Assembly (NCBI RefSeq): GCF_023074835.1
Contig: NZ_JALLGW010000001.1
Location: forward strand, 2,852,001-2,916,000
Length of the DNA stretch: 64,000 bases
Origin: Halomarina salina
GTDB lineage: Archaea > Halobacteriota > Halobacteria > Halobacteriales > Haloarculaceae
Direction: 5' to 3'
The notes beneath the pieces are model-generated. The model ran no database searches. It was not told the DNA's origin and saw only the letters and a program-made list of their open reading frames with translations. Every line of letters starts with the position of its first letter. The first letter of the stretch is position 1. The position numbers and the translations under genes were made by a program. Below, piece after piece: positions 1 through 64,000 of the stretch.

Positions 1-1
1 C

Positions 2-298
2 GTCGAGACGGTGAACCCGCGTAACACGTCGAAGGAGTGCCACGCTTGCGGTGAAGTGGGGTATCGCCCGCGACAGGCGACGTTCAAGTGTACGAACGAC
101 GCTTGCTGGATGGGTGAGTACCAAGCGGACGTGAACGGCGCGATAAACATCGCAGACCGCTACCTCAGCGGAGAGAGCCATTCAAGAGAACACACGGATG
201 GCAATGACTCGGCTGAGGATGGGGGGCGTTTGACCGCCCCACAAGACACCCAAGCCGATGCTACCACGCAGGAGACGCTTGGGACGTATGCGTCTTGA
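2..298 (+). CDS. tnpB: TnpB (IS200/IS605, IS1341-type) C-terminal fragment
   Basis: Partial at the window edge: the frame is open from base 2 and only about 99 C-terminal residues are visible. It has the TnpB zinc ribbon, with CHAC followed about 17 residues on by C-x4-C, then the RuvC-III motif ADVNGAINIADRY with its catalytic Asp. TnpB is an RNA-guided nuclease that cuts DNA next to a short target-adjacent motif and helps keep IS200/IS605 elements in place. The low-complexity tail after the RuvC motif is usual for haloarchaeal copies. The right end of the element with its omega-RNA hairpins follows directly. Whether the full gene is intact cannot be seen. Confidence 0.9.
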   Translation, partial: VETVNPRNTSKECHACGEVGYRPRQATFKCTNDACWMGEYQADVNGAINIADRYLSGESHSREHTDGNDSAEDGGRLTAPQDTQADATTQETLGTYAS

Positions 299-299
299 A

Positions 300-388
300 A
301 CCATAGAGCCACACTCAGCCTGAAATCCCGTGGTGGGATTCCCGCGTCTTTAGGCGCGGGAGGAGGTCAACCTGAGGTACGCCCGTTC
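300..388 (+). ncRNA. TnpB right end: omega-RNA (reRNA) 3' scaffold and guide
   Basis: Two consecutive hairpins follow the tnpB stop. The first has stem ATCCC/GGGAT at 325-339. The second is an 8-bp stem at 341-360 with a TTTA loop, followed by GGAGGTCAA ending at 370. This is the layout of the 3' end of TnpB-associated omega-RNA, which in haloarchaea overlaps the end of the gene (described there as sense-overlapping transcripts). The guide should be the first 16-20 bases beyond the element, from 371. That stretch lies inside the remnant gene on the opposite strand, as expected from element insertion. The family is established knowledge; the exact boundary is inferred. Confidence 0.65.
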
Positions 389-616
389 AACTCCCGATGG
401 GAAGTATCCCATGTCGTAGTCTGCAACAACCGAGCTTGGGGCATACTCGGGTTGTGATCGCACCACAGAAAATCGAGCACTCCCCTCAAGCCGATGGGCA
501 ATCTGGTCGAGTATATCGTAGTCGATTGCACCGCTTTCTGGAGGCTCCCCACTGTCCCTATCTTCCCGTAAGTACTTAGGTACGTACGTACCTAACAAGA
601 CTGCCGATGGGGACAA
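371..616 (-). pseudogene. Unknown gene truncated by the TnpB element
   Basis: A minus-strand frame encodes about 80 residues with coding-like character, for example IDYDILDQIAHRLEGSARF and DYDMGYFPSGVERAYLRL. It then runs into the right end of the TnpB element, where the last few codons are element sequence. The 3' part of the gene appears to have been displaced by the insertion. The only start upstream is a TTG at 616 inside the antitoxin gene, so the true start is unclear. No family was recognised. It could also be a fortuitous open frame. Confidence 0.35.
576..595. promoter_or_regulatory. Perfect 20-bp palindrome, likely TA operator
   Basis: The stretch TTAGGTACGTACGTACCTAA reads identically on both strands and ends 11 bases before the antitoxin start at 607. 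Ribbon-helix-helix antitoxins usually bind such inverted repeats over their own promoter, alone or with the toxin. The AT-containing edges may double as promoter sequence. The palindrome is seen directly; the operator role is inferred from position. Confidence 0.6.
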
Positions 617-897
617 TCAAATTCGACGTTCCGGATGAGTTGGAAGATCGCTTCAGAGAGTGGGCGATGAAGCGATTTGGCCACAAACGAGGGTCGCTTG
701 GAAAAGCAGGAGAGGAGGCCGTCTCAGTGTGGGTCGCTGAGCAGGACATCGACCTCGAGATTACACCTGCGCAGAACCCGATTCTGAGCAAACGTGGGGC
801 CCTCAGTCAGGTCGAGGCGTCAAGTACCGACCTCAAACATTCTGTTGGAGAAATGTTGCTTGAGGAACACCGGGCCAAACGAGACACAGACGAATGA
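607..897 (+). CDS. VapB-like ribbon-helix-helix antitoxin
   Basis: The 96-residue protein starts with a beta-strand/helix pattern (MGTIKFDVPDELEDRFREWA) typical of haloarchaeal RHH antitoxins, followed by a second helix around residues 28-46. The charged C-terminal tail (residues 50-96) would wrap the toxin. It overlaps the following PIN-domain gene by 4 bases (ATGA), the usual antitoxin-toxin layout. A 20-bp palindrome lies just upstream and suggests autoregulation. It is expected to neutralise the neighbouring ribonuclease. The family call rests on pattern and context. Confidence 0.7.
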   Translation: MGTIKFDVPDELEDRFREWAMKRFGHKRGSLGKAGEEAVSVWVAEQDIDLEITPAQNPILSKRGALSQVEASSTDLKHSVGEMLLEEHRAKRDTDE

Positions 898-1310
898 TTA
901 TCGACCAAGGAATCTTTCTCGAGTACTACCTTGATGATACGTATGCGACGGAGTGCGAGACGATTATCGAGGATTTGACCACCGGCGACATTGAGGGATA
1001 TCTCACCGACTTTCATCTGCACGGCGTGTGTACGATTTTCAACACCTACTTCCAAGAGTCTGCACCAGACGAGATACAGGATTTCGTCTACTCGGTGGCT
1101 GCCGCTGAAGGGCTTGAGCTGTATCGGCTCTCGCTTGGTGATAAAATCAACATCTGTGAGTGGCAGCGAGACAGCGCGTTCGATTTCGACGATGCAACGC
1201 TCGTGTATGTCGCAGATATCCTCGAAGACGAAACTATCGTCTCGATAGATGAACACTTGGACCGAGACGGCGACATCAGCTTCGAACGGCTTCATCCACG
1301 GGACTACTAG
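894..1310 (+). CDS. VapC-like PIN-domain toxin
   Basis: The 138-residue protein has PIN-type landmarks: an early Asp in MIIDQGIFLEYY, a helical middle, and a C-terminal ATLVYVADILEDETIVSIDEHLDR segment matching the last acidic cluster and the D-x-H/D-F motif of VapC proteins. PIN toxins are Mg-dependent ribonucleases that cut tRNA or rRNA. The start codon overlaps the antitoxin stop, so translation is likely coupled. The central acidic residue is not obvious, so activity is uncertain; the family call is firm because of the operon layout. Confidence 0.65.
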   Translation: MIIDQGIFLEYYLDDTYATECETIIEDLTTGDIEGYLTDFHLHGVCTIFNTYFQESAPDEIQDFVYSVAAAEGLELYRLSLGDKINICEWQRDSAFDFDDATLVYVADILEDETIVSIDEHLDRDGDISFERLHPRDY

Positions 1311-1328
1311 CTCCAGAGGGTGGGGCTG

Positions 1329-1345
1329 CCGTGGCGTCGCCACGG
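1329..1345. terminator. Hairpin after the toxin gene, possible terminator
   Basis: CCGTGGCG and CGCCACGG are separated by one T, forming an 8-bp inverted repeat 18 bases after the toxin stop. No T-run follows, only a G-rich stretch, so a terminator role is weakly supported. It also lies downstream of the convergent OB-fold gene. Confidence 0.3.
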
Positions 1346-1434
1346 GAGCGGTGGGGGGAGGAGGGGTCGTGGGCACTGGGACTCACAAACAAAAAACAAA
1401 CCGCGCAGCGAGTGTCTCTCGCGTTCTGAGACGA

Positions 1435-2262
1435 TTAGGGGAACACCACTGCCGACCAGCCCGTCAACGCGACCGAGACGCGCTCACCATACCAGTTCCA
1501 CGCGACGTTCCGTAGTCTGACTATCTCGCCTTCTGCCAGCCAGGGCTGGTTGCTCTTCGCCCAACTGGTGAACTTGACCGTCCCTGTTTCATCCTCGATC
1601 AGGCCGACTTGCGCGATCGATGGGTGTGATGGTGTCCACAATGTCTTCACCCGGCCCTCGATATCGACCTCACTGCGTCCGACCGTTTCGATCTCGTCGA
1701 GAGGCACGATCGCTCCGGGAGTCGCGTTCACCTCTTCAAGAGTGTCGAGGACGGCCGTCTGCAGATCCGCTCCGGCGTTCATCCGCGATGCAATCCGGAC
1801 CTCGATACCCGACTGAGCCATCCCGCCACGCACCCGCTCGGCGATTCGCGCTGCCTGCGTCTCAACCGCTACTCGCGTCTCTTCATCCAGTGCAGCCATC
1901 TGGTCAGCCCGTTCAACATCGTCTCGACCACACTGTGTGACCGACATCCCACGACACACCGCCTCGCGCTTGGATGTCTGGGACCGGTCACTCCGTTCAC
2001 GTGTCTTCCGCACCTCCAACTCACGGGCTTCCCACCGTTCCTGAGCTTCGAGCGTCATCCCGAACGGCCGCTCACGCTCATCCCGCTCAACTGCCGCTGC
2101 TGCCTCGATGACGTCCGAATCGATGGTCGCCTGCACCTCCAATGCCACCGTCGCTCTCATCTCGACTCGTTCATCGACTTCCCACCGAACCTCAGAATCC
2201 GCAGTTCGTTCACTGGCGTCGCTACCTTCTTCACTCCCGCTGATCTTGCTACTCATGGTCAT
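1435..2262 (-). CDS. RPA-like OB-fold single-stranded DNA-binding protein
   Basis: About 275 residues. Residues 1-120 are acidic and helical. The C-terminal ~90 residues form an OB fold: VDIEGRVKTLWTPSHPSIAQ, then VGLIEDETGTVKFTSWAKS, then EGEIVRLRNVAWNWYGERVS. This matches the replication protein A family of haloarchaeal plasmids and viruses. It would bind single-stranded DNA during replication or transfer of a mobile element, consistent with the TA pair and TraD-like ATPase nearby. Adjacent ATG codons at 2262 and 2256 are both possible starts; an upstream GTG at 2277 is less likely. No zinc-finger cysteines are seen. Confidence 0.7.
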   Translation of the reverse strand: MTMSSKISGSEEGSDASERTADSEVRWEVDERVEMRATVALEVQATIDSDVIEAAAAVERDERERPFGMTLEAQERWEARELEVRKTRERSDRSQTSKREAVCRGMSVTQCGRDDVERADQMAALDEETRVAVETQAARIAERVRGGMAQSGIEVRIASRMNAGADLQTAVLDTLEEVNATPGAIVPLDEIETVGRSEVDIEGRVKTLWTPSHPSIAQVGLIEDETGTVKFTSWAKSNQPWLAEGEIVRLRNVAWNWYGERVSVALTGWSAVVFP

Positions 2263-2352
2263 TAGGACCGACGGCACTCACGCGCCCGACAACCGCGACC
2301 CTTACATCGCGGTTTTCTCACCGACTGACCGTCTTCAGTCACAACGTCGTCT

Positions 2353-2397
2353 GCGCTCGCTCGCGCCGTCGAGCGCCCATCGGGCGCGAGCGAGCGC
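2353..2397. repeat. 15-bp perfect inverted repeat
   Basis: GCGCTCGCTCGCGCC at 2353-2367 is repeated as its exact reverse complement at 2383-2397, around a 15-base spacer. The stem would be very stable even at high salt. It lies about 90 bases upstream of the OB-fold gene start, so it could be a regulatory structure, a terminator or part of a replication region. The role is unknown. Confidence 0.6.
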
Positions 2398-2604
2398 TTC
2401 TCTTAGACTAACCCACCAGCCCCGCGCGCTGGGCCAGCCGACACGAGCGGCCAGCACACAAGCCGGTGGCGTGTCTGCTCTGCAGACCGACAGCGCGCTT
2501 GGTGCTGGCGCACCGAGAGGGTGCGAGCGAGTGAGTGAGCGAGTGCAACGAGCGGTGTGGTCGGCTGGCTGAGAAGCGAGCGGGGTGTGCCAGACTGAGA
2601 GTGG

Positions 2605-2629
2605 TTTCCTCCCCGCTGTGTACAGCGGG
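2605..2629 (-). repeat. TnpB right-end-like hairpin
   Basis: Read on the minus strand, a 7-bp stem (2612-2618 with 2623-2629, loop of 4) is followed by GGGGAGGAAACC. That resembles the hairpin plus GGAGG tail of TnpB right ends seen elsewhere in this island. No TnpB coding remnant is visible on its 5' side, so it would be a solo end. The tail lacks the TCAA seen in the others. Confidence 0.35.
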
Positions 2630-2783
2630 AGTCGCCTCCTGCTACAGATGGTAGACACACCGAACGCGGGTATCGATCGGAGTCGATGATGGGTCTTCAG
2701 AATATCAATGGTGCCAACAGTCCGGAAGATGTACAGAGACTACAAACAGTACTACTGGACAGAGCGACGCTGGGAGGGATATT

Positions 2784-4230
2784 TCACGTCGTATCGTGCT
2801 GGGGAGACGACATCTGGACATTGGTGAAGTCGAAACGGGCACCGCCATCGGATCCTTCTCGTATGTCCACGTCCCAGCCGTGAGCAAGAGCTATCTGATG
2901 GATACTCGCCAGTCCTGTCCCGGTTCCATCTTTTTTCGTCGTGTACTCAGGCTCGAAGACTTTTTCGCGCTCCTCTACGGGAATGCCCGGTCCATTATCT
3001 TCGACATAGAACCCATCCGCGAGAGAACCGACACGCACCGTTGCCGTGTCTGTTCCGTGTTCGAACGCATTGCGAATGAGATTCTCGAACATCCGCTGTA
3101 GTGCCATTTCGTTGGCTTGAATCTGAATTCCTTCCTCGACTTCATCCGTTGCCTTTGCTGTTGCCTGTGACCGCCACGCTTGATCGAATACATCGTCCAG
3201 GCGAATCATGGAAACCTCATCCACGAGACGACCAGCCTGCATTGCCGTTGTTAGTTCCCCCAGCATAGCCGCTGCTCTGTCTATCGAGTCATCGACGGCC
3301 TCAAAGTGCTCTTCATGGCCCGTCTCGCGAGACAATTCGAGACGCCCTTTCGCAATCTGTAGGATGTTCCCGAGGTCGTGTGAGAGAACACGGCCAAACC
3401 CTTCGAGTTGCTTGATAGTCGCTTGGAGTGTCTGGCTCTTCCGCTTTTGAGCAGTGGTATCAGATAAGACCGCGACGACGTTTTCGATTTCGTTCTGCTC
3501 GTTCCAGAGTGGAGCGGCGTTTATCGAGACCCAAACGACGTCCCCCTCTGCCCGTCTGATACCATGTTCTACATTGTACACTGGTTCCCCCGTCTCCCGA
3601 ACGCGGTTAAACGGAAGCGCGTTGTCCGAGATCAGCGTCCCCTCCTCGTCGACAACGTCCCAATGGGCGTCATCGAACGTTCGGTTGAGGAGCTGCGATT
3701 CACAGAGACCGAGTATCGTTTCAGCTCGCTCGTTGGCCCGCACAATCCCACCGTATTCATCCAGAACGACGATAGCCGATGGGTTGAGATTTAGTACGCG
3801 AGAGAAGAACTCTCGGCTGCGCTCAAGTTCGCGCTCGGTGTAATATCGGTCGACGTTGTTCCGAATTCGGTTCGTTAGTACCTCGCACTGTTCGATGCCA
3901 CCCGTTTTCTGCAAGTAATCGGTGACACTACGACTGATCGCTGTGCTGGCGGATCTCTTCGCTTCCCTTGCCGGCAAACAGGATAAACGGGATTTCGGGG
4001 TACGATTCCTGAACGGCCTCCAGAAATTCTAGGCCGTTCCTTCCCGGCATATCGTAATCGCAGACGACACAGTCGATTCTGCTCTGTTCGAGCCGGTCGA
4101 GCCCGTCGGCCACGCACGTCTCGGAGACGACCTCGAAGGTCCCCTCCTCACGTTTGAGGAATATCGATACAAGCTCACCAAAGTCTGCATCATCATCAAC
4201 GTGAAGGATTCGTGTAGCATCTCTCGCCAT
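2784..4230 (-). pseudogene. Receiver-PAS-histidine kinase, split by a frameshift
   Basis: One signalling gene lies in two frames. The 5' part from ATG 4230 encodes a response-regulator receiver (acidic HVDDDADFGE, phosphoacceptor Asp in VVCDYDMPG, then FILFAGKGSEEI). The 3' part resumes with STAISRSVTDYLQK and encodes a PAS domain (FFSRVLNLNPSAIVVLDEYG), an H-box (FGRVLSHDLGNILQ), and an HATPase domain with N-box (FENLIRNAFEHG), G1 (VEDNGPGIP) and G2 (GTGTGLASIH). Dropping one base at about 3951-3952 restores GSEEIASTAISRS, the usual haloarchaeal fusion. The kinase would otherwise be complete. It may be a real mutation, a sequencing error or, less likely, two working proteins. Confidence 0.8.
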
Positions 4231-4754
4231 AGTAAGTATCACCATTGTTTGGGAAGTCTTGTCTAGATATTTCCATGCCACTTATCGGTACACATAATCA
4301 TATTAGATAAGATAACATATCCTATTGATACAGAGAGAGGCCACCCCTATCGAGCTGGAGGGCGCGATTTCTCAACGTCAGTCCTCTGTATCGAGCGATT
4401 TGCTAGACTACCGTTTTGAGAGCCGTCGGTTGCAGAGACGTGCCGAATTTGCAGTATGCGCTCTCCTACGGCCACTGGTAAGAGGTTGAACCAGACCGAG
4501 GATATCGGTTCAAGTAGCGACCGTTCATTCTGTGGTGATTACCATCAGCAGAACACCCAACCCAAGGCTCTCTTGTATCCTCTATTTCTGATAGAACCAC
4601 GTGTCTTGCGAGCACTACTACAACTACATCATGATTTGATATCGTAACGAAGCTATCAGCCGAACTGCGTCCACAGCGCCACTAGCAACTGAATTGACGG
4701 GAATAGCGAGACAACCATGGGCATTATTACCACGCCCTTCTGCGACCCGAATTA
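4231..4754. other. AT-rich intergenic region
   Basis: No convincing gene. The 4290-4340 stretch is strongly A/T-rich (cacataatcatattagataag) and probably carries the minus-strand promoter of the receiver-kinase gene. Small open frames at 4456-4647 and 4694-4897 lack family features or coding character. Confidence 0.55.
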
Positions 4755-7700
4755 GTGGCATCAGACAATACCCAAAATTCAGATATATTCGGCGATTGGA
4801 ACGAGCGATCCGCCATCGAAATCACGCCAACGACCGATTCATTAGATCCGATACAGGTCGTTCGCCACCTCAAGCGGTGTCACTCGGTTCTCGATGAGGA
4901 AATCTTGGAGTGGCAACTCATCCTCGATGGGGGAGGGTGCACCTACCGCATCAGTGCACCTCCGAGGGTTCTCGATGATATTCACCCGATACTCCGCGAG
5001 GCGCTCGCTGGGTACGCACTCAGACGGGTCGAGATCATGGAGCCATTGCCAATCGATGAAGCGTCGCTGTGTGGCGTCGAATTCGAGGGCCACGGTGCCC
5101 GGAAGAATGACTGGCAGACTGGACTTCGGCCACTCATCACCGATACCACACCTGCCCACAACGCACCCGCTCACAATGCACCCGCACGTGACACGAAGCC
5201 GGCGTTCACCTCGCTCGTCAACTCACTTGCAGAGACCGAGGCGACCGTCGTCTATCAGGCGCTTCTCACGGCAAGAGACGACTGGACACATCTCGCCGAT
5301 GACCGCCGCTATCAGCTGAAACACAACCTCGATACTGTAGCCATGCGCTTGGGGAACTTCCTGTTTCCCCCGGATCCCGAGGCAGACATCGAACCGTATG
5401 AGGGACACGAAGACCGCATCGAGCGCATCACATCGATGGACACCAGGTGCTCGTTTACGGTTGCCGCTCGAGCGATTGCGTGGGGACCCGAAAGCGACCA
5501 TGCACTCAAGAGCCTCACGTCTGCGCTCAACACATCGAGGGGGAAATACTACGAGCCAGTCGGTGTCCACAGCGATCAGCCACTGCAGCTCGCTGAGCGG
5601 ATGGGCGCGCGCACGATTCCGACCTGCACGATGCTGATGCGACTGTTTATCTGGCTTCTCGGCAGTAGTGTTCGTCCGACGCTGGTTGCAGATGCCCGAT
5701 CGCTTGCCCATTTCTGTACCATCGATGGTGGCCAACTCACGTCGAACGGACGGCGCAGAATTGCTGCAACACCACCAGAACGAACAGGCCTCCCCCAGCC
5801 AGCCGAGAACATCCTCGACCAGTACAAGTCGGGCTTTCCACTCGGAACTGCGCTCTCGAGTGATGGCGAGCCGACCCAACAGATAGCACTCCCACCGTCG
5901 ATGCAATCACGACATATCCTGATTCTTGGGAAGTCAGGTGCCGGGAAGACGATTTTCGGGGAGTCTGGTATGCTCAATAACCAGCCGCGTCAATCCGACG
6001 CGACCGATGGGAGGTCACCTCGCCAACTCGGGGCGTCGATTATCATCGATGGGAAGGGAGATGGGATGCCCCAGGAGTACCTTCAGGCGCATTATGCGAA
6101 GCATGGAACGCTCGATGGTGTCTATTACTTCAAGTGTGCGGAGATACTCCCTGCGGTCTCGTTTTTCGATATCGAACCAGCCCTTTCCTCGAACATACCA
6201 CGAGAGCAAGCCGTCGAGGATATCGCCGACCACTACATCGAGATCCTCGAAATCATTATGGGCACCGAGCGATTCCACCAGGCGGTAAAATCGCCCTCGG
6301 CAATCCGCTATCTCATCAAGGCACTGTTCGACCCAGTCCATGGGGGCGATGCGTTCTCACACGATGCCCTGGAGAAGGCAGCAGTGGACATGAAAGCGAC
6401 AGAGGATGCCCCTCCGGTAAGCGATGAGAATCTCAAGCGAATGCTGGGGAGTATCACCTCCGATACAACCCAGACTATCGAGATGGTGATGGGTGGCGCA
6501 GAGACCCGCATCAACAAGATTCCCGAAGACAGCCGACTCAAAAAGCTCTTCACGCACGTTCCGGAGGAGGGTGATGCCCAGTTCGCATTTAGCGATGTCC
6601 TCGATGATGAGAACGCCACGATCATCTTCGACACCAGCGGCTTTCGGTCACGGTCACAACGAGCCCTCACGCTCGTCTTGCTCTCGAAGCTCTGGACCGC
6701 GCTCAAACACCGGGCAACCAACCAGATGGGGGACAATCCAATCGTCAGCCTCTACATCGAAGAGGCGGCCGACGTCGCCTCCACGCGCCTCATGACCGAC
6801 CTGCTCAGCAAAGGTCGTGGGTTCGACCTCTCGGTCGTGCTGTCGATGCAGTTTCCCAAACAGGTACGCGCGGCCAGTACCCGCGGCTATGCCGAGCTCC
6901 TCAACAACATCTCGACGCTCATCTCGGGGAACGTTGCGGTCGATGCTGACCTCGCTACCCGGTTTGCAACCTCGGATATGTCCGCCACTGAGGCTGGAAA
7001 CCGACTCCGCTCGCTCAAGCGTGGAGAGTGGCTCGCCAGCCTGCCCAGTGAATTCGGCGTTCCAGAGCCACGGCCATTCACACTCCAGTCGCCCTCACTT
7101 CCCGATGGGCATCCCGAGAGCGACCGGCCACTGACGCCAGCGATGCAGGCGGGATTCGATGGCCTGTTCGACTTACTCCGCGAGGATACCCTCGATCAGT
7201 ACGGTATCGATATCACGGACACTGAGAGAGCCTCCGCAGCCCCCAGCAGCGAGCCAACGGTGACACCTGACCACGCTCACGTGTTAGAATACACGAAGCG
7301 CTTCCCGGAGGGCATCGAATACGACGCTACCGCAGAGGTGATCGTCTGCTCACACTGTGAGACGCGCTATAAGACATCACTCGATGGCTTGCTTATGGCT
7401 GTCGAGTGCTGCTATGGCCTCGACCGTCTCGACCGTGAGGACGTCCCGCTCTGTTCGCTGTCAACCAAGCTCTCGCCGGATGAGCGGGCAGCAACGGGCT
7501 ATTCCAACCAGCAGGTGTTCTTCCTCCAGGCGGTCTATGACGCTCACCAACAGCGCGTCGACTCCGACTGGGAGTACAACCTCATCTGGGATTCGATGGT
7601 CAGACTTCAGGAGTACACTGGCGTTACGCAGCACCATGTGAATGAGCTCATCGACGACGGTCTTCTATCGAAAGACACGGATTATCCGCACCGACTGTTC

Positions 7701-8240
7701 ACGGTTACTGCTGGGGGCCGCTCCCTACTGAATGAGGCGCATAAATCCGGAATCGCATTCGGTGATGGAGAAGGAGACCTTGGCGAGTCGAGTTTCCATG
7801 TCGCGATGGTTCTCCTCGGGATGATGTTGCTCCAGCGCAACTACGTCGAAAGCCCAGATTCGGCGGCAACACACGTCCAGGCATACTACGATATCGGCGG
7901 GAGCTCACGACTCGATGCAGTGGCGTTGAACGACGATGGAGAGGTCATCGTCACGTTCGAGGCCGAGCGACTCAACCACGATATCGCCGAAGCCGTTCCA
8001 AGCGACTACGATAAGATGGGAGCGTTCGACCCGGAAGAGGCGATCTGGCTCGTCGAAAGCCGGAAAGCCGCCCACAAGCTCCTCAACACCCTCAATGACC
8101 CAAACGAGGGGCCACAACGTGTCGAGCAAACCTACAGTGAATCGACGGCGCCGCGAGACTTCATTATCGACACGCCCGGACTGACCCAGGTGTACACGTT
8201 CCGTGACGTGCGTGATATGCTCGCCGAGGACACCGAGTAG
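4755..8240 (+). CDS. Conjugation/DNA-transfer type P-loop ATPase (TraD/VirB4-like)
   Basis: The 1161-residue protein starts at a GTG. Walker A is HILILGKSGAGKT near residue 395. The Walker B-like strand SLYIEEAADVAS lies near 670, followed by the sensor-like region GRGFDLSVVLSMQFPKQV. This fits HerA/FtsK-type ATPases of conjugative coupling systems, common in haloarchaeal plasmids and integrated elements. Around residue 875 a CSHC...CC cluster may bind zinc; then comes a winged-helix-like stretch (EYTGVTQHHVNELIDDGLL) and a C-terminal domain of unknown function. A PAHNAPAHNAPA repeat sits near residue 135. It is the only intact transfer gene visible; no relaxase or pilus genes accompany it. 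Confidence 0.65.
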   Translation: MASDNTQNSDIFGDWNERSAIEITPTTDSLDPIQVVRHLKRCHSVLDEEILEWQLILDGGGCTYRISAPPRVLDDIHPILREALAGYALRRVEIMEPLPIDEASLCGVEFEGHGARKNDWQTGLRPLITDTTPAHNAPAHNAPARDTKPAFTSLVNSLAETEATVVYQALLTARDDWTHLADDRRYQLKHNLDTVAMRLGNFLFPPDPEADIEPYEGHEDRIERITSMDTRCSFTVAARAIAWGPESDHALKSLTSALNTSRGKYYEPVGVHSDQPLQLAERMGARTIPTCTMLMRLFIWLLGSSVRPTLVADARSLAHFCTIDGGQLTSNGRRRIAATPPERTGLPQPAENILDQYKSGFPLGTALSSDGEPTQQIALPPSMQSRHILILGKSGAGKTIFGESGMLNNQPRQSDATDGRSPRQLGASIIIDGKGDGMPQEYLQAHYAKHGTLDGVYYFKCAEILPAVSFFDIEPALSSNIPREQAVEDIADHYIEILEIIMGTERFHQAVKSPSAIRYLIKALFDPVHGGDAFSHDALEKAAVDMKATEDAPPVSDENLKRMLGSITSDTTQTIEMVMGGAETRINKIPEDSRLKKLFTHVPEEGDAQFAFSDVLDDENATIIFDTSGFRSRSQRALTLVLLSKLWTALKHRATNQMGDNPIVSLYIEEAADVASTRLMTDLLSKGRGFDLSVVLSMQFPKQVRAASTRGYAELLNNISTLISGNVAVDADLATRFATSDMSATEAGNRLRSLKRGEWLASLPSEFGVPEPRPFTLQSPSLPDGHPESDRPLTPAMQAGFDGLFDLLREDTLDQYGIDITDTERASAAPSSEPTVTPDHAHVLEYTKRFPEGIEYDATAEVIVCSHCETRYKTSLDGLLMAVECCYGLDRLDREDVPLCSLSTKLSPDERAATGYSNQQVFFLQAVYDAHQQRVDSDWEYNLIWDSMVRLQEYTGVTQHHVNELIDDGLLSKDTDYPHRLFTVTAGGRSLLNEAHKSGIAFGDGEGDLGESSFHVAMVLLGMMLLQRNYVESPDSAATHVQAYYDIGGSSRLDAVALNDDGEVIVTFEAERLNHDIAEAVPSDYDKMGAFDPEEAIWLVESRKAAHKLLNTLNDPNEGPQRVEQTYSESTAPRDFIIDTPGLTQVYTFRDVRDMLAEDTE

Positions 8241-8260
8241 TCGGGCCCTGCTACCTGATT

Positions 8261-8350
8261 CAAGGAGAGCGTCCCGGCCTTCAGGTCGGGCGTGATACCA
8301 ACCGCGTTCAGTCCGAACCACGCGGTCATGCTGGCCGGGGTCGTCTCTCG
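8261..8350 (-). repeat. TnpB-element right-end remnant
   Basis: On the minus strand the sequence reads into a 7-bp stem at 8273-8290 (CCCGACC, loop TGAA, GGCCGGG) followed by ACGCTCTCCTTGAATC. The short upstream frame (AWFGLNAVGITPDLKAGTL) has the look of translated haloarchaeal transposon-end sequence. No intact TnpB domains remain. Its 3' end faces the large ATPase gene 21 bases away. The call rests on resemblance to the other ends in the island. Confidence 0.35.
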
Positions 8351-8501
8351 GGTGACTCAACGCGGAAAACTGGAGGTGGTTTGGCGTTCCTCCCGTCGGC
8401 GTGGTCGATAACACACCGTCGACCGGATTCACGTCCACCGACGCACCCGCCGAAAGGCGGGCATCAAAAACGCGAGCCTGCCGCGCCTGAGCCGGTCCAC
8501 C

Positions 8502-8747
8502 GTGGCAGAAAGGACAGGCCGGTCGATGGCACGACCCGTGCCCGGACGCGAAGAAATCGACCGCAGAGACATCAACACGTCGAGAGCCACCATGCACGGC
8601 TCGCCACAGAGCCCGCCGGGCAACCCCGCGTTCTCTCGGTTGAGACTGCTGAGCGACGAGCAGCTAGCAACCCACGAGGAGCGGCTTCTCAACGACCTGG
8701 ATTACCTCGAAAAGGGTATCGAGCAGTTCACCAACGAGACGAACTAG
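8502..8747 (+). CDS. Possible small helical protein, unknown function
   Basis: 81 residues from ATG 8502, or 51 from the internal ATG at 8592. The C-terminal half (LLSDEQLATHEERLLNDLDY, then LEKGIEQFTNE) has an amphipathic helical, acidic pattern typical of expressed haloarchaeal proteins. The N-terminal half does not. No family was recognised. It sits in otherwise degenerate DNA and could be the tail of a decayed gene. Confidence 0.3.
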   Translation: MAERTGRSMARPVPGREEIDRRDINTSRATMHGSPQSPPGNPAFSRLRLLSDEQLATHEERLLNDLDYLEKGIEQFTNETN

Positions 8748-10289
8748 TCCTCGCTGGCGGCCAGCGCGGTGTACCCCCCGACGAGATTGCCGACGTCGCT
8801 AGTGTGAATCGCCTCGGTCTAGGCCCGAATCACTCGCCTTGGCTTCCTGAAGAAGTGGACATCTGGTCACGTCTCGCCGACCGAGTGAGCACCCACCACT
8901 GTCAGCGCACTCCCAAGCGTGCGTCACCATCCTGTCATTCTGCCAGCGCGAAGCCGCCTCACTCTCCATCGCCGAGACTCACACCCACCCCTCAGGAGAG
9001 CCCGATAGCTGAAGATGTGTCATGACAGTCCCGACTCGACGGATGCCATCGAGCACCCACTGTTCCACACATGGCCCCAACCCCCGGTAGATAGCGTTAC
9101 TCTCCAGTGTGTGGGCACTCACCGCCGTCAGGCCAACCGATCGATAGCCACGGGTGACGGCCCGACCAGCGTGGCTCAGTAAGCCCTCCGAAAACAGCGG
9201 GTACAGCCACTAACACGACCACCTGCAAAGCCGCTCATGACCATACGCCACAGGCGAAAACCGATAGACTGCGGCCATGTGTGGAACGCTGTATCCCCGT
9301 CCAGTCAGCCGGTAGGCGCCGTTCAGTAGTATTCACCAGCACCAGCGATTCACCCGCCAGCGTGCAGTACGACCTCTCAGACAGTGAATTTCGACCCCCA
9401 CTATGCCACCGTCAGAAACGCAATCCCCAGGTATTCACACATGCATAATCGCACGAGGGCGTCCATGTGTGGAACTACTCTCCCCTCAGGGAACACGAAT
9501 CGCAGTGGCACTCCACCCAAGCGCAGCACAGTCACGACCCGTACTCGGCCGCAAGACGGCCAGTAGCCCCCATATATCGCTGTTTTCGGACTCACCGGCG
9601 ACTACTCGGACACACCGGGGGGAGGGCGTCCCACGGACCAGCTACAGACACCAGTCGCCACATACCGCAATAGAGGGCATCTACCGGTCTTTTAGTCCAT
9701 GTGTGGAGATTCGTTCATCCATGGAAACACGAAGCGGTGCCCGTCCATCCGATCTAGTCAGTGAGCAATCGTGAGTGCTGTCGGTCGAACGGCATTCTGC
9801 AACACGACATCAGGGAATAATGTTCGCCAACGCTGGTCATTGCTCGTTCCGCGAAGCGGGCTCGAGTAGGATGGTGCGCATTCACGCCGCAGGTCGAAAG
9901 TCTCCATATGTCCACTTTCCCAGGTGGGACTCTGCAGCCGGATTGGCGCTGTCAATCAGCTTGTGCAGAGCATTTCGGAGAGCGCCCCAACGTCAATCGC
10001 GGGTGTGCGCACCGTCGTACTCAAGCAGCTGATAGAGACAGCGAAGGAATCTCAGATAGACACGGCGAGAGCCTCAGGGCGTGAACAGCGAGCGTCGAAA
10101 CGAACCAGTCGGACGCTTTCACCAACGGGAGAGGGTTACGCTAATAACCGCACTAGACCGGTCCAGAACCCTCCTGCAAGCGTGCAGTTCTGAGCCGGTG
10201 CCATCACCTTGCGCCACGCGGAGCAGAGACTACTGCGGTACCGCCACATGCACCTACCCTGCAATCCACGGCTGTTTTACTCAAACACA
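8748..10289. other. Gene-poor degenerate DNA
   Basis: About 1.5 kb without a convincing gene on either strand. Open frames here are short and lack acidic coding character. The notable content is the 13-bp motif CCATGTGTGGAAC, present in four copies or near-copies between 9062 and 9709. The stretch could be decayed mobile DNA or a noncoding control or replication region. Confidence 0.6.
9062..9709. repeat. Interspersed motif CCATGTGTGGAAC
   Basis: Exact copies lie at 9275-9287 and 9463-9475 on the plus strand and at 9062-9074 on the minus strand. A copy with a changed last two bases is at 9697-9709. Near-copies occur at about 9434-9443 (TTCACACATG) and 9719-9727 (TCCATGGAA). The core TCCA-N4-TGGA is itself an inverted repeat, as expected for a dimeric DNA-binding protein. 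Spacing is irregular (about 190-235 bases). Operator cluster, iteron-like origin element or transposon relic are all possible. Confidence 0.55.
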
Positions 10290-11826
10290 ATGGTGGGCTC
10301 AGGGAGGCGAGTGACTCGGCGACTGATGGCCACAGGGGTTGTGATAGCCGTCTTTAGCGTCGCTCTCGCAATCCGTGCGCTGTCGCTTTATCAGAGTCCG
10401 CTTCCGTTCATCGTCGATGGCGTAGAGTATGCTGGCCAAGCCACTGACACGGTCGTGACCAGTTCGTTTCCACTAGAGGACCTCACGACCGACGAGATTG
10501 CCTTCACATAGCTTATTGCCGTCGTCAGCCGGGCGACCGGCATCCCACCACTCTACATAACACAACCACTCAGCGTCGTCATCGGGGCGCTTCCAATCCT
10601 CGTCGTCCTCTCGCTCGTCATCCATCTCGGGAAGCGCTGGGGGTGGTCACCTCTCCGGCGAGAGACTGCCGCGGCTGTCTCCGGCTTACTGCTCGGTCTC
10701 AACTGCGGGTTTTTACAGCGATCCTATGCCACTGATGAGCAAACGCTCGCCCTGTTTCTTGTACCACTGCTTGGGATTGCAGCGATAACCGCTCTCGAGA
10801 CTCGTGACTGGCGTTGGGGCGGACTGGCGACGCTTCTACTCCTCGTCTTCCCCACTGCACACCCTTTCGAGTCTGGTCGCTGCACTCCTCCTCACCAGCA
10901 TCCTGTTCTACACAGTAGTGAACACCGACTCTCCTCCGGCAACTGCGATGGCGACAATCGGGTTAATCGGGGCTGCCATGTTCGTCTGGGTGTATTCACT
11001 TGGCTATCATCCGTTTGCAGTACGAGCGATGGGCCTACATATCGTCCAATCAGAGCGGCTGGTTCGAGCACCGGGGTTGTTCGTGGCCTGGGTTGTGCTC
11101 ATTGGCGTCGGTATTGGCTGGCTGCCGAATACGAACCGGCTGACGCATCTTCTCATCGCAATCGGAACACTGGGGGTTGGGTTCGTTCTGCTCGTTGCCG
11201 ATACAGCGCAGTCACTCTACCCAGGGACGTCGACGATTCCACCATTGACGATGTACCTCCTCTTGCCCTTGGTGGTTCCAGTAGCCATCGCAGGAGGAGG
11301 GCTCGCTCTGGTCAAAAATCGAAGTTGGCCCAAAGTCACGATCCTTTCGCTGTTCGTCGCACCCCTTGTGATCATCGGGTTTTCACTGACGGCTGGCGTG
11401 ACTATTGACTACTTCTTCACGCTAATTCGAACCCATCTGTTCTTGTACCTGCCAGTGATGGCGCTGGCTGGGGCTGGCGTCGGCTGGTATCTGCTCGGTC
11501 CGTCGTCATCGAGATGGCGTGCAGCAAAACGAGGAGCCATCTGTGTCATCGTGCTCTGCGCTGCAATCTCGGCACCGGTCTCATTTCTCGGGCCTGAGAC
11601 CCGCATCATTGAGGGAACGACGACAACCGCTGAGTTCGAGAGTATCGAGTTCGCCGACGAGCACGTCACCGGCCAGTGGGCAACGGACGGACACCTCGCC
11701 CGAGTAGCCTTGTATCAAAATCCTCCGAAGAGTCGGAAGGTCTCTGGAGAGCCACTCCCGCCCCAATCCACGCCGATAGCCATCAGTCACTGGACCCACG
11801 CTGGCGAAAAATTCGGGCATATATAG
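10290..11826 (+). pseudogene. Polytopic membrane protein gene, disrupted
   Basis: A single membrane-protein gene of roughly 510 codons starts at ATG 10290. It is broken by TAG at 10509-10511, where a CAG would give FTQLIAVVS, and by a one-base insertion in the CCCC run at 10850-10853, beyond which the frame continues as HTLSSLVAALLLTSILFY. Many hydrophobic segments are visible (TGVVIAVFSVALAIRALSLY near the N-terminus, FVAWVVLIGVGIGWLPN, IPPLTMYLLLPLVVPVAIA, LFLYLPVMALAGAGVGWYLL). The early DEIAF motif and topology recall GT-C membrane glycosyltransferases, but no family can be assigned. The C-terminus may also be shortened. Confidence 0.65.
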
Positions 11827-11902
11827 ATTAAAAACACCATCTCAAAACGCCAACACATCCGTCACTCTTATGTGACAATTCAATGAAATCCACATAACAA
11901 TT

Positions 11903-12043
11903 ATGACGAGAGGAGGGTCGGGAATGGCGGCACCAGCGTGTCCAGAGTGTGGGAGCTTTCGAATCAGCGTCTCAATCACACCAGCGGGTGAGGAGGTGCC
12001 AGTCAGATGTGGACAGTGTGGCTGGCGGCGACAAACCGAGTGA
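11903..12043 (+). CDS. Small CPxCG-type zinc-ribbon protein
   Basis: 46 residues from ATG 11903, about 20 bases after an AT-rich stretch (ttatgtgacaattcaatgaa). It carries two zinc knuckles, CPECGSF and CGQCGWRRQ, joined by SVSITPAGEEVPVR. Proteins of this size and pattern are abundant in haloarchaea and usually act as zinc-binding regulators or adaptors; the partner of this one is unknown. It lies just behind the broken membrane-protein gene. Conserved cysteines and in-frame acidic/basic composition argue for a real gene. Confidence 0.6.
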   Translation: MTRGGSGMAAPACPECGSFRISVSITPAGEEVPVRCGQCGWRRQTE

Positions 12044-13345
12044 AGTCCCCCGCACTGAACCACAGGGGACTCTGCTTGACTCTCTGTAGCGGCACTCGCA
12101 TCCACCGTAGCCAAACCCTCAATATTGTATCATCTATTCACTACTCTCCCGGCCAGAGAGATGAATTTAAGTAGAAACGTGCGCTGGTAACTCACTACTG
12201 CCGTACTGGTGGTGTAGCACTACGCCATCGGAGGGCGGCACTATTGGATTCCACCGCGCCTCACGTGGCGGACTCCTCTTCGTAGCGCCGGAATCAACGG
12301 CTGTGGCAACTCCGAACTCGCCCAAAGAGTGGGAGATTACCCACTCGGGACGGGGGGTGTCATGGATGTGTCATCGTGGTAATGATACAATCTCGAGGGG
12401 CGCCATCAACGGGGCCTGGAGAAATCGAGGGATGGCCGGGACGCCATTACCACCGCGGCGTGACCGGCCTGGGGAGTTTGTGTGCCAGAGAGGGGCGGTC
12501 GTCGGAACCGCGTCAGAACCTACTCAGCCACAGATAGTGGGCTTTCAGGTGGGACAAATCCCAGTTGTACTCACGCGACGTTCACGGCGGTGCTAATATA
12601 CCCCGTTGGACAGTCGCCCACCCCTCCGTCACAGTTCTCGAGGGAAGAGGCAATGTCTGCACAACAGCGTCGATCGAGGATTGACATCCTCCACGCGCCT
12701 GAAGGCGAAGGCATGCGCTTGATTATATGTCACCCATCCACCTGGCGACCGCTTCCGACGACGCAGATGCGAACGGTTCTCGCCCAAACGATTCGTCAAC
12801 CTGGCACGGCCACCAATCACACGCCCCAACAATAGTGTCGCAATCGGTACCTGCGAATCGCACACATCAGATAGCCAGACCTGACTGGCAAATGAGTCCA
12901 GACTGCGCCCAGTACCCAATTGAGCGATATCGATGGTACCACTATATCGGGGGTGCTGTCTCCAACACATATTTCACCACAGAACTTATGGTGAAATATA
13001 CAGTCGGTGGAGCGATTGCAATGCTCCCGCTCGGCTGAGTACCGCTTGCCATGCTAGCACCAGCGAGTGAAAGCCTGCCACTCGCTGGTTCGCGGTACTG
13101 TGCACTCTCGAGGGGTGTCTATGTTCTCCCCGAGATCATCGAGCCCCACTCACACTCTCGCGAACTACAGAAGTGAGGAACGCTCAGGTCAGAATCCCCC
13201 TTTGCTTGTCACCCGTGAGACGGTCTCTCGTTCACAGATTCACAACTTAAGGTATATATTCACTCAGAGCGGAGTTAAGATATCGCGGCCCGGTTTCGCT
13301 TCCTCTCGGTTCGGTGCTCTCTGGGTGCAGCGAGGTTCGATATCA
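12044..13345. other. Degenerate DNA with a TnpB-end remnant
   Basis: No intact gene found. Open frames at 12303-12596, 12629-12970 and 12727-13038 lack family features. One TnpB right-end-like hairpin lies at 12681-12707. An AT-rich TATA-like stretch (ttaaggtatatattc, about 13247-13261) precedes the next broken gene. Confidence 0.55.
12681..12707 (-). repeat. TnpB right-end-like hairpin (solo end)
   Basis: Read on the minus strand, CGCC-TTCA-GGCG is followed by CGTGGAGGATGTCAA, ending at 12681. The tail GGAGGATGTCAA is identical to that of the TnpB remnant ending at 15691. No TnpB coding sequence is recognisable on the 5' side, so this looks like a solo right end left by decay. Confidence 0.5.
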
Positions 13346-13652
13346 ATGTGGCAAGAGTACATTATCACCGCAGTGACGCTCGTTTTGACGGTCTCGGTTC
13401 TCCCGACGATTCGCGACCGACACGCACACATCCCGCTTACGACGTTTTGGGTTGACGACGGCAGGCCTCTTCGTGAAGACGCTGACGTTCGGGTCGATGG
13501 GGATGACGTATCCAGCAGTCGGCGCTGGGCTGGGCTGTTTGATGTGGGCGCTGCTCGCCTACCTGCGGTCGGGCATCCGTGACCGGCTCGTTCCGTCGTC
13601 GTCCGTGACACCAGACTCGTCGGTCGCCGAGTTCGCCGTCGGCGATGACTGA
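13346..13652 (+). pseudogene. Small two-helix membrane protein, frameshifted
   Basis: A gene of about 100 codons starts at ATG 13346 (MWQEYIITAVTLVLTVSVLP, first membrane helix). It loses frame at the TT of GGGTTGACG near 13450-13453. Removing one T gives TTFWVTTAGLFVKTLTFGSM, and the downstream frame encodes the second helix (AVGAGLGCLMWALLAYLRS) and an acidic tail to the stop at 13652. The pattern matches a common haloarchaeal small membrane protein of unknown function. A TATA-like stretch lies about 90 bases upstream. Confidence 0.55.
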
Positions 13653-14526
13653 CGGCGAGCAAGACACGTCCATCACAGTAGAATTTGGAGTTGGTCAGTC
13701 GCCCCCCCCCCTCTTGAGACGCGAACCGCTCCCAGCAGTCCGCATTCGGTAGCCAACGACTGTCTGTGTGACAGCTACTGACCACCACAGAAGTCGTGTG
13801 GGTGACAACCCATCAGACACTTCCAGTTAGACAATCTTATCTGTTGTCAGAACGTGCATTTCCGTGGGTGCGGCGAAAGGGAAAACGGCTGTCAGAGGCA
13901 CTGCTTTCCCAGTAGGCCCACTCGCCCGGGGGCGGGGCAGGAACCGCTTCCACCTTCCACATCCATTTCTGCACACTGACGTGCGAGCAGGCCCACTAAC
14001 TACGGCGACACCTACCTACTTAACATTTCAGGGTTTATTAAGCAGATTAAAATGTCTGACAAATGATTTTGAGTAGTAATGTATTAGTGGTGTGCGGGAA
14101 AAAGGTGGTAAGAAGCAGTAGATGACTGATTCGCTCGCGGCACACCCTAACAGCAGATTGCCCTCCACCAGTACCTGAAGACGCGGGTCTGCGCTTAATT
14201 CTCTACTAGACGAGTCGCGGTGAAAGAACGTGCTATACAGAGAAGGTGGTATCCGCACCCAGCCTATCGACACACTTCCACCGCCCACAATGGAATCCGA
14301 ATTGTCACCTCGAGTCACCCACTACCACCGAATTCTAACGAGGTTCCTGGAGCGACAGGAGAGTCACTAACGGTCAGTCGTGAATTCAAGAGAGGAAACC
14401 CTCCCTGACACGAGATTCAGTAACTATTAGCTGGAGACATATCATCACCACTCCGAGCCATTCTCGAGCTGGATACTTTATTACTACCAGATAAGTGTAA
14501 GTAGCGAGGCTTCCTGAGTACTCTGC
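13653..14526. other. Intergenic region, no gene seen
   Basis: About 870 bases without a convincing gene. It includes a run of ten C residues at 13702-13711 and a very A/T-rich patch around 14025-14090. A TATA-like stretch (ggatactttattactacc, about 14470-14487) precedes the Tat-signal gene by about 40-55 bases. Confidence 0.55.
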
Positions 14527-15655
14527 ATGGTCGGGAGAGGGCCGAAGCGAGCGCGTGGCAAACGAAATCGCCGTCAGTTCTTACTCGCTACGGGCGCCGG
14601 GATTATCACGATAAGCGGGGGCCCTCAAAGCGGTCGGGTTCACCACTGGAAACGTCGATAGGGATGCTGCTATCTCTGTCGCCAATGACTCTTCGGCGGT
14701 TATTGGGATTGAACGCGCTGAGTCCGTCGCTGTGGGCCTGAGCGGGCAGCGCCTTGCGACAATTACGAACGGATTTCACTCGCGTGCGACACTACGCGTC
14801 ACATTCGATGATGAGGCGCAGGGGTACGTTGAGAACACTCCCCTTGAGGTCGAACCGGGGGAAGTCGTCGAGATACAGTGCTCAGTCGACGATGCAGCGA
14901 CCAGCGGCACGGTCTCATTCACAATCTCGCTGGCAACGATCGACCAGTCGACACGCGCCGAGCTTCAACGCTCGGTCCCAGTAAGTGAGTCCTCTCCCGA
15001 ATTCTGGTGGACCATCGTAGATCGCACGAAAAACAGCGTGGCGAAGTACACCATTCAGTACGATGCAAGGGGACTTGCCGGCTTCGACTCACTCGATATC
15101 GAATTTGTCAACCAGGAACTTGACTACGACTCTGCCAATCCGACTCTCCCGTCCTCGCCCACCACGGACGAGCGTGGGAGCCTCACGCTGCGGGATGGAA
15201 TTGGCGGTGCTGAGAATACCGAGTACGCCATTACGATACGAGCGTACGATGCCAGTGGGGCCGTGATCTTTGCGGAGACGCGAATGGATGTCGCAGGCGT
15301 AGACGACTCTGGTGGGTCTTCACCACCAGCACTGAACGCCGGTACGATTGACTCAGTCACTGTTCGAGATGAATTGGAGCACAACAGCGGATGGCTCTAT
15401 ATCGACTACGACGTCTCGGAGACGAACGACCACTATCAATACGTCGAGGTGGAGTACGAGAATCTCACCAACGATTGGGCCAGCAAGGTCTCGACCAAGC
15501 AGAGCGAGTCAGGTACGATTGACGTCGACTTGGGTGGGCAGGAAGGCAATGACGTCGTCATCACCGTTCGCGTCATCGATACTACCGGACTGACGGCTGA
15601 TTCCGTTCGACTCGAGCATACCATCGGCCAGGCTGACGTCCTGGCTTGGCCATAG
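14527..15655 (+). pseudogene. Tat-exported Ig-like surface protein, frameshifted
   Basis: The 5' frame from ATG 14527 has a twin-arginine signal (KRNRRQFLLATGAGIITISG) and loses frame in the GGGGG run at 14617-14621. Removing one G gives SGALKAVGFTTGNVDRDAAI, and the frame then continues to the stop at 15653-15655. The mature part (about 330 residues) is beta-rich: residues about 50-130 resemble haloarchaeal exported DUF1102-type domains (VANDSSAVIGIERAE, TLRVTFDDEAQGYVEN), followed by two Ig/fibronectin-like repeats (VAKYTIQYDARGLAGFDSLD, SGWLYIDYDVSETNDHYQYV). No lipobox or C-terminal anchor is visible. It would be secreted if expressed. A TnpB remnant follows tail to tail. Confidence 0.6.
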
Positions 15656-15690
15656 CCCCAACGGTTGGTCCAGAGGGCCAACACTGGTGG

Positions 15691-15732
15691 TTGACATCCT
15701 CCCCGCCGTGAATGGCGAGGCGTGCGCCTCGC
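15691..15732 (-). ncRNA. omega-RNA-type right end of the TnpB remnant
   Basis: On the minus strand an 8-bp stem (15715-15722 with 15725-15732) is followed by a CGCC/GGCG stem (15704-15717) and the tail GGGGAGGATGTCAA ending at 15691. This is the same two-hairpin layout as the element at 300-370. The guide would continue toward lower coordinates (15690 downward), into the spacer after the Tat-protein gene. Whether it is still transcribed is unknown. Confidence 0.5.
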
Positions 15733-15965
15733 GACTTTCCGTCACTGGTTGTGTGCCCCGATTCGACAGTCGCTACCCCCGTTCGGACGAGTACACCCTG
15801 AACGTTGCAGGACATCACGAACCGCGCCCACACCGCATCCAGCTTATTCCAAACATTCTGTGGCAGTTCCAGCATGCCTTTGGCGTTACGCTCCTCAAGA
15901 AACACCGCGTCGTACTCGCGGACGAGCCACCAAGAGAGCTTACTGAAAATCCTCGACTACCACCT
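15691..15965 (-). pseudogene. tnpB: TnpB remnant with internal deletion
   Basis: The minus-strand frame encodes SWWLVREYDAVFLEERNAKG and MLELPQNVWNKLDAVWARF, the RuvC-II region of IS1341-type TnpB (usual form FDAVFVEDLNVKxML, with the catalytic Glu). It then jumps directly to the tail (TGVATVESGHTTSDGKSRGA). The zinc ribbon and RuvC-III motif are missing, as is everything upstream of RuvC-II, so the nuclease is dead. The right-end hairpins are still present at 15691-15732. Confidence 0.7.
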
Positions 15966-16017
15966 CCACTCGCGGACTCGACCGTACCCACCGAGCAGAG
16001 ACGTTCTTCATGGCCCA

Positions 16018-16494
16018 CTACTCAGCGAGTGCAGCGCTCGTCGCCTCAGCCAGTTCGCACAGGCGGCCCGGCGCAATGGGGAACACTGCTTCGGGCGTGC
16101 CGGCCGCCGCCCACACCATCTCGTAGTCCAGCAGCATCTCGTCCATGTAGACAGGTACATCCGCGTCGTGACAGAGCGGCGGGACTCCGCCGATGGACCA
16201 GCCGAGCGTCTCACGGATGACGTCGGCGTCGGCCATCCCCACGTCTGCCACGGGGACATCTCGGAGGGCGGCAACGGCGGCCATGTCGACGCGGTTCGCT
16301 CCGCTGGTGACGCAGACGATGAGGTCCGACCCGGCCCGTACGGCGATGGCGCTCGCGATCTGGCCGACGTCACAGCCCACCGCGTCGGCCGCCGCGGCGG
16401 CCGTCTTGGTCCCGGCTTCGAACTCGTGGACGTCGACCGAGACTCCGTACTGGTCGCTGGCGCGCGCGGCGAACTCCTCGGCACGTGGATGCAT
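16018..16494 (-). CDS. YbaK/ProX-type aminoacyl-tRNA deacylase
   Basis: 158 residues of the YbaK/EbsC fold. Such proteins hydrolyse mischarged tRNAs in trans, typically Cys- or Ala-tRNA(Pro). Typical elements are the N-terminal helix, VHEFEAGTKTAAAAADAVGC, the IASAIAVRAGSDLIVCVTSG core strand pair, and ETLGWSIGGVPPLCHDADVP, which matches the Gly-x-x-x-Pro substrate loop. The length is normal. It marks the start of the GC-rich core genome after the accessory island. Monocistronic. Confidence 0.85.
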   Translation of the reverse strand: MHPRAEEFAARASDQYGVSVDVHEFEAGTKTAAAAADAVGCDVGQIASAIAVRAGSDLIVCVTSGANRVDMAAVAALRDVPVADVGMADADVIRETLGWSIGGVPPLCHDADVPVYMDEMLLDYEMVWAAAGTPEAVFPIAPGRLCELAEATSAALAE

Positions 16495-16692
16495 ACGGGC
16501 CGACTGTGACCGGCGGTGACAAAGAGCTACGGGAAGTTCGAGCGAGGCGTTCGGTCGCGTACGTAGCCGGTGCCGGTGATTCCATCAATATCTGGCTGTG
16601 GAGGCCTCGAGTCGGTCGTGAGTTGGCGTGGTTCAAACGACTCTCTGTTGCTCCCAAACGGCCTTTTTTTTTTACCAGCTACAAGGGCGTGT

Positions 16693-17349
16693 ATGGACCG
16701 ACGAACGTTCATCGGTACGGTCGGTGCGGGCATCGCTGCCACGATCGCTGGCTGTACCGACGCCGGGTCAGGCGGCGACGGGGACGGTGGTGGCGACGGT
16801 GGTGATGGGCAAACCGGGACCGACGCGACCGGGACGACAACCGGAACCGAACGCACAGAGACACCGACTGACCCCACCGAAACGACGGGAAGTGGTGAGA
16901 CAACTGACGCTGACGGGACGACCGACGACACCTCGACTGAGTCGACGCCCGACACGACAGCAGAGTCGCCCGGAACGGGCACTGATGAGGGTACCGGCAC
17001 GGCGAGCGGGTCGCTCGCCGTCGTCGACACCTCCTTCGAAGTGACGAGCAGCGAGTGTGGTGGTGGCGTCAGCGAGGCGACGGTCTCGGTTGACAGCGAC
17101 ACCGTCAGTATCGACGGCACCATCGGTGGCCGGAACGGCTGTGACACCGCCCGAATTGCCGGGACGACGGTAGAGAGTGGCACGCTCACGGTCTCGGTCG
17201 AACGGTACACCCCCGAGTCCGAGGACCCGACCGCGTGCGTGGACTGCCTCACCGACATCGAGTACACCTCCTCGGTCACCATCGAAGGGACGCCCGATAC
17301 CGTCGTCGTGAACCACGGCGACGAACAAGTCGCCAAGACATCGGCCTGA
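16693..17349 (+). CDS. Tat lipoprotein of unknown function
   Basis: 218 residues. The start at ATG 16693 gives MDRRTFIGTVGAGIAATIAGC, with a twin-arginine motif and a lipobox Cys at 21. A Thr/Gly/Asp/Ser-rich linker (about residues 22-113) is typical of haloarchaeal surface lipoproteins. The C-terminal domain (SLAVVDTSFEVTSSECGGG onward, about 105 residues) is beta-rich with four cysteines (SSEC, NGC, AC, DC) that may form disulphides. A T9 run lies just upstream at about 16666-16674. It precedes the carbon-nitrogen hydrolase on the same strand, 74 bases apart. No specific ligand can be inferred. Confidence 0.75.
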   Translation: MDRRTFIGTVGAGIAATIAGCTDAGSGGDGDGGGDGGDGQTGTDATGTTTGTERTETPTDPTETTGSGETTDADGTTDDTSTESTPDTTAESPGTGTDEGTGTASGSLAVVDTSFEVTSSECGGGVSEATVSVDSDTVSIDGTIGGRNGCDTARIAGTTVESGTLTVSVERYTPESEDPTACVDCLTDIEYTSSVTIEGTPDTVVVNHGDEQVAKTSA

Positions 17350-17423
17350 GGGCGAGGTATCGGGGCCAGCCGATCCACTGCCCCGAACGGGAGTCTCTTC
17401 TGCCATCCCAACGAATCACCGGC

Positions 17424-18206
17424 GTGTCTCCGAGTCCGCGCGTCGCCATCGTGCAGTGTCCGGTCGACGACCTCGACATCGACGCGAACCTCGACCGCCT
17501 CCATCGACGCGTCGCGGCGCTCCCCAACGACGTCTCGCTGGCCGTCTTCCCCGAGACATCGCTCACGGGCTACGTTCCGGACGAGCGACTCCACGAGGTC
17601 GCCCTTCGCAGTGCCGGTCCGACACTCGACGCAGTCCGGTCGGTCGCCGCGGAACACGACCTGGACCTCCTCGTCGGCTACGTCGAACGCAACGGGGAGA
17701 CACTCTCCAACGCGACGGCATACGTGACGCCGGACCAGACCACCCACGAGACGACCGTCTATCGCAAGCGTCACCTCTGGGGGAGCGAACGAGAGTGGCT
17801 CACGCCGGGGGACGAGCGCGTGACCGTTGAGACGCCCGTCGGTCGGGCCGCACTGCTGACCTGCTATGACCTCAACTTCGTCGCGGAGAGCCACGCACAC
17901 CTCGACGAACGCGTCGTCGCCCTCCTCGTGCCGGGGGCGTGGCCAGCCGAACACGATGCGAACTGGCGACTGCTCGCTCGTGCCCGAGCCCTCGACGGCG
18001 TCCGCTGGTGTCTCGCAGCCGGACGGACCGGTTCGCGTGACGTCCCCGACGCCCAGGACACAGTCTACAACGGACGGTCGCTGGTCGTCCGGCCGGACGG
18101 CAGTATCTCGATGGCACTCGACCGGAGTGCCCAGAACCTGGTCGCGACGCTCGACAAGGCGGTGCTCGACCGGGCACGGGAGACGGTGGGGGTGTTCGGC
18201 GAATGA
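17424..18206 (+). CDS. Carbon-nitrogen (nitrilase superfamily) hydrolase
   Basis: 260 residues starting at GTG 17424 (VSPSPRVAIVQCPVDDLDID). The nitrilase catalytic triad is visible: Glu in AVFPETSLTGY, Lys in YRKRHLW, Cys in LLTCYDLNF. Such enzymes hydrolyse amides or nitriles, with omega-amidase, amidase and carbamoylase members. The length is typical. Substrate cannot be told from sequence. It may share a transcript with the lipoprotein gene upstream. Confidence 0.85.
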   Translation: MSPSPRVAIVQCPVDDLDIDANLDRLHRRVAALPNDVSLAVFPETSLTGYVPDERLHEVALRSAGPTLDAVRSVAAEHDLDLLVGYVERNGETLSNATAYVTPDQTTHETTVYRKRHLWGSEREWLTPGDERVTVETPVGRAALLTCYDLNFVAESHAHLDERVVALLVPGAWPAEHDANWRLLARARALDGVRWCLAAGRTGSRDVPDAQDTVYNGRSLVVRPDGSISMALDRSAQNLVATLDKAVLDRARETVGVFGE

Positions 18207-18307
18207 ATGAAACGAAGCCGAAAACGCGAACTCGATTTTAGGTTCTCCAAAGAATTCTTTCTCACATGGAAACGGTTAAGTGGAGGGCGTCCGAACACTG
18301 AGACGAG

Positions 18308-18862
18308 ATGAGCCACCAGGAAGAGAGTTCGATACGGCAGCGTGCGGACGAAGTGGAGCCGAACGCGCTCCGTATCGACACCGACCGAGCCGAACAGATT
18401 ATCGAGGCGCTGAACACGGACCTCGCGAACGCCTATGTTCTCTACCACCAGTTGAAGAAACACCACTGGACCGTCGAGGGTGCGGAGTTCCTCGAACTCC
18501 ACGTGTTCCTCGAAGAGGCGTACGAACACGTCGAAGTCGGTGCCGACCTCATCGCCGAGCGTGCCCAAGCCCTCGGCGGCGTCCCCGTCTCCGGGATGGA
18601 GGCACTCAGTGACCGCGCGACGGTCGAACACGAGGGCGAGGACGTCTACGACGTCCGGACCTCGCTCGAGAGCGACCTCGCCATTTACGGCGACATCATC
18701 GAGGACCTCCGCGACCACATCGAACTCGCCGACAACCTCGGTGATTACACGACCAAGGAGATCCTCCAGCACGACGTGCTGAAGAAGGTCGAGGAGGACG
18801 CCCACCACATCGAGCACTACCTCGAAGACGATACGCTCGTCCTCGAAGAAGCGACCCACTGA
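18308..18862 (+). CDS. dpsA: Dps-type ferritin (DpsA)
   Basis: 184 residues with the four-helix Dps fold. The ferroxidase site is visible in HHWTVEGAEFLELHVFLEEA (His/Asp/Glu ligands) and EHVEVGADLIAERAQALGG. These proteins form 12-mers that oxidise Fe(II) with peroxide and store iron, protecting DNA in the cytoplasm. Halobacterium DpsA is the characterised homolog. The upstream stretch CTCACATGGAAACGGTTAAG may carry the promoter. Monocistronic. Confidence 0.92.
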   Translation: MSHQEESSIRQRADEVEPNALRIDTDRAEQIIEALNTDLANAYVLYHQLKKHHWTVEGAEFLELHVFLEEAYEHVEVGADLIAERAQALGGVPVSGMEALSDRATVEHEGEDVYDVRTSLESDLAIYGDIIEDLRDHIELADNLGDYTTKEILQHDVLKKVEEDAHHIEHYLEDDTLVLEEATH

Positions 18863-19001
18863 GCGGCTCTCCGCTCTGAACTGAAGGGCAACGCTCTATC
18901 TCTCTTCATTCTCCGCGCGCTACGAGCCAAGAGCTATGACCTCGTCGGTACGAGCTCCATAAATCAAGTGACCGGTGGCAGGAAGCGCGTGAGACTGTCC
19001 G

Positions 19002-19646
19002 TTACAGCGCGACCCAGTCGGTAGAGACGTCGGCCTCGTGGAGGTGCCAGCGCTGTTCGACGTGTCGGGCCCCGGCAGGGAGCTGGACCTCGATGGTCCC
19101 ATCGAACAGGTCGGCGAACCGTGCTGCGGCCTCGCCGCCACGTTCGACTGGGAAGTGGACGTGGCACATCCCGTCAACGTCGCGGACGGCGGTGAGCACG
19201 TTGTCGAGGAACCGCTCGACCTCGGCTGGGTCGTGGCCGTCGACCAGCGTCCGGAGCGAGTCGAGACAGACGCGGAGTTCACCGGGGTCGAGCCCACCCG
19301 CTTCGCGCTCGATGGACTCGACGGCCGCGATAATCTCGCGTTCGAGCGTCACGAGGTCTGACGGCCCGTCACCAGCGGGCGACGCCGACGCCGTCGCGCC
19401 GCGGGTCACGGGCCGACGATCGATGACCCGGACCGACTCGTCGTCGGTGCGGTCTGCTGCGCCTGGGACGCCATCGGTGAGGACGACGAGTCTGTGGCGT
19501 AGCTGGTCGCTCCCGTCGCCGAGGAGTCGACGGCAGGCGGCCAGATGCGTCTCCTGGGCGGCCGCCCCGACGACGAGCAAACCGCTCCCGTGGCGCTTCA
19601 GAGACGCCAGCGCCTGTGTGAACGTACCGATGGAATCGCCTGCCAT
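19002..19646 (-). CDS. DUF7504-type protein (orphan paralog)
   Basis: 214 residues from ATG 19646. It resembles a degenerate RecA/KaiC-like domain: a first strand SGLLVVGAAAQETHLAACRR where a P-loop would sit but without the GK[ST], a middle strand HRLVVLTDGVP, a later ELRVCLDSLRTLVDGHD and a final FDGTIEVQLPAGARHVEQRW. The same order of motifs is found in the protein at 41805-42572, which is linked to CHAT proteins. No CHAT gene lies beside this copy. The DUF number is from memory. Likely a non-catalytic regulatory or scaffold protein. Confidence 0.6.
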   Translation of the reverse strand: MAGDSIGTFTQALASLKRHGSGLLVVGAAAQETHLAACRRLLGDGSDQLRHRLVVLTDGVPGAADRTDDESVRVIDRRPVTRGATASASPAGDGPSDLVTLEREIIAAVESIEREAGGLDPGELRVCLDSLRTLVDGHDPAEVERFLDNVLTAVRDVDGMCHVHFPVERGGEAAARFADLFDGTIEVQLPAGARHVEQRWHLHEADVSTDWVAL

Positions 19647-19742
19647 ACGGATTCTTTCTAATCCTCGGTTGGGGTAGATAATAAGATTTGCGCAAGTAAA
19701 TAGGGCGGTAGATGTTTTGCCGGGTACCTCCTCGGACGAGAC

Positions 19743-20657
19743 ATGAGCAGACGGTCCGACGACGATCTCTCCGCCCTCCTCGACGAGCTGTCGGGGACGC
19801 TCGACCGGCTCCAGACGGAGCTCGACGACGACCGTGGCCGACGCGGGCGCGGCGAGCGACGAGGCGACCGGGACGGGAATCGCCGTGACAGGGGCCGCCG
19901 TGACAACCCCGAGGAGCGACGAGCGCCACGACGTCGACGGGAGCGGAGCGGTCCCCAGATTCCCCGACCAGGCACGTTCCTCAAGTTCACCGAGGAGTAC
20001 ACGATTCCCGCACTCATCGCGTTCCTCGAAGCGAACGTTCGCGCGCTCGAACTCCTCCAGGGACTGCTCCGCCTCCTTCGCGGGGGCGAGGTCTCCGAGA
20101 GCCACGTCGAGTCGGTCGGTCGGCGGACACTCGGACAGGTCGATGGCCTCCTCTCGGACGTGCAGGGCGCACTGGAGGGCCAGCCGTCGAACCCGGAGGC
20201 GCGCGACCTCCTCGACGAGGCGCGGTCGCTCCGCGGGGAGATAGACGACCGTATCGCCGGCGGCGCGATTCGCCGTGAAGGAGAGCGAGGCGGACGTACC
20301 AGCGGGCGAGACGACGACCGTCCGACCGGGAACGACCGCAGGAGTGACCGGCAGGGTCGCAGCGCTCCGGTCGCTATCGACGTCTCCGACGACGACGGAC
20401 GGGGGAACGACCGCCGTGGAGACGAGAGTCGGGGGAGCGACCGGCGACCGAGCGACCAAGACCGCGAGGAACGACGGGGCGAGGACCGCCGCGACGGCGA
20501 ACGCGCCCGCCGCGACGAGGTGGACGTGGATTCGGAACTCGACTCGCTCCGCAGGCAGGTCCGGGGCGACGCGGACGACGACACGAGCAACGACGTCGAT
20601 GCTGCTGGTAGCGACGACTCGGGAGGCGACGACGCGGACGACGGAGACGGCGAGTAA
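19743..20657 (+). CDS. Haloarchaeal conserved protein with disordered Arg/Asp-rich tail
   Basis: 304 residues. The N-terminal region has a short amphipathic helix (DDLSALLDELSGTLDRLQTE) typical of a haloarchaeal family I recall as DUF7547. An Arg-rich linker follows, then a conserved core at about residues 75-175 (FTEEYTIPALIAFLEANVRA, LELLQGLLRLLRGG). The last ~130 residues are disordered Arg/Asp/Gly repeats (DDRPTGNDRRSDRQGRS). No enzyme motif is seen. A nucleic-acid or envelope role is possible but not shown. Confidence 0.65.
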   Translation: MSRRSDDDLSALLDELSGTLDRLQTELDDDRGRRGRGERRGDRDGNRRDRGRRDNPEERRAPRRRRERSGPQIPRPGTFLKFTEEYTIPALIAFLEANVRALELLQGLLRLLRGGEVSESHVESVGRRTLGQVDGLLSDVQGALEGQPSNPEARDLLDEARSLRGEIDDRIAGGAIRREGERGGRTSGRDDDRPTGNDRRSDRQGRSAPVAIDVSDDDGRGNDRRGDESRGSDRRPSDQDREERRGEDRRDGERARRDEVDVDSELDSLRRQVRGDADDDTSNDVDAAGSDDSGGDDADDGDGE

Positions 20658-20699
20658 CTGGACGGCGCAGAAGGTAAAGAGTGGTATCGAGACCTGTTC

Positions 20700-21116
20700 T
20701 CAGACCGGGTCGAACCGGTAGCCGTCCCACGACTGGCTAGTCGGTTCGCGGATGCCCGCGTCGGGGTCGCGCAGTTCGCCAGCGAACACCGGTTCGACCT
20801 CGTCGCCGATGCTCACGTCGCCGGTCGTGAGCTGGCCGAGCGCGCGGACCGGTTCGCCCTCGACGTCGAACTCGACGATGGCGAGGTGGTTCGGCGAGCG
20901 GACGCCCGGCGGCGGCGACGTGGCGGTCGTCCACGTCACTATCGTGGCCGTGTAGTCGCTCAGGTCGACGGTTCCGACCGGTTCGTTCCCGTCCGGGCCG
21001 ACCGGGTGACCGGGGTAGCCGAGACTGCCGTCGCTGTACCGAACCGCCTCCAGTGGCGGGTAGGCGACATCGCCCTCGCCGTCCGTGGCGTCGTCGTGGG
21101 CGGACTCGTCGCTCAT
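20700..21116 (-). CDS. DUF35 OB-fold protein without zinc ribbon
   Basis: 138 residues. The C-terminal OB fold is clear (PVGTVDLSDYTATIVTWTTA, LAIVEFDVEGEPVRALGQLT, IGDEVEPVFAGELRD). DUF35 proteins usually begin with a four-Cys zinc ribbon; this one has no cysteine at all. The start overlaps the stop of the thiolase-fold gene by 4 bases, so the two products probably form a complex, as in archaeal thiolase/HMG-CoA-synthase/DUF35 assemblies and the Ltp2-ChsH2 aldolase. Confidence 0.8.
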   Translation of the reverse strand: MSDESAHDDATDGEGDVAYPPLEAVRYSDGSLGYPGHPVGPDGNEPVGTVDLSDYTATIVTWTTATSPPPGVRSPNHLAIVEFDVEGEPVRALGQLTTGDVSIGDEVEPVFAGELRDPDAGIREPTSQSWDGYRFDPV

Positions 21117-22270
21117 CGCTCCGCCTCCAGGATGGTCGTCGTCACGCAGTTCCCGAACCCGCCGACGTTACACGCGAGACCGACGTCGCAGTCGACCTGT
21201 CGCGGTCCCGCCTCGCCGCGTAACTGCTGGACGAGTTCGTACACCTGCGCGACCCCGCTCGCGCCGAGCGGGTGGCCCTTCGACTTCAGGCCACCCGAGG
21301 TGTTGATGGGTAACTCGCCGTCGCGGTCGGTCTTGCCCTCCTCGACCGCTTCCCACGCCTTCCCTTTCTCGAAGAAGCCGAGGTCTTCGCTCTGGAGGAA
21401 CTCGAGGATGGTGAACATGTCGTGGAGTTCGGCGACGTCGACGTCCTCCGGGCCGCGGTCGGCCATCGCGTACGCGCGTTCACTGCTCTCGACGACGGCA
21501 CCCATCGTCGTCGGGTCCGCACGTTCGTGGACGACGTGGGTGTCCGTCGCGCCCGCGACGCCCGTGACGCGGACGTACGGCTCGCCACGCGCTTCGGCCT
21601 CCTCGACCGAGCAGAACAGCAGGGCAGCCGACCCGTCGGTGATGGGGCAGAAGTCGTACAGGCGGAGCGGGTCGGCGACGACCGGCGAGTCGAGTGCCGT
21701 CTCGACGTCGATCTCCTTCTGGAACTGGGCGTGGGGGTTGTCGACGCCGTTGCGGTGGTTCTTCACGGCGACCTTCGCCAGCGACTCGCGCGGCGCGTCG
21801 TACGTGTCCAGGTAGAGGCGAGCCGTGAGGCCCGCGAAACTCGGGAGCGTGACGCCCTGCTTGTACTCGACCGGGTGAGTGAGCGACGCGATGACGTCGG
21901 TCGCCTCCGCGGTGGAGCGGTGGGTCATCTTCTCGCCGCCGACGAGCAGCGTCATCTCGCTCGCGCCGCTGGCGACGGACTGCCACGCGGCGAACACGCC
22001 CGCGCCACCCGACGAGGAGGTCTGGTCGATGCGCTGGGTGTACGCCGGGACCGCGGCGAGGTCGTGGGCGAGCATGTTCGGGACGCCGGTCTGTCCCTCG
22101 AACTCCCCCGACGCCATGTTCGAGACGTAGAGGTGGTCGAGTTCGTGCGGCGCGACGCTGGCGTCGTCCAGACAGTCCTTGCCCGCCTCCGCGAGCAGGT
22201 CGCGTATCCACTCGCCCTCTCGCGTGCCGAACTTCGTCATCGACGCGCCGACGATGGCGACGTCGGTCAT
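21113..22270 (-). CDS. Thiolase-fold acyl-CoA enzyme lacking the nucleophilic Cys
   Basis: 385 residues of the SCP-x/thiolase family. Visible landmarks are YTQRIDQTSSSGGAGVFAAW, where the active-site Cys is normally in CxSG but here is Ser, LHDMFTILEF, SKGHPLGASGVAQVYEL (catalytic His) and CNVGGFGNCVTT near the C-terminus. Without the Cys, a Claisen thiolase reaction is unlikely. Thiolase-fold retro-aldolases such as Ltp2 also lack it and need a DUF35 partner, which is encoded next door. Annotation as acetyl-CoA acetyltransferase should be treated with caution. Confidence 0.85.
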   Translation of the reverse strand: MTDVAIVGASMTKFGTREGEWIRDLLAEAGKDCLDDASVAPHELDHLYVSNMASGEFEGQTGVPNMLAHDLAAVPAYTQRIDQTSSSGGAGVFAAWQSVASGASEMTLLVGGEKMTHRSTAEATDVIASLTHPVEYKQGVTLPSFAGLTARLYLDTYDAPRESLAKVAVKNHRNGVDNPHAQFQKEIDVETALDSPVVADPLRLYDFCPITDGSAALLFCSVEEAEARGEPYVRVTGVAGATDTHVVHERADPTTMGAVVESSERAYAMADRGPEDVDVAELHDMFTILEFLQSEDLGFFEKGKAWEAVEEGKTDRDGELPINTSGGLKSKGHPLGASGVAQVYELVQQLRGEAGPRQVDCDVGLACNVGGFGNCVTTTILEAER

Positions 22271-22420
22271 CCGCGGCCACCGGGCCGTCCGGCCCTCGTG
22301 CGATGGTGCATCTCGGGGAGTGGTGCAACCGCGGACGGGTTAAGTGTCGTGGATGGGAGTCACACGCGCGCGTAGCGGTGGGAAGCAACGAGAGTGGACC
22401 GGACCAAAGGAGTGCCCCGT

Positions 22421-23317
22421 TCAGACGCGGTCGACCGACAGGATGCCGAGCGACCCGTCGAGTTCGACGCGCAGGGAGTCTCCCTCGTGGTCGATGGTGA
22501 CGGTGAGTCGCCACGGGTCGCGGGAGACGACCTCGGTGTGGTCGTCGCGGACGCACCACGACAGCGTCCAGTAGGGGGTGCTGGAGAGGTCCACGTCGTG
22601 GTCAGCGTAGAACGCGACGACGGGGGACTTGTCGAGCAGGGAGAGACCGACCGTCGAACAGAGCGTGTGGCCGCACTGCTGGCAGACGTGGTCCGCGCGC
22701 AGGCCGTCGCCGAGACAGCAGTTGCCCTCCTCGGCGAGTTCGGTAACCATTCGACCGCTGCACTCGGGGCAGACGCCGTCGGCGGCCAGACAGTGCAGGT
22801 GGCGGACGCGCTGGTCGAACGCGCGCGCGATCTCGTCGTCCGTGCGGTCGTTCAGGCCGCCGGGGGGGAACGAGTAGCTGCCGTGCTGGCGGTCGCAGTC
22901 CCGACAGACGACGGTGAGCATCTCGTCGTCGTAGCGCGCTTCGAGGGTGCCGTCGCACCACGCGCACGACCCCTCCACGGTGAACGGGTCGAGGCGTGGA
23001 TGTTCGTTGAACGACCCCGAGATGATGGCCCGGACCACCTTCTCGCCCGCGTGGCGCAGGTCGTATCCGGTCCCGTCGCCGTTCTCGACCTTCACGACGT
23101 ACTGGTCGGTGAGCTTCGAGAGGTGGTAGTTGAACTGGGCGCTGTCGCGCATCCCGACCGCGCTTCGAAGCTCGGAGAAGCGAACGGGCCGGGCGTCCGC
23201 CTGCCAGAGGGCTTCGAGGATCGAGAGTCGCGTCTCGTTGGCGATGAGTGAGAACGCCTCCGCGGGCGCGACACACTCCTCGCACTCCTGGAGACTCGTC
23301 TCGGACGCGTCGCTCAT
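22421..23317 (-). CDS. Winged-helix regulator with zinc ribbons
   Basis: 298 residues. Residues 20-95 form an ArsR-like winged helix (FSLIANETRLSILEALWQAD, SELRSAVGMRDSAQFNYHLS). Downstream are CxxC pairs (CAWC, CRDC, CPEC, CQQC) that form one or two zinc ribbons, followed by a C-terminal domain (TVTIDHEGDSLRVELDG). This is a haloarchaeal transcription-regulator family of unknown effector. It is transcribed toward the thiolase/DUF35 genes with a 150-base gap and may regulate them. Confidence 0.8.
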   Translation of the reverse strand: MSDASETSLQECEECVAPAEAFSLIANETRLSILEALWQADARPVRFSELRSAVGMRDSAQFNYHLSKLTDQYVVKVENGDGTGYDLRHAGEKVVRAIISGSFNEHPRLDPFTVEGSCAWCDGTLEARYDDEMLTVVCRDCDRQHGSYSFPPGGLNDRTDDEIARAFDQRVRHLHCLAADGVCPECSGRMVTELAEEGNCCLGDGLRADHVCQQCGHTLCSTVGLSLLDKSPVVAFYADHDVDLSSTPYWTLSWCVRDDHTEVVSRDPWRLTVTIDHEGDSLRVELDGSLGILSVDRV

Positions 23318-23403
23318 ATCCGAGCATGTGTTCCCCGGTGGCTAAAGCGTTGGCACCAGAGAGAGCAGTTCTCCCGACAGAACGCCACTACCACCGCCGC
23401 GGG

Positions 23404-23628
23404 TCACTCCGAGCGACGGACCAGGTCGACGGGGTAGCGCTCCCCGTCCTCGTACCAGTACCGTTCGCCCGCCTCCTCGTCGCGCGCCGCCTCGTGGGAG
23501 GCGTCACAGAACGGGGGATCCTCGGTGAGCCCGCACCGACAGATGGCGATGTCACCTTTCTCGTCGTCGATGTCGCTCTCGTCCAGACGGACCGGGCCAG
23601 TCGCGTCGTGTTCGACCAGTCGTGACAT
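23404..23628 (-). CDS. CDGSH-type iron-sulfur protein
   Basis: 74 residues from ATG 23628. The CDGSH signature is seen as CRCGLTEDPPFCDASH, giving the 3-Cys/1-His ligands of a labile [2Fe-2S] cluster. These small proteins act in redox or Fe-S handling in the cytoplasm. The remainder is short and acidic. Monocistronic, divergent from the next small gene. Confidence 0.88.
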   Translation of the reverse strand: MSRLVEHDATGPVRLDESDIDDEKGDIAICRCGLTEDPPFCDASHEAARDEEAGERYWYEDGERYPVDLVRRSE

Positions 23629-24043
23629 GCGCTACCAGACGAGTCACCGACAGAGATGGTGTAAGGAACCAGAAACATTCGCCGCCTCCTCTGCAGTAGC
23701 CCCTCGCATTCGGTATAGCAATATACAATTTACGTGTCCGGATTCGGTCGCAGATATTGTTGCTACAGAGGCAACGTAATACCGGAAGTAGTCAACTGGC
23801 TGCCACTACACCGTGAGAGGAGACCCAGGTCGAGAGACCGCCTTGGCCCTTCATGAACGACTCGATAGGACCCGAAGCCCCTAGAACGCCACTCACAGCC
23901 ACCAGACCACCTGTCCGACGATATCGTGCGGAGTGACGCTCGACGTTCGGCAAGGAGTGAATCAACATGAACATTTATTATAGATAGCGATGTTTGGATG
24001 ATGTAGAAGCAGGTGGTCGGCTGACGACCGCCGCTCAACAGCT
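23629..24043. other. Intergenic region
   Basis: About 415 bases without a gene. It holds A/T-rich stretches (atagcaatatacaatttacg near 23720; gaacatttattatagatag near 23970) that may be promoters for flanking genes, and a small GTTGC/GCAAC hairpin around 23760-23776. Confidence 0.5.
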
Positions 24044-24262
24044 ATGATCGACGAAACCAGTCTCTCCGACGACGCGCCGCTCGTTCCCGAACTCGCCGAC
24101 CGGTCGCGCGCACTCACCGACGGCGGGACGCCACGACGCGCCACCCGCGAACCACGGCGACGACTCGCCGCCCGGCCCGTCGACACCTCGTACGCGGAGG
24201 AGTCGACCCGGGGGTTCGAGGAGATCCTCCCCGAGGTCGAGGACCTCTCGGACCGCGACTGA
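24044..24262 (+). CDS. Small conserved-looking acidic protein, unknown
   Basis: 72 residues with acidic, disordered character (MIDETSLSDDAPLVPELADR at the start, ESTRGFEEILPEVEDLSDRD at the end). The terminal helix-like motif looks like a binding peptide. No domain was recognised. It is followed 90 bases later by thymidine kinase on the same strand. Codon use fits the surrounding core genome. Confidence 0.5.
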   Translation: MIDETSLSDDAPLVPELADRSRALTDGGTPRRATREPRRRLAARPVDTSYAEESTRGFEEILPEVEDLSDRD

Positions 24263-24352
24263 GCGACCCCGTTCTCCGGCCGGAGCGACCCGCATAGCAG
24301 TGCGAACGTCACGAGTCAGAACGCTTTTTTCCCGACGCTGACCCCACCGAGT

Positions 24353-24940
24353 ATGCACGCCATCACGCGGAGCGGGTGGGTCGAGGTCATCACCGGGTGC
24401 ATGTTCTCCGGGAAGACCGAGGAGCTGCTCCGCAGACTCCGTCGCGCGGAGATAGCGGGCCAGGAGGTCGCCGTGTTCACCCCGTCTCTCGACGAACGCT
24501 ACGGGAAGACGACCATCGGGTCGCACAGCGGCCACAGCTGGGAGGCGCACGTCATCGAGAGCGAGGGCGAGGACGTCTGGACCATCGCGGACGACCTCAA
24601 CGGCGAACAGGTCGTCGCCATCGACGAGGCGAACTTCTTCGACGACACCCTCGTCGACGTCTGCGAGCACCTCGCGGACGACGGCCGTCGCGTCATCGTC
24701 TCGGGCACCGACCAGACGTTCCGCGCCGAACCGTTCGTGCCGCTCCCGCGTCTCACCGCCCTCGCCGAGTACGTCGACAAACTCCAGGCCATCTGCATCG
24801 TCTGCGGCGAGCCAGCCACCCGCAACCAGCGCCTCGTCGACGGCGAACCCGCCCACGTCGACGACCCGACCATCGTCGTCGGTGCGGAGGAGTCCTACGA
24901 GGCCCGTTGCCGGAACTGCCACACGCTCCGCTCGGACTGA
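24353..24940 (+). CDS. tdk: Thymidine kinase (type II)
   Basis: 195 residues. Walker A is ITGCMFSGKTEELLRRLRRA; the DEAN-type Walker B is VVAIDEANFFDD; the lasso/zinc part has CIVCGEPATRNQR and CRNC. It phosphorylates thymidine to dTMP with ATP in the salvage pathway. All catalytic and four zinc Cys positions are present and the length is normal. The start at 24353 gives MHAITRSGWVEVITGC, the usual N-terminus. Confidence 0.93.
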   Translation: MHAITRSGWVEVITGCMFSGKTEELLRRLRRAEIAGQEVAVFTPSLDERYGKTTIGSHSGHSWEAHVIESEGEDVWTIADDLNGEQVVAIDEANFFDDTLVDVCEHLADDGRRVIVSGTDQTFRAEPFVPLPRLTALAEYVDKLQAICIVCGEPATRNQRLVDGEPAHVDDPTIVVGAEESYEARCRNCHTLRSD

Positions 24941-25002
24941 GCCACCACTGGGAGACAGCGCCCGACTGAACACTTTTCACGGTCCAGTCGTCCGGTTCTC
25001 GT

Positions 25003-25245
25003 ATGGACGACCTCCTCGCTGCTGGTCTGGTCGTGTTCCTCACCGGCGCGAGCCTCTTCGCCCTCGGGACGCTCGGTCCGCTGGTCCTCGGCGGACTGAT
25101 GATACTCGCCGCGCTCGTGTTCGAGGAGTCCCCGAAACGCGACGACGACGACGACGAACCGACCGAGAAGACGAACTGCCCCGACTGCGGCGCGCGTAAT
25201 CCCGCGACGCGCGACGAATGCTACTACTGCGACGCGACGCTCTGA
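25003..25245 (+). CDS. Small membrane protein with C-terminal zinc ribbon
   Basis: 80 residues. Two hydrophobic segments (LLAAGLVVFLTGASLFALG and VLGGLMILAALVFEE) are followed by an acidic linker and a zinc ribbon CPDCGARNPATRDECYYCDA. The topology puts the ribbon on one face of the membrane. It belongs to a common haloarchaeal group of unknown function. Gene order places it after thymidine kinase, 62 bases downstream. Confidence 0.75.
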   Translation: MDDLLAAGLVVFLTGASLFALGTLGPLVLGGLMILAALVFEESPKRDDDDDEPTEKTNCPDCGARNPATRDECYYCDATL

Positions 25246-25270
25246 GCGACCTTCGACGGTCGACGCGCCA

Positions 25271-26212
25271 CTACAGCGATTCGCGGACGCGGTCTGCGAC
25301 GGTGGCCATCGCCTCCTCGGCTCGCTGCACCTCGTCGGTCAGGCTCAGGAAGCCGTGGCACATCGTCGGGTAGTGGTCGTGAACGACCCCGACACCGGCC
25401 TCCCGTAACCGCTCTGCGTACGCCGCCCCCTCGTCGCGGAGCGGGTCGTGCCCCGCCGTGACGACGCACGCGGACGGCAGTCCCGAGAGGTCCCGCGCCC
25501 GTAGCGGCGAGGCGTAGGGGTTCGCGCCGTCGACCGAACTCCGGAGGTACTGCTCCCAGAACCAGCCCATGTCGGCCCGCGTGAGGAGCGGACCGTCGGC
25601 GTTCTCCTCGTAGGAGTCGGTGTCGAACGCGTGGTCCGTGATGGGGTACAGGAGAAGCTGAAAGGCCAGTTCGAGGTCGGCCACCGGTTCCTCACGAAGC
25701 CTGAGCGCGGTGACGGCCGCGAGGTTCGCCCCGGCGCTCGTCCCGGCGACGCCGACCCGTTCGGGGTCGCCGCCGAACGACGCCGCGTTCGCAGCGACCC
25801 ACCGCACGGCGGCGTACGCGTCGTCGACGGCCGCCGGGAAGGGGTGTTCGGGCGCGAGGCGGTAGTCGACGCTGACGACGAGACAGCCAGTCCGGTCGGC
25901 GAGTTCGCGGCACGCTCCGTCGATGGAGTCCAGGTTCCCGAGCGTCCAGCCGCCGCCGTGGTAGTACACCAGCACCGGCATCGGTGCGTCGGCGTCCGCA
26001 TCGGGACGGTAGATACGAACGGGAACGTCGCCACTCGGTCCGTCAAACGCCAGGTCGCGGACGAGGTCCATCGCAGGGCCGTCACCGCCGCCGAACACCT
26101 CGTCCTCGACGCGTCTGGCGCAGTCGACGCTCATCGCGTGCCACTCCGGGACGCCCTCGCGGTCGAACCGGTCGACCACGTCGCGGACCGCGGGGTCGAG
26201 TTCCTCGCGCAT
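25271..26212 (-). CDS. Alpha/beta hydrolase, HSL/esterase type
   Basis: 313 residues from ATG 26212. The oxyanion-hole motif is VLVYYHGGGWTLGNL, the nucleophile elbow VGVAGTSAGANLAAVTAL, and the acid and His lie in VTAGHDPLRDEG and MCHGFLSL. This is the hormone-sensitive-lipase family. It is divergent from kynureninase with about 100 bases between the starts, and alpha/beta-hydrolase formamidases belong to the same superfamily. Kynurenine formamidase is therefore a reasonable guess, while a general carboxylesterase remains possible. Confidence 0.85.
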   Translation of the reverse strand: MREELDPAVRDVVDRFDREGVPEWHAMSVDCARRVEDEVFGGGDGPAMDLVRDLAFDGPSGDVPVRIYRPDADADAPMPVLVYYHGGGWTLGNLDSIDGACRELADRTGCLVVSVDYRLAPEHPFPAAVDDAYAAVRWVAANAASFGGDPERVGVAGTSAGANLAAVTALRLREEPVADLELAFQLLLYPITDHAFDTDSYEENADGPLLTRADMGWFWEQYLRSSVDGANPYASPLRARDLSGLPSACVVTAGHDPLRDEGAAYAERLREAGVGVVHDHYPTMCHGFLSLTDEVQRAEEAMATVADRVRESL

Positions 26213-26311
26213 ACCGCCACGACGCGCCTCGGGCACCTCACTGCTTGGGTGGGACCGGACGGCACCCGACCGACACACAAGGCTCAATCGGGCGGGATTC
26301 GAGAGCCTCGT

Positions 26312-27649
26312 ATGGACGACGCCCCCGTCGACTCGCTCGCCGCCGCACGGGAACGCGACCGCGAGGACCCGCTGGCTTCCTTCGGCGAGCGGTTCCACCT
26401 GCCCGAAGAACTCTACATGGACGGCAACTCGCTCGGGCCGATATCGACGGACGCCGAGCGGACGCTCGACCGGGTCGTCGAGGAGTGGCGCGAGCGGGGA
26501 ATCGAGGGCTGGACGGACGCCGACCCGCCGTGGTTCGGCTACGCGGAGCACCTCGGCGACCGACTCGCGCCGCTCGTGGGGGCACACGAGGACGAGGTGG
26601 TCGTCGGCAACTCGACGACGGTCAACATCCACACGCTGATCGGGACGTTTCTGGACAGCGAGGCCGCTGCCTCGGACAGCGAGGCCGCTGCCTCGGACAG
26701 CGAGGCCGCCGCCTCGGACAGCGAGGCTGCCCCCGGTGCCGTCCTCGTGAACGACCTGGACTTTCCGACCGACCACTACGCCGTCCGCGCGCAGTTCCGC
26801 CAGCGCGGTCTCGACCCCGACGAGCACCTGATAGCGGTCGAGTCGCGCGACGGCCGTACCATCGAGGAGGACGATATCGAGGCGGCGCTCGAATCGCACG
26901 ACGTGAGCATCGTGTTCATGCCGAGCGTGCTGTACCGCTCGGGGCAGTTGCTCGACGTCGAACGTATCACGCGAGCGGCCCACGACCACGACGCCCTCGC
27001 CGGGTTCGACCTCGCGCACTCGGTCGGCGTGGTCCCACACGACCTCTCGGGACTCGGCGTCGACTTCGCCGTCTGGTGTCACTACAAGTACCTCAACGCC
27101 GGTCCGGGGGCCGTCGCGGGGCTGTACGTGAACCGCGAGCACTTCGGGACGCCCCCCGCGCTCGCGGGGTGGTGGGGCCACGACAAGGCGACGCAGTTCG
27201 AGATGCGCCACGAGTTCACGCCCGCCGACACTGCGGGGGCGTGGCAGATAGGCACGCCACCGTTGCTCGCCGCAGCACCCCTCGACGGGGCACTCGACGT
27301 GGTCGAGGACGCGGGTATCTGCGCCATCCGCGAGAAGTCGCTGGCGCTGACCGACGTGCTGGTCGACGTCGTCGACTCGCTCCCGGAGTACGCGGTCGGG
27401 ACGCCACGCGGACACGAGCGTCGCGGCGGCCACGTCGCCGTCGAACACCCGGAGGGGTATCGCATCGTACAGGCACTCGGGGATCGGGGCGTCGTGGTCG
27501 ACTTCCGACCGCCGAACGTGGTCCGGGTCTGTCCCTCCCCGCTTTACACCTCCTTCGAGGACGTCTGGCGGGTCGGGGAGCACCTGGAGAGCGTCGTCGC
27601 AGACCGCGAGTACGAGCGGTTCGACCCCCGAGGCGACGGCGTGACCTGA
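26312..27649 (+). CDS. kynU: Kynureninase
   Basis: 445 residues, a PLP enzyme that cleaves kynurenine to anthranilate and alanine. Motifs include ELYMDGNSLGPIS near the N-terminus, VVVGNSTTVNIHTLIGTF (cofactor phosphate site), DLAHSVGVVPHDL (PLP Asp) and VWCHYKYLNAGPGAVAGL with the Schiff-base Lys. A Ser/Glu/Ala 21-bp tandem repeat is inserted after residue 114. The divergent hydrolase suggests a short tryptophan-degradation unit; no tryptophan dioxygenase is visible in the window. Confidence 0.9.
   Translation: MDDAPVDSLAAARERDREDPLASFGERFHLPEELYMDGNSLGPISTDAERTLDRVVEEWRERGIEGWTDADPPWFGYAEHLGDRLAPLVGAHEDEVVVGNSTTVNIHTLIGTFLDSEAAASDSEAAASDSEAAASDSEAAPGAVLVNDLDFPTDHYAVRAQFRQRGLDPDEHLIAVESRDGRTIEEDDIEAALESHDVSIVFMPSVLYRSGQLLDVERITRAAHDHDALAGFDLAHSVGVVPHDLSGLGVDFAVWCHYKYLNAGPGAVAGLYVNREHFGTPPALAGWWGHDKATQFEMRHEFTPADTAGAWQIGTPPLLAAAPLDGALDVVEDAGICAIREKSLALTDVLVDVVDSLPEYAVGTPRGHERRGGHVAVEHPEGYRIVQALGDRGVVVDFRPPNVVRVCPSPLYTSFEDVWRVGEHLESVVADREYERFDPRGDGVT
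26654..26733 (+). repeat. In-frame 21-bp tandem repeat within kynU
   Basis: Units begin GACAGCGAGGCCGCTGCCTC at 26654, 26675 and 26696, with a partial, diverged copy at 26717. Each encodes DSEAAAS. The unit is a multiple of three, so length changes keep the frame. It sits in a surface loop between the cofactor-site segment and the next beta strand. Confidence 0.85.
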
Positions 27650-27740
27650 GCCGTCGCGTCGGTACGAGACCCATCTCCCGCCCCGGAATCGAGACCGGGA
27701 GGGGACACTGCTATGTGTCCCCATCTCTAGTGGCCGGCAA

Positions 27741-29810
27741 ATGAGCGAGCAATCGGAGGTGGGGCCGCCACTCGACGAGGGGTCGCTGGCGGACGTGCTC
27801 TCTCGTGTCACCGACGCCGTCTTCGCGCTCGACGAGGAGTGGCGGTTCACCTTCCTCAACGACCGGGCGGAGGACCTCCTCCAGCGTGACCGCGAGGAAC
27901 TGGTCGGCACGGTCGTCTGGGACGCGTTCCCCGAGGCCGTCGGGTCGCGGTTCCACGACGAGTACCGCGAGGCGATGGCGACCCAGGAGACGACGACGTT
28001 CGAGGCGTTCTACCCGCCACTCGACGTCTGGTTCGAGGTCCGCGCCTACCCATCGGAGACCGGCCTCTCCGTGTACTTCCGGGACGTCACCGAGCGTGTC
28101 CGCCGCGAAGAGGACCTCCAGGGCCGTGAGCGTGCACTCCAGCGCGCTTACGAGATCGTCGCGGACGCCGACCGGACGTTCGACGAGAAGATCGACGCGC
28201 TGCTGGGCGTCGTCCGGGAGGCGGTCGGGACCGACTACGCGACGCTCTCGCGCGTGCAGGACGACCTGTACGTGTTCGAGGCGGTCGACGCACCAGCGGA
28301 CGCCGATGTCGAAGCGGGCGACACCGTACCGCTGGAGGTGACGAACTGTGAACGGGTGCTATCGACAGCACGGACGCTCGTCCTCGACGACATCGAGCGC
28401 GAGGCACCGGACCTCGCTGGCCGGTCGGGCAACGCGGAGTGGGGTATCTCCTGCTACCTCGGTGCGCCGGTCGTCGTCGGTGGCGAACCGTACGGGACGT
28501 TCTGCTTCTACGATACGGAGCCACGCACCAGACGGTTCACCGACTGGCAGGTGACGTTCGTCGAACTGCTCAGCAACTGGGTGGGCTACGAACTGGAGCG
28601 CAAGCGCCACCTGGACCAGCTCGCCGTCCTCGACGAACTCAACGGCGTCGTGCGGGCGGTCACCGACGCCGTCGTCGACCAGTCCACCCGCGAAGAGATA
28701 GAGCGCGTCGTCTGCGAACGACTCGCCGCCACCGACGCCTACGAGTTCGCCTGGATCGGCGGAGTCGGCGAGTCTCCCGACAGCGTGACGCTCCGGACGG
28801 AGGCTGGCGTCGAGGGGTACCTCGGTGACGGAGGGATGACGTACGGCGACGACGAGGGGGGTTCGACACCGACCGAACGCGCCATCCAGAGCGAGTGCGT
28901 GGCCGTGGCGCGAGACGTCGAACACGCCGCCGAGCAGCGTGACTGGCACGACGAGTCGACCGAGTACGAGTTCGACGCCTGGGCGGCGGCCCCTATCTCG
29001 TACGAGGGGGCGCTCTACGGGGTGTTGAACGTCCACTCCGCTCGCCGTGACGCGTTCTCGGCGCAGGAGACGGCCGTGGTCGAACAGCTCGGCGAACTGC
29101 TCGGACACGCCATCACGGCGTCGCAGCGCAAGGAGGCGCTCATGAGCGACGACGTGGTGGAACTGGAGTTCGAGATCAGCGACGCGTTCACGGCCGCCGG
29201 GGTCCCGCGTGGGGAAGACGGGACGATAACGTTCGACCGGACGGTGACCGTCGGTGACGGGAACTACCACGTCTACGGCCGGACCGACGACAACGGTGTC
29301 GAGACGCTCCGCGCGGTCGTCGAGACGTTCGACGCCTGGACCGCCCTCGAACTGCTGAGCGAGCACGGCCAGGAGTACCGGTTCAGGGTTCGACTCACCG
29401 AACCGCCCGTCGTCTCGGTCGTCGCCGCACAGGGTGGCCGCGTGAAGTCGGCGAAGATCGAGGACGGTGACTACCGGATGCGGGTGCACCTCCCGCACAG
29501 CGTCGACGTCCACGCGCTCGTCGACAGGGTGCGGGCGTCGTACCCCGACGCCCGGGTCATCGCCCAGCGACAGACGCCCGAGCAGGGGGCCTCGAACACA
29601 CGGTTCTACGCGGCACTGCTCGACGACCTCACCGAGCGCCAGCGTTCGGCACTGGAAGCCGCGTTCTACGCGGGGTTCTTCGAGTGGCCACGGGACAGCA
29701 ACGGCGAGGAAGTCGCGACGTCCCTGGGCGTCTCGCCGGCCACGTTCCACCAGCACCTGCGGACGGGCGAGCGAAAGCTGCTCCAGTCGCTCCTCGTAGA
29801 CGACGAGTGA
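27741..29810 (+). CDS. PAS-GAF-GAF-Bat HTH regulator (bacterioopsin-activator type)
   Basis: 689 residues. A PAS domain (about 15-115: LSRVTDAVFALDEEWRFTFL) is followed by a GAF domain (about 130-290), a second GAF domain (about 310-470), the Bat-associated domain (about 478-620: VVELEFEISDAFTAAGVP) and a C-terminal HTH_10 (LTERQRSALEAAFYAGFFEW, VATSLGVSPATFHQHLRTGE). These proteins sense light, redox or small molecules and regulate transcription. No operon partner is obvious: kynU ends 92 bases upstream and a 600-base gap follows. Confidence 0.9.
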   Translation: MSEQSEVGPPLDEGSLADVLSRVTDAVFALDEEWRFTFLNDRAEDLLQRDREELVGTVVWDAFPEAVGSRFHDEYREAMATQETTTFEAFYPPLDVWFEVRAYPSETGLSVYFRDVTERVRREEDLQGRERALQRAYEIVADADRTFDEKIDALLGVVREAVGTDYATLSRVQDDLYVFEAVDAPADADVEAGDTVPLEVTNCERVLSTARTLVLDDIEREAPDLAGRSGNAEWGISCYLGAPVVVGGEPYGTFCFYDTEPRTRRFTDWQVTFVELLSNWVGYELERKRHLDQLAVLDELNGVVRAVTDAVVDQSTREEIERVVCERLAATDAYEFAWIGGVGESPDSVTLRTEAGVEGYLGDGGMTYGDDEGGSTPTERAIQSECVAVARDVEHAAEQRDWHDESTEYEFDAWAAAPISYEGALYGVLNVHSARRDAFSAQETAVVEQLGELLGHAITASQRKEALMSDDVVELEFEISDAFTAAGVPRGEDGTITFDRTVTVGDGNYHVYGRTDDNGVETLRAVVETFDAWTALELLSEHGQEYRFRVRLTEPPVVSVVAAQGGRVKSAKIEDGDYRMRVHLPHSVDVHALVDRVRASYPDARVIAQRQTPEQGASNTRFYAALLDDLTERQRSALEAAFYAGFFEWPRDSNGEEVATSLGVSPATFHQHLRTGERKLLQSLLVDDE

Positions 29811-30425
29811 CAGGAATCGTCCGCTCTGCGAGAGTCGGCACCTCGGTTCTGGGTATAGCCTCATGCGATTCATCCGTCGGCGTGATACTCATCTTACCAC
29901 ACCAGAAGGCGAACAGTTAGTCGAACACCGCTCGACTTCGACGGCGGTACGCCGACGCCAGTGGCCCGGTCGAACATCTCGCCGGACGAGAAGAAACCGG
30001 AGCGCTCTCGCGCCGCTGGTCGAATCCATCGCAGAAATCCGCCCCACGACACACAGCCGAGGTGAAACGTGACAGCGCCCGCCTCAGGACCTCTACGACA
30101 GAATCAGCAATATGTTCCGTCTCCGGGTGCACGAGTGACGGCGAGTTCGGAGCCCCCTTCCGAGCGTCGCAAGTCGAGGAGCGAGGGCGCTACCCACCCA
30201 CGGCCGGTGGTTGCGGAGCGACCAACGGTACGGTTCGAGTCATCTGGCAGTAGTGGCCGAGAAAATCGTTATCCAGGCTGGCGATACTAGCTGGAGAAAC
30301 CAGCAGTACCATTGAGAGAGATAACGATGATTAGCAGCGTCCAGTAGGGACCCATCACGAGAGATAAGGTGCATTATCCACTCTCGTGGGACAACACCTA
30401 AGTCGATACCGTCACAGCGTCGAGT
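29811..30425. other. Intergenic region
   Basis: About 600 bases without a convincing gene. Short frames at 29863-30072 and 30062-30290 lack coding character. The last 60 bases before 30426 contain AT-rich sequence (gagataaggtgcattatcca) suited to the promoter of the RHH/recombinase operon. Confidence 0.5.
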
Positions 30426-31322
30426 ATGGCCGAGGACGACGAGCGGGTCGTCGTGAAGACGTACGTACCCCGCTCACAGAAGGAGGCGTGGGTCGACCAC
30501 GCCGAGTCGCTGGGGATGAGCCAGAGCGAGTTCCTGCGAACGATGGTGCAGTCCGGTCGCCGGGGGTTCGACCCCGACCCCGTCGACACCGATTCTCGGG
30601 ACGCCACCCCTGGGGGTGAGGGCCTCGAAGAGCGTGTCCTCGCGATGCTCTCCGAGACGGGCGTGATGGGGTGGGAGGAGCTGACCGACCGACTGACCGA
30701 GGGCGTCGAGCGCGACCTCGACGAAGCACTCGGGACGCTCCAGGACCGGGGAGCGGTTCGCTACAACGGACGCCACGGTGGCTACGTCGTCGCTGGCGAA
30801 CGACCGTCGGACGACGGTCAGAATAGACGCCCCGGCCGTCAGGGGTCCGACCGGACTCCCGAGGAGTCGCGCACACCACGCGATAGTCGGAGTGGCGAGG
30901 ACAGACGGGAGCCTGCCGAGCGGGTGCGACCCGACCGAGAGCGCGAACGACCGCAGCGCCGGAGTGGTTGGTCGGACGAGCGCGGCCAGACGGCCCGGCG
31001 GCCAGCAGAGGGTCGGCGACCGACCGACGGTCGTGCGGACGACCCACCGGCCGACGACTGGGGAGACGACCGACGTGTCCGTGACGACAGGCCCCGGTCC
31101 CCCGACCGTCCCCGACGCGACCCACCCCGCCGCGACGACGGACGAGAGAGGCGACCCGACCGTCGACCACGCCCCGAGGACGAACAGCACCGGGTCGACG
31201 CCCTCCGGGAGGTACGCGAGTCACTCGACGGGTCCGACGACGGACGGGAGCAGCGCTCACCCTCGGACGACGACCGCCGACGGGAGTCGGTGACCGACGA
31301 GGACCGCTACGATGAGTACTGA
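30426..31322 (+). CDS. RHH-domain protein with disordered tail (DUF5805-like)
   Basis: 298 residues. Residues 1-50 form a ribbon-helix-helix-like DNA-binding unit (VVVKTYVPRSQKEAWVDHAE, SLGMSQSEFLRTMVQSGRRG). Residues 65-125 look like a small winged helix (LEERVLAMLSETGVMGWEEL, RYNGRHGGYVVAGE). The rest is Arg/Asp/Pro-rich and disordered. It overlaps the start of the tyrosine recombinase by 11 bases. The pair is conserved in haloarchaea, so this protein probably helps the recombinase find or remodel its site. Confidence 0.8.
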   Translation: MAEDDERVVVKTYVPRSQKEAWVDHAESLGMSQSEFLRTMVQSGRRGFDPDPVDTDSRDATPGGEGLEERVLAMLSETGVMGWEELTDRLTEGVERDLDEALGTLQDRGAVRYNGRHGGYVVAGERPSDDGQNRRPGRQGSDRTPEESRTPRDSRSGEDRREPAERVRPDRERERPQRRSGWSDERGQTARRPAEGRRPTDGRADDPPADDWGDDRRVRDDRPRSPDRPRRDPPRRDDGRERRPDRRPRPEDEQHRVDALREVRESLDGSDDGREQRSPSDDDRRRESVTDEDRYDEY

Positions 31323-32325
31323 GGCGGTCGAGGACCCCGTCGCGTACTTCCTGCAGGACCTCCAGTACCACGGCCGCTCGGAACGGACGCGGACCGCCTA
31401 CGAGCGAGTCCTCCGCCGGTTCGAGCGGTTCGTCGCGGCACGCGACGCTCGACCGGCGACCGCGGGGCAGCGCGACTGTCTCGCGTTCGTCCACGAGTTG
31501 CGCGGCGAGTACGCGCCGAGCACCGTCGCGACGTACGCGACGTACGTCCACCGGTTCTACGACTACATGATCCAGACCGAGACGTTCGAAGGGAACCCGA
31601 TGGCGCTGGTGATGGCCGAGATGGACGAGTCCATCGACACCGACCCGTCGCGCCGCGAGGTGAGCGTCGCCGATATGCAGTCGTTCGTCGCCGGAATCAC
31701 ACACCCGCTCGAACGGGCGCTCGTCGTCACGCTGCTGAAGACGGGGATGCGTGTCGGCGAGTGCGTCAACCTCGACCTCCGCGACCTGGCGCTCGACGCC
31801 GAGATGCGCGAACAGTACGGCGTCGCCCCGCGTCCGCAACTCGACACGCGGCCGAACTCGCTGTACGTCGACAGCGAGGTGGCCCGCGGCGCGGTGGTCA
31901 ACGGCGAGGAGCGCGAGGCGTCGAACAAGCGCAAGCGAGCGACCGTCGTCCCGGTCGACCGGGAGCTACGCGGTGAACTGAACCGCTGGCTCGCGATCCG
32001 GCCCGACAGCGCCTCGCCAGCGCTGTTCCTCGACACGGGCGACCGGTGGGGCCACCGACTCACGACCGAACAGGTCCGGACGGTCGTCCGTCGGCACGCG
32101 GAGGACCACGGCTGGCACCGCGAGGGAGGAGGGGCGAGCGAGAACGTCACGCCCCACTACTTCCGGCACTTCTTCACCACCCACCTCCGGGACCGCACCG
32201 GCGACCGGGGCGTCGTGAAGTACCTCCGCGGCGACGTCGCCACCGACATCATCGACACCTACACCCACAACTGGGGCGACCGCGTGCGCGAGGTGTACGA
32301 GGCCAACGTCTACTCCCTCCTGTAG
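31312..32325 (+). CDS. Tyrosine recombinase (XerA/XerC-like)
   Basis: 337 residues with an N-terminal SAM-like core-binding domain (YFLQDLQYHGRSERTRTAYE) and a catalytic domain. The catalytic Arg is in LLKTGMRVGECVNLDL, the HxxR box in PHYFRHFFTTHL and the Tyr in IIDTYTHNWGDRVREVYEA. The complete set suggests an active enzyme. As a chromosomal pair with the RHH protein it is a candidate for chromosome-dimer resolution; a phage-type integrase is less likely since no attachment site or virus genes flank it. Confidence 0.9.
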   Translation: MSTEAVEDPVAYFLQDLQYHGRSERTRTAYERVLRRFERFVAARDARPATAGQRDCLAFVHELRGEYAPSTVATYATYVHRFYDYMIQTETFEGNPMALVMAEMDESIDTDPSRREVSVADMQSFVAGITHPLERALVVTLLKTGMRVGECVNLDLRDLALDAEMREQYGVAPRPQLDTRPNSLYVDSEVARGAVVNGEEREASNKRKRATVVPVDRELRGELNRWLAIRPDSASPALFLDTGDRWGHRLTTEQVRTVVRRHAEDHGWHREGGGASENVTPHYFRHFFTTHLRDRTGDRGVVKYLRGDVATDIIDTYTHNWGDRVREVYEANVYSLL

Positions 32326-32593
32326 TTCAGGATCCGATTTTCGAGGTTCGTCGGTGGTTTCAGTTGCTACTGTAGCGACAGAACACTGTCGCCGAGCGAA
32401 CTCGTAAACTGTATGTCGCTGTATCAAATCGGCCGTGGTTTCGGTAGCGAGTGGGTCCACCAGAACGGCTGATTCCAGGCACCTCGCGTCGTCTCTGGGT
32501 CGTTCGGTGTTGGCGACACGCGGGAATCCCGCTCGGCGGCCACTGGACATGGACCCAACAGTGAAGAGGTGGACCACCGACCATCACCCATCC

Positions 32594-33418
32594 ATGCGGA
32601 CCCATACCATCGAGGGTGGCGACGGTGTCGGACTCCACGTCGCCGAAGCGGGGCCGACCGACGCGCCACCGGTGCTGTTGCTCCACGGCTACTCACAGAG
32701 CCACCGGTCGTGGAGCGAACAGTTCGACTCCTCGCTCGCCGACGAGTTCCGACTGGTCGGGATGGACAGTCGAGGCCACGGCGAGTCCGAGAAACCCCAC
32801 GAGGCGTACGACGAGACTGAGTCGTGGGCAGACGACGTGCGAGCGGTCGTGGAGTCGCTCGGACTCGACGACGTCGTCATCGTGGGGTGGTCGTACGCCG
32901 GCCTGGTCACCCTCGACTACCTCTCGGTGTACGGCACCGACCGCGTCGCCGGAGTGAACCTCGTCGGCGCGGTGTCGGCCATCGGAACGGAGGCCGCGAC
33001 GGCACTGCTCGGGGAGACGTACGTCGGCCTCATGGGCGGGATGACGTCGACGGACGCCGAGGAGTCCGTCGAGGCGCTCGGGTCGTTCGTCCGCCTCTGT
33101 CGCCACGACGAGATACCGGTCGACGAGTTCTACCGGACCCTGGGGTTCACTGTCGCCACCCCACCTCGCGTGCGCGACGCGCTTCGCGCGCGCACGCTCG
33201 ACCATCGCGACGTCCTGTCGTCGCTGGACGTTCCCGTCCTCCTCACCCACGGTGTGGAGGACCGGGTTGTGGACGTCGACATCGTCGACCAGCACGCCGA
33301 ACTCGTCGAGGACGTTCGGGTCTCGCGGTACCCCCAGACCGGTCACTCCCCCTTCGTCGAGAGCCCCGAACGTTTCGACGAGGAACTCCGCGAGTTCGTC
33401 CACGCGTGTCGTCGCTGA
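32594..33418 (+). CDS. Alpha/beta hydrolase
   Basis: 274 residues from ATG 32594. Motifs: oxyanion loop PVLLLHGYSQSHRSW, nucleophile VVIVGWSYAGLVTLDYL, acid VPVLLTHGVEDRVVDVDI and His in YPQTGHSPFVESP. The fold matches epoxide-hydrolase, haloalkane-dehalogenase and chloroperoxidase-type enzymes; substrate is unknown. Monocistronic and convergent with the membrane-protein gene, whose stop lies 13 bases away. Confidence 0.88.
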   Translation: MRTHTIEGGDGVGLHVAEAGPTDAPPVLLLHGYSQSHRSWSEQFDSSLADEFRLVGMDSRGHGESEKPHEAYDETESWADDVRAVVESLGLDDVVIVGWSYAGLVTLDYLSVYGTDRVAGVNLVGAVSAIGTEAATALLGETYVGLMGGMTSTDAEESVEALGSFVRLCRHDEIPVDEFYRTLGFTVATPPRVRDALRARTLDHRDVLSSLDVPVLLTHGVEDRVVDVDIVDQHAELVEDVRVSRYPQTGHSPFVESPERFDEELREFVHACRR

Positions 33419-33430
33419 CCGGCGAGCGCC

Positions 33431-34204
33431 TCAGAGAGCCAGCAACACGGCGGCGTAGCCGACCGTCCCCGCGACGAACGAGCCGAATCGGCTCGTCTCG
33501 GGGTCGGGGAGCTCTTCTTTGGTCACGTTGAACACGATACCACCGGCGAGGAACGCCAGCAGGAGCGCGAGCGGCCCCTCGGCGACGGTCGTCAGCGTCC
33601 CGACCAGTCCGCCGAGGAGGATGGCACCGGCGAGTAGCCACCGACCCAGGCGATGGTACGTCCGCCCGTGGTGTCTGCGCAGGCCAGCGTCGGTGACGAG
33701 GAAGTGCAGGCCCATCGCGACTCCGTACAGGACCAGCGCCGTCGTGCCGGAGCGCTCCTGGTGGAAGACGAGGTAGCCGATGAGCGCGTTGTACACCCCG
33801 AACGAGGCGAGGTGTGCCCAGAAGGTGACCGACGTCTGGTCCGTCTCGCCGTCGGTCGTCCGGGACGCGAACACGTGGACGGCGTAGAACGTCAGGAACC
33901 CGGTGAGGACGACGACGTACACCTCGACGTCGCGACCGAAGAAGCTCGCCGACCCGGCGTCGCTCTCGACGACGTGGAGCACCGCCTCGTTGATCTCTGG
34001 CAGGAGGTAGACGACGACGTACGCGAGCGACGCTCCACCGGCGGCCGACAGGACCCGCGGTCGATAGTCGCTCCCGGCCCAGAGCCGACCCGCCAGCGAG
34101 TGGACGACGGCGAGCGCGACCGTAATCGCCGCCGCCACTGTCGGCGAGGCAGCCGACTGCCCGACGACGACCCACGGACCGAGAGCCTGCTCCAGAGACC
34201 ACAT
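33431..34204 (-). CDS. Polytopic membrane protein, possibly ZIP-like
   Basis: 257 residues from ATG 34204. About seven to eight hydrophobic segments are visible, e.g. AAAITVALAVVHSLAGRLW, SLAYVVVYLLPEINEAVLH, VYVVVLTGFLTFYAVHVFA, LLAGAILLGGLVGTLTTVA. The C-terminal LAFLAGGIVFNVTKEELPDP resembles the end of ZIP metal transporters, but the HxxxE-type metal site is not clear. An upstream in-frame extension is not used, because it lacks coding features. Confidence 0.65.
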   Translation of the reverse strand: MWSLEQALGPWVVVGQSAASPTVAAAITVALAVVHSLAGRLWAGSDYRPRVLSAAGGASLAYVVVYLLPEINEAVLHVVESDAGSASFFGRDVEVYVVVLTGFLTFYAVHVFASRTTDGETDQTSVTFWAHLASFGVYNALIGYLVFHQERSGTTALVLYGVAMGLHFLVTDAGLRRHHGRTYHRLGRWLLAGAILLGGLVGTLTTVAEGPLALLLAFLAGGIVFNVTKEELPDPETSRFGSFVAGTVGYAAVLLAL

Positions 34205-34323
34205 CGCTCTGGTCCTCCCGTCGCGAGCCTGCCGTATCACGGTTCGGCCAGCGAGCGACGACGACGTACCCGAACGACGACCACCGACGACAGCGCTATG
34301 TCCACGGCGTGGCAATCGACCCC

Positions 34324-34842
34324 ATGACCGACCGAGTGAGACACCCGCGGCTCTTCTCGGCGTTCCGAGCGGCGCTCTACCTGTCGGCGGGACTCGTCGT
34401 GACGCTCCTGTCACTGGCGGGCGTCGTCGCACTCCTCGCGATTCTCGTCTTCGCGGGAGTCGGACTGCTGACGGTGGGCGACGTGAACCTCCTCGCCGTC
34501 GGAGGGCTGGCGGGGCTGGTTCTCGCGCTGGTGGCTCTCGCCCTCGGTGCCGTCCGGTTCGCCGTTCGTCACGTGGAGCGTCGGGTGCGTTCGGCCGACA
34601 GTATCCCGGACCCCCTCGACCGGGTCAAGGGGGAGTACGTCGCCGACGCCATCGACGAACGAGAACTCGAACGTCGTCTCGACGGCGTGCTCGACCCGAG
34701 TGACGGTCGTGGGGCGAACCTGTCGAGTGGCGAATCGAGCGCCCGAAACGTCCCCGCGTCGCCCGACGGAACCGACGTCGGGTCCGGCCGGCGGACCGAC
34801 GGACGGCAGAAGAGCCGTTGGCTCACGGAGTCCCGTCGATAG
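34324..34842 (+). CDS. Two-helix membrane protein with SHOCT-like motif
   Basis: 172 residues from ATG 34324. Two membrane segments (LYLSAGLVVTLLSLAGVVAL and LAVGGLAGLVLALVALALGA) are followed by a basic stretch and a SHOCT-like helix pair (DPLDRVKGEYVADAIDEREL). The tail is disordered. SHOCT motifs are short oligomerisation helices in many prokaryotic membrane proteins. Partner and role are unknown. Confidence 0.7.
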   Translation: MTDRVRHPRLFSAFRAALYLSAGLVVTLLSLAGVVALLAILVFAGVGLLTVGDVNLLAVGGLAGLVLALVALALGAVRFAVRHVERRVRSADSIPDPLDRVKGEYVADAIDERELERRLDGVLDPSDGRGANLSSGESSARNVPASPDGTDVGSGRRTDGRQKSRWLTESRR

Positions 34843-34879
34843 CGCGATTCATCAACCAGGAGCACGTACCGTGCTAGCG

Positions 34880-35026
34880 ATGCCCACGACCATCGAACTT
34901 CCGGACGACCTGGCGGAGCGCCTGGCGGTCCACCTCGAGGAGGACGAGACGTACGCCGAACTCGTCGAGGAACTGCTCAACATCTACGAGGGCACCCGTT
35001 TCGTCCAGGAGGGCTACTCGGAGTGA
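34880..35026 (+). CDS. Small RHH-like protein (DUF7557-like)
   Basis: 48 residues from ATG 34880: a short beta strand MPTTIELPDDLAERLAVHLE followed by helix TYAELVEELLNIYEGTRFVQ. The pattern is that of small haloarchaeal RHH or VapB-like proteins. No toxin gene lies beside it, so it may be a stand-alone DNA-binding regulator. The DUF number is from memory. Confidence 0.65.
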   Translation: MPTTIELPDDLAERLAVHLEEDETYAELVEELLNIYEGTRFVQEGYSE

Positions 35027-35047
35027 CCGCGGCGGCACGCAGCGGAA

Positions 35048-37750
<2,703 letters not shown>

Positions 37751-38144
37751 GGCACGACCACTCCTGACGCGCCCGACGTCCTCACCATACGTCGTCTGCT
37801 ATCGCCAATCGGGAAAAGTGTCGGCTCGGCACCGGGTTCGGTTACGGGACGACCACCCCGAACTCGCCACCCGGCTCGGCGACGTGTGCCGCTCGCATCG
37901 TCGTCTCGTCGGTCATAGACGAACCGGTACTCGCGGCGGCGACGAAATCGGCTATCCAGACGTGACGCGAGAGTCGCCGCTCGCGACCTGTTCGTGACCG
38001 TTTCGACCGCCGTGGACGCGACAACGCTCGAGCGTGTCTGTCCCATACCGTTCGGATACACTGAATATCGCGATACGAAATCGGCCGATCGTAGTTCCCG
38101 GCCGCGGAACGTTGATGCCCGTATCCGACGTTCTAGCGGCTGTT
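37751..38144. other. Intergenic region between divergent genes
   Basis: About 390 bases separating the P-type ATPase and the DUF1801 protein, transcribed in opposite directions. No convincing gene. Small frames on both strands lack acidic coding character. Promoters for both genes should lie here, but no clear TATA box was pinned down. Confidence 0.5.
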
Positions 38145-38951
38145 ATGAGCACATCTGGGACGCTCTCCGTTCAGCGGGTCGAGGAGTTCGTGCTGGCGAA
38201 CCGGGTGATCAGAGCACCCGACTATCGAAAATCTCACGACGAGGGGGTCCAGTTCACGGACCTGGACCGGGGGCTCCAGTGGGGTGCCGACGTGGTCCCG
38301 GCCCTGCAGGGGTTGTTCCGGGTCGAACGGGACCCACGGGACGACCGTCCCGACGGCTGGGTGGGGTTCGCTCGCCACTGGCGAGGAGCGACGCTACAGG
38401 TCGAGTTCGACGAGTTCTCCGACCCGTCGGGGTCGGACGCGGTCCTGGTCGTGACCGGGGTGTTCGGTCGAGCGGGAACGGAGACCATCACGGACAAGAC
38501 CGTCGGGGAGGTCGCGTTGCCGGAGCAGGTGCCGACGGAGGGGGAGTGGCGAGACCGGCGAAAGCGGTACGAGGCGGCGCGGCGGTCGGACGACACCGAC
38601 GGGGCGACGGCGGTTCGGGCGTACGTCGCAGCGCTGCCGGGGTGGAAGCGCGACGTCGCGACGCGGTTCGACGAGATTGTCGGCCAGAACGTCCCCGACG
38701 TGCGCCGCGCCGTGCGGTACCACCAACCGTTCTACGGCGTCGAGGGCGAGGGCTGGTTCGCGTCGTTCAGCGCCTTCTCGAAGCACGTGAAGCTGTCGTT
38801 CGTGAGCGACTCGTATCTCGAACCGCGGCCTCCCGCCGGTTCCGGGCCGGAACGGCAGGCCCTGGACGTGACGGAGACGGACACGCTGGACGAGGAGCGG
38901 GTCGGGTCCTGGGTCCGGCAGGCCGCCGCCCATCCGGGGATGGGATGGTGA
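38145..38951 (+). CDS. DUF1801 (YdhG/YdeI-like) domain protein
   Basis: 268 residues from ATG 38145; an in-frame ATG at 38115 would add ten residues. The C-terminal half has the DUF1801 fold (YVAALPGWKRDVATRFDEIV, RRAVRYHQPFYGVEGEGWFA, FSKHVKLSFVSDSYLEPRPP), a small alpha/beta fold related to iron-binding CyaY-like proteins. The N-terminal ~120 residues are an extra domain I do not recognise (WVGFARHWRGATLQVEFDEF). Cytoplasmic, function unknown. Confidence 0.75.
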   Translation: MSTSGTLSVQRVEEFVLANRVIRAPDYRKSHDEGVQFTDLDRGLQWGADVVPALQGLFRVERDPRDDRPDGWVGFARHWRGATLQVEFDEFSDPSGSDAVLVVTGVFGRAGTETITDKTVGEVALPEQVPTEGEWRDRRKRYEAARRSDDTDGATAVRAYVAALPGWKRDVATRFDEIVGQNVPDVRRAVRYHQPFYGVEGEGWFASFSAFSKHVKLSFVSDSYLEPRPPAGSGPERQALDVTETDTLDEERVGSWVRQAAAHPGMGW

Positions 38952-39083
38952 AGCTGGGCGGCCGACCGGTCACTACCGCCGGCCGGCCCCCGAGAACCGT
39001 GTGACGAGTCGTTCCATCGAGACAGAGCGTCGAGACACAGCGTCGAGTTCGACAGTCGAGCTGTACGGAGGCCTTATTTTTAC

Positions 39084-39091
39084 CTATATTA
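39084..39091 (+). promoter_or_regulatory. TATA-like box of the left small hydrophobic gene
   Basis: CTATATTA at 39084-39091 lies about 18-25 bases before ATG 39109, inside a locally A/T-rich stretch. This spacing suits a leaderless or near-leaderless haloarchaeal transcript. Confidence 0.5.
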
Positions 39092-39108
39092 CGAAGAATT
39101 AAATCTCG

Positions 39109-39243
39109 ATGGTAGACCCAGATGGCTCGGTCGTACTCACGGACCACCCGCGTCTCGTCGGCGTCGTCTTCACAATCCTGCTCGCGCTCTCTCGGGCAGG
39201 CGTCGCGGCCTCGAACACCGGTAGTACCGTCACCGGGCCGTAA
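39109..39243 (+). CDS. 44-residue hydrophobic protein (DUF7503-like), left copy
   Basis: Too short for most gene callers. The sequence has a polar N-terminus (MVDPDGSVVLTDHPRLVG), a membrane-type segment (VVFTILLALSRAGVAAS) and a conserved C-terminal GSTVTGP. It aligns without gaps at about 19 of 44 positions with the protein at 44809-44943, sharing HP-x-L-x-G, LSxxGxAA and GSTxxGP. A TATA-like box sits 18-25 bases upstream. It converges on the left CHAT gene with only 7 bases between the stops. It is probably a small membrane peptide; the DUF name is from memory. Confidence 0.72.
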   Translation: MVDPDGSVVLTDHPRLVGVVFTILLALSRAGVAASNTGSTVTGP

Positions 39244-39250
39244 GTCGGGA

Positions 39251-41566
39251 CTAGAGCGTCGGGTCGACGTCGTCGGGGAGGTCGTCGCTCCAGCAGACAC
39301 CGTCGTGGTCGGGCGTCGTCACCGGCAATCGCTCCATCGAACAGAACTCCTGGAACTCCCGCGCGGACATCGTCAGGGTCGTCATCCGACCAGCACCGAG
39401 GAACCGCCGCTCGACGCCGTCGACGGTCGGTGCGTAGATGCCCCCCAGGTTCCCACGGGTCGGGAAGCCGTGCACGGTTATCTCGAACCGGCCGTCGTCG
39501 GTCCGGACGAGGTCCCAGCGCATCGGGATGCCGCTCCGGTTCTGTGCGACGGTCAGGTTCTGGTCGCCCACGACGAGGTACTGGTCGCCCGCGGCCGTCT
39601 CGCTGCCGAGGACGTCGATAGCCCCCCCGAGGGAGAAGCCCGCGTTGAGCAGGCGCGCGACGGTCCGGCCGAGGCCGGTCGCCGCCGCGTTCTCGACGTT
39701 CTCGACCGTGGCGACCCCGCCGATGGCCCCGGCGTCGACGAGGTGGTGTGCCTGGACGTACGACCGACACGCGTTGAGCATGAAGGCACGGACGGCCACA
39801 CGGTCGAGGGTGGCGGCGTCGAGGTAGCCGTCGGCGCACTGGAGGCCCCGCTCGTCGACGTGGCCGACGTAGTGGAGGAAGTCGCAGTCGGTCTGGAGGA
39901 GGTCGACGAGTTCCGCACGCGTCACCTCCTCGTAGGTCTCGACGCTGAACGCCACGAGGTCTCGAAGGCCGTAGAGCCCCGAGACGGCGAGCTCCTCGCG
40001 CATCTCGGGGTCGTTGGCGACCACCGCCACGTCGACCTCGCCGCTGGCGGTCGCGTCGAGGCGGCGTCGACTCGCGCCGAGGTCGGGTTTCGTCCCGCCG
40101 ACCGGGTAGCCGTCGCCGACCCAGACCTGTTCGATGCTGTCCGTCGGTCGCGGGACGACGACCGTCTCGTCCGCGAGCGTCGGTGAGGCCGACCCACCGT
40201 CCCCGCGCGACGGGGCAGCCGACTCCGGAGTGTCGTCACCTCCACGTTCCGTCGAGTCCCCCGGCAGGCGCCCGTTCGTCGTGTCCGTCGCGGTCGGCAG
40301 AGGCCGCTCGCTCGCCCCGCTCGGTCCGGTCGGTCCGCCCGGTTCGGCGTCACCCCCTCGGACGAACGCGTCGAGTGCGGTGGTGCCGCCGCGTTCGTCC
40401 GTCTGCGGTGACGGCGACAGGCAGCGAACCACGCCGAGGTCGTCGGCGACGTACGGGAGGTGCTCCAGTCCGTCGTACCGGGGGGCGACGTCGGCCGTGA
40501 GCTTCCAGCGCGGGACGGCCGGTGTGACGACGTCGAACGGGACGTCGAGGTAGGCGCGCGTCCGATCGGCGAGCGGCGCGTCGTACAGCGCACCGAAGTC
40601 CAGCGACCGACCCGTCTCGGCCAACCGTCGTTCGACGCGGCGGCGCTCGTCCAGGTCGAACGGGTAGAGCCCCTCGGTCCGGGTCACACACTCGAAGGTG
40701 AACAGGTGCTGGAGCGTGCGCGCGACGCGTTCCTCGAACGACCGTGACCCGCCGACGTGACGCCGTCCGCGGGCGTCGGTCTGTCCGGCCGCTCCTCCCG
40801 ATGTGGTGTCGTCGAGCGGGAACGTCCACCCGTGGTCGTCCGTCCGGAGGCGTGGCCGCGCCCCGAGTTCGACGCGCGCGTCGAGGAAGAACGCGAGCGA
40901 GGTAACTGGGTAGAGATACCGGAGCGACGGCGGCACCTCGACGACGAGTCGCCGTGTGCGACGGTCGCTCGACAGCGACTCCGGGACGTGGAGTTCGTCG
41001 CCGCGTTCGAGGAGGGGTGGGTGCCCCCGGAGCGTGGGCCACGACCGTTCGGGCGACGTCGTCTTGAGCGCCGACCCGAACTGGGAGAGCGCCGCCGCGA
41101 CACCCTCGGGCGTCTCCGGGACGGTGACGGTCGCCGCCGGGTGGTCGTGGCGGGACCGTGTGCCGATTCGGAAGCGGGTTGCGTCCGCTGCTTCGACGAC
41201 TCGTCCGTCCTCGTCGGCGTAGGTCGTGAACCCACCTTCGACGTGGAGGTACGTCTTCACCGCCGTCGACGACAGTTCGACGGTCCAGACGCCCGGTCCC
41301 AGGCTTCGCGTCTCTCGGCCCGCGACCTCGCAGGCAACCTCGCCGCTACCGTCGCGGACGATCAGGACCGGGAACTTCGGTATCCGGACGGCCCGCGTCC
41401 GGAGGACGACGGCGTCGTCGACGGGGAGACAGAACGGCTCGGTCGAACACCCCTTCGGCCGGACGGGCGTCGGCGTTCGGAACTCCGCGCGGACGCCCAT
41501 GACGTCGTCTGCGACGACGAACCCGGTCGGTGACGACGTGGGCGTGACGTTCAGTCCCGCTCGCAT
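39251..41566 (-). CDS. CHAT-domain (caspase-like) protein, left copy
   Basis: 771 residues from ATG 41566. An upstream in-frame start at 41668 abuts a TATA-like box and would be transcribed too early. An N-terminal beta-rich region is followed by conserved blocks shared with the right copy (QFGSALKTTSPERSWPTLRG, PLADRTRAYLDVPFD). A disordered Pro/Thr/Asp-rich linker spans about 445-510. The C-terminal CHAT protease domain has the catalytic His in CDFLHYVGHVDERGLQCADG and Cys in RAFMLNACRSYVQAHHLVDA. Both catalytic residues are intact. It faces the small hydrophobic protein at 39109-39243 tail to tail. Confidence 0.82.
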   Translation of the reverse strand: MRAGLNVTPTSSPTGFVVADDVMGVRAEFRTPTPVRPKGCSTEPFCLPVDDAVVLRTRAVRIPKFPVLIVRDGSGEVACEVAGRETRSLGPGVWTVELSSTAVKTYLHVEGGFTTYADEDGRVVEAADATRFRIGTRSRHDHPAATVTVPETPEGVAAALSQFGSALKTTSPERSWPTLRGHPPLLERGDELHVPESLSSDRRTRRLVVEVPPSLRYLYPVTSLAFFLDARVELGARPRLRTDDHGWTFPLDDTTSGGAAGQTDARGRRHVGGSRSFEERVARTLQHLFTFECVTRTEGLYPFDLDERRRVERRLAETGRSLDFGALYDAPLADRTRAYLDVPFDVVTPAVPRWKLTADVAPRYDGLEHLPYVADDLGVVRCLSPSPQTDERGGTTALDAFVRGGDAEPGGPTGPSGASERPLPTATDTTNGRLPGDSTERGGDDTPESAAPSRGDGGSASPTLADETVVVPRPTDSIEQVWVGDGYPVGGTKPDLGASRRRLDATASGEVDVAVVANDPEMREELAVSGLYGLRDLVAFSVETYEEVTRAELVDLLQTDCDFLHYVGHVDERGLQCADGYLDAATLDRVAVRAFMLNACRSYVQAHHLVDAGAIGGVATVENVENAAATGLGRTVARLLNAGFSLGGAIDVLGSETAAGDQYLVVGDQNLTVAQNRSGIPMRWDLVRTDDGRFEITVHGFPTRGNLGGIYAPTVDGVERRFLGAGRMTTLTMSAREFQEFCSMERLPVTTPDHDGVCWSDDLPDDVDPTL

Positions 41567-41666
41567 CGGCCCGGTGGATGGGGGGCGGCGGTCACCGGCT
41601 GACGGTGCGACGACTCGGCAGGTGAACTCCCGGTCGACATTTCGTGCGCTAGTCCGCCCCCGCATC

Positions 41667-41782
41667 AAATATAGTTTCGCACTAAAGATATGGAATTAAA
41701 GTCGCGCGTTGATGTGGCTCCCGACACCAACACTCCAGCGAGATAGACAATATTTCATGGCTCTCAAAACTATTATTTATAA
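41667..41782. promoter_or_regulatory. Divergent promoter region of the CHAT locus
   Basis: This is the AT-rich centre of the locus. The minus strand has ACTATATTTG (41666-41675), placing a start site near 41645 for the left CHAT gene. The plus strand has TTTATAA at 41776-41782, about 23-29 bases before ATG 41805, which supports a leaderless start for the DUF7504-type gene. Both halves of the mirrored locus are transcribed outward from here. Confidence 0.55.
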
Positions 41783-41804
41783 CTGCGATGTAGAGAAAAT
41801 TGAA

Positions 41805-42572
41805 ATGGTCGAGTTCGCCGACCCGCACGACTCCGCACCACCTCGCCGCCGTCCGACGGCGACGCCCGACGAGGCGTCGCTCAGAACGGACGACACCACG
41901 CTCGGCGAGACGTTACGGGACCTCAAGCGGCGGGGGTGCTCGGTGCTCGTGACGGGGGCGGTCCCGTTCGAGACGCGGGCCGCCATGTCCCGCCGCCTGT
42001 TCGGTGTCCCCGACGAGCGGCGCTTTCGACTGCTCGCCGTGACCAACAGCGTCGGTCTCCCGGTCGCCCGTTACCTCCCGGACGGTCTCGGGGCGCGGGA
42101 CGACGCCGTGACCGTGGTCGACTTCGCCGACGAACTCCGGGGAGGAGTCGCGGCGAGTTCGGGCGACACCGGTACCGCCACCGGTTCGTCACCCACCGTC
42201 CGCACCGACGACGCGGACCGGGTCGCGTCGCTCGGTACCTCGCTATCGTCGGCGGTCGCGACGGTCGCAGACCGCGTCGATACGTTCGCGCCAGGCGAAC
42301 TCCGGGTGGGCGTCGCGTCGCTCTCTGGTCCCTACGACGAGGAGGAGGCCGACCGCGTGCGCACGACGCTCGGCTCGATGGTCGAGGACGTCGTCGACCA
42401 CCGGGGGATGGTCCACTGTCACCTGCTCGGCGAGGCCGACGGCCGGACGGCGAACGGGCTGATGCCGTCGTTCGACGTCCGCATCGAACTCCGCGACCGC
42501 GGAACTGGGACCCCCGAACACCGGTGGGTCGTCCCCGAACAGTCGGTGCGGACGGCGTGGGTCCCGCTGTGA
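41805..42572 (+). CDS. DUF7504-type protein of the CHAT locus
   Basis: 255 residues from ATG 41805. It shares the motif order of the paralog at 19002-19646: LKRRGCSVLVTGAVPFETRA in place of a P-loop but without GK[ST], then FRLLAVTNSVGLPVARYLPD, APGELRVGVASLSGPYDEEE, FDVRIELRDRGTGTPEHRWV. The degenerate nucleotide site suggests a scaffold or sensor rather than an ATPase. The stop overlaps the start of the right CHAT gene (GTGA), so the two are translationally coupled and likely interact. Upstream ATG 41757 is possible but lies before the TATA box. Confidence 0.72.
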   Translation: MVEFADPHDSAPPRRRPTATPDEASLRTDDTTLGETLRDLKRRGCSVLVTGAVPFETRAAMSRRLFGVPDERRFRLLAVTNSVGLPVARYLPDGLGARDDAVTVVDFADELRGGVAASSGDTGTATGSSPTVRTDDADRVASLGTSLSSAVATVADRVDTFAPGELRVGVASLSGPYDEEEADRVRTTLGSMVEDVVDHRGMVHCHLLGEADGRTANGLMPSFDVRIELRDRGTGTPEHRWVVPEQSVRTAWVPL

Positions 42573-44758
42573 CAGCGCGACTCGCCATCGAGGCGTCGTC
42601 GGACGCCGGCGTCGTCGTCGTCGACGACGTCCAGGGTGTGACCGTACGGTTCGACACGGCGTCTCCCGTGTCGCCGGTCGTCGAGTCGCCGGAGGACACC
42701 GCCCTCCCGCTCGACGCCCTGGCGAGCCTCGACACCGCGGCCATCCGCGTGCCGAAGTTCGTCAACGTCATCGTCCACGACGACCACGGGACCGTCGTCA
42801 GTCAGGTCACGAACCGCCAGCGGACCCGTCTCCCATCGGGGCAGTACGTCCTGGAACTGGAGAGCCTCGCGGTGAAGACGTACCTCGTCGTCGACGGCAC
42901 CGTCGAGACGTACACCGACGAGTCGGGCCGCGTCGTCCGGGTGTCGGGGGCCGACACGATACGACTCGGTGCCCGGTCCCTCCACGAGTTCCCGGCCGGG
43001 ACCATCACCACCACCGACGACCCGGCGGACGTGATGGCGGCCGTCTCCCAGTTCGGGTCGGCGCTCAAGACGACGTCGCCCGAACGGTCGTGGCCCACGC
43101 TCCGGGGCCACCCGCCGCTCCTCGAACGCGGCGACGAACTCCGCGTCCCGGAGTCGGTCAGTGGGGACGGCGACCGGCCCGTCACGATTCGGGTCCCGCC
43201 CCGTCTCGACGCCGTCTACCCGGTCGCACCGCTCGCGTACTACCTGAACGCCCGCGTCGAACCCGGCGAGTCGCCGGTCCTCCTCGCCGACGGAACCGAA
43301 CATCCCCTGGACGACCCGAACGTCGAGACGGGCGTCGAGCGGACGCTCCGCCACCTGTTCTTCCTCGACTGCCTCACCCGGACGGAGGGGCTCTACCCCA
43401 TCGAACTGGCCGAACGCGAGGCCGTCGAGACCGTGGACCTCGGCCTCGACTTCGCAGCGCTGTACGACGCCCCGCTCGCCGACCGGACGAGGGCGTACCT
43501 CGACGTCCCGTTCGACGCACTCGACGACCACCGGCCGCGCTGGAAGACGACCGCCGACGTGCGGCCCGTCTCGTCGTCGGTCGAACAGCTACCGTTCCTC
43601 GTCAACGACCTCTGTACCATCCGCTGTCCCGGCCCGCGACGGGACAGCGTCACCTCGCCCACGACGAGTACCGTTCGCGAGTTCGCTCGCGGCGACCCGG
43701 TCGGTCGGGTCGGTGGCCGGGTCATGAGCGACGGTGGGACGGCCCGGTCGGAGGCCGCCGACACGACGCGGCGCTTCGACGACTGCGAGCGGTCGGACCG
43801 CATCGTCGGCCTCCCCCGAACCGGCAGCATCGAGCACGTCTGGGTCGGCGACGGCTACCGCATGGGGTCGGCGAAACCGACCGTCGCCGCCAGGAAGCGT
43901 CGGTTGAACGCCGTCACGAGCGGTCCCATCGACGTGGCCGTCGTCGTCAACGACCCCGAGATGCGTGCCGAGGGGAGCGTCCAGAACCGGTACGGCCTCC
44001 GCGAACTCGTCCAGTTCGACGTCTCGGTCCACGAGGAGCTCGACCGTACCGGGCTCCGCTCGCTGCTCACCGAGGACCGGGACTTCGTTCACTTCGTCGG
44101 CCACGTCGACGAGCGGGGCCTCCAGTGCGCCGACGGCTACCTCGACGCCGCAACGCTCGACCACGTTCGAACGCGCGCGTTCGTCCTCAACGCCTGTCAG
44201 TCCTACCGGCAGGGCCAGCACCTCGTCGACGCCGGGGCTATCGCGGGCGTGGTGACGTTCGTGATGATCGGTAACGACGCCGCGACCCGCATCGGACGGT
44301 CGCTCGCGCGTCTGCTCAACGCGGGGTTCTCCCTCGGCGGCGCGCTCGACGTGGTCGGTGAGACGGACCTGTTCGCCAAGCACTACGGCATCGTCGGCGA
44401 CCAGAACCTGACGCTCGCGTCGTCTCGCGGGTCGACCCCCATCAGCGTCGAACTGTGCCGACTCGACGACGACGATGGTGCCGACGGTGACGATGGTACC
44501 AATAGTGACGACAGTGACGACGACGAGCGGTTCCGCATCTCCCTCCACGGTCACCCCGCGGGCCGCATGGGGCCGGGAGCGGTGTACTCGCCGAACGTTC
44601 CCACGAACACCCGGCGCTACCTCAACGCGGGTCACGTCGACGACTTCGACCTGACTCGCGACCAGCTCGCGACGTTCCTCCGGCTCGAACGGTTCCCGGT
44701 CGTCGTCGACGGTGACCTCCACTGGAGCGAGTCGCTCTCGCTCGAAGACGTCGATTGA
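42569..44758 (+). CDS. CHAT-domain (caspase-like) protein, right copy
   Basis: 729 residues from GTG 42569, overlapping the DUF7504-type gene by 4 bases. The layout matches the left copy: beta-rich N-terminus (TARLAIEASSDAGVVVVDD), the shared block QFGSALKTTSPERSWPTLRG at about residues 165-195, PLADRTRAYLDVPFDALDD, and CHAT catalytic His in RDFVHFVGHVDERGLQCADG and Cys in RAFVLNACQSYRQGQHLVDA. A short acidic Asp/Gly insert (DDDDGADGDDGTNSDDSDDD) sits near residue 635. The 3' end meets the small hydrophobic gene at 44809-44943 tail to tail with 50 bases between. Confidence 0.82.
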   Translation: MTARLAIEASSDAGVVVVDDVQGVTVRFDTASPVSPVVESPEDTALPLDALASLDTAAIRVPKFVNVIVHDDHGTVVSQVTNRQRTRLPSGQYVLELESLAVKTYLVVDGTVETYTDESGRVVRVSGADTIRLGARSLHEFPAGTITTTDDPADVMAAVSQFGSALKTTSPERSWPTLRGHPPLLERGDELRVPESVSGDGDRPVTIRVPPRLDAVYPVAPLAYYLNARVEPGESPVLLADGTEHPLDDPNVETGVERTLRHLFFLDCLTRTEGLYPIELAEREAVETVDLGLDFAALYDAPLADRTRAYLDVPFDALDDHRPRWKTTADVRPVSSSVEQLPFLVNDLCTIRCPGPRRDSVTSPTTSTVREFARGDPVGRVGGRVMSDGGTARSEAADTTRRFDDCERSDRIVGLPRTGSIEHVWVGDGYRMGSAKPTVAARKRRLNAVTSGPIDVAVVVNDPEMRAEGSVQNRYGLRELVQFDVSVHEELDRTGLRSLLTEDRDFVHFVGHVDERGLQCADGYLDAATLDHVRTRAFVLNACQSYRQGQHLVDAGAIAGVVTFVMIGNDAATRIGRSLARLLNAGFSLGGALDVVGETDLFAKHYGIVGDQNLTLASSRGSTPISVELCRLDDDDGADGDDGTNSDDSDDDERFRISLHGHPAGRMGPGAVYSPNVPTNTRRYLNAGHVDDFDLTRDQLATFLRLERFPVVVDGDLHWSESLSLEDVD

Positions 44759-44808
44759 ACGATAACAAATCGCCGAGAAACGGACTGGTGTCGAGAACCG
44801 GTCGCCGA

Positions 44809-44943
44809 CTACGGGCCACCCAGCGTCGACCCTGCGGCCGCGGCCGCCGAACCCACCTGTGAGAGTGCGATGAGCGCCACGAAGAGGGCTCCGGTCAGTT
44901 TCGGGTGGTTCGCCAGTCGTTCTGCAACCGTGGTCTTCGACAT
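44809..44943 (-). CDS. 44-residue hydrophobic protein (DUF7503-like), right copy
   Basis: MSKTTVAERLANHPKLTGAL begins a protein of exactly the same length as the one at 39109-39243. A membrane-type segment (FVALIALSQVGSAAAAA) is followed by the conserved end GSTLGGP. A TATA-like AATTATATAA on the minus strand (44964-44973) lies 21-30 bases upstream, giving a leaderless transcript. Together with the left copy it frames the two CHAT genes symmetrically. The hydrophobic core could be a signal peptide, a membrane anchor or a pore-forming peptide. Confidence 0.72.
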   Translation of the reverse strand: MSKTTVAERLANHPKLTGALFVALIALSQVGSAAAAAGSTLGGP

Positions 44944-44963
44944 CACGTCTCACCGAACAGGGG

Positions 44964-44973
44964 TTATATAATT
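44964..44973 (-). promoter_or_regulatory. TATA-like box of the right small hydrophobic gene
   Basis: On the minus strand AATTATATAA lies 21-30 bases upstream of ATG 44943 in otherwise GC-rich surroundings. Position and sequence fit an archaeal TATA box for a leaderless transcript. Confidence 0.55.
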
Positions 44974-45129
44974 GAATCTAACTTAATAAATTCTAGAGTA
45001 TATTGTATAAAAAAACGTACTACCGGTTCAGAACAATTCTCGGCTGAGTTGGACGAGTGCCGCGCTGGGAGAGTGCATCGCGAACGGAGAGGAGGTTCGG
45101 TCGAAAACGCTGAGACGGTGTGTCCGGAA

Positions 45130-46002
45130 TCAGCGGACGGCGAGTTCGGTCTCGAGGGGCTCCAGAACGCGTTTGAGTCGGTCGTCGGCCGGCCCGGACT
45201 CGGAGGCGTTCTCCAGGAGCACCGTCTCGGAGGGGAACAGGCGCTCGCCGAGCACCAGCCCGTGGTCGCGCGCCGTCGACCCGGTGACGGTGACGTAGAC
45301 GCCCAGTCCGGCGTTCGCGATGGCGGCCTCCTCCTCCACGCCGTCGCCGGGGTAGCAGAACTCGACGCCGTCCAGCGCGTCGGTGCCGACGACCGCCTCG
45401 ACGAGGCGTTCGTAGCGCGGCGAGATGCAGACGGGGCCAGCGTACTCCTCGACGAACGAGCGGTCGAGGTCGCCGTCGGCGACCGACGGGGTGGCGAGGA
45501 GCGTGTGGTACACCGTATCGCCGAGACCGGAGACGAGGCGAACGTCGGTGTCCCGCGGGTCGATGCGGTCGTTGACGTCGGCCATGTCGCGGAGGGGGTC
45601 GGGAGCGAGGCCGACGACCTCTTCGAGGACGAGGTCGGCGCTGTCGAAGCCGAGTGCGAACTCGTGTTTCCGGAGCGCTCGGAACGGTTCCTCGCGGCCG
45701 ACGAGTCGGACCTCGTAGTCGCCGAGCGACCACGTCAGCGCGTCGAACGCGATGCGTCGCGGGAACCCCTCGCGACTGTCCCGGAGGACGGTGTAGTCCG
45801 CCGGACCTCGACTGTAGTCGGCGAGGCGGTCGTACACCGAGCGGTCGGTCGACTGCGTGCCCTTCGTGATGGCCTTCTCGTAGCGGAGCGTCGAGATGAC
45901 CTCGTCGGCGAGGTCCGGCGTTCCCGTATGGGCCGCGAGCCGTTCGAGGACGGCTTCGAGCGGACGACCCTTGCGCGGAACGGCGACGCTGATGGCTGCC
46001 AT
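45130..46002 (-). CDS. HisG-like protein (ATP phosphoribosyltransferase-type fold)
   Basis: 290 residues from ATG 46002. The N-terminus ISVAVPRKGRPLEAVLERLA resembles the ATP-phosphoribosyltransferase opening IAxPxKGR, and KHEFALGFDSADLVLEEVVG may be the usual GxxDLGITGxD region in altered form. The PRPP-binding loop is not clear. It may be a haloarchaeal HisG paralog with another substrate rather than the histidine-pathway enzyme; no his genes are nearby. Confidence 0.45.
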   Translation of the reverse strand: MAAISVAVPRKGRPLEAVLERLAAHTGTPDLADEVISTLRYEKAITKGTQSTDRSVYDRLADYSRGPADYTVLRDSREGFPRRIAFDALTWSLGDYEVRLVGREEPFRALRKHEFALGFDSADLVLEEVVGLAPDPLRDMADVNDRIDPRDTDVRLVSGLGDTVYHTLLATPSVADGDLDRSFVEEYAGPVCISPRYERLVEAVVGTDALDGVEFCYPGDGVEEEAAIANAGLGVYVTVTGSTARDHGLVLGERLFPSETVLLENASESGPADDRLKRVLEPLETELAVR

Positions 46003-46087
46003 TACGCCGAGAACAGCTTCCGGCGATAAAACGCGACCGATTGCCGACCGGTCTGTCCGCGGTGCGTCCGCGGTGAACTGGGTTCGA

Positions 46088-47959
46088 CTACTCCTCGTCC
46101 GCGTCGTCGGCCGTATCGTCGGCAGCGACACCGGGACCGCCACCGCCGAAGACGCCGGCCATCCGCTCCTGGAACGCGTCGAACTGCTCCAGACGCCCCT
46201 CGGCGTCGTCGAGGCGGTCCGAGAGGTCGTCGAGGTCCTCCAGCGTCGCCTCGACGTCGTCCAGCGTCTCGGCGAGGTTCTCGACGCGGTCGAGTTCCTC
46301 GTCGACTGCGTCGAGTCGCTCGGCGAGGTCGTCCGCACCGTCGAGTGCGTCCTCGACCTCGGCGACCCGACTCTCGGTGTCTTCGACCCGGTCGACGGTC
46401 GCCGAGAGTTCCGTACCGGTCTCGTCGAGGTCCGCCGCGACGGCGTCGAGGTCCTCGCTGCTGGCGGCCTCACCGCGGAACGTGTCGAGGTGGTCCTCGA
46501 CCGCCGAGAGGTCGTCGCGGAGGTCCTCGACGTGGAGTTCGACGTCCACGAGGCCGTCCTCCAGGTCGTCCGTCGACGTGTCGAGGGTCTCGACGGCGTC
46601 GGCCGCGTCGTCGGTTCGCTCGTAGAGGTCGTCGATTTCCTCCCGGACCGCGTCGAGTTCCTTCCCGACGGTCTCCGAGCGGTCGTCGACCTCGTCCATC
46701 CGGTCGTCGACCGCCTCGAACCGCTCGTCGGTCTCGTCGGCGTGGGCCGCGAGTTCGTCGACGCTCTCGTCGAGGGCGTCGACCCGTCCGTCAACGTCGT
46801 CCACGCGGTCGTCCACGTCGGCGACCTCCGTCTCGACCGTCTCGACCCGGTCGTCGACCGCGTCAACGTCCTCGCTCGTGGCGTCGAGTCGCTCGTCCAC
46901 GTCGTCGACTCGGGTGTCGACCGTCTCCACGTCCTCGTCGACCGAGCCGATGCGGTCGTCGTGCGCGTCGAGCCGCGTCTCCAGCGAGCCGAGTTCACCG
47001 CGCAGATCGCGCAGCAGAGTCTGTGCGTCGCCGTTCTCGTCGAGGAACTCCTCGAGCGCGTTCACGTACGCGCGAAGTTTCGTCACGTCCTCGCGGATGG
47101 TCGCTAGCTGGGCCGTCTCGCTTCCGGACGGCCCCTCCGCGCCGAGCGCACCCCGGAGCGCGTTCTCGACGGCGGGGTCGACGCTCCCGTCGCGCAGTTC
47201 GCGAGCGAGCGCGGCGGCGACGCCGCCAGCCGCGGGGGCGGCGTCCAGAGCGTCGTTCTCCGTCGGTGGAGTGGCGGACGTCGTCGAGGCGGCTCCGGCC
47301 GCGTCGGTGGCGTCGTCGCCGTCGGGGGTCTCCGTCGTCTCGTCGGTCGTCGAACCGGCCGTCGCCGAGTCAGTCGTCTTCGAGTCGGCGACGGTCGAAC
47401 CGGACGATTTCGACTCGGTCGACCCGCCGGCCTCCTCGTTCGGGTCGCTCAGCTGGATGGGTTCTATCTCGTCGTCCTCGTCGGTCTCCGCCTCCTCGAC
47501 GAGGTCGACGGCTTCGGCCTCCTCTTCGAGACCCGGTACGGTGTCGGCGTCGCCCGAGATGACGTCGCGAACGGGGTCGCCGCTGTTGGTCCCGAGGACC
47601 GCCGCCGCGGCGTCGTCGACCTCGAGGGTCGGGTCTTCGAGGAACGTCTCCGCGGCGTCGACGTCCTTGTCCCGCAACGCGTAGACGGTCGTCACCGACT
47701 CGCCCGCGGCGAGGTCGCGTTCGAAGACGAGGTCGCCGTCCTCGACCGACCAGAACTCCTCGCCGAAGTCGGGGTGGAACCCCACGTCGTCCGGCGTGAC
47801 GTCCTCGGGGAGGTGGTCGACGACGCGGCACGTCACGCGCTCCTCGCGCTCCGACGTCACCACGAACGCGATTGCGGGCACCGGGAACTCCTCCGGTTCG
47901 AACGACTTCTCGACGGTGACGTCGTTCGCGGCGACGACACCGGTAGCCAATTCACTCAT
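46088..47959 (-). CDS. Long acidic coiled-coil protein
   Basis: 623 residues. Residues 1-110 form a beta-rich domain found in several haloarchaeal proteins (ATGVVAANDVTVEKSFEPEE, GFHPDFGEEFWSVEDGDLVF). A disordered Asp/Thr/Ser linker spans about 120-245. Residues about 270-600 are a near-continuous heptad coiled coil (VDDRVETVETEVADVDDRVD, LDAVREEIDDLYERTDDAAD) ending in GVFGGGGPGVAADD. The heptads would form a rod tens of nanometres long. No nucleotide-binding motif is present, so it is not an SMC ATPase. Role unknown, possibly structural. Confidence 0.8.
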   Translation of the reverse strand: MSELATGVVAANDVTVEKSFEPEEFPVPAIAFVVTSEREERVTCRVVDHLPEDVTPDDVGFHPDFGEEFWSVEDGDLVFERDLAAGESVTTVYALRDKDVDAAETFLEDPTLEVDDAAAAVLGTNSGDPVRDVISGDADTVPGLEEEAEAVDLVEEAETDEDDEIEPIQLSDPNEEAGGSTESKSSGSTVADSKTTDSATAGSTTDETTETPDGDDATDAAGAASTTSATPPTENDALDAAPAAGGVAAALARELRDGSVDPAVENALRGALGAEGPSGSETAQLATIREDVTKLRAYVNALEEFLDENGDAQTLLRDLRGELGSLETRLDAHDDRIGSVDEDVETVDTRVDDVDERLDATSEDVDAVDDRVETVETEVADVDDRVDDVDGRVDALDESVDELAAHADETDERFEAVDDRMDEVDDRSETVGKELDAVREEIDDLYERTDDAADAVETLDTSTDDLEDGLVDVELHVEDLRDDLSAVEDHLDTFRGEAASSEDLDAVAADLDETGTELSATVDRVEDTESRVAEVEDALDGADDLAERLDAVDEELDRVENLAETLDDVEATLEDLDDLSDRLDDAEGRLEQFDAFQERMAGVFGGGGPGVAADDTADDADEE

Positions 47960-48026
47960 TAGTGGACAGTATTACTTTCCGATAATAAACCTGTCCGTGA
48001 ACTGTATAGCCCCCGACGCGTCTGCG

Positions 48027-48863
48027 TCAGACGACCGTGCTGTCGCCGATCTCGAGGAGTTCGAGCCGCCTCGGGTGCTCGAACCCTCGGACGTGGGGGC
48101 CGAGCGCCGTCGGGTCGGCGGTCAGTCCCTTCCACATGTCCCAGTGCGTCGGCAGGAACCGGTCGAGGTGCAACTGTCGAGCGGCCTCGACCACGTCGTT
48201 CTCCCCGGAGTACCACTGTGTGTCGGTCGGTTCGCCCGTCTCCTTGTCGGGAATCGTCCCCGCGCTCCCGAACGCGAGCGCACCGAGGTCGATGTCGTAG
48301 CGCTCCCCCACGTCGGCGAAGTGGTCGCTCGGGCGAGCGTCACCGCCGTGGAAGAACGTCCGACCCGCGTGTTCGACGACGTACGACACCGGGTGCTCGG
48401 CGTCGGGGTCGTGAGCGGGTTCGACGTGGACCGTCACCTCGCCGACGTCGATGGTGTCGCCCTCCGCCACCTCGACGAACCGGTCGTCGTCGAGGTCCCA
48501 CTCCTCGCGCCACCCCTCCTCGTCGACGACGTCCAGCGAGGCGTCCGGCGCGAAGAACGGCGCGTCGGTGTTGGCGAGGATCGGTCCCTGGCTCGGCCCG
48601 TTCGCGTGGTCGGTGTGTTCGTGGGTCGCGAAGACGGCGTCCGCCTCCTCGACGTCCGCCGGGTCGAACGGGACCGGAATCATCCGGACGGTCCGCGGGG
48701 GGTCGCCCGTCGCGAGATACGGGTCGACGAACAGCGTCGTCCCGTCGCTCGCCTTCACGACGAAGCCGTTACAGCCGAGATACCAGACCGCCAGTCCCTG
48801 CGGGTCGCTCCCCTCCACCGCCCGGAGGAGCCAATCGTCCCAGTCGGAGTGCACCTCTTCCAT
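48027..48863 (-). CDS. Metallo-beta-lactamase-fold hydrolase (UlaG-like)
   Basis: 278 residues from ATG 48863; an in-frame ATG near 48975 would add about 37 residues. The metal-binding motif is AVFATHEHTDHANGPSQGPI (HxHxDH), with further ligands in VEPAHDPDAEHPVSYVVEHA and FFHGGDARPSDH. UlaG-like enzymes act on lactones or other small esters with two metal ions. FLPTHWDMWKGLTADPTALG near the C-terminus is usual for the family. Substrate unknown. Confidence 0.85.
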   Translation of the reverse strand: MEEVHSDWDDWLLRAVEGSDPQGLAVWYLGCNGFVVKASDGTTLFVDPYLATGDPPRTVRMIPVPFDPADVEEADAVFATHEHTDHANGPSQGPILANTDAPFFAPDASLDVVDEEGWREEWDLDDDRFVEVAEGDTIDVGEVTVHVEPAHDPDAEHPVSYVVEHAGRTFFHGGDARPSDHFADVGERYDIDLGALAFGSAGTIPDKETGEPTDTQWYSGENDVVEAARQLHLDRFLPTHWDMWKGLTADPTALGPHVRGFEHPRRLELLEIGDSTVV

Positions 48864-49011
48864 ACCGGACGCTTCCGCGCCACGCACGTAACTCCACCTT
48901 TCGTACCCGACCGGGAGTTCGTCCTCTGCACTCGGGTCGCCCGGCGATACCGACTCCGCACGAGGAACGGACATCACCCGCAACGGAGACCACGGTCTAC
49001 CGCACCTCTCA

Positions 49012-49842
49012 CTACCCTGGCGGGTTCGAGACGGCCGTTCCGTCCGAGAACGTCGCGTTGACGACGAAGCCCAGCATGAGCACGACCGCGGCGACGTAGA
49101 GGCTCGTGAGGACGAGTATGATTCCGCTGAGGACACCGTAGATAGCGTACGTGGCCGCGTGCGTGACGTAGTATCTGACCACGGCGAGAAGCCCCGTCCA
49201 GCCGAAGGCGACCGTGAGCGTCCCGGGGAGTGCGGCCGCCAGCGAGGGAATCTCGGTCGTCGGGACGTAGTACAGCGGTAGAAAGACGAGCGTGAGCGCG
49301 ACGAACAGGACGACCAGTCCGCCGGCGAAGACGTGCGAAGCGCCGGGCAGGAGTGCGAAGAGAGCGGTCGCGGCGACGACGGAGGCGACCCCCAGTCCGA
49401 GCGAACCGAGGACGCTGACCGCGTTGCGGACCCGGGCGGCCAGGGAGTCGTCGGACGAGCCTTCGACGCGCCCGACCATCGTCTCGAAGCCCGCGGTGAC
49501 GTTCGCCGCACTCCAGACGAGGACGACGACCGCGAACAGCGTCGCACCAGCCTTCCCGGACGCGTCGTCCAGTCCGCTCGACACCGCCTGTTGTGCCTGG
49601 GGGGTGAGGAAGTGGAACACCCCGCCTCGGACGGGTTCGGTGACCGGTTCGCCGATCACCGCGACCAGCAACACGAGCAACGGGAGCAACGAGACGAACC
49701 CGTAGTACGCGAGCGCGGCCGCTGGATACTGGATCTTCTGGTCGTACGACGACTCGGCGATGGTGAGCGCGGTCTCGGCCGTGTCGTACTGGCGAAACAC
49801 GTTCGGCCTAGTGGGGTGAGCGTGAAAACCCTGTGTTCCCAC
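49012..49842 (-). CDS. YihY/BrkB-family membrane protein
   Basis: 276 residues. Six hydrophobic segments are visible: AALAYYGFVSLLPLLVLLVA, GATLFAVVVLVWSAANVTAG, LGLGVASVVAATALFALLPG, GLVVLFVALTLVFLPLYYVP, LTVAFGWTGLLAVVRYYVTH, LVLTSLYVAAVVLMLGFVVN. This is the YihY/BrkB/UPF0761 family, formerly misnamed RNase BN. Its role is in envelope integrity or transport; the exact function is unsettled. Monocistronic. Confidence 0.85.
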   Translation of the reverse strand: MGTQGFHAHPTRPNVFRQYDTAETALTIAESSYDQKIQYPAAALAYYGFVSLLPLLVLLVAVIGEPVTEPVRGGVFHFLTPQAQQAVSSGLDDASGKAGATLFAVVVLVWSAANVTAGFETMVGRVEGSSDDSLAARVRNAVSVLGSLGLGVASVVAATALFALLPGASHVFAGGLVVLFVALTLVFLPLYYVPTTEIPSLAAALPGTLTVAFGWTGLLAVVRYYVTHAATYAIYGVLSGIILVLTSLYVAAVVLMLGFVVNATFSDGTAVSNPPG

Positions 49843-49926
49843 TCGGGTACCTGTCCACTGTCGTGAATCGTTCGCCCGGCCGACGGAGGTCGGCGTCGTT
49901 ACAGTCGAGCGACGAGAGGGTGGCGT

Positions 49927-50340
49927 TCAGTCCTGACAGCAGCCGCCAGCCTTCTCGCCGAAGTCGACCGAGAGCGGCGCGGAGATCATCTCGTTGAGCT
50001 CCTGCAACTGGAGTTCGAGGTCGGACTGCGCGCGGAGGTAGTCGCTCATGACGGGGATGTCGTGGAGCTCCTCCTGTGCGGCCTGCAGGTCGCGGAGGTC
50101 CTCGTTCGAGGCGTTACCGGTCTGGCGGGCGAGCATGAACTCCTCGCGCTTCTGTTCGAACGACTGAATCTTCTCCTGGGCATCCTCGCTCTCCTCGACG
50201 GCCTGCTTCGCCTCGGCGAACTCCTGGTACGCGGGGAGGTCGCTGATGGCGTCTCCGAGGTCGGTCGCGAGTTCCGTCGCGCGAGCGGCGGGGGGAATCT
50301 CGTCGGCCTCGTCGGACTCCGGCGTGGTCTCGATGCTCAT
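49927..50340 (-). CDS. YlbF/YmcA-family helical protein
   Basis: 137 residues, almost all helical (RATELATDLGDAISDLPAYQ, FAEAKQAVEESEDAQEKIQS, DLRDLQAAQEELHDIPVMSD), matching the YlbF/YmcA fold. Bacterial members form part of the Y-complex in RNA processing. The archaeal role is unknown. The C-terminal GGCCQD could bind a metal or cluster. Confidence 0.8.
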   Translation of the reverse strand: MSIETTPESDEADEIPPAARATELATDLGDAISDLPAYQEFAEAKQAVEESEDAQEKIQSFEQKREEFMLARQTGNASNEDLRDLQAAQEELHDIPVMSDYLRAQSDLELQLQELNEMISAPLSVDFGEKAGGCCQD

Positions 50341-50364
50341 GGTCGGGGTTGGGGCTCGGTCGGT

Positions 50365-50919
50365 TTAGGTCTGCCGAAGGTCCGGGAGGTCGGCGGCGAC
50401 TGCCTCCGCGAACGCCGTCACCTCCCCCCAGTCCGTGTACTCGTAGTCCCGGGAGGTGTCGGTGTCGCCACCCTCTTTCCGGGCGATACGTCGCATCACG
50501 AACCGCTTGAGGGGCCCGTACTGGGAGTAGACGATGGCACCCGCGAAACTGGCGACGTGGTCCGGCGTCCACCCGGTCTCGTCGAGGAACGACTCCTCGA
50601 TGGCCTCCACCTCCGCGACGCTCTCGGGGCGTTCGCTGGCCGCCGAGAGGCTCACCTGGTAGAACGCCGAGACGCAGTCGTTCAGCACCTCGCGGTTGCG
50701 CTCGACGAACTCCCTGACGTAGGCGTGGTGCCGACTCCGGTGGATGGAGTCGCCGACGACGACCGCGTCGTACGCGGGCAGGTCGAGCGAGTCGGGGAGG
50801 CGTTCGCCGTGGACCAGTTCCACCGCGTGGCCGCGGCCGGTGAGGACGCCCGCCACGTGGTGGGCGATCTTCTCGGTCTGTCCCTCGGAGGTCCCGTACA
50901 GTAGTAGGATGGATGCCAC
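50365..50919 (-). CDS. Flavodoxin-domain protein (HemG-like)
   Basis: 184 residues from GTG 50919. The FMN-binding loop is SILLLYGTSEGQTEKIAHHV, followed by YDAVVVGDSIHRSRHHAYVR and SFAGAIVYSQYGPLKRFVMR. The last motif resembles HemG-type protoporphyrinogen oxidase, which has a flavodoxin fold. It could act in heme synthesis or as a general redox protein. It is followed by the YlbF-like gene 24 bases downstream on the same strand. Confidence 0.8.
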   Translation of the reverse strand: MASILLLYGTSEGQTEKIAHHVAGVLTGRGHAVELVHGERLPDSLDLPAYDAVVVGDSIHRSRHHAYVREFVERNREVLNDCVSAFYQVSLSAASERPESVAEVEAIEESFLDETGWTPDHVASFAGAIVYSQYGPLKRFVMRRIARKEGGDTDTSRDYEYTDWGEVTAFAEAVAADLPDLRQT

Positions 50920-51018
50920 GTGGGACGTAGGACTGCGGGTGGCAAGTGAGTGCGGGGTGGGCCCCAACCCGCGAGAACTGCCAGCAGATTGATGGCCGTT
51001 CGTGGTGACCGTTCACCT

Positions 51019-51315
51019 ATGACAGACGACAGTCAGCGGACGACTATCAAACCCGGACAGCGCGTCTACGACGACGACGGGACCGAACTGGGTGTCATCC
51101 GTGGGCTGACGGAGACGGGGTTCCAGGTCCGACTCGGCGAGTCGGTCGACCACCTCGACCTGGAGACCGACCCCGGCCACGAGTTCGGTGAGGGGTACCT
51201 GATGTGGCGCTGTGACGAGTGCGGCGAGATGGGCGACCTGGAGGACGGCTACCCCGAGGAGTGCCCGAACTGTGGAACGCCGAAACGCAACCTCTACGCG
51301 TGGCTGGAAGACTGA
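51019..51315 (+). CDS. Rubredoxin-like zinc-ribbon protein (DUF7130-like)
   Basis: 98 residues from ATG 51019. The N-terminal part is a small beta barrel (GQRVYDDDGTELGVIRGLTE, GFQVRLGESVDHLDLE) of PRC-barrel type. The C-terminal part is a rubredoxin-like metal site CDECGEMGDLEDGYPEECPN with a second pair in CPNCGTPKR. It binds zinc or iron; the redox partner is unknown. The DUF name is from memory. Confidence 0.8.
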   Translation: MTDDSQRTTIKPGQRVYDDDGTELGVIRGLTETGFQVRLGESVDHLDLETDPGHEFGEGYLMWRCDECGEMGDLEDGYPEECPNCGTPKRNLYAWLED

Positions 51316-51428
51316 CCACGCTGAAGGGAGACCGACCGAGAGAAGCGAGTCGGGCGGGCGCGTGAGCACCACCCGCACGGTCGCTGCCGACCGTACACGT
51401 TAACCGCGTCCAACCGCTGGCTCTGGTA

Positions 51429-52484
51429 ATGAGCCAGGAATCGCAGCACGACTACTCGGAGGGCGACCTGCGGAAGACCGGGATGGCCCTCAAACACGAG
51501 CGAACCTGGGACTACGAACTCGACCGCATCGTCGAGGCCGTCGAGGAACGCGGGGCCGAGAAGGTCGGTCTCCAGTTCCCGGAGGGACTGAAGCGACGCG
51601 CACCGCACGTCGCCGACGACCTGCGCGCACTCCTCCCCGACGACACGCGCGTCCTCATCTCCGGGCAGCCCTGTTACGGCGCCTGTGACCTCGACACCTA
51701 CATGATGCGCCGGACGGACGTGTTCGTCCACTTCGGCCACTCGCCGATGAAGGAGTCGGACAAGATCATCTACGTCCCGCTGTTCTCGAACGTCGAGGTC
51801 GAACCCATCATGGAGGAGTCCCTCGAGGAACTCTCCGACCCGGACGAGGACCCCGACGTCGGCCTCGTGACGACCGCCCAGCACATGAACAAGTTCGACG
51901 AGATGAAGGCGTGGCTCACCGAGCGCGGCTACGAGGTCCACACCCGTCGGGGCGACGACCGCCTCACCCACGAAGGGCAGGTGCTCGGCTGCAACTACGC
52001 CAGCGCCGACATCGACGCGGACCAGGTGCTGTACGTCGGCGGCGGGAAGTTCCACCCGCTCGGACTGGCGATGGAACACCCCGAGAAGAACGTCGTCATC
52101 GCCGACCCGGTCAACAACGTCGTCACCATCGCGGACACGGAGAAGTTCCTCAAGCAGCGCTACGGTGCGGTCCACCGCGCGATGGACGCCGAGACGTGGG
52201 GCGTCGTCTTCTGTACGAAGATCGGGCAGGGACGCTGGGAGGTCGCCAACGACATCGTCGAGGAGAACGAGAACGCCTACCTGCTGACGATGGACGAGGT
52301 GACGCCCGACCGCCTCACGCAGTTCGGCTTCGACGCCTACGTCAACACCGGCTGTCCGCGCATCACCACCGACGACGGCCCGCAGTTCAAACAGCCGATG
52401 CTCACCCCCGGCGAGTACCAGATCGCCATCGGCGAGGAGCCGCTCGACTCGCTGTCGTTCGACACGTTCCACGGTACCTGGTAG
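51429..52484 (+). CDS. dph2: Diphthamide synthase radical SAM subunit (Dph2)
   Basis: 351 residues. It generates a 3-amino-3-carboxypropyl radical from SAM on a [4Fe-4S] cluster and transfers the group to the diphthamide His of elongation factor 2. The three cluster cysteines sit in ISGQPCYGACDLDTYMMRRT, HEGQVLGCNYASADIDADQV and VNTGCPRITTDDGPQFKQPM. The length and N-terminal YELDRIVEAVEERGAEKVGL are typical of archaeal Dph2 homodimers. Monocistronic; the next gene converges on it, with its stop 14 bases away. Confidence 0.95.
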   Translation: MSQESQHDYSEGDLRKTGMALKHERTWDYELDRIVEAVEERGAEKVGLQFPEGLKRRAPHVADDLRALLPDDTRVLISGQPCYGACDLDTYMMRRTDVFVHFGHSPMKESDKIIYVPLFSNVEVEPIMEESLEELSDPDEDPDVGLVTTAQHMNKFDEMKAWLTERGYEVHTRRGDDRLTHEGQVLGCNYASADIDADQVLYVGGGKFHPLGLAMEHPEKNVVIADPVNNVVTIADTEKFLKQRYGAVHRAMDAETWGVVFCTKIGQGRWEVANDIVEENENAYLLTMDEVTPDRLTQFGFDAYVNTGCPRITTDDGPQFKQPMLTPGEYQIAIGEEPLDSLSFDTFHGTW

Positions 52485-52498
52485 TCTGGCCTCGTTGT

Positions 52499-53527
52499 CT
52501 ACTCCTGCCCCTCGACCTTCTCGGCGCTCATCTCGTAGGTCGTACCGTGATACTCGAACAGCGACGGCTCGCCGAGACCGAATGGCGGTGTCGACCCGGT
52601 CACCCCGGTCAACCGTACTGTCTCGACATCGTGGCCGGTTAGCAGGGCGAGGGCATCGCGGAGTGGGCGGGGGCGGACAGAACCGGGCTGGAGTAACTGT
52701 TCGGTGATGAGCCGTCGCTCTGTGCTCGCATCGGTGGTTCGGAGCACGAACGCGGCAACGGAGGAGTACTCGTGCTCTCGACCGGCCGTCCACCGAGCCC
52801 CGAGTGTCTCGCCGTCGACCGACACGTCGGTCACGTCGCCGGTCGTCGTCAACTCGGCCGGTGGTCCCTGAATCTCGACTGTCGCGACGGCAGCCGTCTG
52901 TTCTTCGTGGTCTCCACCAGCGAACCAGCCAAGGTTCCCGAACACGTATCGGCCGCCACCGAGCCCACCGACGATTCTCGTCGTCTCGCTGTCGCCGGGG
53001 GCACCGTTCGGTTCATCGATCGGTTCTGAATGAGGGTACACCGTCCAGCTGTGGCGGTCATCACCTGAGAGGGGTGTAAGCGGCTGGGGCCAGGCGGTTG
53101 GTGCGACGTGAAACCACTCGTCGTCGACCTGCTTGTGCAGGCGCGCTGCGTAGTGATTGGTCTGGAAGGCGGCATCGGTCTCATTCCGGAGCGTGAACGT
53201 GAGACTACCGGAGAGGTCGACAGTTGGCTCGGAGGGCGTCATCCTGAGCGGCACGTCGTCGGGCGCAGCCTCCGAGCAGACGACGGTGGCGACGTTATCA
53301 CCGTAGGACGGACAGTCGCCGGGGTAGGCCTCGATGTTGGGAGGGGTCGGCGTCGCTGTCGAGTCGTTTACCGTCGTCGACGGGGACATTGTGTCGGTCG
53401 TCGTCGCTGTCTTCGTTCCGGTCGTCGAGGTGGTCGTCCCGTTCGCGGTGGTATCCGCTGGCGAGGTGTCGGAGAGACATCCCGTGAAACCGACCGCCGC
53501 GAGCGCGAGGACCTGTCGGCGTCGCAT
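52499..53527 (-). CDS. Tat lipoprotein, putative surface protein
   Basis: 342 residues from ATG 53527. The signal MRRRQVLALAAVGFTGCLSD has a twin-arginine motif and a lipobox Cys at 17. A Thr/Ser-rich linker spans about 21-65. The rest is beta-rich, including an Ig-like region (TVDLSGSLTFTLRNETDAAF, GRYVFGNLGWFAGGDHEEQT) of the kind seen in haloarchaeal cell-surface proteins. Ligand and partner are unknown. It is convergent with dph2. Confidence 0.75.
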   Translation of the reverse strand: MRRRQVLALAAVGFTGCLSDTSPADTTANGTTTSTTGTKTATTTDTMSPSTTVNDSTATPTPPNIEAYPGDCPSYGDNVATVVCSEAAPDDVPLRMTPSEPTVDLSGSLTFTLRNETDAAFQTNHYAARLHKQVDDEWFHVAPTAWPQPLTPLSGDDRHSWTVYPHSEPIDEPNGAPGDSETTRIVGGLGGGRYVFGNLGWFAGGDHEEQTAAVATVEIQGPPAELTTTGDVTDVSVDGETLGARWTAGREHEYSSVAAFVLRTTDASTERRLITEQLLQPGSVRPRPLRDALALLTGHDVETVRLTGVTGSTPPFGLGEPSLFEYHGTTYEMSAEKVEGQE

Positions 53528-53793
53528 ACAGTCGGGTTCTGTCACGCCGGTAAAAGCTTTGTAGTCGCCACGGTGCGGGTCGGGGTCGTCGAGACTGCCA
53601 GCGTCTCCGAGCGTACTTAAACTCGGCCGACGGTCTCTCGGGCGGCACCGACCGGTGCGAGTCAGTCCGGCGGTGGGTTCTCCCCCGTCGCAGTCTCGTC
53701 GGCCGGTTTCGCCAGCCTCCACGCTCGTCTGTCCGGCGACCATCAATTCCAATAGACCCAACAATCATATACTCCAACTCGTAAGGGTCTGCA

Positions 53794-54708
53794 ATGAGCG
53801 AGGACGGCAGTATCGAGACGACACTGATCGAGTGGTATCGGCGCTTCATCGGTGAACCCGAGCGTGAGGTCGACGTGTACGCGGGGTTCGCGATGTTCTT
53901 CGGTGGTGTGGCGCTGGGGCTGGTCGGCCTCGGACTGTTCGTCGTCGAACAGGTCGTGTTCGGCCCGGGGAAGACGTTCTGGCTGCGCGAGATCGCGTTC
54001 GCCATCGGCGCGTCGGGGCTCCCGACGCTGTTCCTCGGCGTCACGGTGCTCCTCCCCGTCGAGAAACGAGCGCGAATCGGCGCGGTGACGGGCGAGGCTA
54101 TCAGTCTCGCCGCGGTCGCGTTCTTCGTCTGGGCGCACCCGTGGCACTGGAACGTCGACTCGGGCGTGGACTACAGCATGCAGGGCGTCGGCATCTACGC
54201 CCTCGGCGTCGTCACGGTCATCGCCGCGACGTTTGCCGCGCTGGTGAGCTACCACGTCGAACGGGCCTCACCCGACCAGGTCGTCGCCGAGGCGAGCGAG
54301 GAGGACACCGGCCCGGAAGTGACCGACGAGGACGTCCGTCGAGACATCGACGAGGCGATGGCGAACACCGAGATGACGTGGGGCGGCGTCCCGAAGGACA
54401 ACACGCGTCGCATCACGGTCAAGGACAACTCCGACGGCCTCGACACGTCCGGCTTCGAGGGCGTCGAGGCGAAGTCCCACCGGTCGTCCGGAAGCGGCGT
54501 CGACGCTGCCGTCGCGGGCCTACAGGGGATGCGCGGCGGCGAATCCGCCCGCAAGACCGCTCGCGGGTCGGGCACGGACGACCAGGCGGCGGCGCTCGCA
54601 CAGCTCCAGGAGAAGAAACGGAAGGACGCCGAGCGAGAGGAGAAGCTATCGGACCTCAACAGCGGCGGTCTCCTCGGGCGGCTGAAGTCGATGCTGAACC
54701 TCGGGTAG
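53794..54708 (+). CDS. Four-helix membrane protein with disordered tail (CdpA N-terminal-like)
   Basis: 304 residues. Four membrane helices lie within about residues 28-165 (FAMFFGGVALGLVGLGLFVV, EIAFAIGASGLPTLFLGVTV, AISLAAVAFFVWAHPWHW, GIYALGVVTVIAATFAALVS). A charged disordered tail contains MTWGGVPKDNTRRITVKD and ends in a helix (LGRLKSMLNLG). The layout resembles haloarchaeal cell-division protein CdpA, a SepF-linked divisome membrane protein; this identification is from memory and is moderate. It lies 130 bases upstream of an actin homolog on the same strand. Confidence 0.6.
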   Translation: MSEDGSIETTLIEWYRRFIGEPEREVDVYAGFAMFFGGVALGLVGLGLFVVEQVVFGPGKTFWLREIAFAIGASGLPTLFLGVTVLLPVEKRARIGAVTGEAISLAAVAFFVWAHPWHWNVDSGVDYSMQGVGIYALGVVTVIAATFAALVSYHVERASPDQVVAEASEEDTGPEVTDEDVRRDIDEAMANTEMTWGGVPKDNTRRITVKDNSDGLDTSGFEGVEAKSHRSSGSGVDAAVAGLQGMRGGESARKTARGSGTDDQAAALAQLQEKKRKDAEREEKLSDLNSGGLLGRLKSMLNLG

Positions 54709-54839
54709 TCGGTCGTTCGCGGCTCTTCTCGTCGGTACTCCGTCCCGTCGTTTGAATTACCGATAGGTGTAGAGTTTGTTGAATCCGAATCTATACCAGT
54801 AGAGAGAAACTTTATATTGGTTTACTCATAGAAGCCGAT

Positions 54840-55967
54840 ATGGCGAAAGGCCTAGACGTCGGCACGATGAACATCATTTCGGGAAAACAGGACGACGGCG
54901 ACACCGTCTTCGTCCAGCAGCGCAACTCCTTCGTCGAGATAGAACACTCCGACATGGCAGAGCAGATGCTCTCCCGTTCGGACGTGCTCCACATCCGCAA
55001 GGACGACAAGGTGTACGTGGTTGGTGACGACGCACTCAACTTCGCGAACATCTTCAAGCAGGAGACCCGCCGCCCGATGCAGCGTGGCATCCTCTCGAAC
55101 GACGAGAAGAGCGCCATCCCCATGATCAAGCTCATCATCGAGCAGGTCGCGGGCGAGCCCGAGTACCCCGGCGAGCGAATCCACTTCTCGACGCCGGCAG
55201 ACCCCATCGACTCGGACCTCTCGACGCTGTACCACCAGAAGACGTGCGAGTCGTTCCTCTCGGACATGGGCTACGAGCCCGAACCGATCAACGAGGGGAT
55301 GGCAGTCATCTACAGCGAACTCGCGGACAACAACTTCACCGGCCTCGGCGTGAGCTTCGGTGCGGGCATGACGAACATCTGCCTGGCGTACTACGCGGTG
55401 CCGGTCATGACGTTCTCCATCGCCCGCGGTGGCGACTGGATCGACGAGCAGGCCGCCCGCGCGACGGGCAAGCCCGTCGACAAGGTCACCTCCATCAAAG
55501 AGGACGACTTCGAACTCGACTTCAAGACGGACGTCGGCGGCGTGGAGGGCGCGCTCGCCATCTACTACGAGAACCTGCTCGACTACGTCATCGAGAACAT
55601 CGCCCGCGAGGTCGACGACGAGGACGTCGAGGAGGGTCTCGACGTTCCCGTGGTCGTCACCGGCGGCACGTCGTCGCCCAGCGGCTTCGAGAAGCTCTTC
55701 GAGGACCACCTCGAGGAGTCCAACCTGCCGTTCTCGGTCAGCGGCGTGAAGAAGGCCTCCGAGCCGCTCTACAGCGTCGCTCGCGGGTCGCTCGTCGCAG
55801 CGCGCTCCGAGGAGGACCGCGACAAGCCCAACAAGAGCAAGCCCGTCAAGTCGTCGAGTTCCAGCGGGAACCAGTCGAACAAGGGTAGCTCCTCGTCGTC
55901 GAAGGGCAAGTCGAAGAAGAACAAGTCGTCGAAGAAGCAGAGCCAGAAGGCGTCCTCGGACAACTGA
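54840..55967 (+). CDS. volA: Volactin/salactin-type actin-like cytoskeletal protein
   Basis: 375 residues of the actin/MreB/ParM superfamily. [20 protein letters not shown] is the phosphate-1 loop, [20 protein letters not shown] the phosphate-2 region and [20 protein letters not shown] the adenosine motif. Volactin in Haloferax and salactin in Halobacterium are the characterised relatives, forming dynamic filaments and affecting cell shape or genome partition. The last ~60 residues are a Ser/Lys-rich disordered tail ([20 protein letters not shown]). TATA-like AACTTTATATTGG lies about 20-30 bases upstream of the start. Confidence 0.88.
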
Positions 55968-55979
55968 CGACGCGGACGA

Positions 55980-56147
55980 CTACTCGGTATTGAAGCGGTC
56001 CAGCGCGGACTGCCACGACTCGATTTCTTTCGGCTCGCTCCGATGCTCCACCGAGACCCCCAGGTAGCCACAGCGTTCGCACGTCACCGCCTCCTTCCCG
56101 TACAGCGTGTAGGTGTCGAGCGTGGCTTCACAGCGCGGACAGTCCAT
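55980..56147 (-). CDS. Small zinc-ribbon protein
   Basis: 55 residues from ATG 56147, shorter than common gene-calling cutoffs. MDCPRCEATLDTYTLYGKEA followed by VTCERCGYLGVSVEHR gives two CxxC knuckles, then a helix (EPKEIESWQSALDRFNTE). It is a typical haloarchaeal CPxC small protein of unknown partner. It converges on the actin gene with 12 bases between the stops. Confidence 0.7.
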   Translation of the reverse strand: MDCPRCEATLDTYTLYGKEAVTCERCGYLGVSVEHRSEPKEIESWQSALDRFNTE

Positions 56148-56267
56148 ACGCGCCCGTTCGAGTGCGGAGGTATCAATCTAACTTATCGCCCAACGAGTAC
56201 GTCCGCGGCCCGACCGTCCCGAATCGCTCCCGGAACCCTTTCGCGGAGCGGTCGCGAACGCGCACTC

Positions 56268-56957
56268 ATGAACCGTCGGACGCTCGAACGCCACCTCCAG
56301 CGACTCGACGGGTTCGCCGACCCGCGCGTCGAGTTCGAGCAGTACCCGACGCCGGCGGACCTCGCCGCACACCTCGTCCACCTCGCCGCCCTCCAGGGCG
56401 ACCTCGACCGCCCCGTCGTGGACCTCGGGAGCGGAACGGGTGTCCTCGCACTCGGAGCCTGTCTCGCGGGCGCGCGCACGGTGGTCGGCGTCGAACGCGA
56501 CGCCGCGGCACTCGACACCGCCCGGGCCAACGCGGCTCGACTCGACCTGCCCCACGACCGCCTCCCCGACTGGGTCCGGGGCGACGCGACCCGACTCCCC
56601 CTCTGTGTCGACGGAGCGACCCGACCCGACGGAACTACCCGGTCCGACGATACCACCCAGTCCGACGGTACCGCTCAGGCCGACGGCGTGACGGTCCTCT
56701 CGAACCCGCCGTTCGGCGCGCAGCGTGGGAACGAACACGCGGACCGGGCGTTCCTCGCGAGTGCGGCTGAGGTCGCGACCGTCTCCTACTCCATCCACAA
56801 CGACGACTCCCGCGCGTTCGTGGAGTCGTTCGCGGCCGACCGGGGCGGCGAGGTGACCCACGCGTTCGCCGCCGAGTTCGACGTGGACCGGCAGTTCGCG
56901 TTCCACACCGACGACCGCCGGACGCTACAGACCGAACTGTTCAGAGTCGAGTGGTGA
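56268..56957 (+). CDS. METTL5-like nucleic-acid adenine methyltransferase
   Basis: 229 residues from ATG 56268. SAM motif I is PVVDLGSGTGVLALGACLAG; the N6-adenine motif NPPFGAQRGNEHADRAFL is present. This is the METTL5/archaeal rRNA m6A-like family. An unusual insert of short repeats (RPDGTTRSDDTTQSDGTAQA) separates the domain's D-x-x-x-L region from NPPF. The start chosen gives MNRRTLERHLQRLDGFADPR, the usual N-terminus. Substrate is inferred from family. Confidence 0.85.
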   Translation: MNRRTLERHLQRLDGFADPRVEFEQYPTPADLAAHLVHLAALQGDLDRPVVDLGSGTGVLALGACLAGARTVVGVERDAAALDTARANAARLDLPHDRLPDWVRGDATRLPLCVDGATRPDGTTRSDDTTQSDGTAQADGVTVLSNPPFGAQRGNEHADRAFLASAAEVATVSYSIHNDDSRAFVESFAADRGGEVTHAFAAEFDVDRQFAFHTDDRRTLQTELFRVEW

Positions 56958-57002
56958 GGTGGCCAGCCGGACGTAAACTGGGACCGGGACACTGCTCTGC
57001 AC

Positions 57003-58640
57003 TCAGGAGGTATGCGCACGGGTCGCGACGGTGACGCGCGTCCCGTCGTCGGTGGTTGCGACGACCCGACGGTCCTCGCGGACGAACGTCAGGTCGCCAG
57101 CGCTCGTCGTGTTGTTGCCGACCGGGATGGCTGCCTCGCCGAGCGTCTCGCCGCCTCGCGTCACGCGGAGCGTGAACTCGGGGCCGGGGACGACGGTCAC
57201 GTTCCGCTCGGTGATGGTCAGCGCGGCCTGCGACGGTTCGGAGACGTAGGCGAGACGCGCGGCGTCCTGGTGGTAGAGGTAGACGACGTAGGCGGTGCTG
57301 TTGCCGACGGGCGACCACCCGGAGTAGTCGGCGACGACGGCGTCGCGCCACCCGATGCCGCCGACGCGGACGAGCGACCGACCGTCGTTGGCGAGGCGGG
57401 AAGACGACGTGACGACCCACCATATCTCCCGTTGCTCGCTGACGACGATGACGCCGCTGGCGTTGACCTCGGAACTGACCGCCCCGGAGTCGATGGAGAC
57501 CGAGGAGATGTACTGGTTGGGCACGTCGTGGGCGTAGAACACGGTGTAGTCGCCCACGTCGATGCTGTTGGCGTCGGTGACGCCCGCGTCCGGGTTGGCG
57601 ACCGCGAAGAGGTTGAACGGGATGGCGACACCCGCCAGCGCGACGGTGACGGCGAGGACGAGCGCGAACGTCGCCTCGTTGAACCCGACGTCGAACCGAC
57701 CGAGGAGCGAGCGGTCGACGTGGACGACGGCGCTCGCGAACAGCGTCGCGAGGACGAACAGGAGCGCCGTCCCGGCCGCCCGGTACAGTTCGTAGCGCCC
57801 GCCGTTGAGCGGCGTGTACACCGCCCAGAGGTTCTGGGCGACGCAGAACAGCAACACGCCGACGAACAGGCGGACGGCGGGCGGACGCTCCTCGACGCGA
57901 CGGACGTAGAGGATGCCCAGGGTCGCCCCGAGGAAGAGCCCGAGGGCGTGGCCCTGGATGGCGATGCTGGCCCACCACGGCGTGATGAACGCCGAGCGGC
58001 CGCCCTGCTGGAGGATGGGGTTCTGCACCGCCGCGTACAGCAGTGAGATGACGCCGCTCGCGGTCACCGCGACGACCGTCGCCAGCGGGTAGCGCATCAG
58101 CGCGAACCCGGCGAAGGCGAAGACGACGCCGGAGAACCCGATGGCGGGGCCGAGCGCGAACACGCCGGTCAGCACGCCGATAGCGAGCGTGACGACGACG
58201 AAGAGGGCGATGCGACCGAACGGGTTCGTGAGAGACGAGGTGAACGTCTGGACGCCCCGCTTCCGGGGGTAGTGGCCCCACGCGTACTCCGCCAGGGATG
58301 CGAGCGTGAGCGTCGCGAACAGGTTACCGGTGACGTGGCCGAGTCCGGCGTGGGCGAACGGGGAGGTGAGGATGCCGAGCGGGTAGAAGTACGACCACGC
58401 CCGGAACGGGACGACCATCGGGCGGCGAGGATACTCCCAGCCGCCCTGCACGAAGAAGTAGACGCAGAGGACGAAGGCGGTGACGAGGAGCGTCCCCCAG
58501 GGGACGCCCAGCAGGAGTCGGCGTCGGAGTATCGGCCCGACGCCGCCGTCGGAGAGCGAGCGGACGACCGCCAGCGAGACGAGGACCGTGACGAGGAGTC
58601 CGAGGACGTGGAGCGTCTCCATCCCGGGGACCGCGACCAT
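57003..58640 (-). CDS. Rhomboid-family intramembrane serine protease with C-terminal domain
   Basis: 545 residues from ATG 58640 (an ATG at 58655 adds five). Rhomboid features: HAGLGHVTGNLFATLTLASL (GHxxxN), GPAIGFSGVVFAFAGFALMR (catalytic Ser in GxSG) and SIAIQGHALGLFLGATLGIL (catalytic His). About nine membrane helices are followed by a soluble C-terminal domain of roughly 190 residues (SSVSIDSGAVSSEVNASGVI to the end). The substrate is unknown. Extra domains are common in haloarchaeal rhomboids. Confidence 0.88.
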   Translation of the reverse strand: MVAVPGMETLHVLGLLVTVLVSLAVVRSLSDGGVGPILRRRLLLGVPWGTLLVTAFVLCVYFFVQGGWEYPRRPMVVPFRAWSYFYPLGILTSPFAHAGLGHVTGNLFATLTLASLAEYAWGHYPRKRGVQTFTSSLTNPFGRIALFVVVTLAIGVLTGVFALGPAIGFSGVVFAFAGFALMRYPLATVVAVTASGVISLLYAAVQNPILQQGGRSAFITPWWASIAIQGHALGLFLGATLGILYVRRVEERPPAVRLFVGVLLFCVAQNLWAVYTPLNGGRYELYRAAGTALLFVLATLFASAVVHVDRSLLGRFDVGFNEATFALVLAVTVALAGVAIPFNLFAVANPDAGVTDANSIDVGDYTVFYAHDVPNQYISSVSIDSGAVSSEVNASGVIVVSEQREIWWVVTSSSRLANDGRSLVRVGGIGWRDAVVADYSGWSPVGNSTAYVVYLYHQDAARLAYVSEPSQAALTITERNVTVVPGPEFTLRVTRGGETLGEAAIPVGNNTTSAGDLTFVREDRRVVATTDDGTRVTVATRAHTS

Positions 58641-58835
58641 GGCACTCCTCAGCATCCGAGTGCCTTCAGTGCCGTGGTCGCCGTCTCGGCTGTCGGTTTC
58701 CTCCGTCGACCGCCGACCACCGACGTCTCACTGGCCCATCGAAGCGCGGGGATGGTCGAACCCTCCACCGTCGCCGTCGCCGTCGCCGTCGTGTGGCAAC
58801 TGCGTGGAGGAGTGGCGAGCGTCGGTCCCAGCCGC

Positions 58836-59900
58836 TCAGAGCGGTTCGTCGCCCTCGATGATGCGCACCGCGCGGTCCGCGAGCGCCGGGACCCGCTCCT
58901 CCATCGTCGGGTACATCGGGTCGTCGGAGTTGCCCTCCAGGTAGCGCCGGAAGAACATCTCGCCGAGCCCGGCGAGTTTGTACACCGCGAGCGCCCGGTA
59001 GAACCGCTCGTTCTCGAACGAGAACCCGGTCCGGTCCTCGTAGCGCTCGACGAGTTCTTCGCGCGTGAGGAAGTCGTCGCCCTCCATGAACTGCGCCGTC
59101 AGTTCCGGCACCGACGGCGCGGGGTCCTTCGCGTCGCGCCAGTACGACAGCATCCACCCGAGGTCGGTGAACGGGTCGCCGAGCGTGCTCATCTCCCAGT
59201 CGAAGACGGCGACGAGGTCCGGGTCGTGGCCCGGTCCGTACATGACGTTGTCCAGTTTGTAGTCGCCGTGGACGAGCGTCGCGGGCGGGTCCTCGGGGAC
59301 GTTGTCGTCGAGCCACTCCATCACGTCGTACAGTTTCGGCACCTCCCGCTCCTCGACGGTGACCTCGAACGCCCACATCAGCTGTTTCGTCCAGCGGTCG
59401 ACCTGACGCTGGGTGAACCCCGGCGGGTAGCCGAACTCCTCCAGACCGACCGCCTCGTAGTCCACCTCGTGGACCGCGACGAGGCCGTCGACGAGTTCCC
59501 GGCCGATGGCCTCGCGCGCATCCGGGTTCTCGAAGCGTTCGGGGACGCCCTCGCGGAGGACGTCGCCCTCGGTGCGGTCCATGAGGTAGAAGTCGCTGCC
59601 GAGGACCGCGTGGCCCTCGCAGGCGGCGACGGTGTTCGGCAACGGCACGTCGGTGCCCTGGAGCGCGTCCATCACCTCGTACTCGCGGAGGACGTCGTGG
59701 GCGCTGTCGGCCACCTCGCCCGGCGGCGGCCGACGGACGACGAGTTCGCGGTCGCCCCACGTCACGAACAGCGTCTCGTTGGAGTGGCCCTCCTGGTGGT
59801 GTTCGACGTCGTACGATTCGGCGGCCCCGAGTTCCGATTCGAGGTACTCGGCGAGTCGGTCCACGTCGACGATGCGGTCGAAGTACTCCCCGTCACTCAT
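58836..59900 (-). CDS. APH-fold kinase (ACAD10/LvaA-like)
   Basis: 354 residues from ATG 59900. Aminoglycoside-phosphotransferase fold: the N-lobe loop has HHQEGHSNETLFVTWGDREL, the catalytic loop LVHGDYKLDNVMYGPG and the Mg site VAVFDWEMSTLGDPFTDLGW. The same family in ACAD10/11 and bacterial LvaA phosphorylates the 4-hydroxyl of hydroxyacyl-CoA before elimination by an acyl-CoA dehydrogenase-like enzyme. Such a dehydrogenase is encoded 1 kb away, which supports this over an antibiotic-resistance role. Confidence 0.88.
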   Translation of the reverse strand: MSDGEYFDRIVDVDRLAEYLESELGAAESYDVEHHQEGHSNETLFVTWGDRELVVRRPPPGEVADSAHDVLREYEVMDALQGTDVPLPNTVAACEGHAVLGSDFYLMDRTEGDVLREGVPERFENPDAREAIGRELVDGLVAVHEVDYEAVGLEEFGYPPGFTQRQVDRWTKQLMWAFEVTVEEREVPKLYDVMEWLDDNVPEDPPATLVHGDYKLDNVMYGPGHDPDLVAVFDWEMSTLGDPFTDLGWMLSYWRDAKDPAPSVPELTAQFMEGDDFLTREELVERYEDRTGFSFENERFYRALAVYKLAGLGEMFFRRYLEGNSDDPMYPTMEERVPALADRAVRIIEGDEPL

Positions 59901-59981
59901 CGGCACACGAATCGAAAGCGAGCGCCGAATAGCTTCCGGCGGTGGGGCCAGATTTCCGCGTCGTCACGACGGGCCGCTCGG

Positions 59982-60779
59982 TCAGTTCCAGGGCGCGTCG
60001 TCGGGGTCGAACCGTCGGGTGCGCTCGTCGATGTCGTCGAGGCGGTCCAGTGCTTCCTGCGGGAGGTCGAGGTCACGCGCCTCGTAGTTCGCCCGGAGGT
60101 GGTCCTCGCCCGTCGCCTTCGGGATGGGGACGACGTTCTCCTTCGAGAGCGACCACGCCAGCGCGACCTGGTGGGCCGTCAGGTCGTGGTCCTCGGCGAC
60201 CGACTGGATGGTGTCGTCGTCCATGATGGAGCCACGGCCGAACGGGCCGTACGCGACGAGGGAGTGGTCGTCCTCGCGGGCGTACTCGCGGAGTTCGTCC
60301 TGCGGGAGCAGCGGGTGGCACTCGACCTGATGGGCGAAGACGGGCGCGTCGAGAACGTCCCGCGCCTCGTCCAGCAGGTCGACGGTGAAGTTCGAGAGGC
60401 CGACGTGCTCGACGAGGCCCTCGTCGACCAGTTCGTCGAACGCGGAGAGCGTCCCCTCGGCGTCGTAGGCCCCGTTCGGCCAGTGGACGTACAGCAGGTC
60501 GATGCTGTCGACGCCGAGGCGGTCGGCGCTCTCGCGGGCCGTCTCCAGCACGTCGTCGTGCGCGAGGTTCTCGGGGGCGACCTTCGTAGCGACGAACACC
60601 TCCTCGGAGTCGACGTCGCTGTCGGCGACCGCCTCGCCGACCGCTCGCTCCGTGTCGTACATCTGGGCGGTGTCGACGTGGCGGTAGCCGACGTCGAGCG
60701 CCGTGCGAACGTTCTCGGCGCACTCCTCGTCGTCCTCGTATCCCGACGTGCCGAGGCCGGGGCGGGGCAGTTGGTCCAT
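59982..60779 (-). CDS. Aldo/keto reductase
   Basis: 265 residues. Catalytic tetrad: Asp and Tyr in GYRHVDTAQMYDTERAVGEA, Lys in VFVATKVAPENL and His in SIDLLYVHWPNGAYDAEG. NADPH-binding IPKATGEDHLRANYEARDLD is near the end. It reduces carbonyls to alcohols or the reverse. Flanked by the kinase and dehydrogenase genes, it could interconvert a 4-oxo- and 4-hydroxy-acid, but this is inference. Confidence 0.9.
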   Translation of the reverse strand: MDQLPRPGLGTSGYEDDEECAENVRTALDVGYRHVDTAQMYDTERAVGEAVADSDVDSEEVFVATKVAPENLAHDDVLETARESADRLGVDSIDLLYVHWPNGAYDAEGTLSAFDELVDEGLVEHVGLSNFTVDLLDEARDVLDAPVFAHQVECHPLLPQDELREYAREDDHSLVAYGPFGRGSIMDDDTIQSVAEDHDLTAHQVALAWSLSKENVVPIPKATGEDHLRANYEARDLDLPQEALDRLDDIDERTRRFDPDDAPWN

Positions 60780-60897
60780 ACGCGAGCCACTCGCGGCGAG
60801 CGGAAAAAGGCGAGCGTGCCCGCAATCGACGTGGGACTCGGCGGTGGGTCACGCTCCCGGCGTGCACCTTTACGGTGGTTCGCTCGGTGCGGACACC

Positions 60898-62106
60898 ATG
60901 GAGTACGACGACTCGGAGACGGCGCGGGACCTACGAGACCGAGCGCGACAGTTCATGGACGAGGAGGTGCTCCCGACCGAGCGCGAGTACCTCGGCGACG
61001 GTCCGGTCCCCCACGACGTGGTCGACGACCTGCGCGAGGAGGCCAGGGAACGCGACGTCTTCTGCCCACAGATAGACGAGGAGTGGGGCGGCGGCGGGTA
61101 CGCGTTCAGCGACGTCCTCCCGCTGTTCGAGGAGGCCGGTCGGTCGCTGCTCGGCGCGCCGGCGATGCGCGTCGACGCCCCCGACGAGGGCAACATGCAC
61201 ACCATCGAACTCGTCGGTACCGAGGAGCAGAAACAGGAGTACCTGAAGCCGCTCGTCGCCGGCGACATCAACTCGGCGTTCTCGATGACCGAACCCCGCG
61301 ACGGCGCGGGGAGCGACCCGAAGATGATCAGGACCACCGCCGAGAAGGACGGCGACGAGTGGGTCATCGACGGCCACAAGTGGTGGACGACGCAGGGCAG
61401 CGAGGCCGACGTCTTCATCGTCATGGCGAAGACCGACGAGGAGGCCCACCCGTACGCCGGCTGCTCGCTGTTCCTCGTCGACGCCGACGCCGACGGCGTC
61501 ACTATCGACCGCGACATCCCCCACCTCGGTCCGTCGCTCGTCCACGCCAGCCACGCCGAGATTCACTACGACGACGTCCGCGTCCCCGAGTCCGCGCTCC
61601 TCGGCACCGAGAACGAGGGGTTCGCCCACGCGCAACAACGCCTCGGCCCCGCCCGCCTCACCCACTGCATGCGCTTCACGGGGATGGCGACGCGCGCGCT
61701 CACCATCGCCAAGGCGTACATGGACGAACGCGACGCGTTCGGCGACTCGCTGTCGGAGAAGCAGTCCCAGCGGTTCGAGGTCGCCGAGGCGGAGACGGAA
61801 CTCCACGCCGTCCGGACGATGGTCCGCCACGCCGCCGCCCAGATTACGGGTGGCGAGGAGGCGCGCGTCCCCGTCTCGATGTGCAAGGTGTTCGCCGCGA
61901 ACACCACCCAGGAGACCATCGACTTCGCGGTGCAGGCGTGTGGCGGTAACGGCATCGGCCGCGACCTGCCGCTGGCGGACTTCTACGAGGCCGTCCGCGC
62001 CTTCCGCATCGTCGACGGGGCCGACGAGGTCCACAAGCGCGTCATCGCCCGCGACGCCTTCGAGGAGGCCGACGACCCGGCAATCGAGAACACGGTCACG
62101 TTCTAG
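60898..62106 (+). CDS. Acyl-CoA dehydrogenase (ACAD10/11 or LvaC-like)
   Basis: 402 residues from ATG 60898. FAD-dependent fold: SAFSMTEPRDGAGSDPKMIR, WVIDGHKWWTTQGSEADVF and the C-terminal VQACGGNGIGRDLPLADFYE. RVDAPDEGNMHTIELVGTEE matches the APDxGNM motif of the ACAD10/11 subgroup, which works with an APH-fold kinase. The start and length are usual for a full single-domain ACAD. It is divergent from the reductase gene, whose start lies about 120 bases away. A simple beta-oxidation dehydrogenase remains possible. Confidence 0.88.
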   Translation: MEYDDSETARDLRDRARQFMDEEVLPTEREYLGDGPVPHDVVDDLREEARERDVFCPQIDEEWGGGGYAFSDVLPLFEEAGRSLLGAPAMRVDAPDEGNMHTIELVGTEEQKQEYLKPLVAGDINSAFSMTEPRDGAGSDPKMIRTTAEKDGDEWVIDGHKWWTTQGSEADVFIVMAKTDEEAHPYAGCSLFLVDADADGVTIDRDIPHLGPSLVHASHAEIHYDDVRVPESALLGTENEGFAHAQQRLGPARLTHCMRFTGMATRALTIAKAYMDERDAFGDSLSEKQSQRFEVAEAETELHAVRTMVRHAAAQITGGEEARVPVSMCKVFAANTTQETIDFAVQACGGNGIGRDLPLADFYEAVRAFRIVDGADEVHKRVIARDAFEEADDPAIENTVTF

Positions 62107-62446
62107 CACCACCTTTTGCTGCACTCGCGTGCTGGCGGCCTCCGGCCGCCAGCGGCTCGCTGGCAAAAGCTCTCCCAGTAAGCGCGCGGGACTCCGTCCC
62201 GCTGGCAACCGGCGGCTTCGCCGCCGGTGACGTTCACGAGAGCGAAGCTCTCGTGTGCCAGCCGAAACCAACGGTTTCGGCGACGAAGCTTCTGGGAGCC
62301 TGTGAGACGCGAAGCGTCACACAATGGGACCAAAAGCGCTACGCGCTCCCTCCGGTCGCGCTTGCGTTCGCTCGCGGCACAGCAGAAGAGCCAACCGCTA
62401 AAGCACAGCACCGATCCGCAATCGCACGGCACCGCGACCGCCCTGC
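62107..62446. other. Intergenic region with hairpin array
   Basis: No gene. It holds seven short inverted repeats with three-base loops (62131-62347), between convergent genes for the dehydrogenase and the regulator. Confidence 0.7.
62131..62347. repeat. Array of seven short hairpins with 3-base loops
   Basis: Stems and loops: 62131-62153 (10 bp, TCC), 62186-62202 (7 bp, TCC), 62208-62228 (9 bp, TTC), 62235-62255 (9 bp, GAA), 62261-62281 (9 bp, AAC), 62301-62323 (5 bp plus 4 bp with one mismatch, GAA), 62335-62347 (5 bp, TAC). Stem sequences differ, so it is not a simple tandem repeat; only the geometry is shared. The array lies right after the dehydrogenase stop and before the end of the convergent regulator gene. 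Confidence 0.75.
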
Positions 62447-63301
62447 TCACTCGACTGCTTTGAGTGGCGTCGAGTCGCTCCGGTACGCCTCGAACGTCCG
62501 TTCCGCCCACTCGCGGGCGGTGCGGTCGTCGGAGTCGACGAACACCCGGAGGGTGCCGGTGTCCTCGTCGTAGCCGCCGATGCCGACGCAGTCGTCCAGA
62601 ATCAGGAGCCCGTACGGGAACGCCTCGCGGGAGTAGAGCGTCAACTGTCCGGACTCGCGCAGGTCCTCGACGCGGTCCGGGTACGCCGCGGTCAGCGAGT
62701 CGATGGACGAGGGGAGACCGATGAGTTCGACGTCCATCGCGCCGAAGAGGCGGTCGTAGAACGCGGTGACGCCGGGCGGGACCATCGCCGTCGCGTTGAA
62801 CCCCCGGAGCGTCGTCGAGTCGCCGACGAGGTCGAGGATGCGCCGCAGCGGCCGGAACGGGTCGTCCGGGTCGGCGACGGTGACGGTGGCCTCCGCGAAC
62901 GGTTCGACGACGAACTCCTGGTGGTCCTCGCAGATGCTGTCGAGCAACGGTGCGAGGCGGCGGGCCGCGACGACGTTGTACTCCAGTCGGAGCACCTCCT
63001 CGGCGGCCACCTGTCCGGGGCCGGTGAGTTCGTAGCCCCCCGCGACCCGACGGGCGTACCCCTCGTCGTCCAGCCAGCGGGTGAACCGGTGGCTGGTCGC
63101 CCGCGAGACGCCGAGGTGCGCTTCGATGTCGCGGTGGTCGAGCGGCGCGTGGACGAACAGCGCTTCGAGCACCGGCCCGTGGCGCACCACCTCGACCAGG
63201 TCGTCGGTCGACAGTCGGTCGCCGCGCTCGGCCAACCGCTGGCCGATGGCCCGTCGGGCCACCACCTCCTCGAAGAACTCGTCGAACAGTTGTGATGTCA
63301 T
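62447..63301 (-). CDS. Winged-helix transcriptional regulator
   Basis: 284 residues from ATG 63301. Residues about 35-100 form a winged helix (LVEVVRHGPVLEALFVHAPL, DHRDIEAHLGVSRATSHRFT), followed by an effector-type domain (VYDRLFG-like FYDRLFGAMDVELIGLPSSI, REAFPYGLLILDDCVGIGGY). This is a common haloarchaeal MarR/IclR-like group of unknown ligand. It may regulate the neighbouring dehydrogenase cluster or the divergent methyltransferase; the sequence does not decide. Confidence 0.8.
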   Translation of the reverse strand: MTSQLFDEFFEEVVARRAIGQRLAERGDRLSTDDLVEVVRHGPVLEALFVHAPLDHRDIEAHLGVSRATSHRFTRWLDDEGYARRVAGGYELTGPGQVAAEEVLRLEYNVVAARRLAPLLDSICEDHQEFVVEPFAEATVTVADPDDPFRPLRRILDLVGDSTTLRGFNATAMVPPGVTAFYDRLFGAMDVELIGLPSSIDSLTAAYPDRVEDLRESGQLTLYSREAFPYGLLILDDCVGIGGYDEDTGTLRVFVDSDDRTAREWAERTFEAYRSDSTPLKAVE

Positions 63302-63491
63302 CAGTGTCGCGGACCCGCCGGTCGGGCCGCGCCTCCGAGTGAGTGGTACGGTAGCGACGCGCATAACGCTATCTCACGCCGTGAGACGGGTCTTATCCGG
63401 TGGGAACTGTCTCCGACGGCGGACGCACGGAACCGCCCCGAGCGCCCGCACGGTAGATGACTACAACCGGAGCAGTCGCCTACGAGCGGCC

Positions 63492-64000
63492 ATGGCAATC
63501 GACTCACAGGCCACGGCCGAAGCGTTCGCGGAACGACTGTTCGAGGCGGCGGTCGGCACGCTCGACCTCTACGGGGTGTACCTCGGAGACGAACTCGGCT
63601 ACTACCGGGCGCTCGCCGACGGCGCGCTGACCACCGGCGAACTCGCCGAGCGAACGGGCACCGACCAGCGCTACACCCACGAGTGGTGCGAACAGCAGGT
63701 GACGACGGGCATCCTGCGCGTGGACGACCCGAGTGCGCCCCCCGAGGAGCGTCGCTACGAACTCCCGCCGGCACACGTCGAACCGCTGGTCGACGACGAG
63801 AGCCTGAACTTCGTCGCCCCGTTCGGTCAGCTCGTCGTCGGGTCGATGGCCCCACGCGAGGCGATTCTCGAGGCGTACCGAACCGGGCAGGGCGTCCCCT
63901 ACGAGTCCTACGGGCGCGTGTTCCGCGAAGGTCAGTCGCGGATGAACCGCCCGGCGTTCCTCTCCTCGCTCGGCGAGGAGTGGCTGCCCGCGATTCCGGA
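63492..64000 (+). CDS. SAM-dependent methyltransferase, N-terminal part
   Basis: Partial, running off the window end; 169 residues are visible from ATG 63492. The N-terminal ~90 residues form a helical/winged-helix dimerisation domain (AIDSQATAEAFAERLFEAAV, DGALTTGELAERTGTDQRYT) typical of small-molecule O-methyltransferase-like enzymes. The Rossmann SAM motif lies beyond the window. Divergent from the winged-helix regulator with 190 bases between. Substrate unknown. Confidence 0.7.
   Translation, partial: MAIDSQATAEAFAERLFEAAVGTLDLYGVYLGDELGYYRALADGALTTGELAERTGTDQRYTHEWCEQQVTTGILRVDDPSAPPEERRYELPPAHVEPLVDDESLNFVAPFGQLVVGSMAPREAILEAYRTGQGVPYESYGRVFREGQSRMNRPAFLSSLGEEWLPAIP

Follow-up and report, generated by a model that had tools for sequence, protein, structure and literature searches.

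Haloarchaeal CHAT proteases paired tail to tail with DUF7503, a candidate pre-peptide ending in Gly-Pro

A mirrored CHAT locus in a Halomarina-like haloarchaeon

The window, the whole 64,000-nucleotide stretch of DNA that was analysed, comes from a Halomarina-like haloarchaeon, with Halomarina species as the best public matches. The locus considered here comprises five genes, with the following features.

39109 to 39243, plus strand: DUF7503-L, a 44-residue candidate pre-peptide (Pfam PF24335, E=2e-12; translation), with predicted cleavage between VAA and SNTGSTVTGP by the rule from the family alignment
39211 to 39240, plus strand: part of DUF7503-L that encodes its predicted exported tail, SNTGSTVTGP (sequence and family alignment)
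39251 to 41566, minus strand: CHAT-L, a predicted caspase-fold protease of 771 residues (identity to CHAT-R; family-invariant dyad columns)
39860 to 39862 (His) and 39767 to 39769 (Cys), minus strand: catalytic codons of CHAT-L (alignment)
41660 to 41810, no strand assigned: AT-rich region that separates CHAT-L from DUF7504, a putative divergent promoter (sequence)
41805 to about 42572, plus strand: DUF7504, KaiC/RecA-fold, without the Walker-A lysine (Pfam PF24336, E=5e-35)
42569 to 44758, plus strand: CHAT-R, a predicted caspase-fold protease of 729 residues (AF2 model; Foldseek; invariant dyad)
44102 to 44104 (His512) and 44195 to 44197 (Cys543), plus strand: catalytic codons of CHAT-R (alignment)
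44809 to 44943, minus strand: DUF7503-R, a 44-residue candidate pre-peptide (Pfam PF24335, E=7e-16; translation), with predicted cleavage between AAA and AAGSTLGGP by the same rule
44812 to 44838, minus strand: part of DUF7503-R that encodes its predicted exported tail, AAGSTLGGP (sequence and family alignment)

An earlier note on this DNA had described two CHAT genes, each convergent with the gene of a 44-residue protein, and the motifs VGHVDERG and LNAC as intact in both proteases. The sequence confirms both points, with gaps of 7 bp between DUF7503-L and CHAT-L and 50 bp between CHAT-R and DUF7503-R. Of the AT-rich centre that the two CHAT genes were said to share, the AT-rich promoter DNA stands, but a third gene that the note did not list, DUF7504, also sits between them, and its last 4 bp are shared with the start of CHAT-R. 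The DUF7504 start at 41805 was picked by a TATA-like box and by the orthologue at a Halomarina rubra locus (L024), and the reading frame also allows 41757; the start of CHAT-L is ambiguous (41566 or an ATG at 41665). Both DUF7503 genes have promoter-like boxes of their own, an AT-rich stretch just 5' of DUF7503-L and a TATA-like box 5' of DUF7503-R. No CRISPR gene was seen beside the locus, and none of its five proteins matched a PADLOC profile of known anti-phage defence.

The same mirrored arrangement is present at L024. The left and right CHATs share 68% and 73% amino-acid identity with their counterparts there and about 51-53% with each other, which places the inverted duplication before these species diverged. 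The duplication proposed earlier is therefore borne out for the two CHAT/peptide pairs here and at L024. Elsewhere a CHAT/DUF7503 pair usually stands alone. DUF7504, which has no counterpart in the left arm, was not duplicated, so that the mirror is incomplete.

Neither CHAT-L nor CHAT-R matched the Pfam CHAT model (PF12770) at reporting level, and 18 of 50 family members matched it at E<=0.1 (best 1.3e-5). An AF2 model of CHAT-R built from a 50-sequence alignment (pLDDT 87, pTM 0.87) matched SAVED-CHAT (7e-6), separase (1e-5), caspase-3 (1e-2) and gingipain in Foldseek, with good alignment limited to the C-terminal 200-260 or so residues. His512 and Cys543 (CHAT-R numbering) are invariant in all 74 dyad-bearing homologues and present in 95/95 distinct CHAT-peptide pairs. 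Both window proteins are predicted caspase-fold cysteine proteases with an intact His-Cys dyad in GH and LNxC motifs. For the N-terminal region of about 350 residues Foldseek found no solved relative, and neither Pfam searches of 50 members nor the listed fold matches contained a known peptide-binding domain or a TPR. We also considered a virus gene set; CHAT relatives were absent from IMG/VR and from the phage collection, which gives no sign of one.

DUF7504 scored 122 bits against PF24336 (gathering cut-off 27). Its AF2 model (pLDDT 81) matched KaiC and RecA in Foldseek, KaiC best (E=2.7e-6), and its alignment has no Walker-A lysine. In many Halomarina and Halorussus loci the gene sits immediately upstream of CHAT; in others it is about 1 kb downstream, and it was not detected near the Natrialbaceae pairs of the first scan. 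It is the only neighbour of CHAT pairs that turned up repeatedly in a position suggesting an operon; no recurrent regulator was seen. Because many CHAT/DUF7503 pairs do without it, DUF7504 is probably an accessory scaffold. The steady neighbour of the Natrialbaceae pairs, which by eye resembles a glycerol kinase/glycerol-3-phosphate dehydrogenase locus, was read as shared synteny.

Pairing of CHAT and DUF7503 across Halobacteria

The pairing was counted from both sides. On the protease side, one genome per species yielded 78 CHAT loci, one of which (L070) stops at a contig edge. A small gene was present at 57 of the 66 dyad-bearing loci: at 54 it is a DUF7503 gene lying tail to tail no more than about 200 bp away, and at three (L047, L074 and L076) a convergent small frame that ends in Gly-Pro. 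None of the 11 dyad-less loci had a recognisable small gene (Fisher 2.5e-8 for small gene versus dyad, not corrected for phylogeny). In the CHAT tree the dyad-less homologues form essentially one clade, so this correlation counts as about one evolutionary event. The small gene was also lost repeatedly beside an intact dyad, and 20 dyad-bearing CHATs have no adjacent peptide.

On the peptide side, the count was 70 DUF7503 genes, spread over 49 of the 59 Halobacteria genomes sampled; the 49 include the control genome of Haloferax volcanii. Of these genes, 68 lie tail to tail with a dyad-bearing CHAT no more than about 260 bp away. The module also occurs in Halobacterium salinarum. The two exceptions to this placement are L181 and, in the window genome itself, L102, where an HNH-repeat ORF lies between the small gene and DUF7504. 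A decayed second CHAT near this displaced small gene was not found; the HNH-repeat ORF occupies the place. Seven of the ten genomes that lack DUF7503 (G036, G037, G001, G007, G014, G017 and G021) have no CHAT relative of any kind. Gaps between CHAT and the small gene have a median of 14 bp and reach 250 bp, and in 18 of 95 pairs the two genes overlap.

The earlier note had staked its protease-peptide module on the CHAT and 44-mer genes not occurring independently in most genomes. The check was run and they are not independent, so the module survives strongly from either side. Because both 44-mers match DUF7503 and tail-to-tail pairing recurs in 68/70 genes, the arrangement in the window is far beyond chance.

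Sequence features of the small protein

The two window 44-mers scored 46.9 and 58 bits against DUF7503 (PF24335; gathering cut-off 27), the only Pfam family that either matched; no gasdermin was hit. With the [H/N]P[R/K] motif as anchor, we aligned 103 distinct leader-tail sequences. The leader is a hydrophobic helix with conserved small or polar residues (G6, T10, S16, Q17 and G19), and the best-kept columns include Pro in 103 sequences, Gly6 in 100, Leu15 in 98, Phe9 in 95 and Gln17 in 85. At the predicted cleavage site, position -3 is Val or Ala in 98 sequences and -1 is Ala in 101, with Gly (87) or Ala (10) at -5. Together these positions follow the textbook pattern for cleavage by signal peptidase I.

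The tail behaves differently from the leader. In the aligned set tails are 8 or 9 residues long, 97 of 110 are distinct, and they are only 3.4% charged; the core positions carry 2.7-3.4 bits of entropy and are followed by Gly-Pro. This C-terminus is found in 118 of 124 distinct DUF7503 genes and absent from six. All four Gly codons and all four Pro codons are in use at the terminal pair, so the constraint acts on the protein. Among close pairs the nonsynonymous pN was 0.30 in the tail versus 0.06 in the leader, an approximately fivefold faster change in a comparison whose pairs were picked by leader similarity, which biases leader rates downward. At the terminal Gly-Pro the nonsynonymous rate was zero versus a dS of about 1.5, and pN/pS for DUF7503 is far below 1. 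The window genome carries six paralogous tails, all different, and the two window tails resemble their own L024 orthologues (for the left tail STVTGP here and SAVSGP at L024, for the right tail GSTLGGP in both). Convergent candidate frames that end in Gly-Pro and have no hydrophobic leader occupy the same place at L074 (the Halobacterium salinarum locus), L076/L150, L160 and L164. A search for CHAT residues that separate GP from non-GP partners found none among pairs that included only five of the non-GP kind.

Judged by these features, DUF7503 looks like a pre-peptide, with a signal-peptide-like leader, a predicted signal-peptidase site and a short variable tail ending in Gly-Pro; it does not look like a pore. 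The leader may itself function as a membrane helix, because it is conserved beyond ordinary signal peptides.

Possible functions and comparison with known systems

The explanation that we rank first, at somewhat less than an even chance, is that each CHAT has the tail of its partner DUF7503 as cognate ligand or substrate. We infer a route of export, uptake or retention, binding and proteolysis. In a two-gene module of DUF7503 and CHAT, often with DUF7504, the leader would direct the pre-peptide to the Sec machinery, signal peptidase I would cut after the fixed [V/A]-x-A and a tail of 8-9 residues with a free Gly-Pro C-terminus would be released outside the cell. CHAT, as a cytoplasmic caspase-fold cysteine protease, would be the dedicated partner of this tail, which would be re-imported by an oligopeptide transporter, or kept inside upon export failure, and would then bind CHAT and set its proteolytic activity. 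The pair might in this way report cell density, kinship or export status, with the variable tail core keeping paralogous pairs apart and Gly-Pro serving as a common anchor. Counting against a ligand or substrate role are the leaderless candidate frames, few in number, which could not be exported by the Sec-leader route, the six of 124 small genes without Gly-Pro, the 20 dyad-bearing CHATs that lack an adjacent peptide, and the N-terminal region of CHAT, in which no known peptide-binding domain or TPR was found.

A stronger version, which we regard as possible but doubtful, is an archaeal peptide-pheromone system in which exported Gly-Pro peptides of 8-9 residues, spread across the class, are each read by their own caspase-fold protease receptor. 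If this were true, a caspase relative would be a haloarchaeal switch of cell-cell communication or of kin-dependent suicide. A link to the disk-forming signal of Haloferax was considered and dropped; that signal is proteinase K-resistant and described as a small molecule (PMC12240190).

Second in rank, and in our judgement unlikely, DUF7503 could be a single membrane helix that activated CHAT cleaves or releases, whereupon it would oligomerise and permeabilise the cell in the manner of caspases and gasdermins. This would fit the conserved hydrophobic helix with its small and polar residues, the CHAT dyad that is intact wherever the peptide is present and the existence of bacterial CHAT proteases with dedicated partners (Craspase TPR-CHAT, PMC9729208). 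However, it leaves unexplained why a near-invariant [V/A]-x-A always stands in the same position and why a hypervariable tail of 8-9 residues ends in Gly-Pro, the positive residue before the helix predicts that the tail lies outside, away from a cytoplasmic protease, and a few lineages retain a GP-ending candidate frame without any helix. Control of permeability or cell death by the 44-mer, as the earlier note had it, is hence not supported, a pore accounting for neither the conserved signal-peptidase-type site nor the tail. The link to gasdermins also falls, with no gasdermin involved; gasdermin-like membrane killing by the pair is possible but unsupported.

Third, and improbable, CHAT could be a toxic protease that DUF7503 inhibits through its GP tail, dyad-less CHATs needing no inhibitor. 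Paralogue-specific tails, the separate promoter-like boxes of both window small genes and the loss of the small gene from every dyad-less locus are consistent with a toxin-antitoxin or immunity pair, but the last correlation rests on about one clade. Repeated loss of the small gene from loci whose CHAT dyad is intact (20 cases) is not what an obligatory antitoxin would lead one to expect, and an export-site leader would be a strange feature in an inhibitor whose target is a cytoplasmic enzyme.

To a fourth possibility we give little credence: the pair could survey export, so that failure of Sec or of the membrane potential, for example under virus attack, would leave uncut pre-peptide with its free GP end inside the cell, where it would activate CHAT. 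This shares its architecture with the ligand model and dispenses with re-import, and it would make variants without the leader constitutive or subject to another kind of control; yet it does not require a hypervariable tail, and PADLOC gave no defence-family match. Finally, the very remote idea that the 44-residue frames are non-functional and that what is conserved is the nucleic acid of the 3' end region, DNA or RNA, as a terminator or an antisense 3' overlap, would suit gaps that cluster near zero, with overlap in 18 of 95 pairs, but is refuted in substance by the use of all synonymous codons and by substitution rates, which include zero nonsynonymous change at GP despite high synonymous change. 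Gaps of up to 250 bp also count against it.

Pfam describes DUF7503 and DUF7504 only as families of unknown function, and the CHAT partnership, predicted export site and GP tail of DUF7503 are new here. The open-access papers searched contained no mention of either family, no paper combining CHAT domain, haloarchaea and caspase, and nothing useful on haloarchaeal peptide pheromones. A 2025 count of archaeal quorum sensing recognises three true cases, none of them peptide signalling; in two of the three the signal molecule is unknown, and only one gene has an empirical link to a pathway (PMC12240190). The CHAT/DUF7503 pair may be a peptide-signalling or self-destruct switch. Its wide spread (49/59 genomes) and predicted peptides of 8-9 residues make archaeal peptide communication directly testable with synthetic peptides. 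If the ligand or substrate role is correct, a prokaryotic caspase-fold enzyme would have its own peptide partner, which bears on the origin of caspase-like switches; if the peptide is instead a protease-activated membrane effector, the pair would be a minimal gasdermin-like death module in archaea.

Among known families, Pfam DUF7503 (PF24335) includes the two small proteins of the window, and DUF7504 (PF24336) the product of the middle gene. Separase and caspases (clan CD) resemble the C-terminal part of CHAT-R in Foldseek, but CHAT differs in its N-terminal region of about 350 residues without a solved relative. TPR-CHAT/Craspase (type III-E CRISPR) and SAVED-CHAT share the CHAT fold, the His-Cys dyad and a dedicated partner protein; here, in contrast, no gRAMP, SAVED or TPR was found and the partner is a 44-residue pre-peptide. 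Bacterial operons of gasdermin and caspase-like protease likewise place a protease beside a membrane-active-looking partner, whereas the partner here is far too small at 44 residues, lies tail to tail and has export-site architecture. The CHAT/DUF7503 module is not a gasdermin system.

Published criteria for RRNPP systems comprise a small propeptide, Sec-dependent secretion, a receptor of 250-500 residues with TPRs, and adjacent genes (PMC10075063). The module has a propeptide of this kind (44 residues) and adjacent genes. As to secretion, the alignment shows Gly at -5 and a (-3,-1) site of canonical type, which would suit the Sec route. Its CHATs, at 729 and 771 residues, exceed the receptor range, and no TPR was found in the family; for these two reasons we do not file it under RRNPP. 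It differs further in being archaeal, with convergent genes, an invariant Gly-Pro end, no shared sequence and a caspase-fold protease partner of 700-770 residues without detectable TPRs. Like Rap-Phr, AimR-AimP, PlcR-PapR and Rgg-SHP, however, it joins a small gene to a large cytoplasmic partner, and its candidate precursor of about 44 residues combines a predicted Sec-type leader with a short C-terminal peptide and a variable, pair-specific code. By analogy, we infer that CHAT/DUF7503 may work as the RRNPP pairs of Phr and AimP do, with an unrelated receptor.

Likely gene-conversion tract in the CHAT pair

Near SQFGSALKTTSPERSWPTLRGHPPLLERGDEL, at alignment codons ~160–200, the DNA of the paralogous proteases CHAT-L and CHAT-R is 91% identical, with 85% identity at third positions. 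Overall DNA identity between the two genes is only ~63%, compared with the 91% reached in this segment, which is likely to be a recent gene-conversion tract as judged from the alignment. The CHAT pair of the mirrored Halomarina rubra locus (L024) has a weaker rise in identity (83%) at the corresponding position.

Further loci and neighbours in the same genome

Three additional features were recorded:

5049–9533 within L102 (2840000–2852000 of the same genome), immediately left of the window: additional CHAT/DUF7504 locus
Window 19002–20459, minus strand: 485-aa protein with a C-terminal DUF7504 domain (profile match)
Window 46088–47959, minus strand: 623-aa acidic protein with a very long coiled coil, adjoining the CHAT/DUF7503 module

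In L102 an HNH-repeat (homing-endonuclease-type) ORF lies between the DUF7503 gene and its CHAT. The 485-aa protein carries a second DUF7504 domain and, at 161 bits, the top DUF7504 score in the genome; it also matches DUF7090 weakly, and no CHAT gene is found near it. For the 623-aa protein, all matches were to generic coiled coils.

Variation in peptide and protease genes

At L185 (genome G012) one CHAT is faced by two head-to-tail DUF7503 genes, whose 44-residue C-terminal sequences are identical. Six DUF7503 genes lack the Gly-Pro end (L149, L153, L157, L181, L186 and L189), four of them having an NG-rich terminal tail instead (NNGTVT, NGSTIS, NGGAIS and NGGSIY).

Tandem arrays of two to three CHAT genes with intact His/Cys dyads occur in Halobacterium (L054, L060, L085, L158 and L162), where a DUF7503 partner was not recognisable. 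No peptide gene is recognisable at the loci of a dyad-less CHAT-like clade (L088–L095, L097, L099 and L101), found in, among others, Halolamina, Halarchaeum, Halovivax and Halospeciosus. Its members retain the PTLRGHPP N-terminal region and are, by their sequences, pseudo-proteases that have lost the catalytic dyad.
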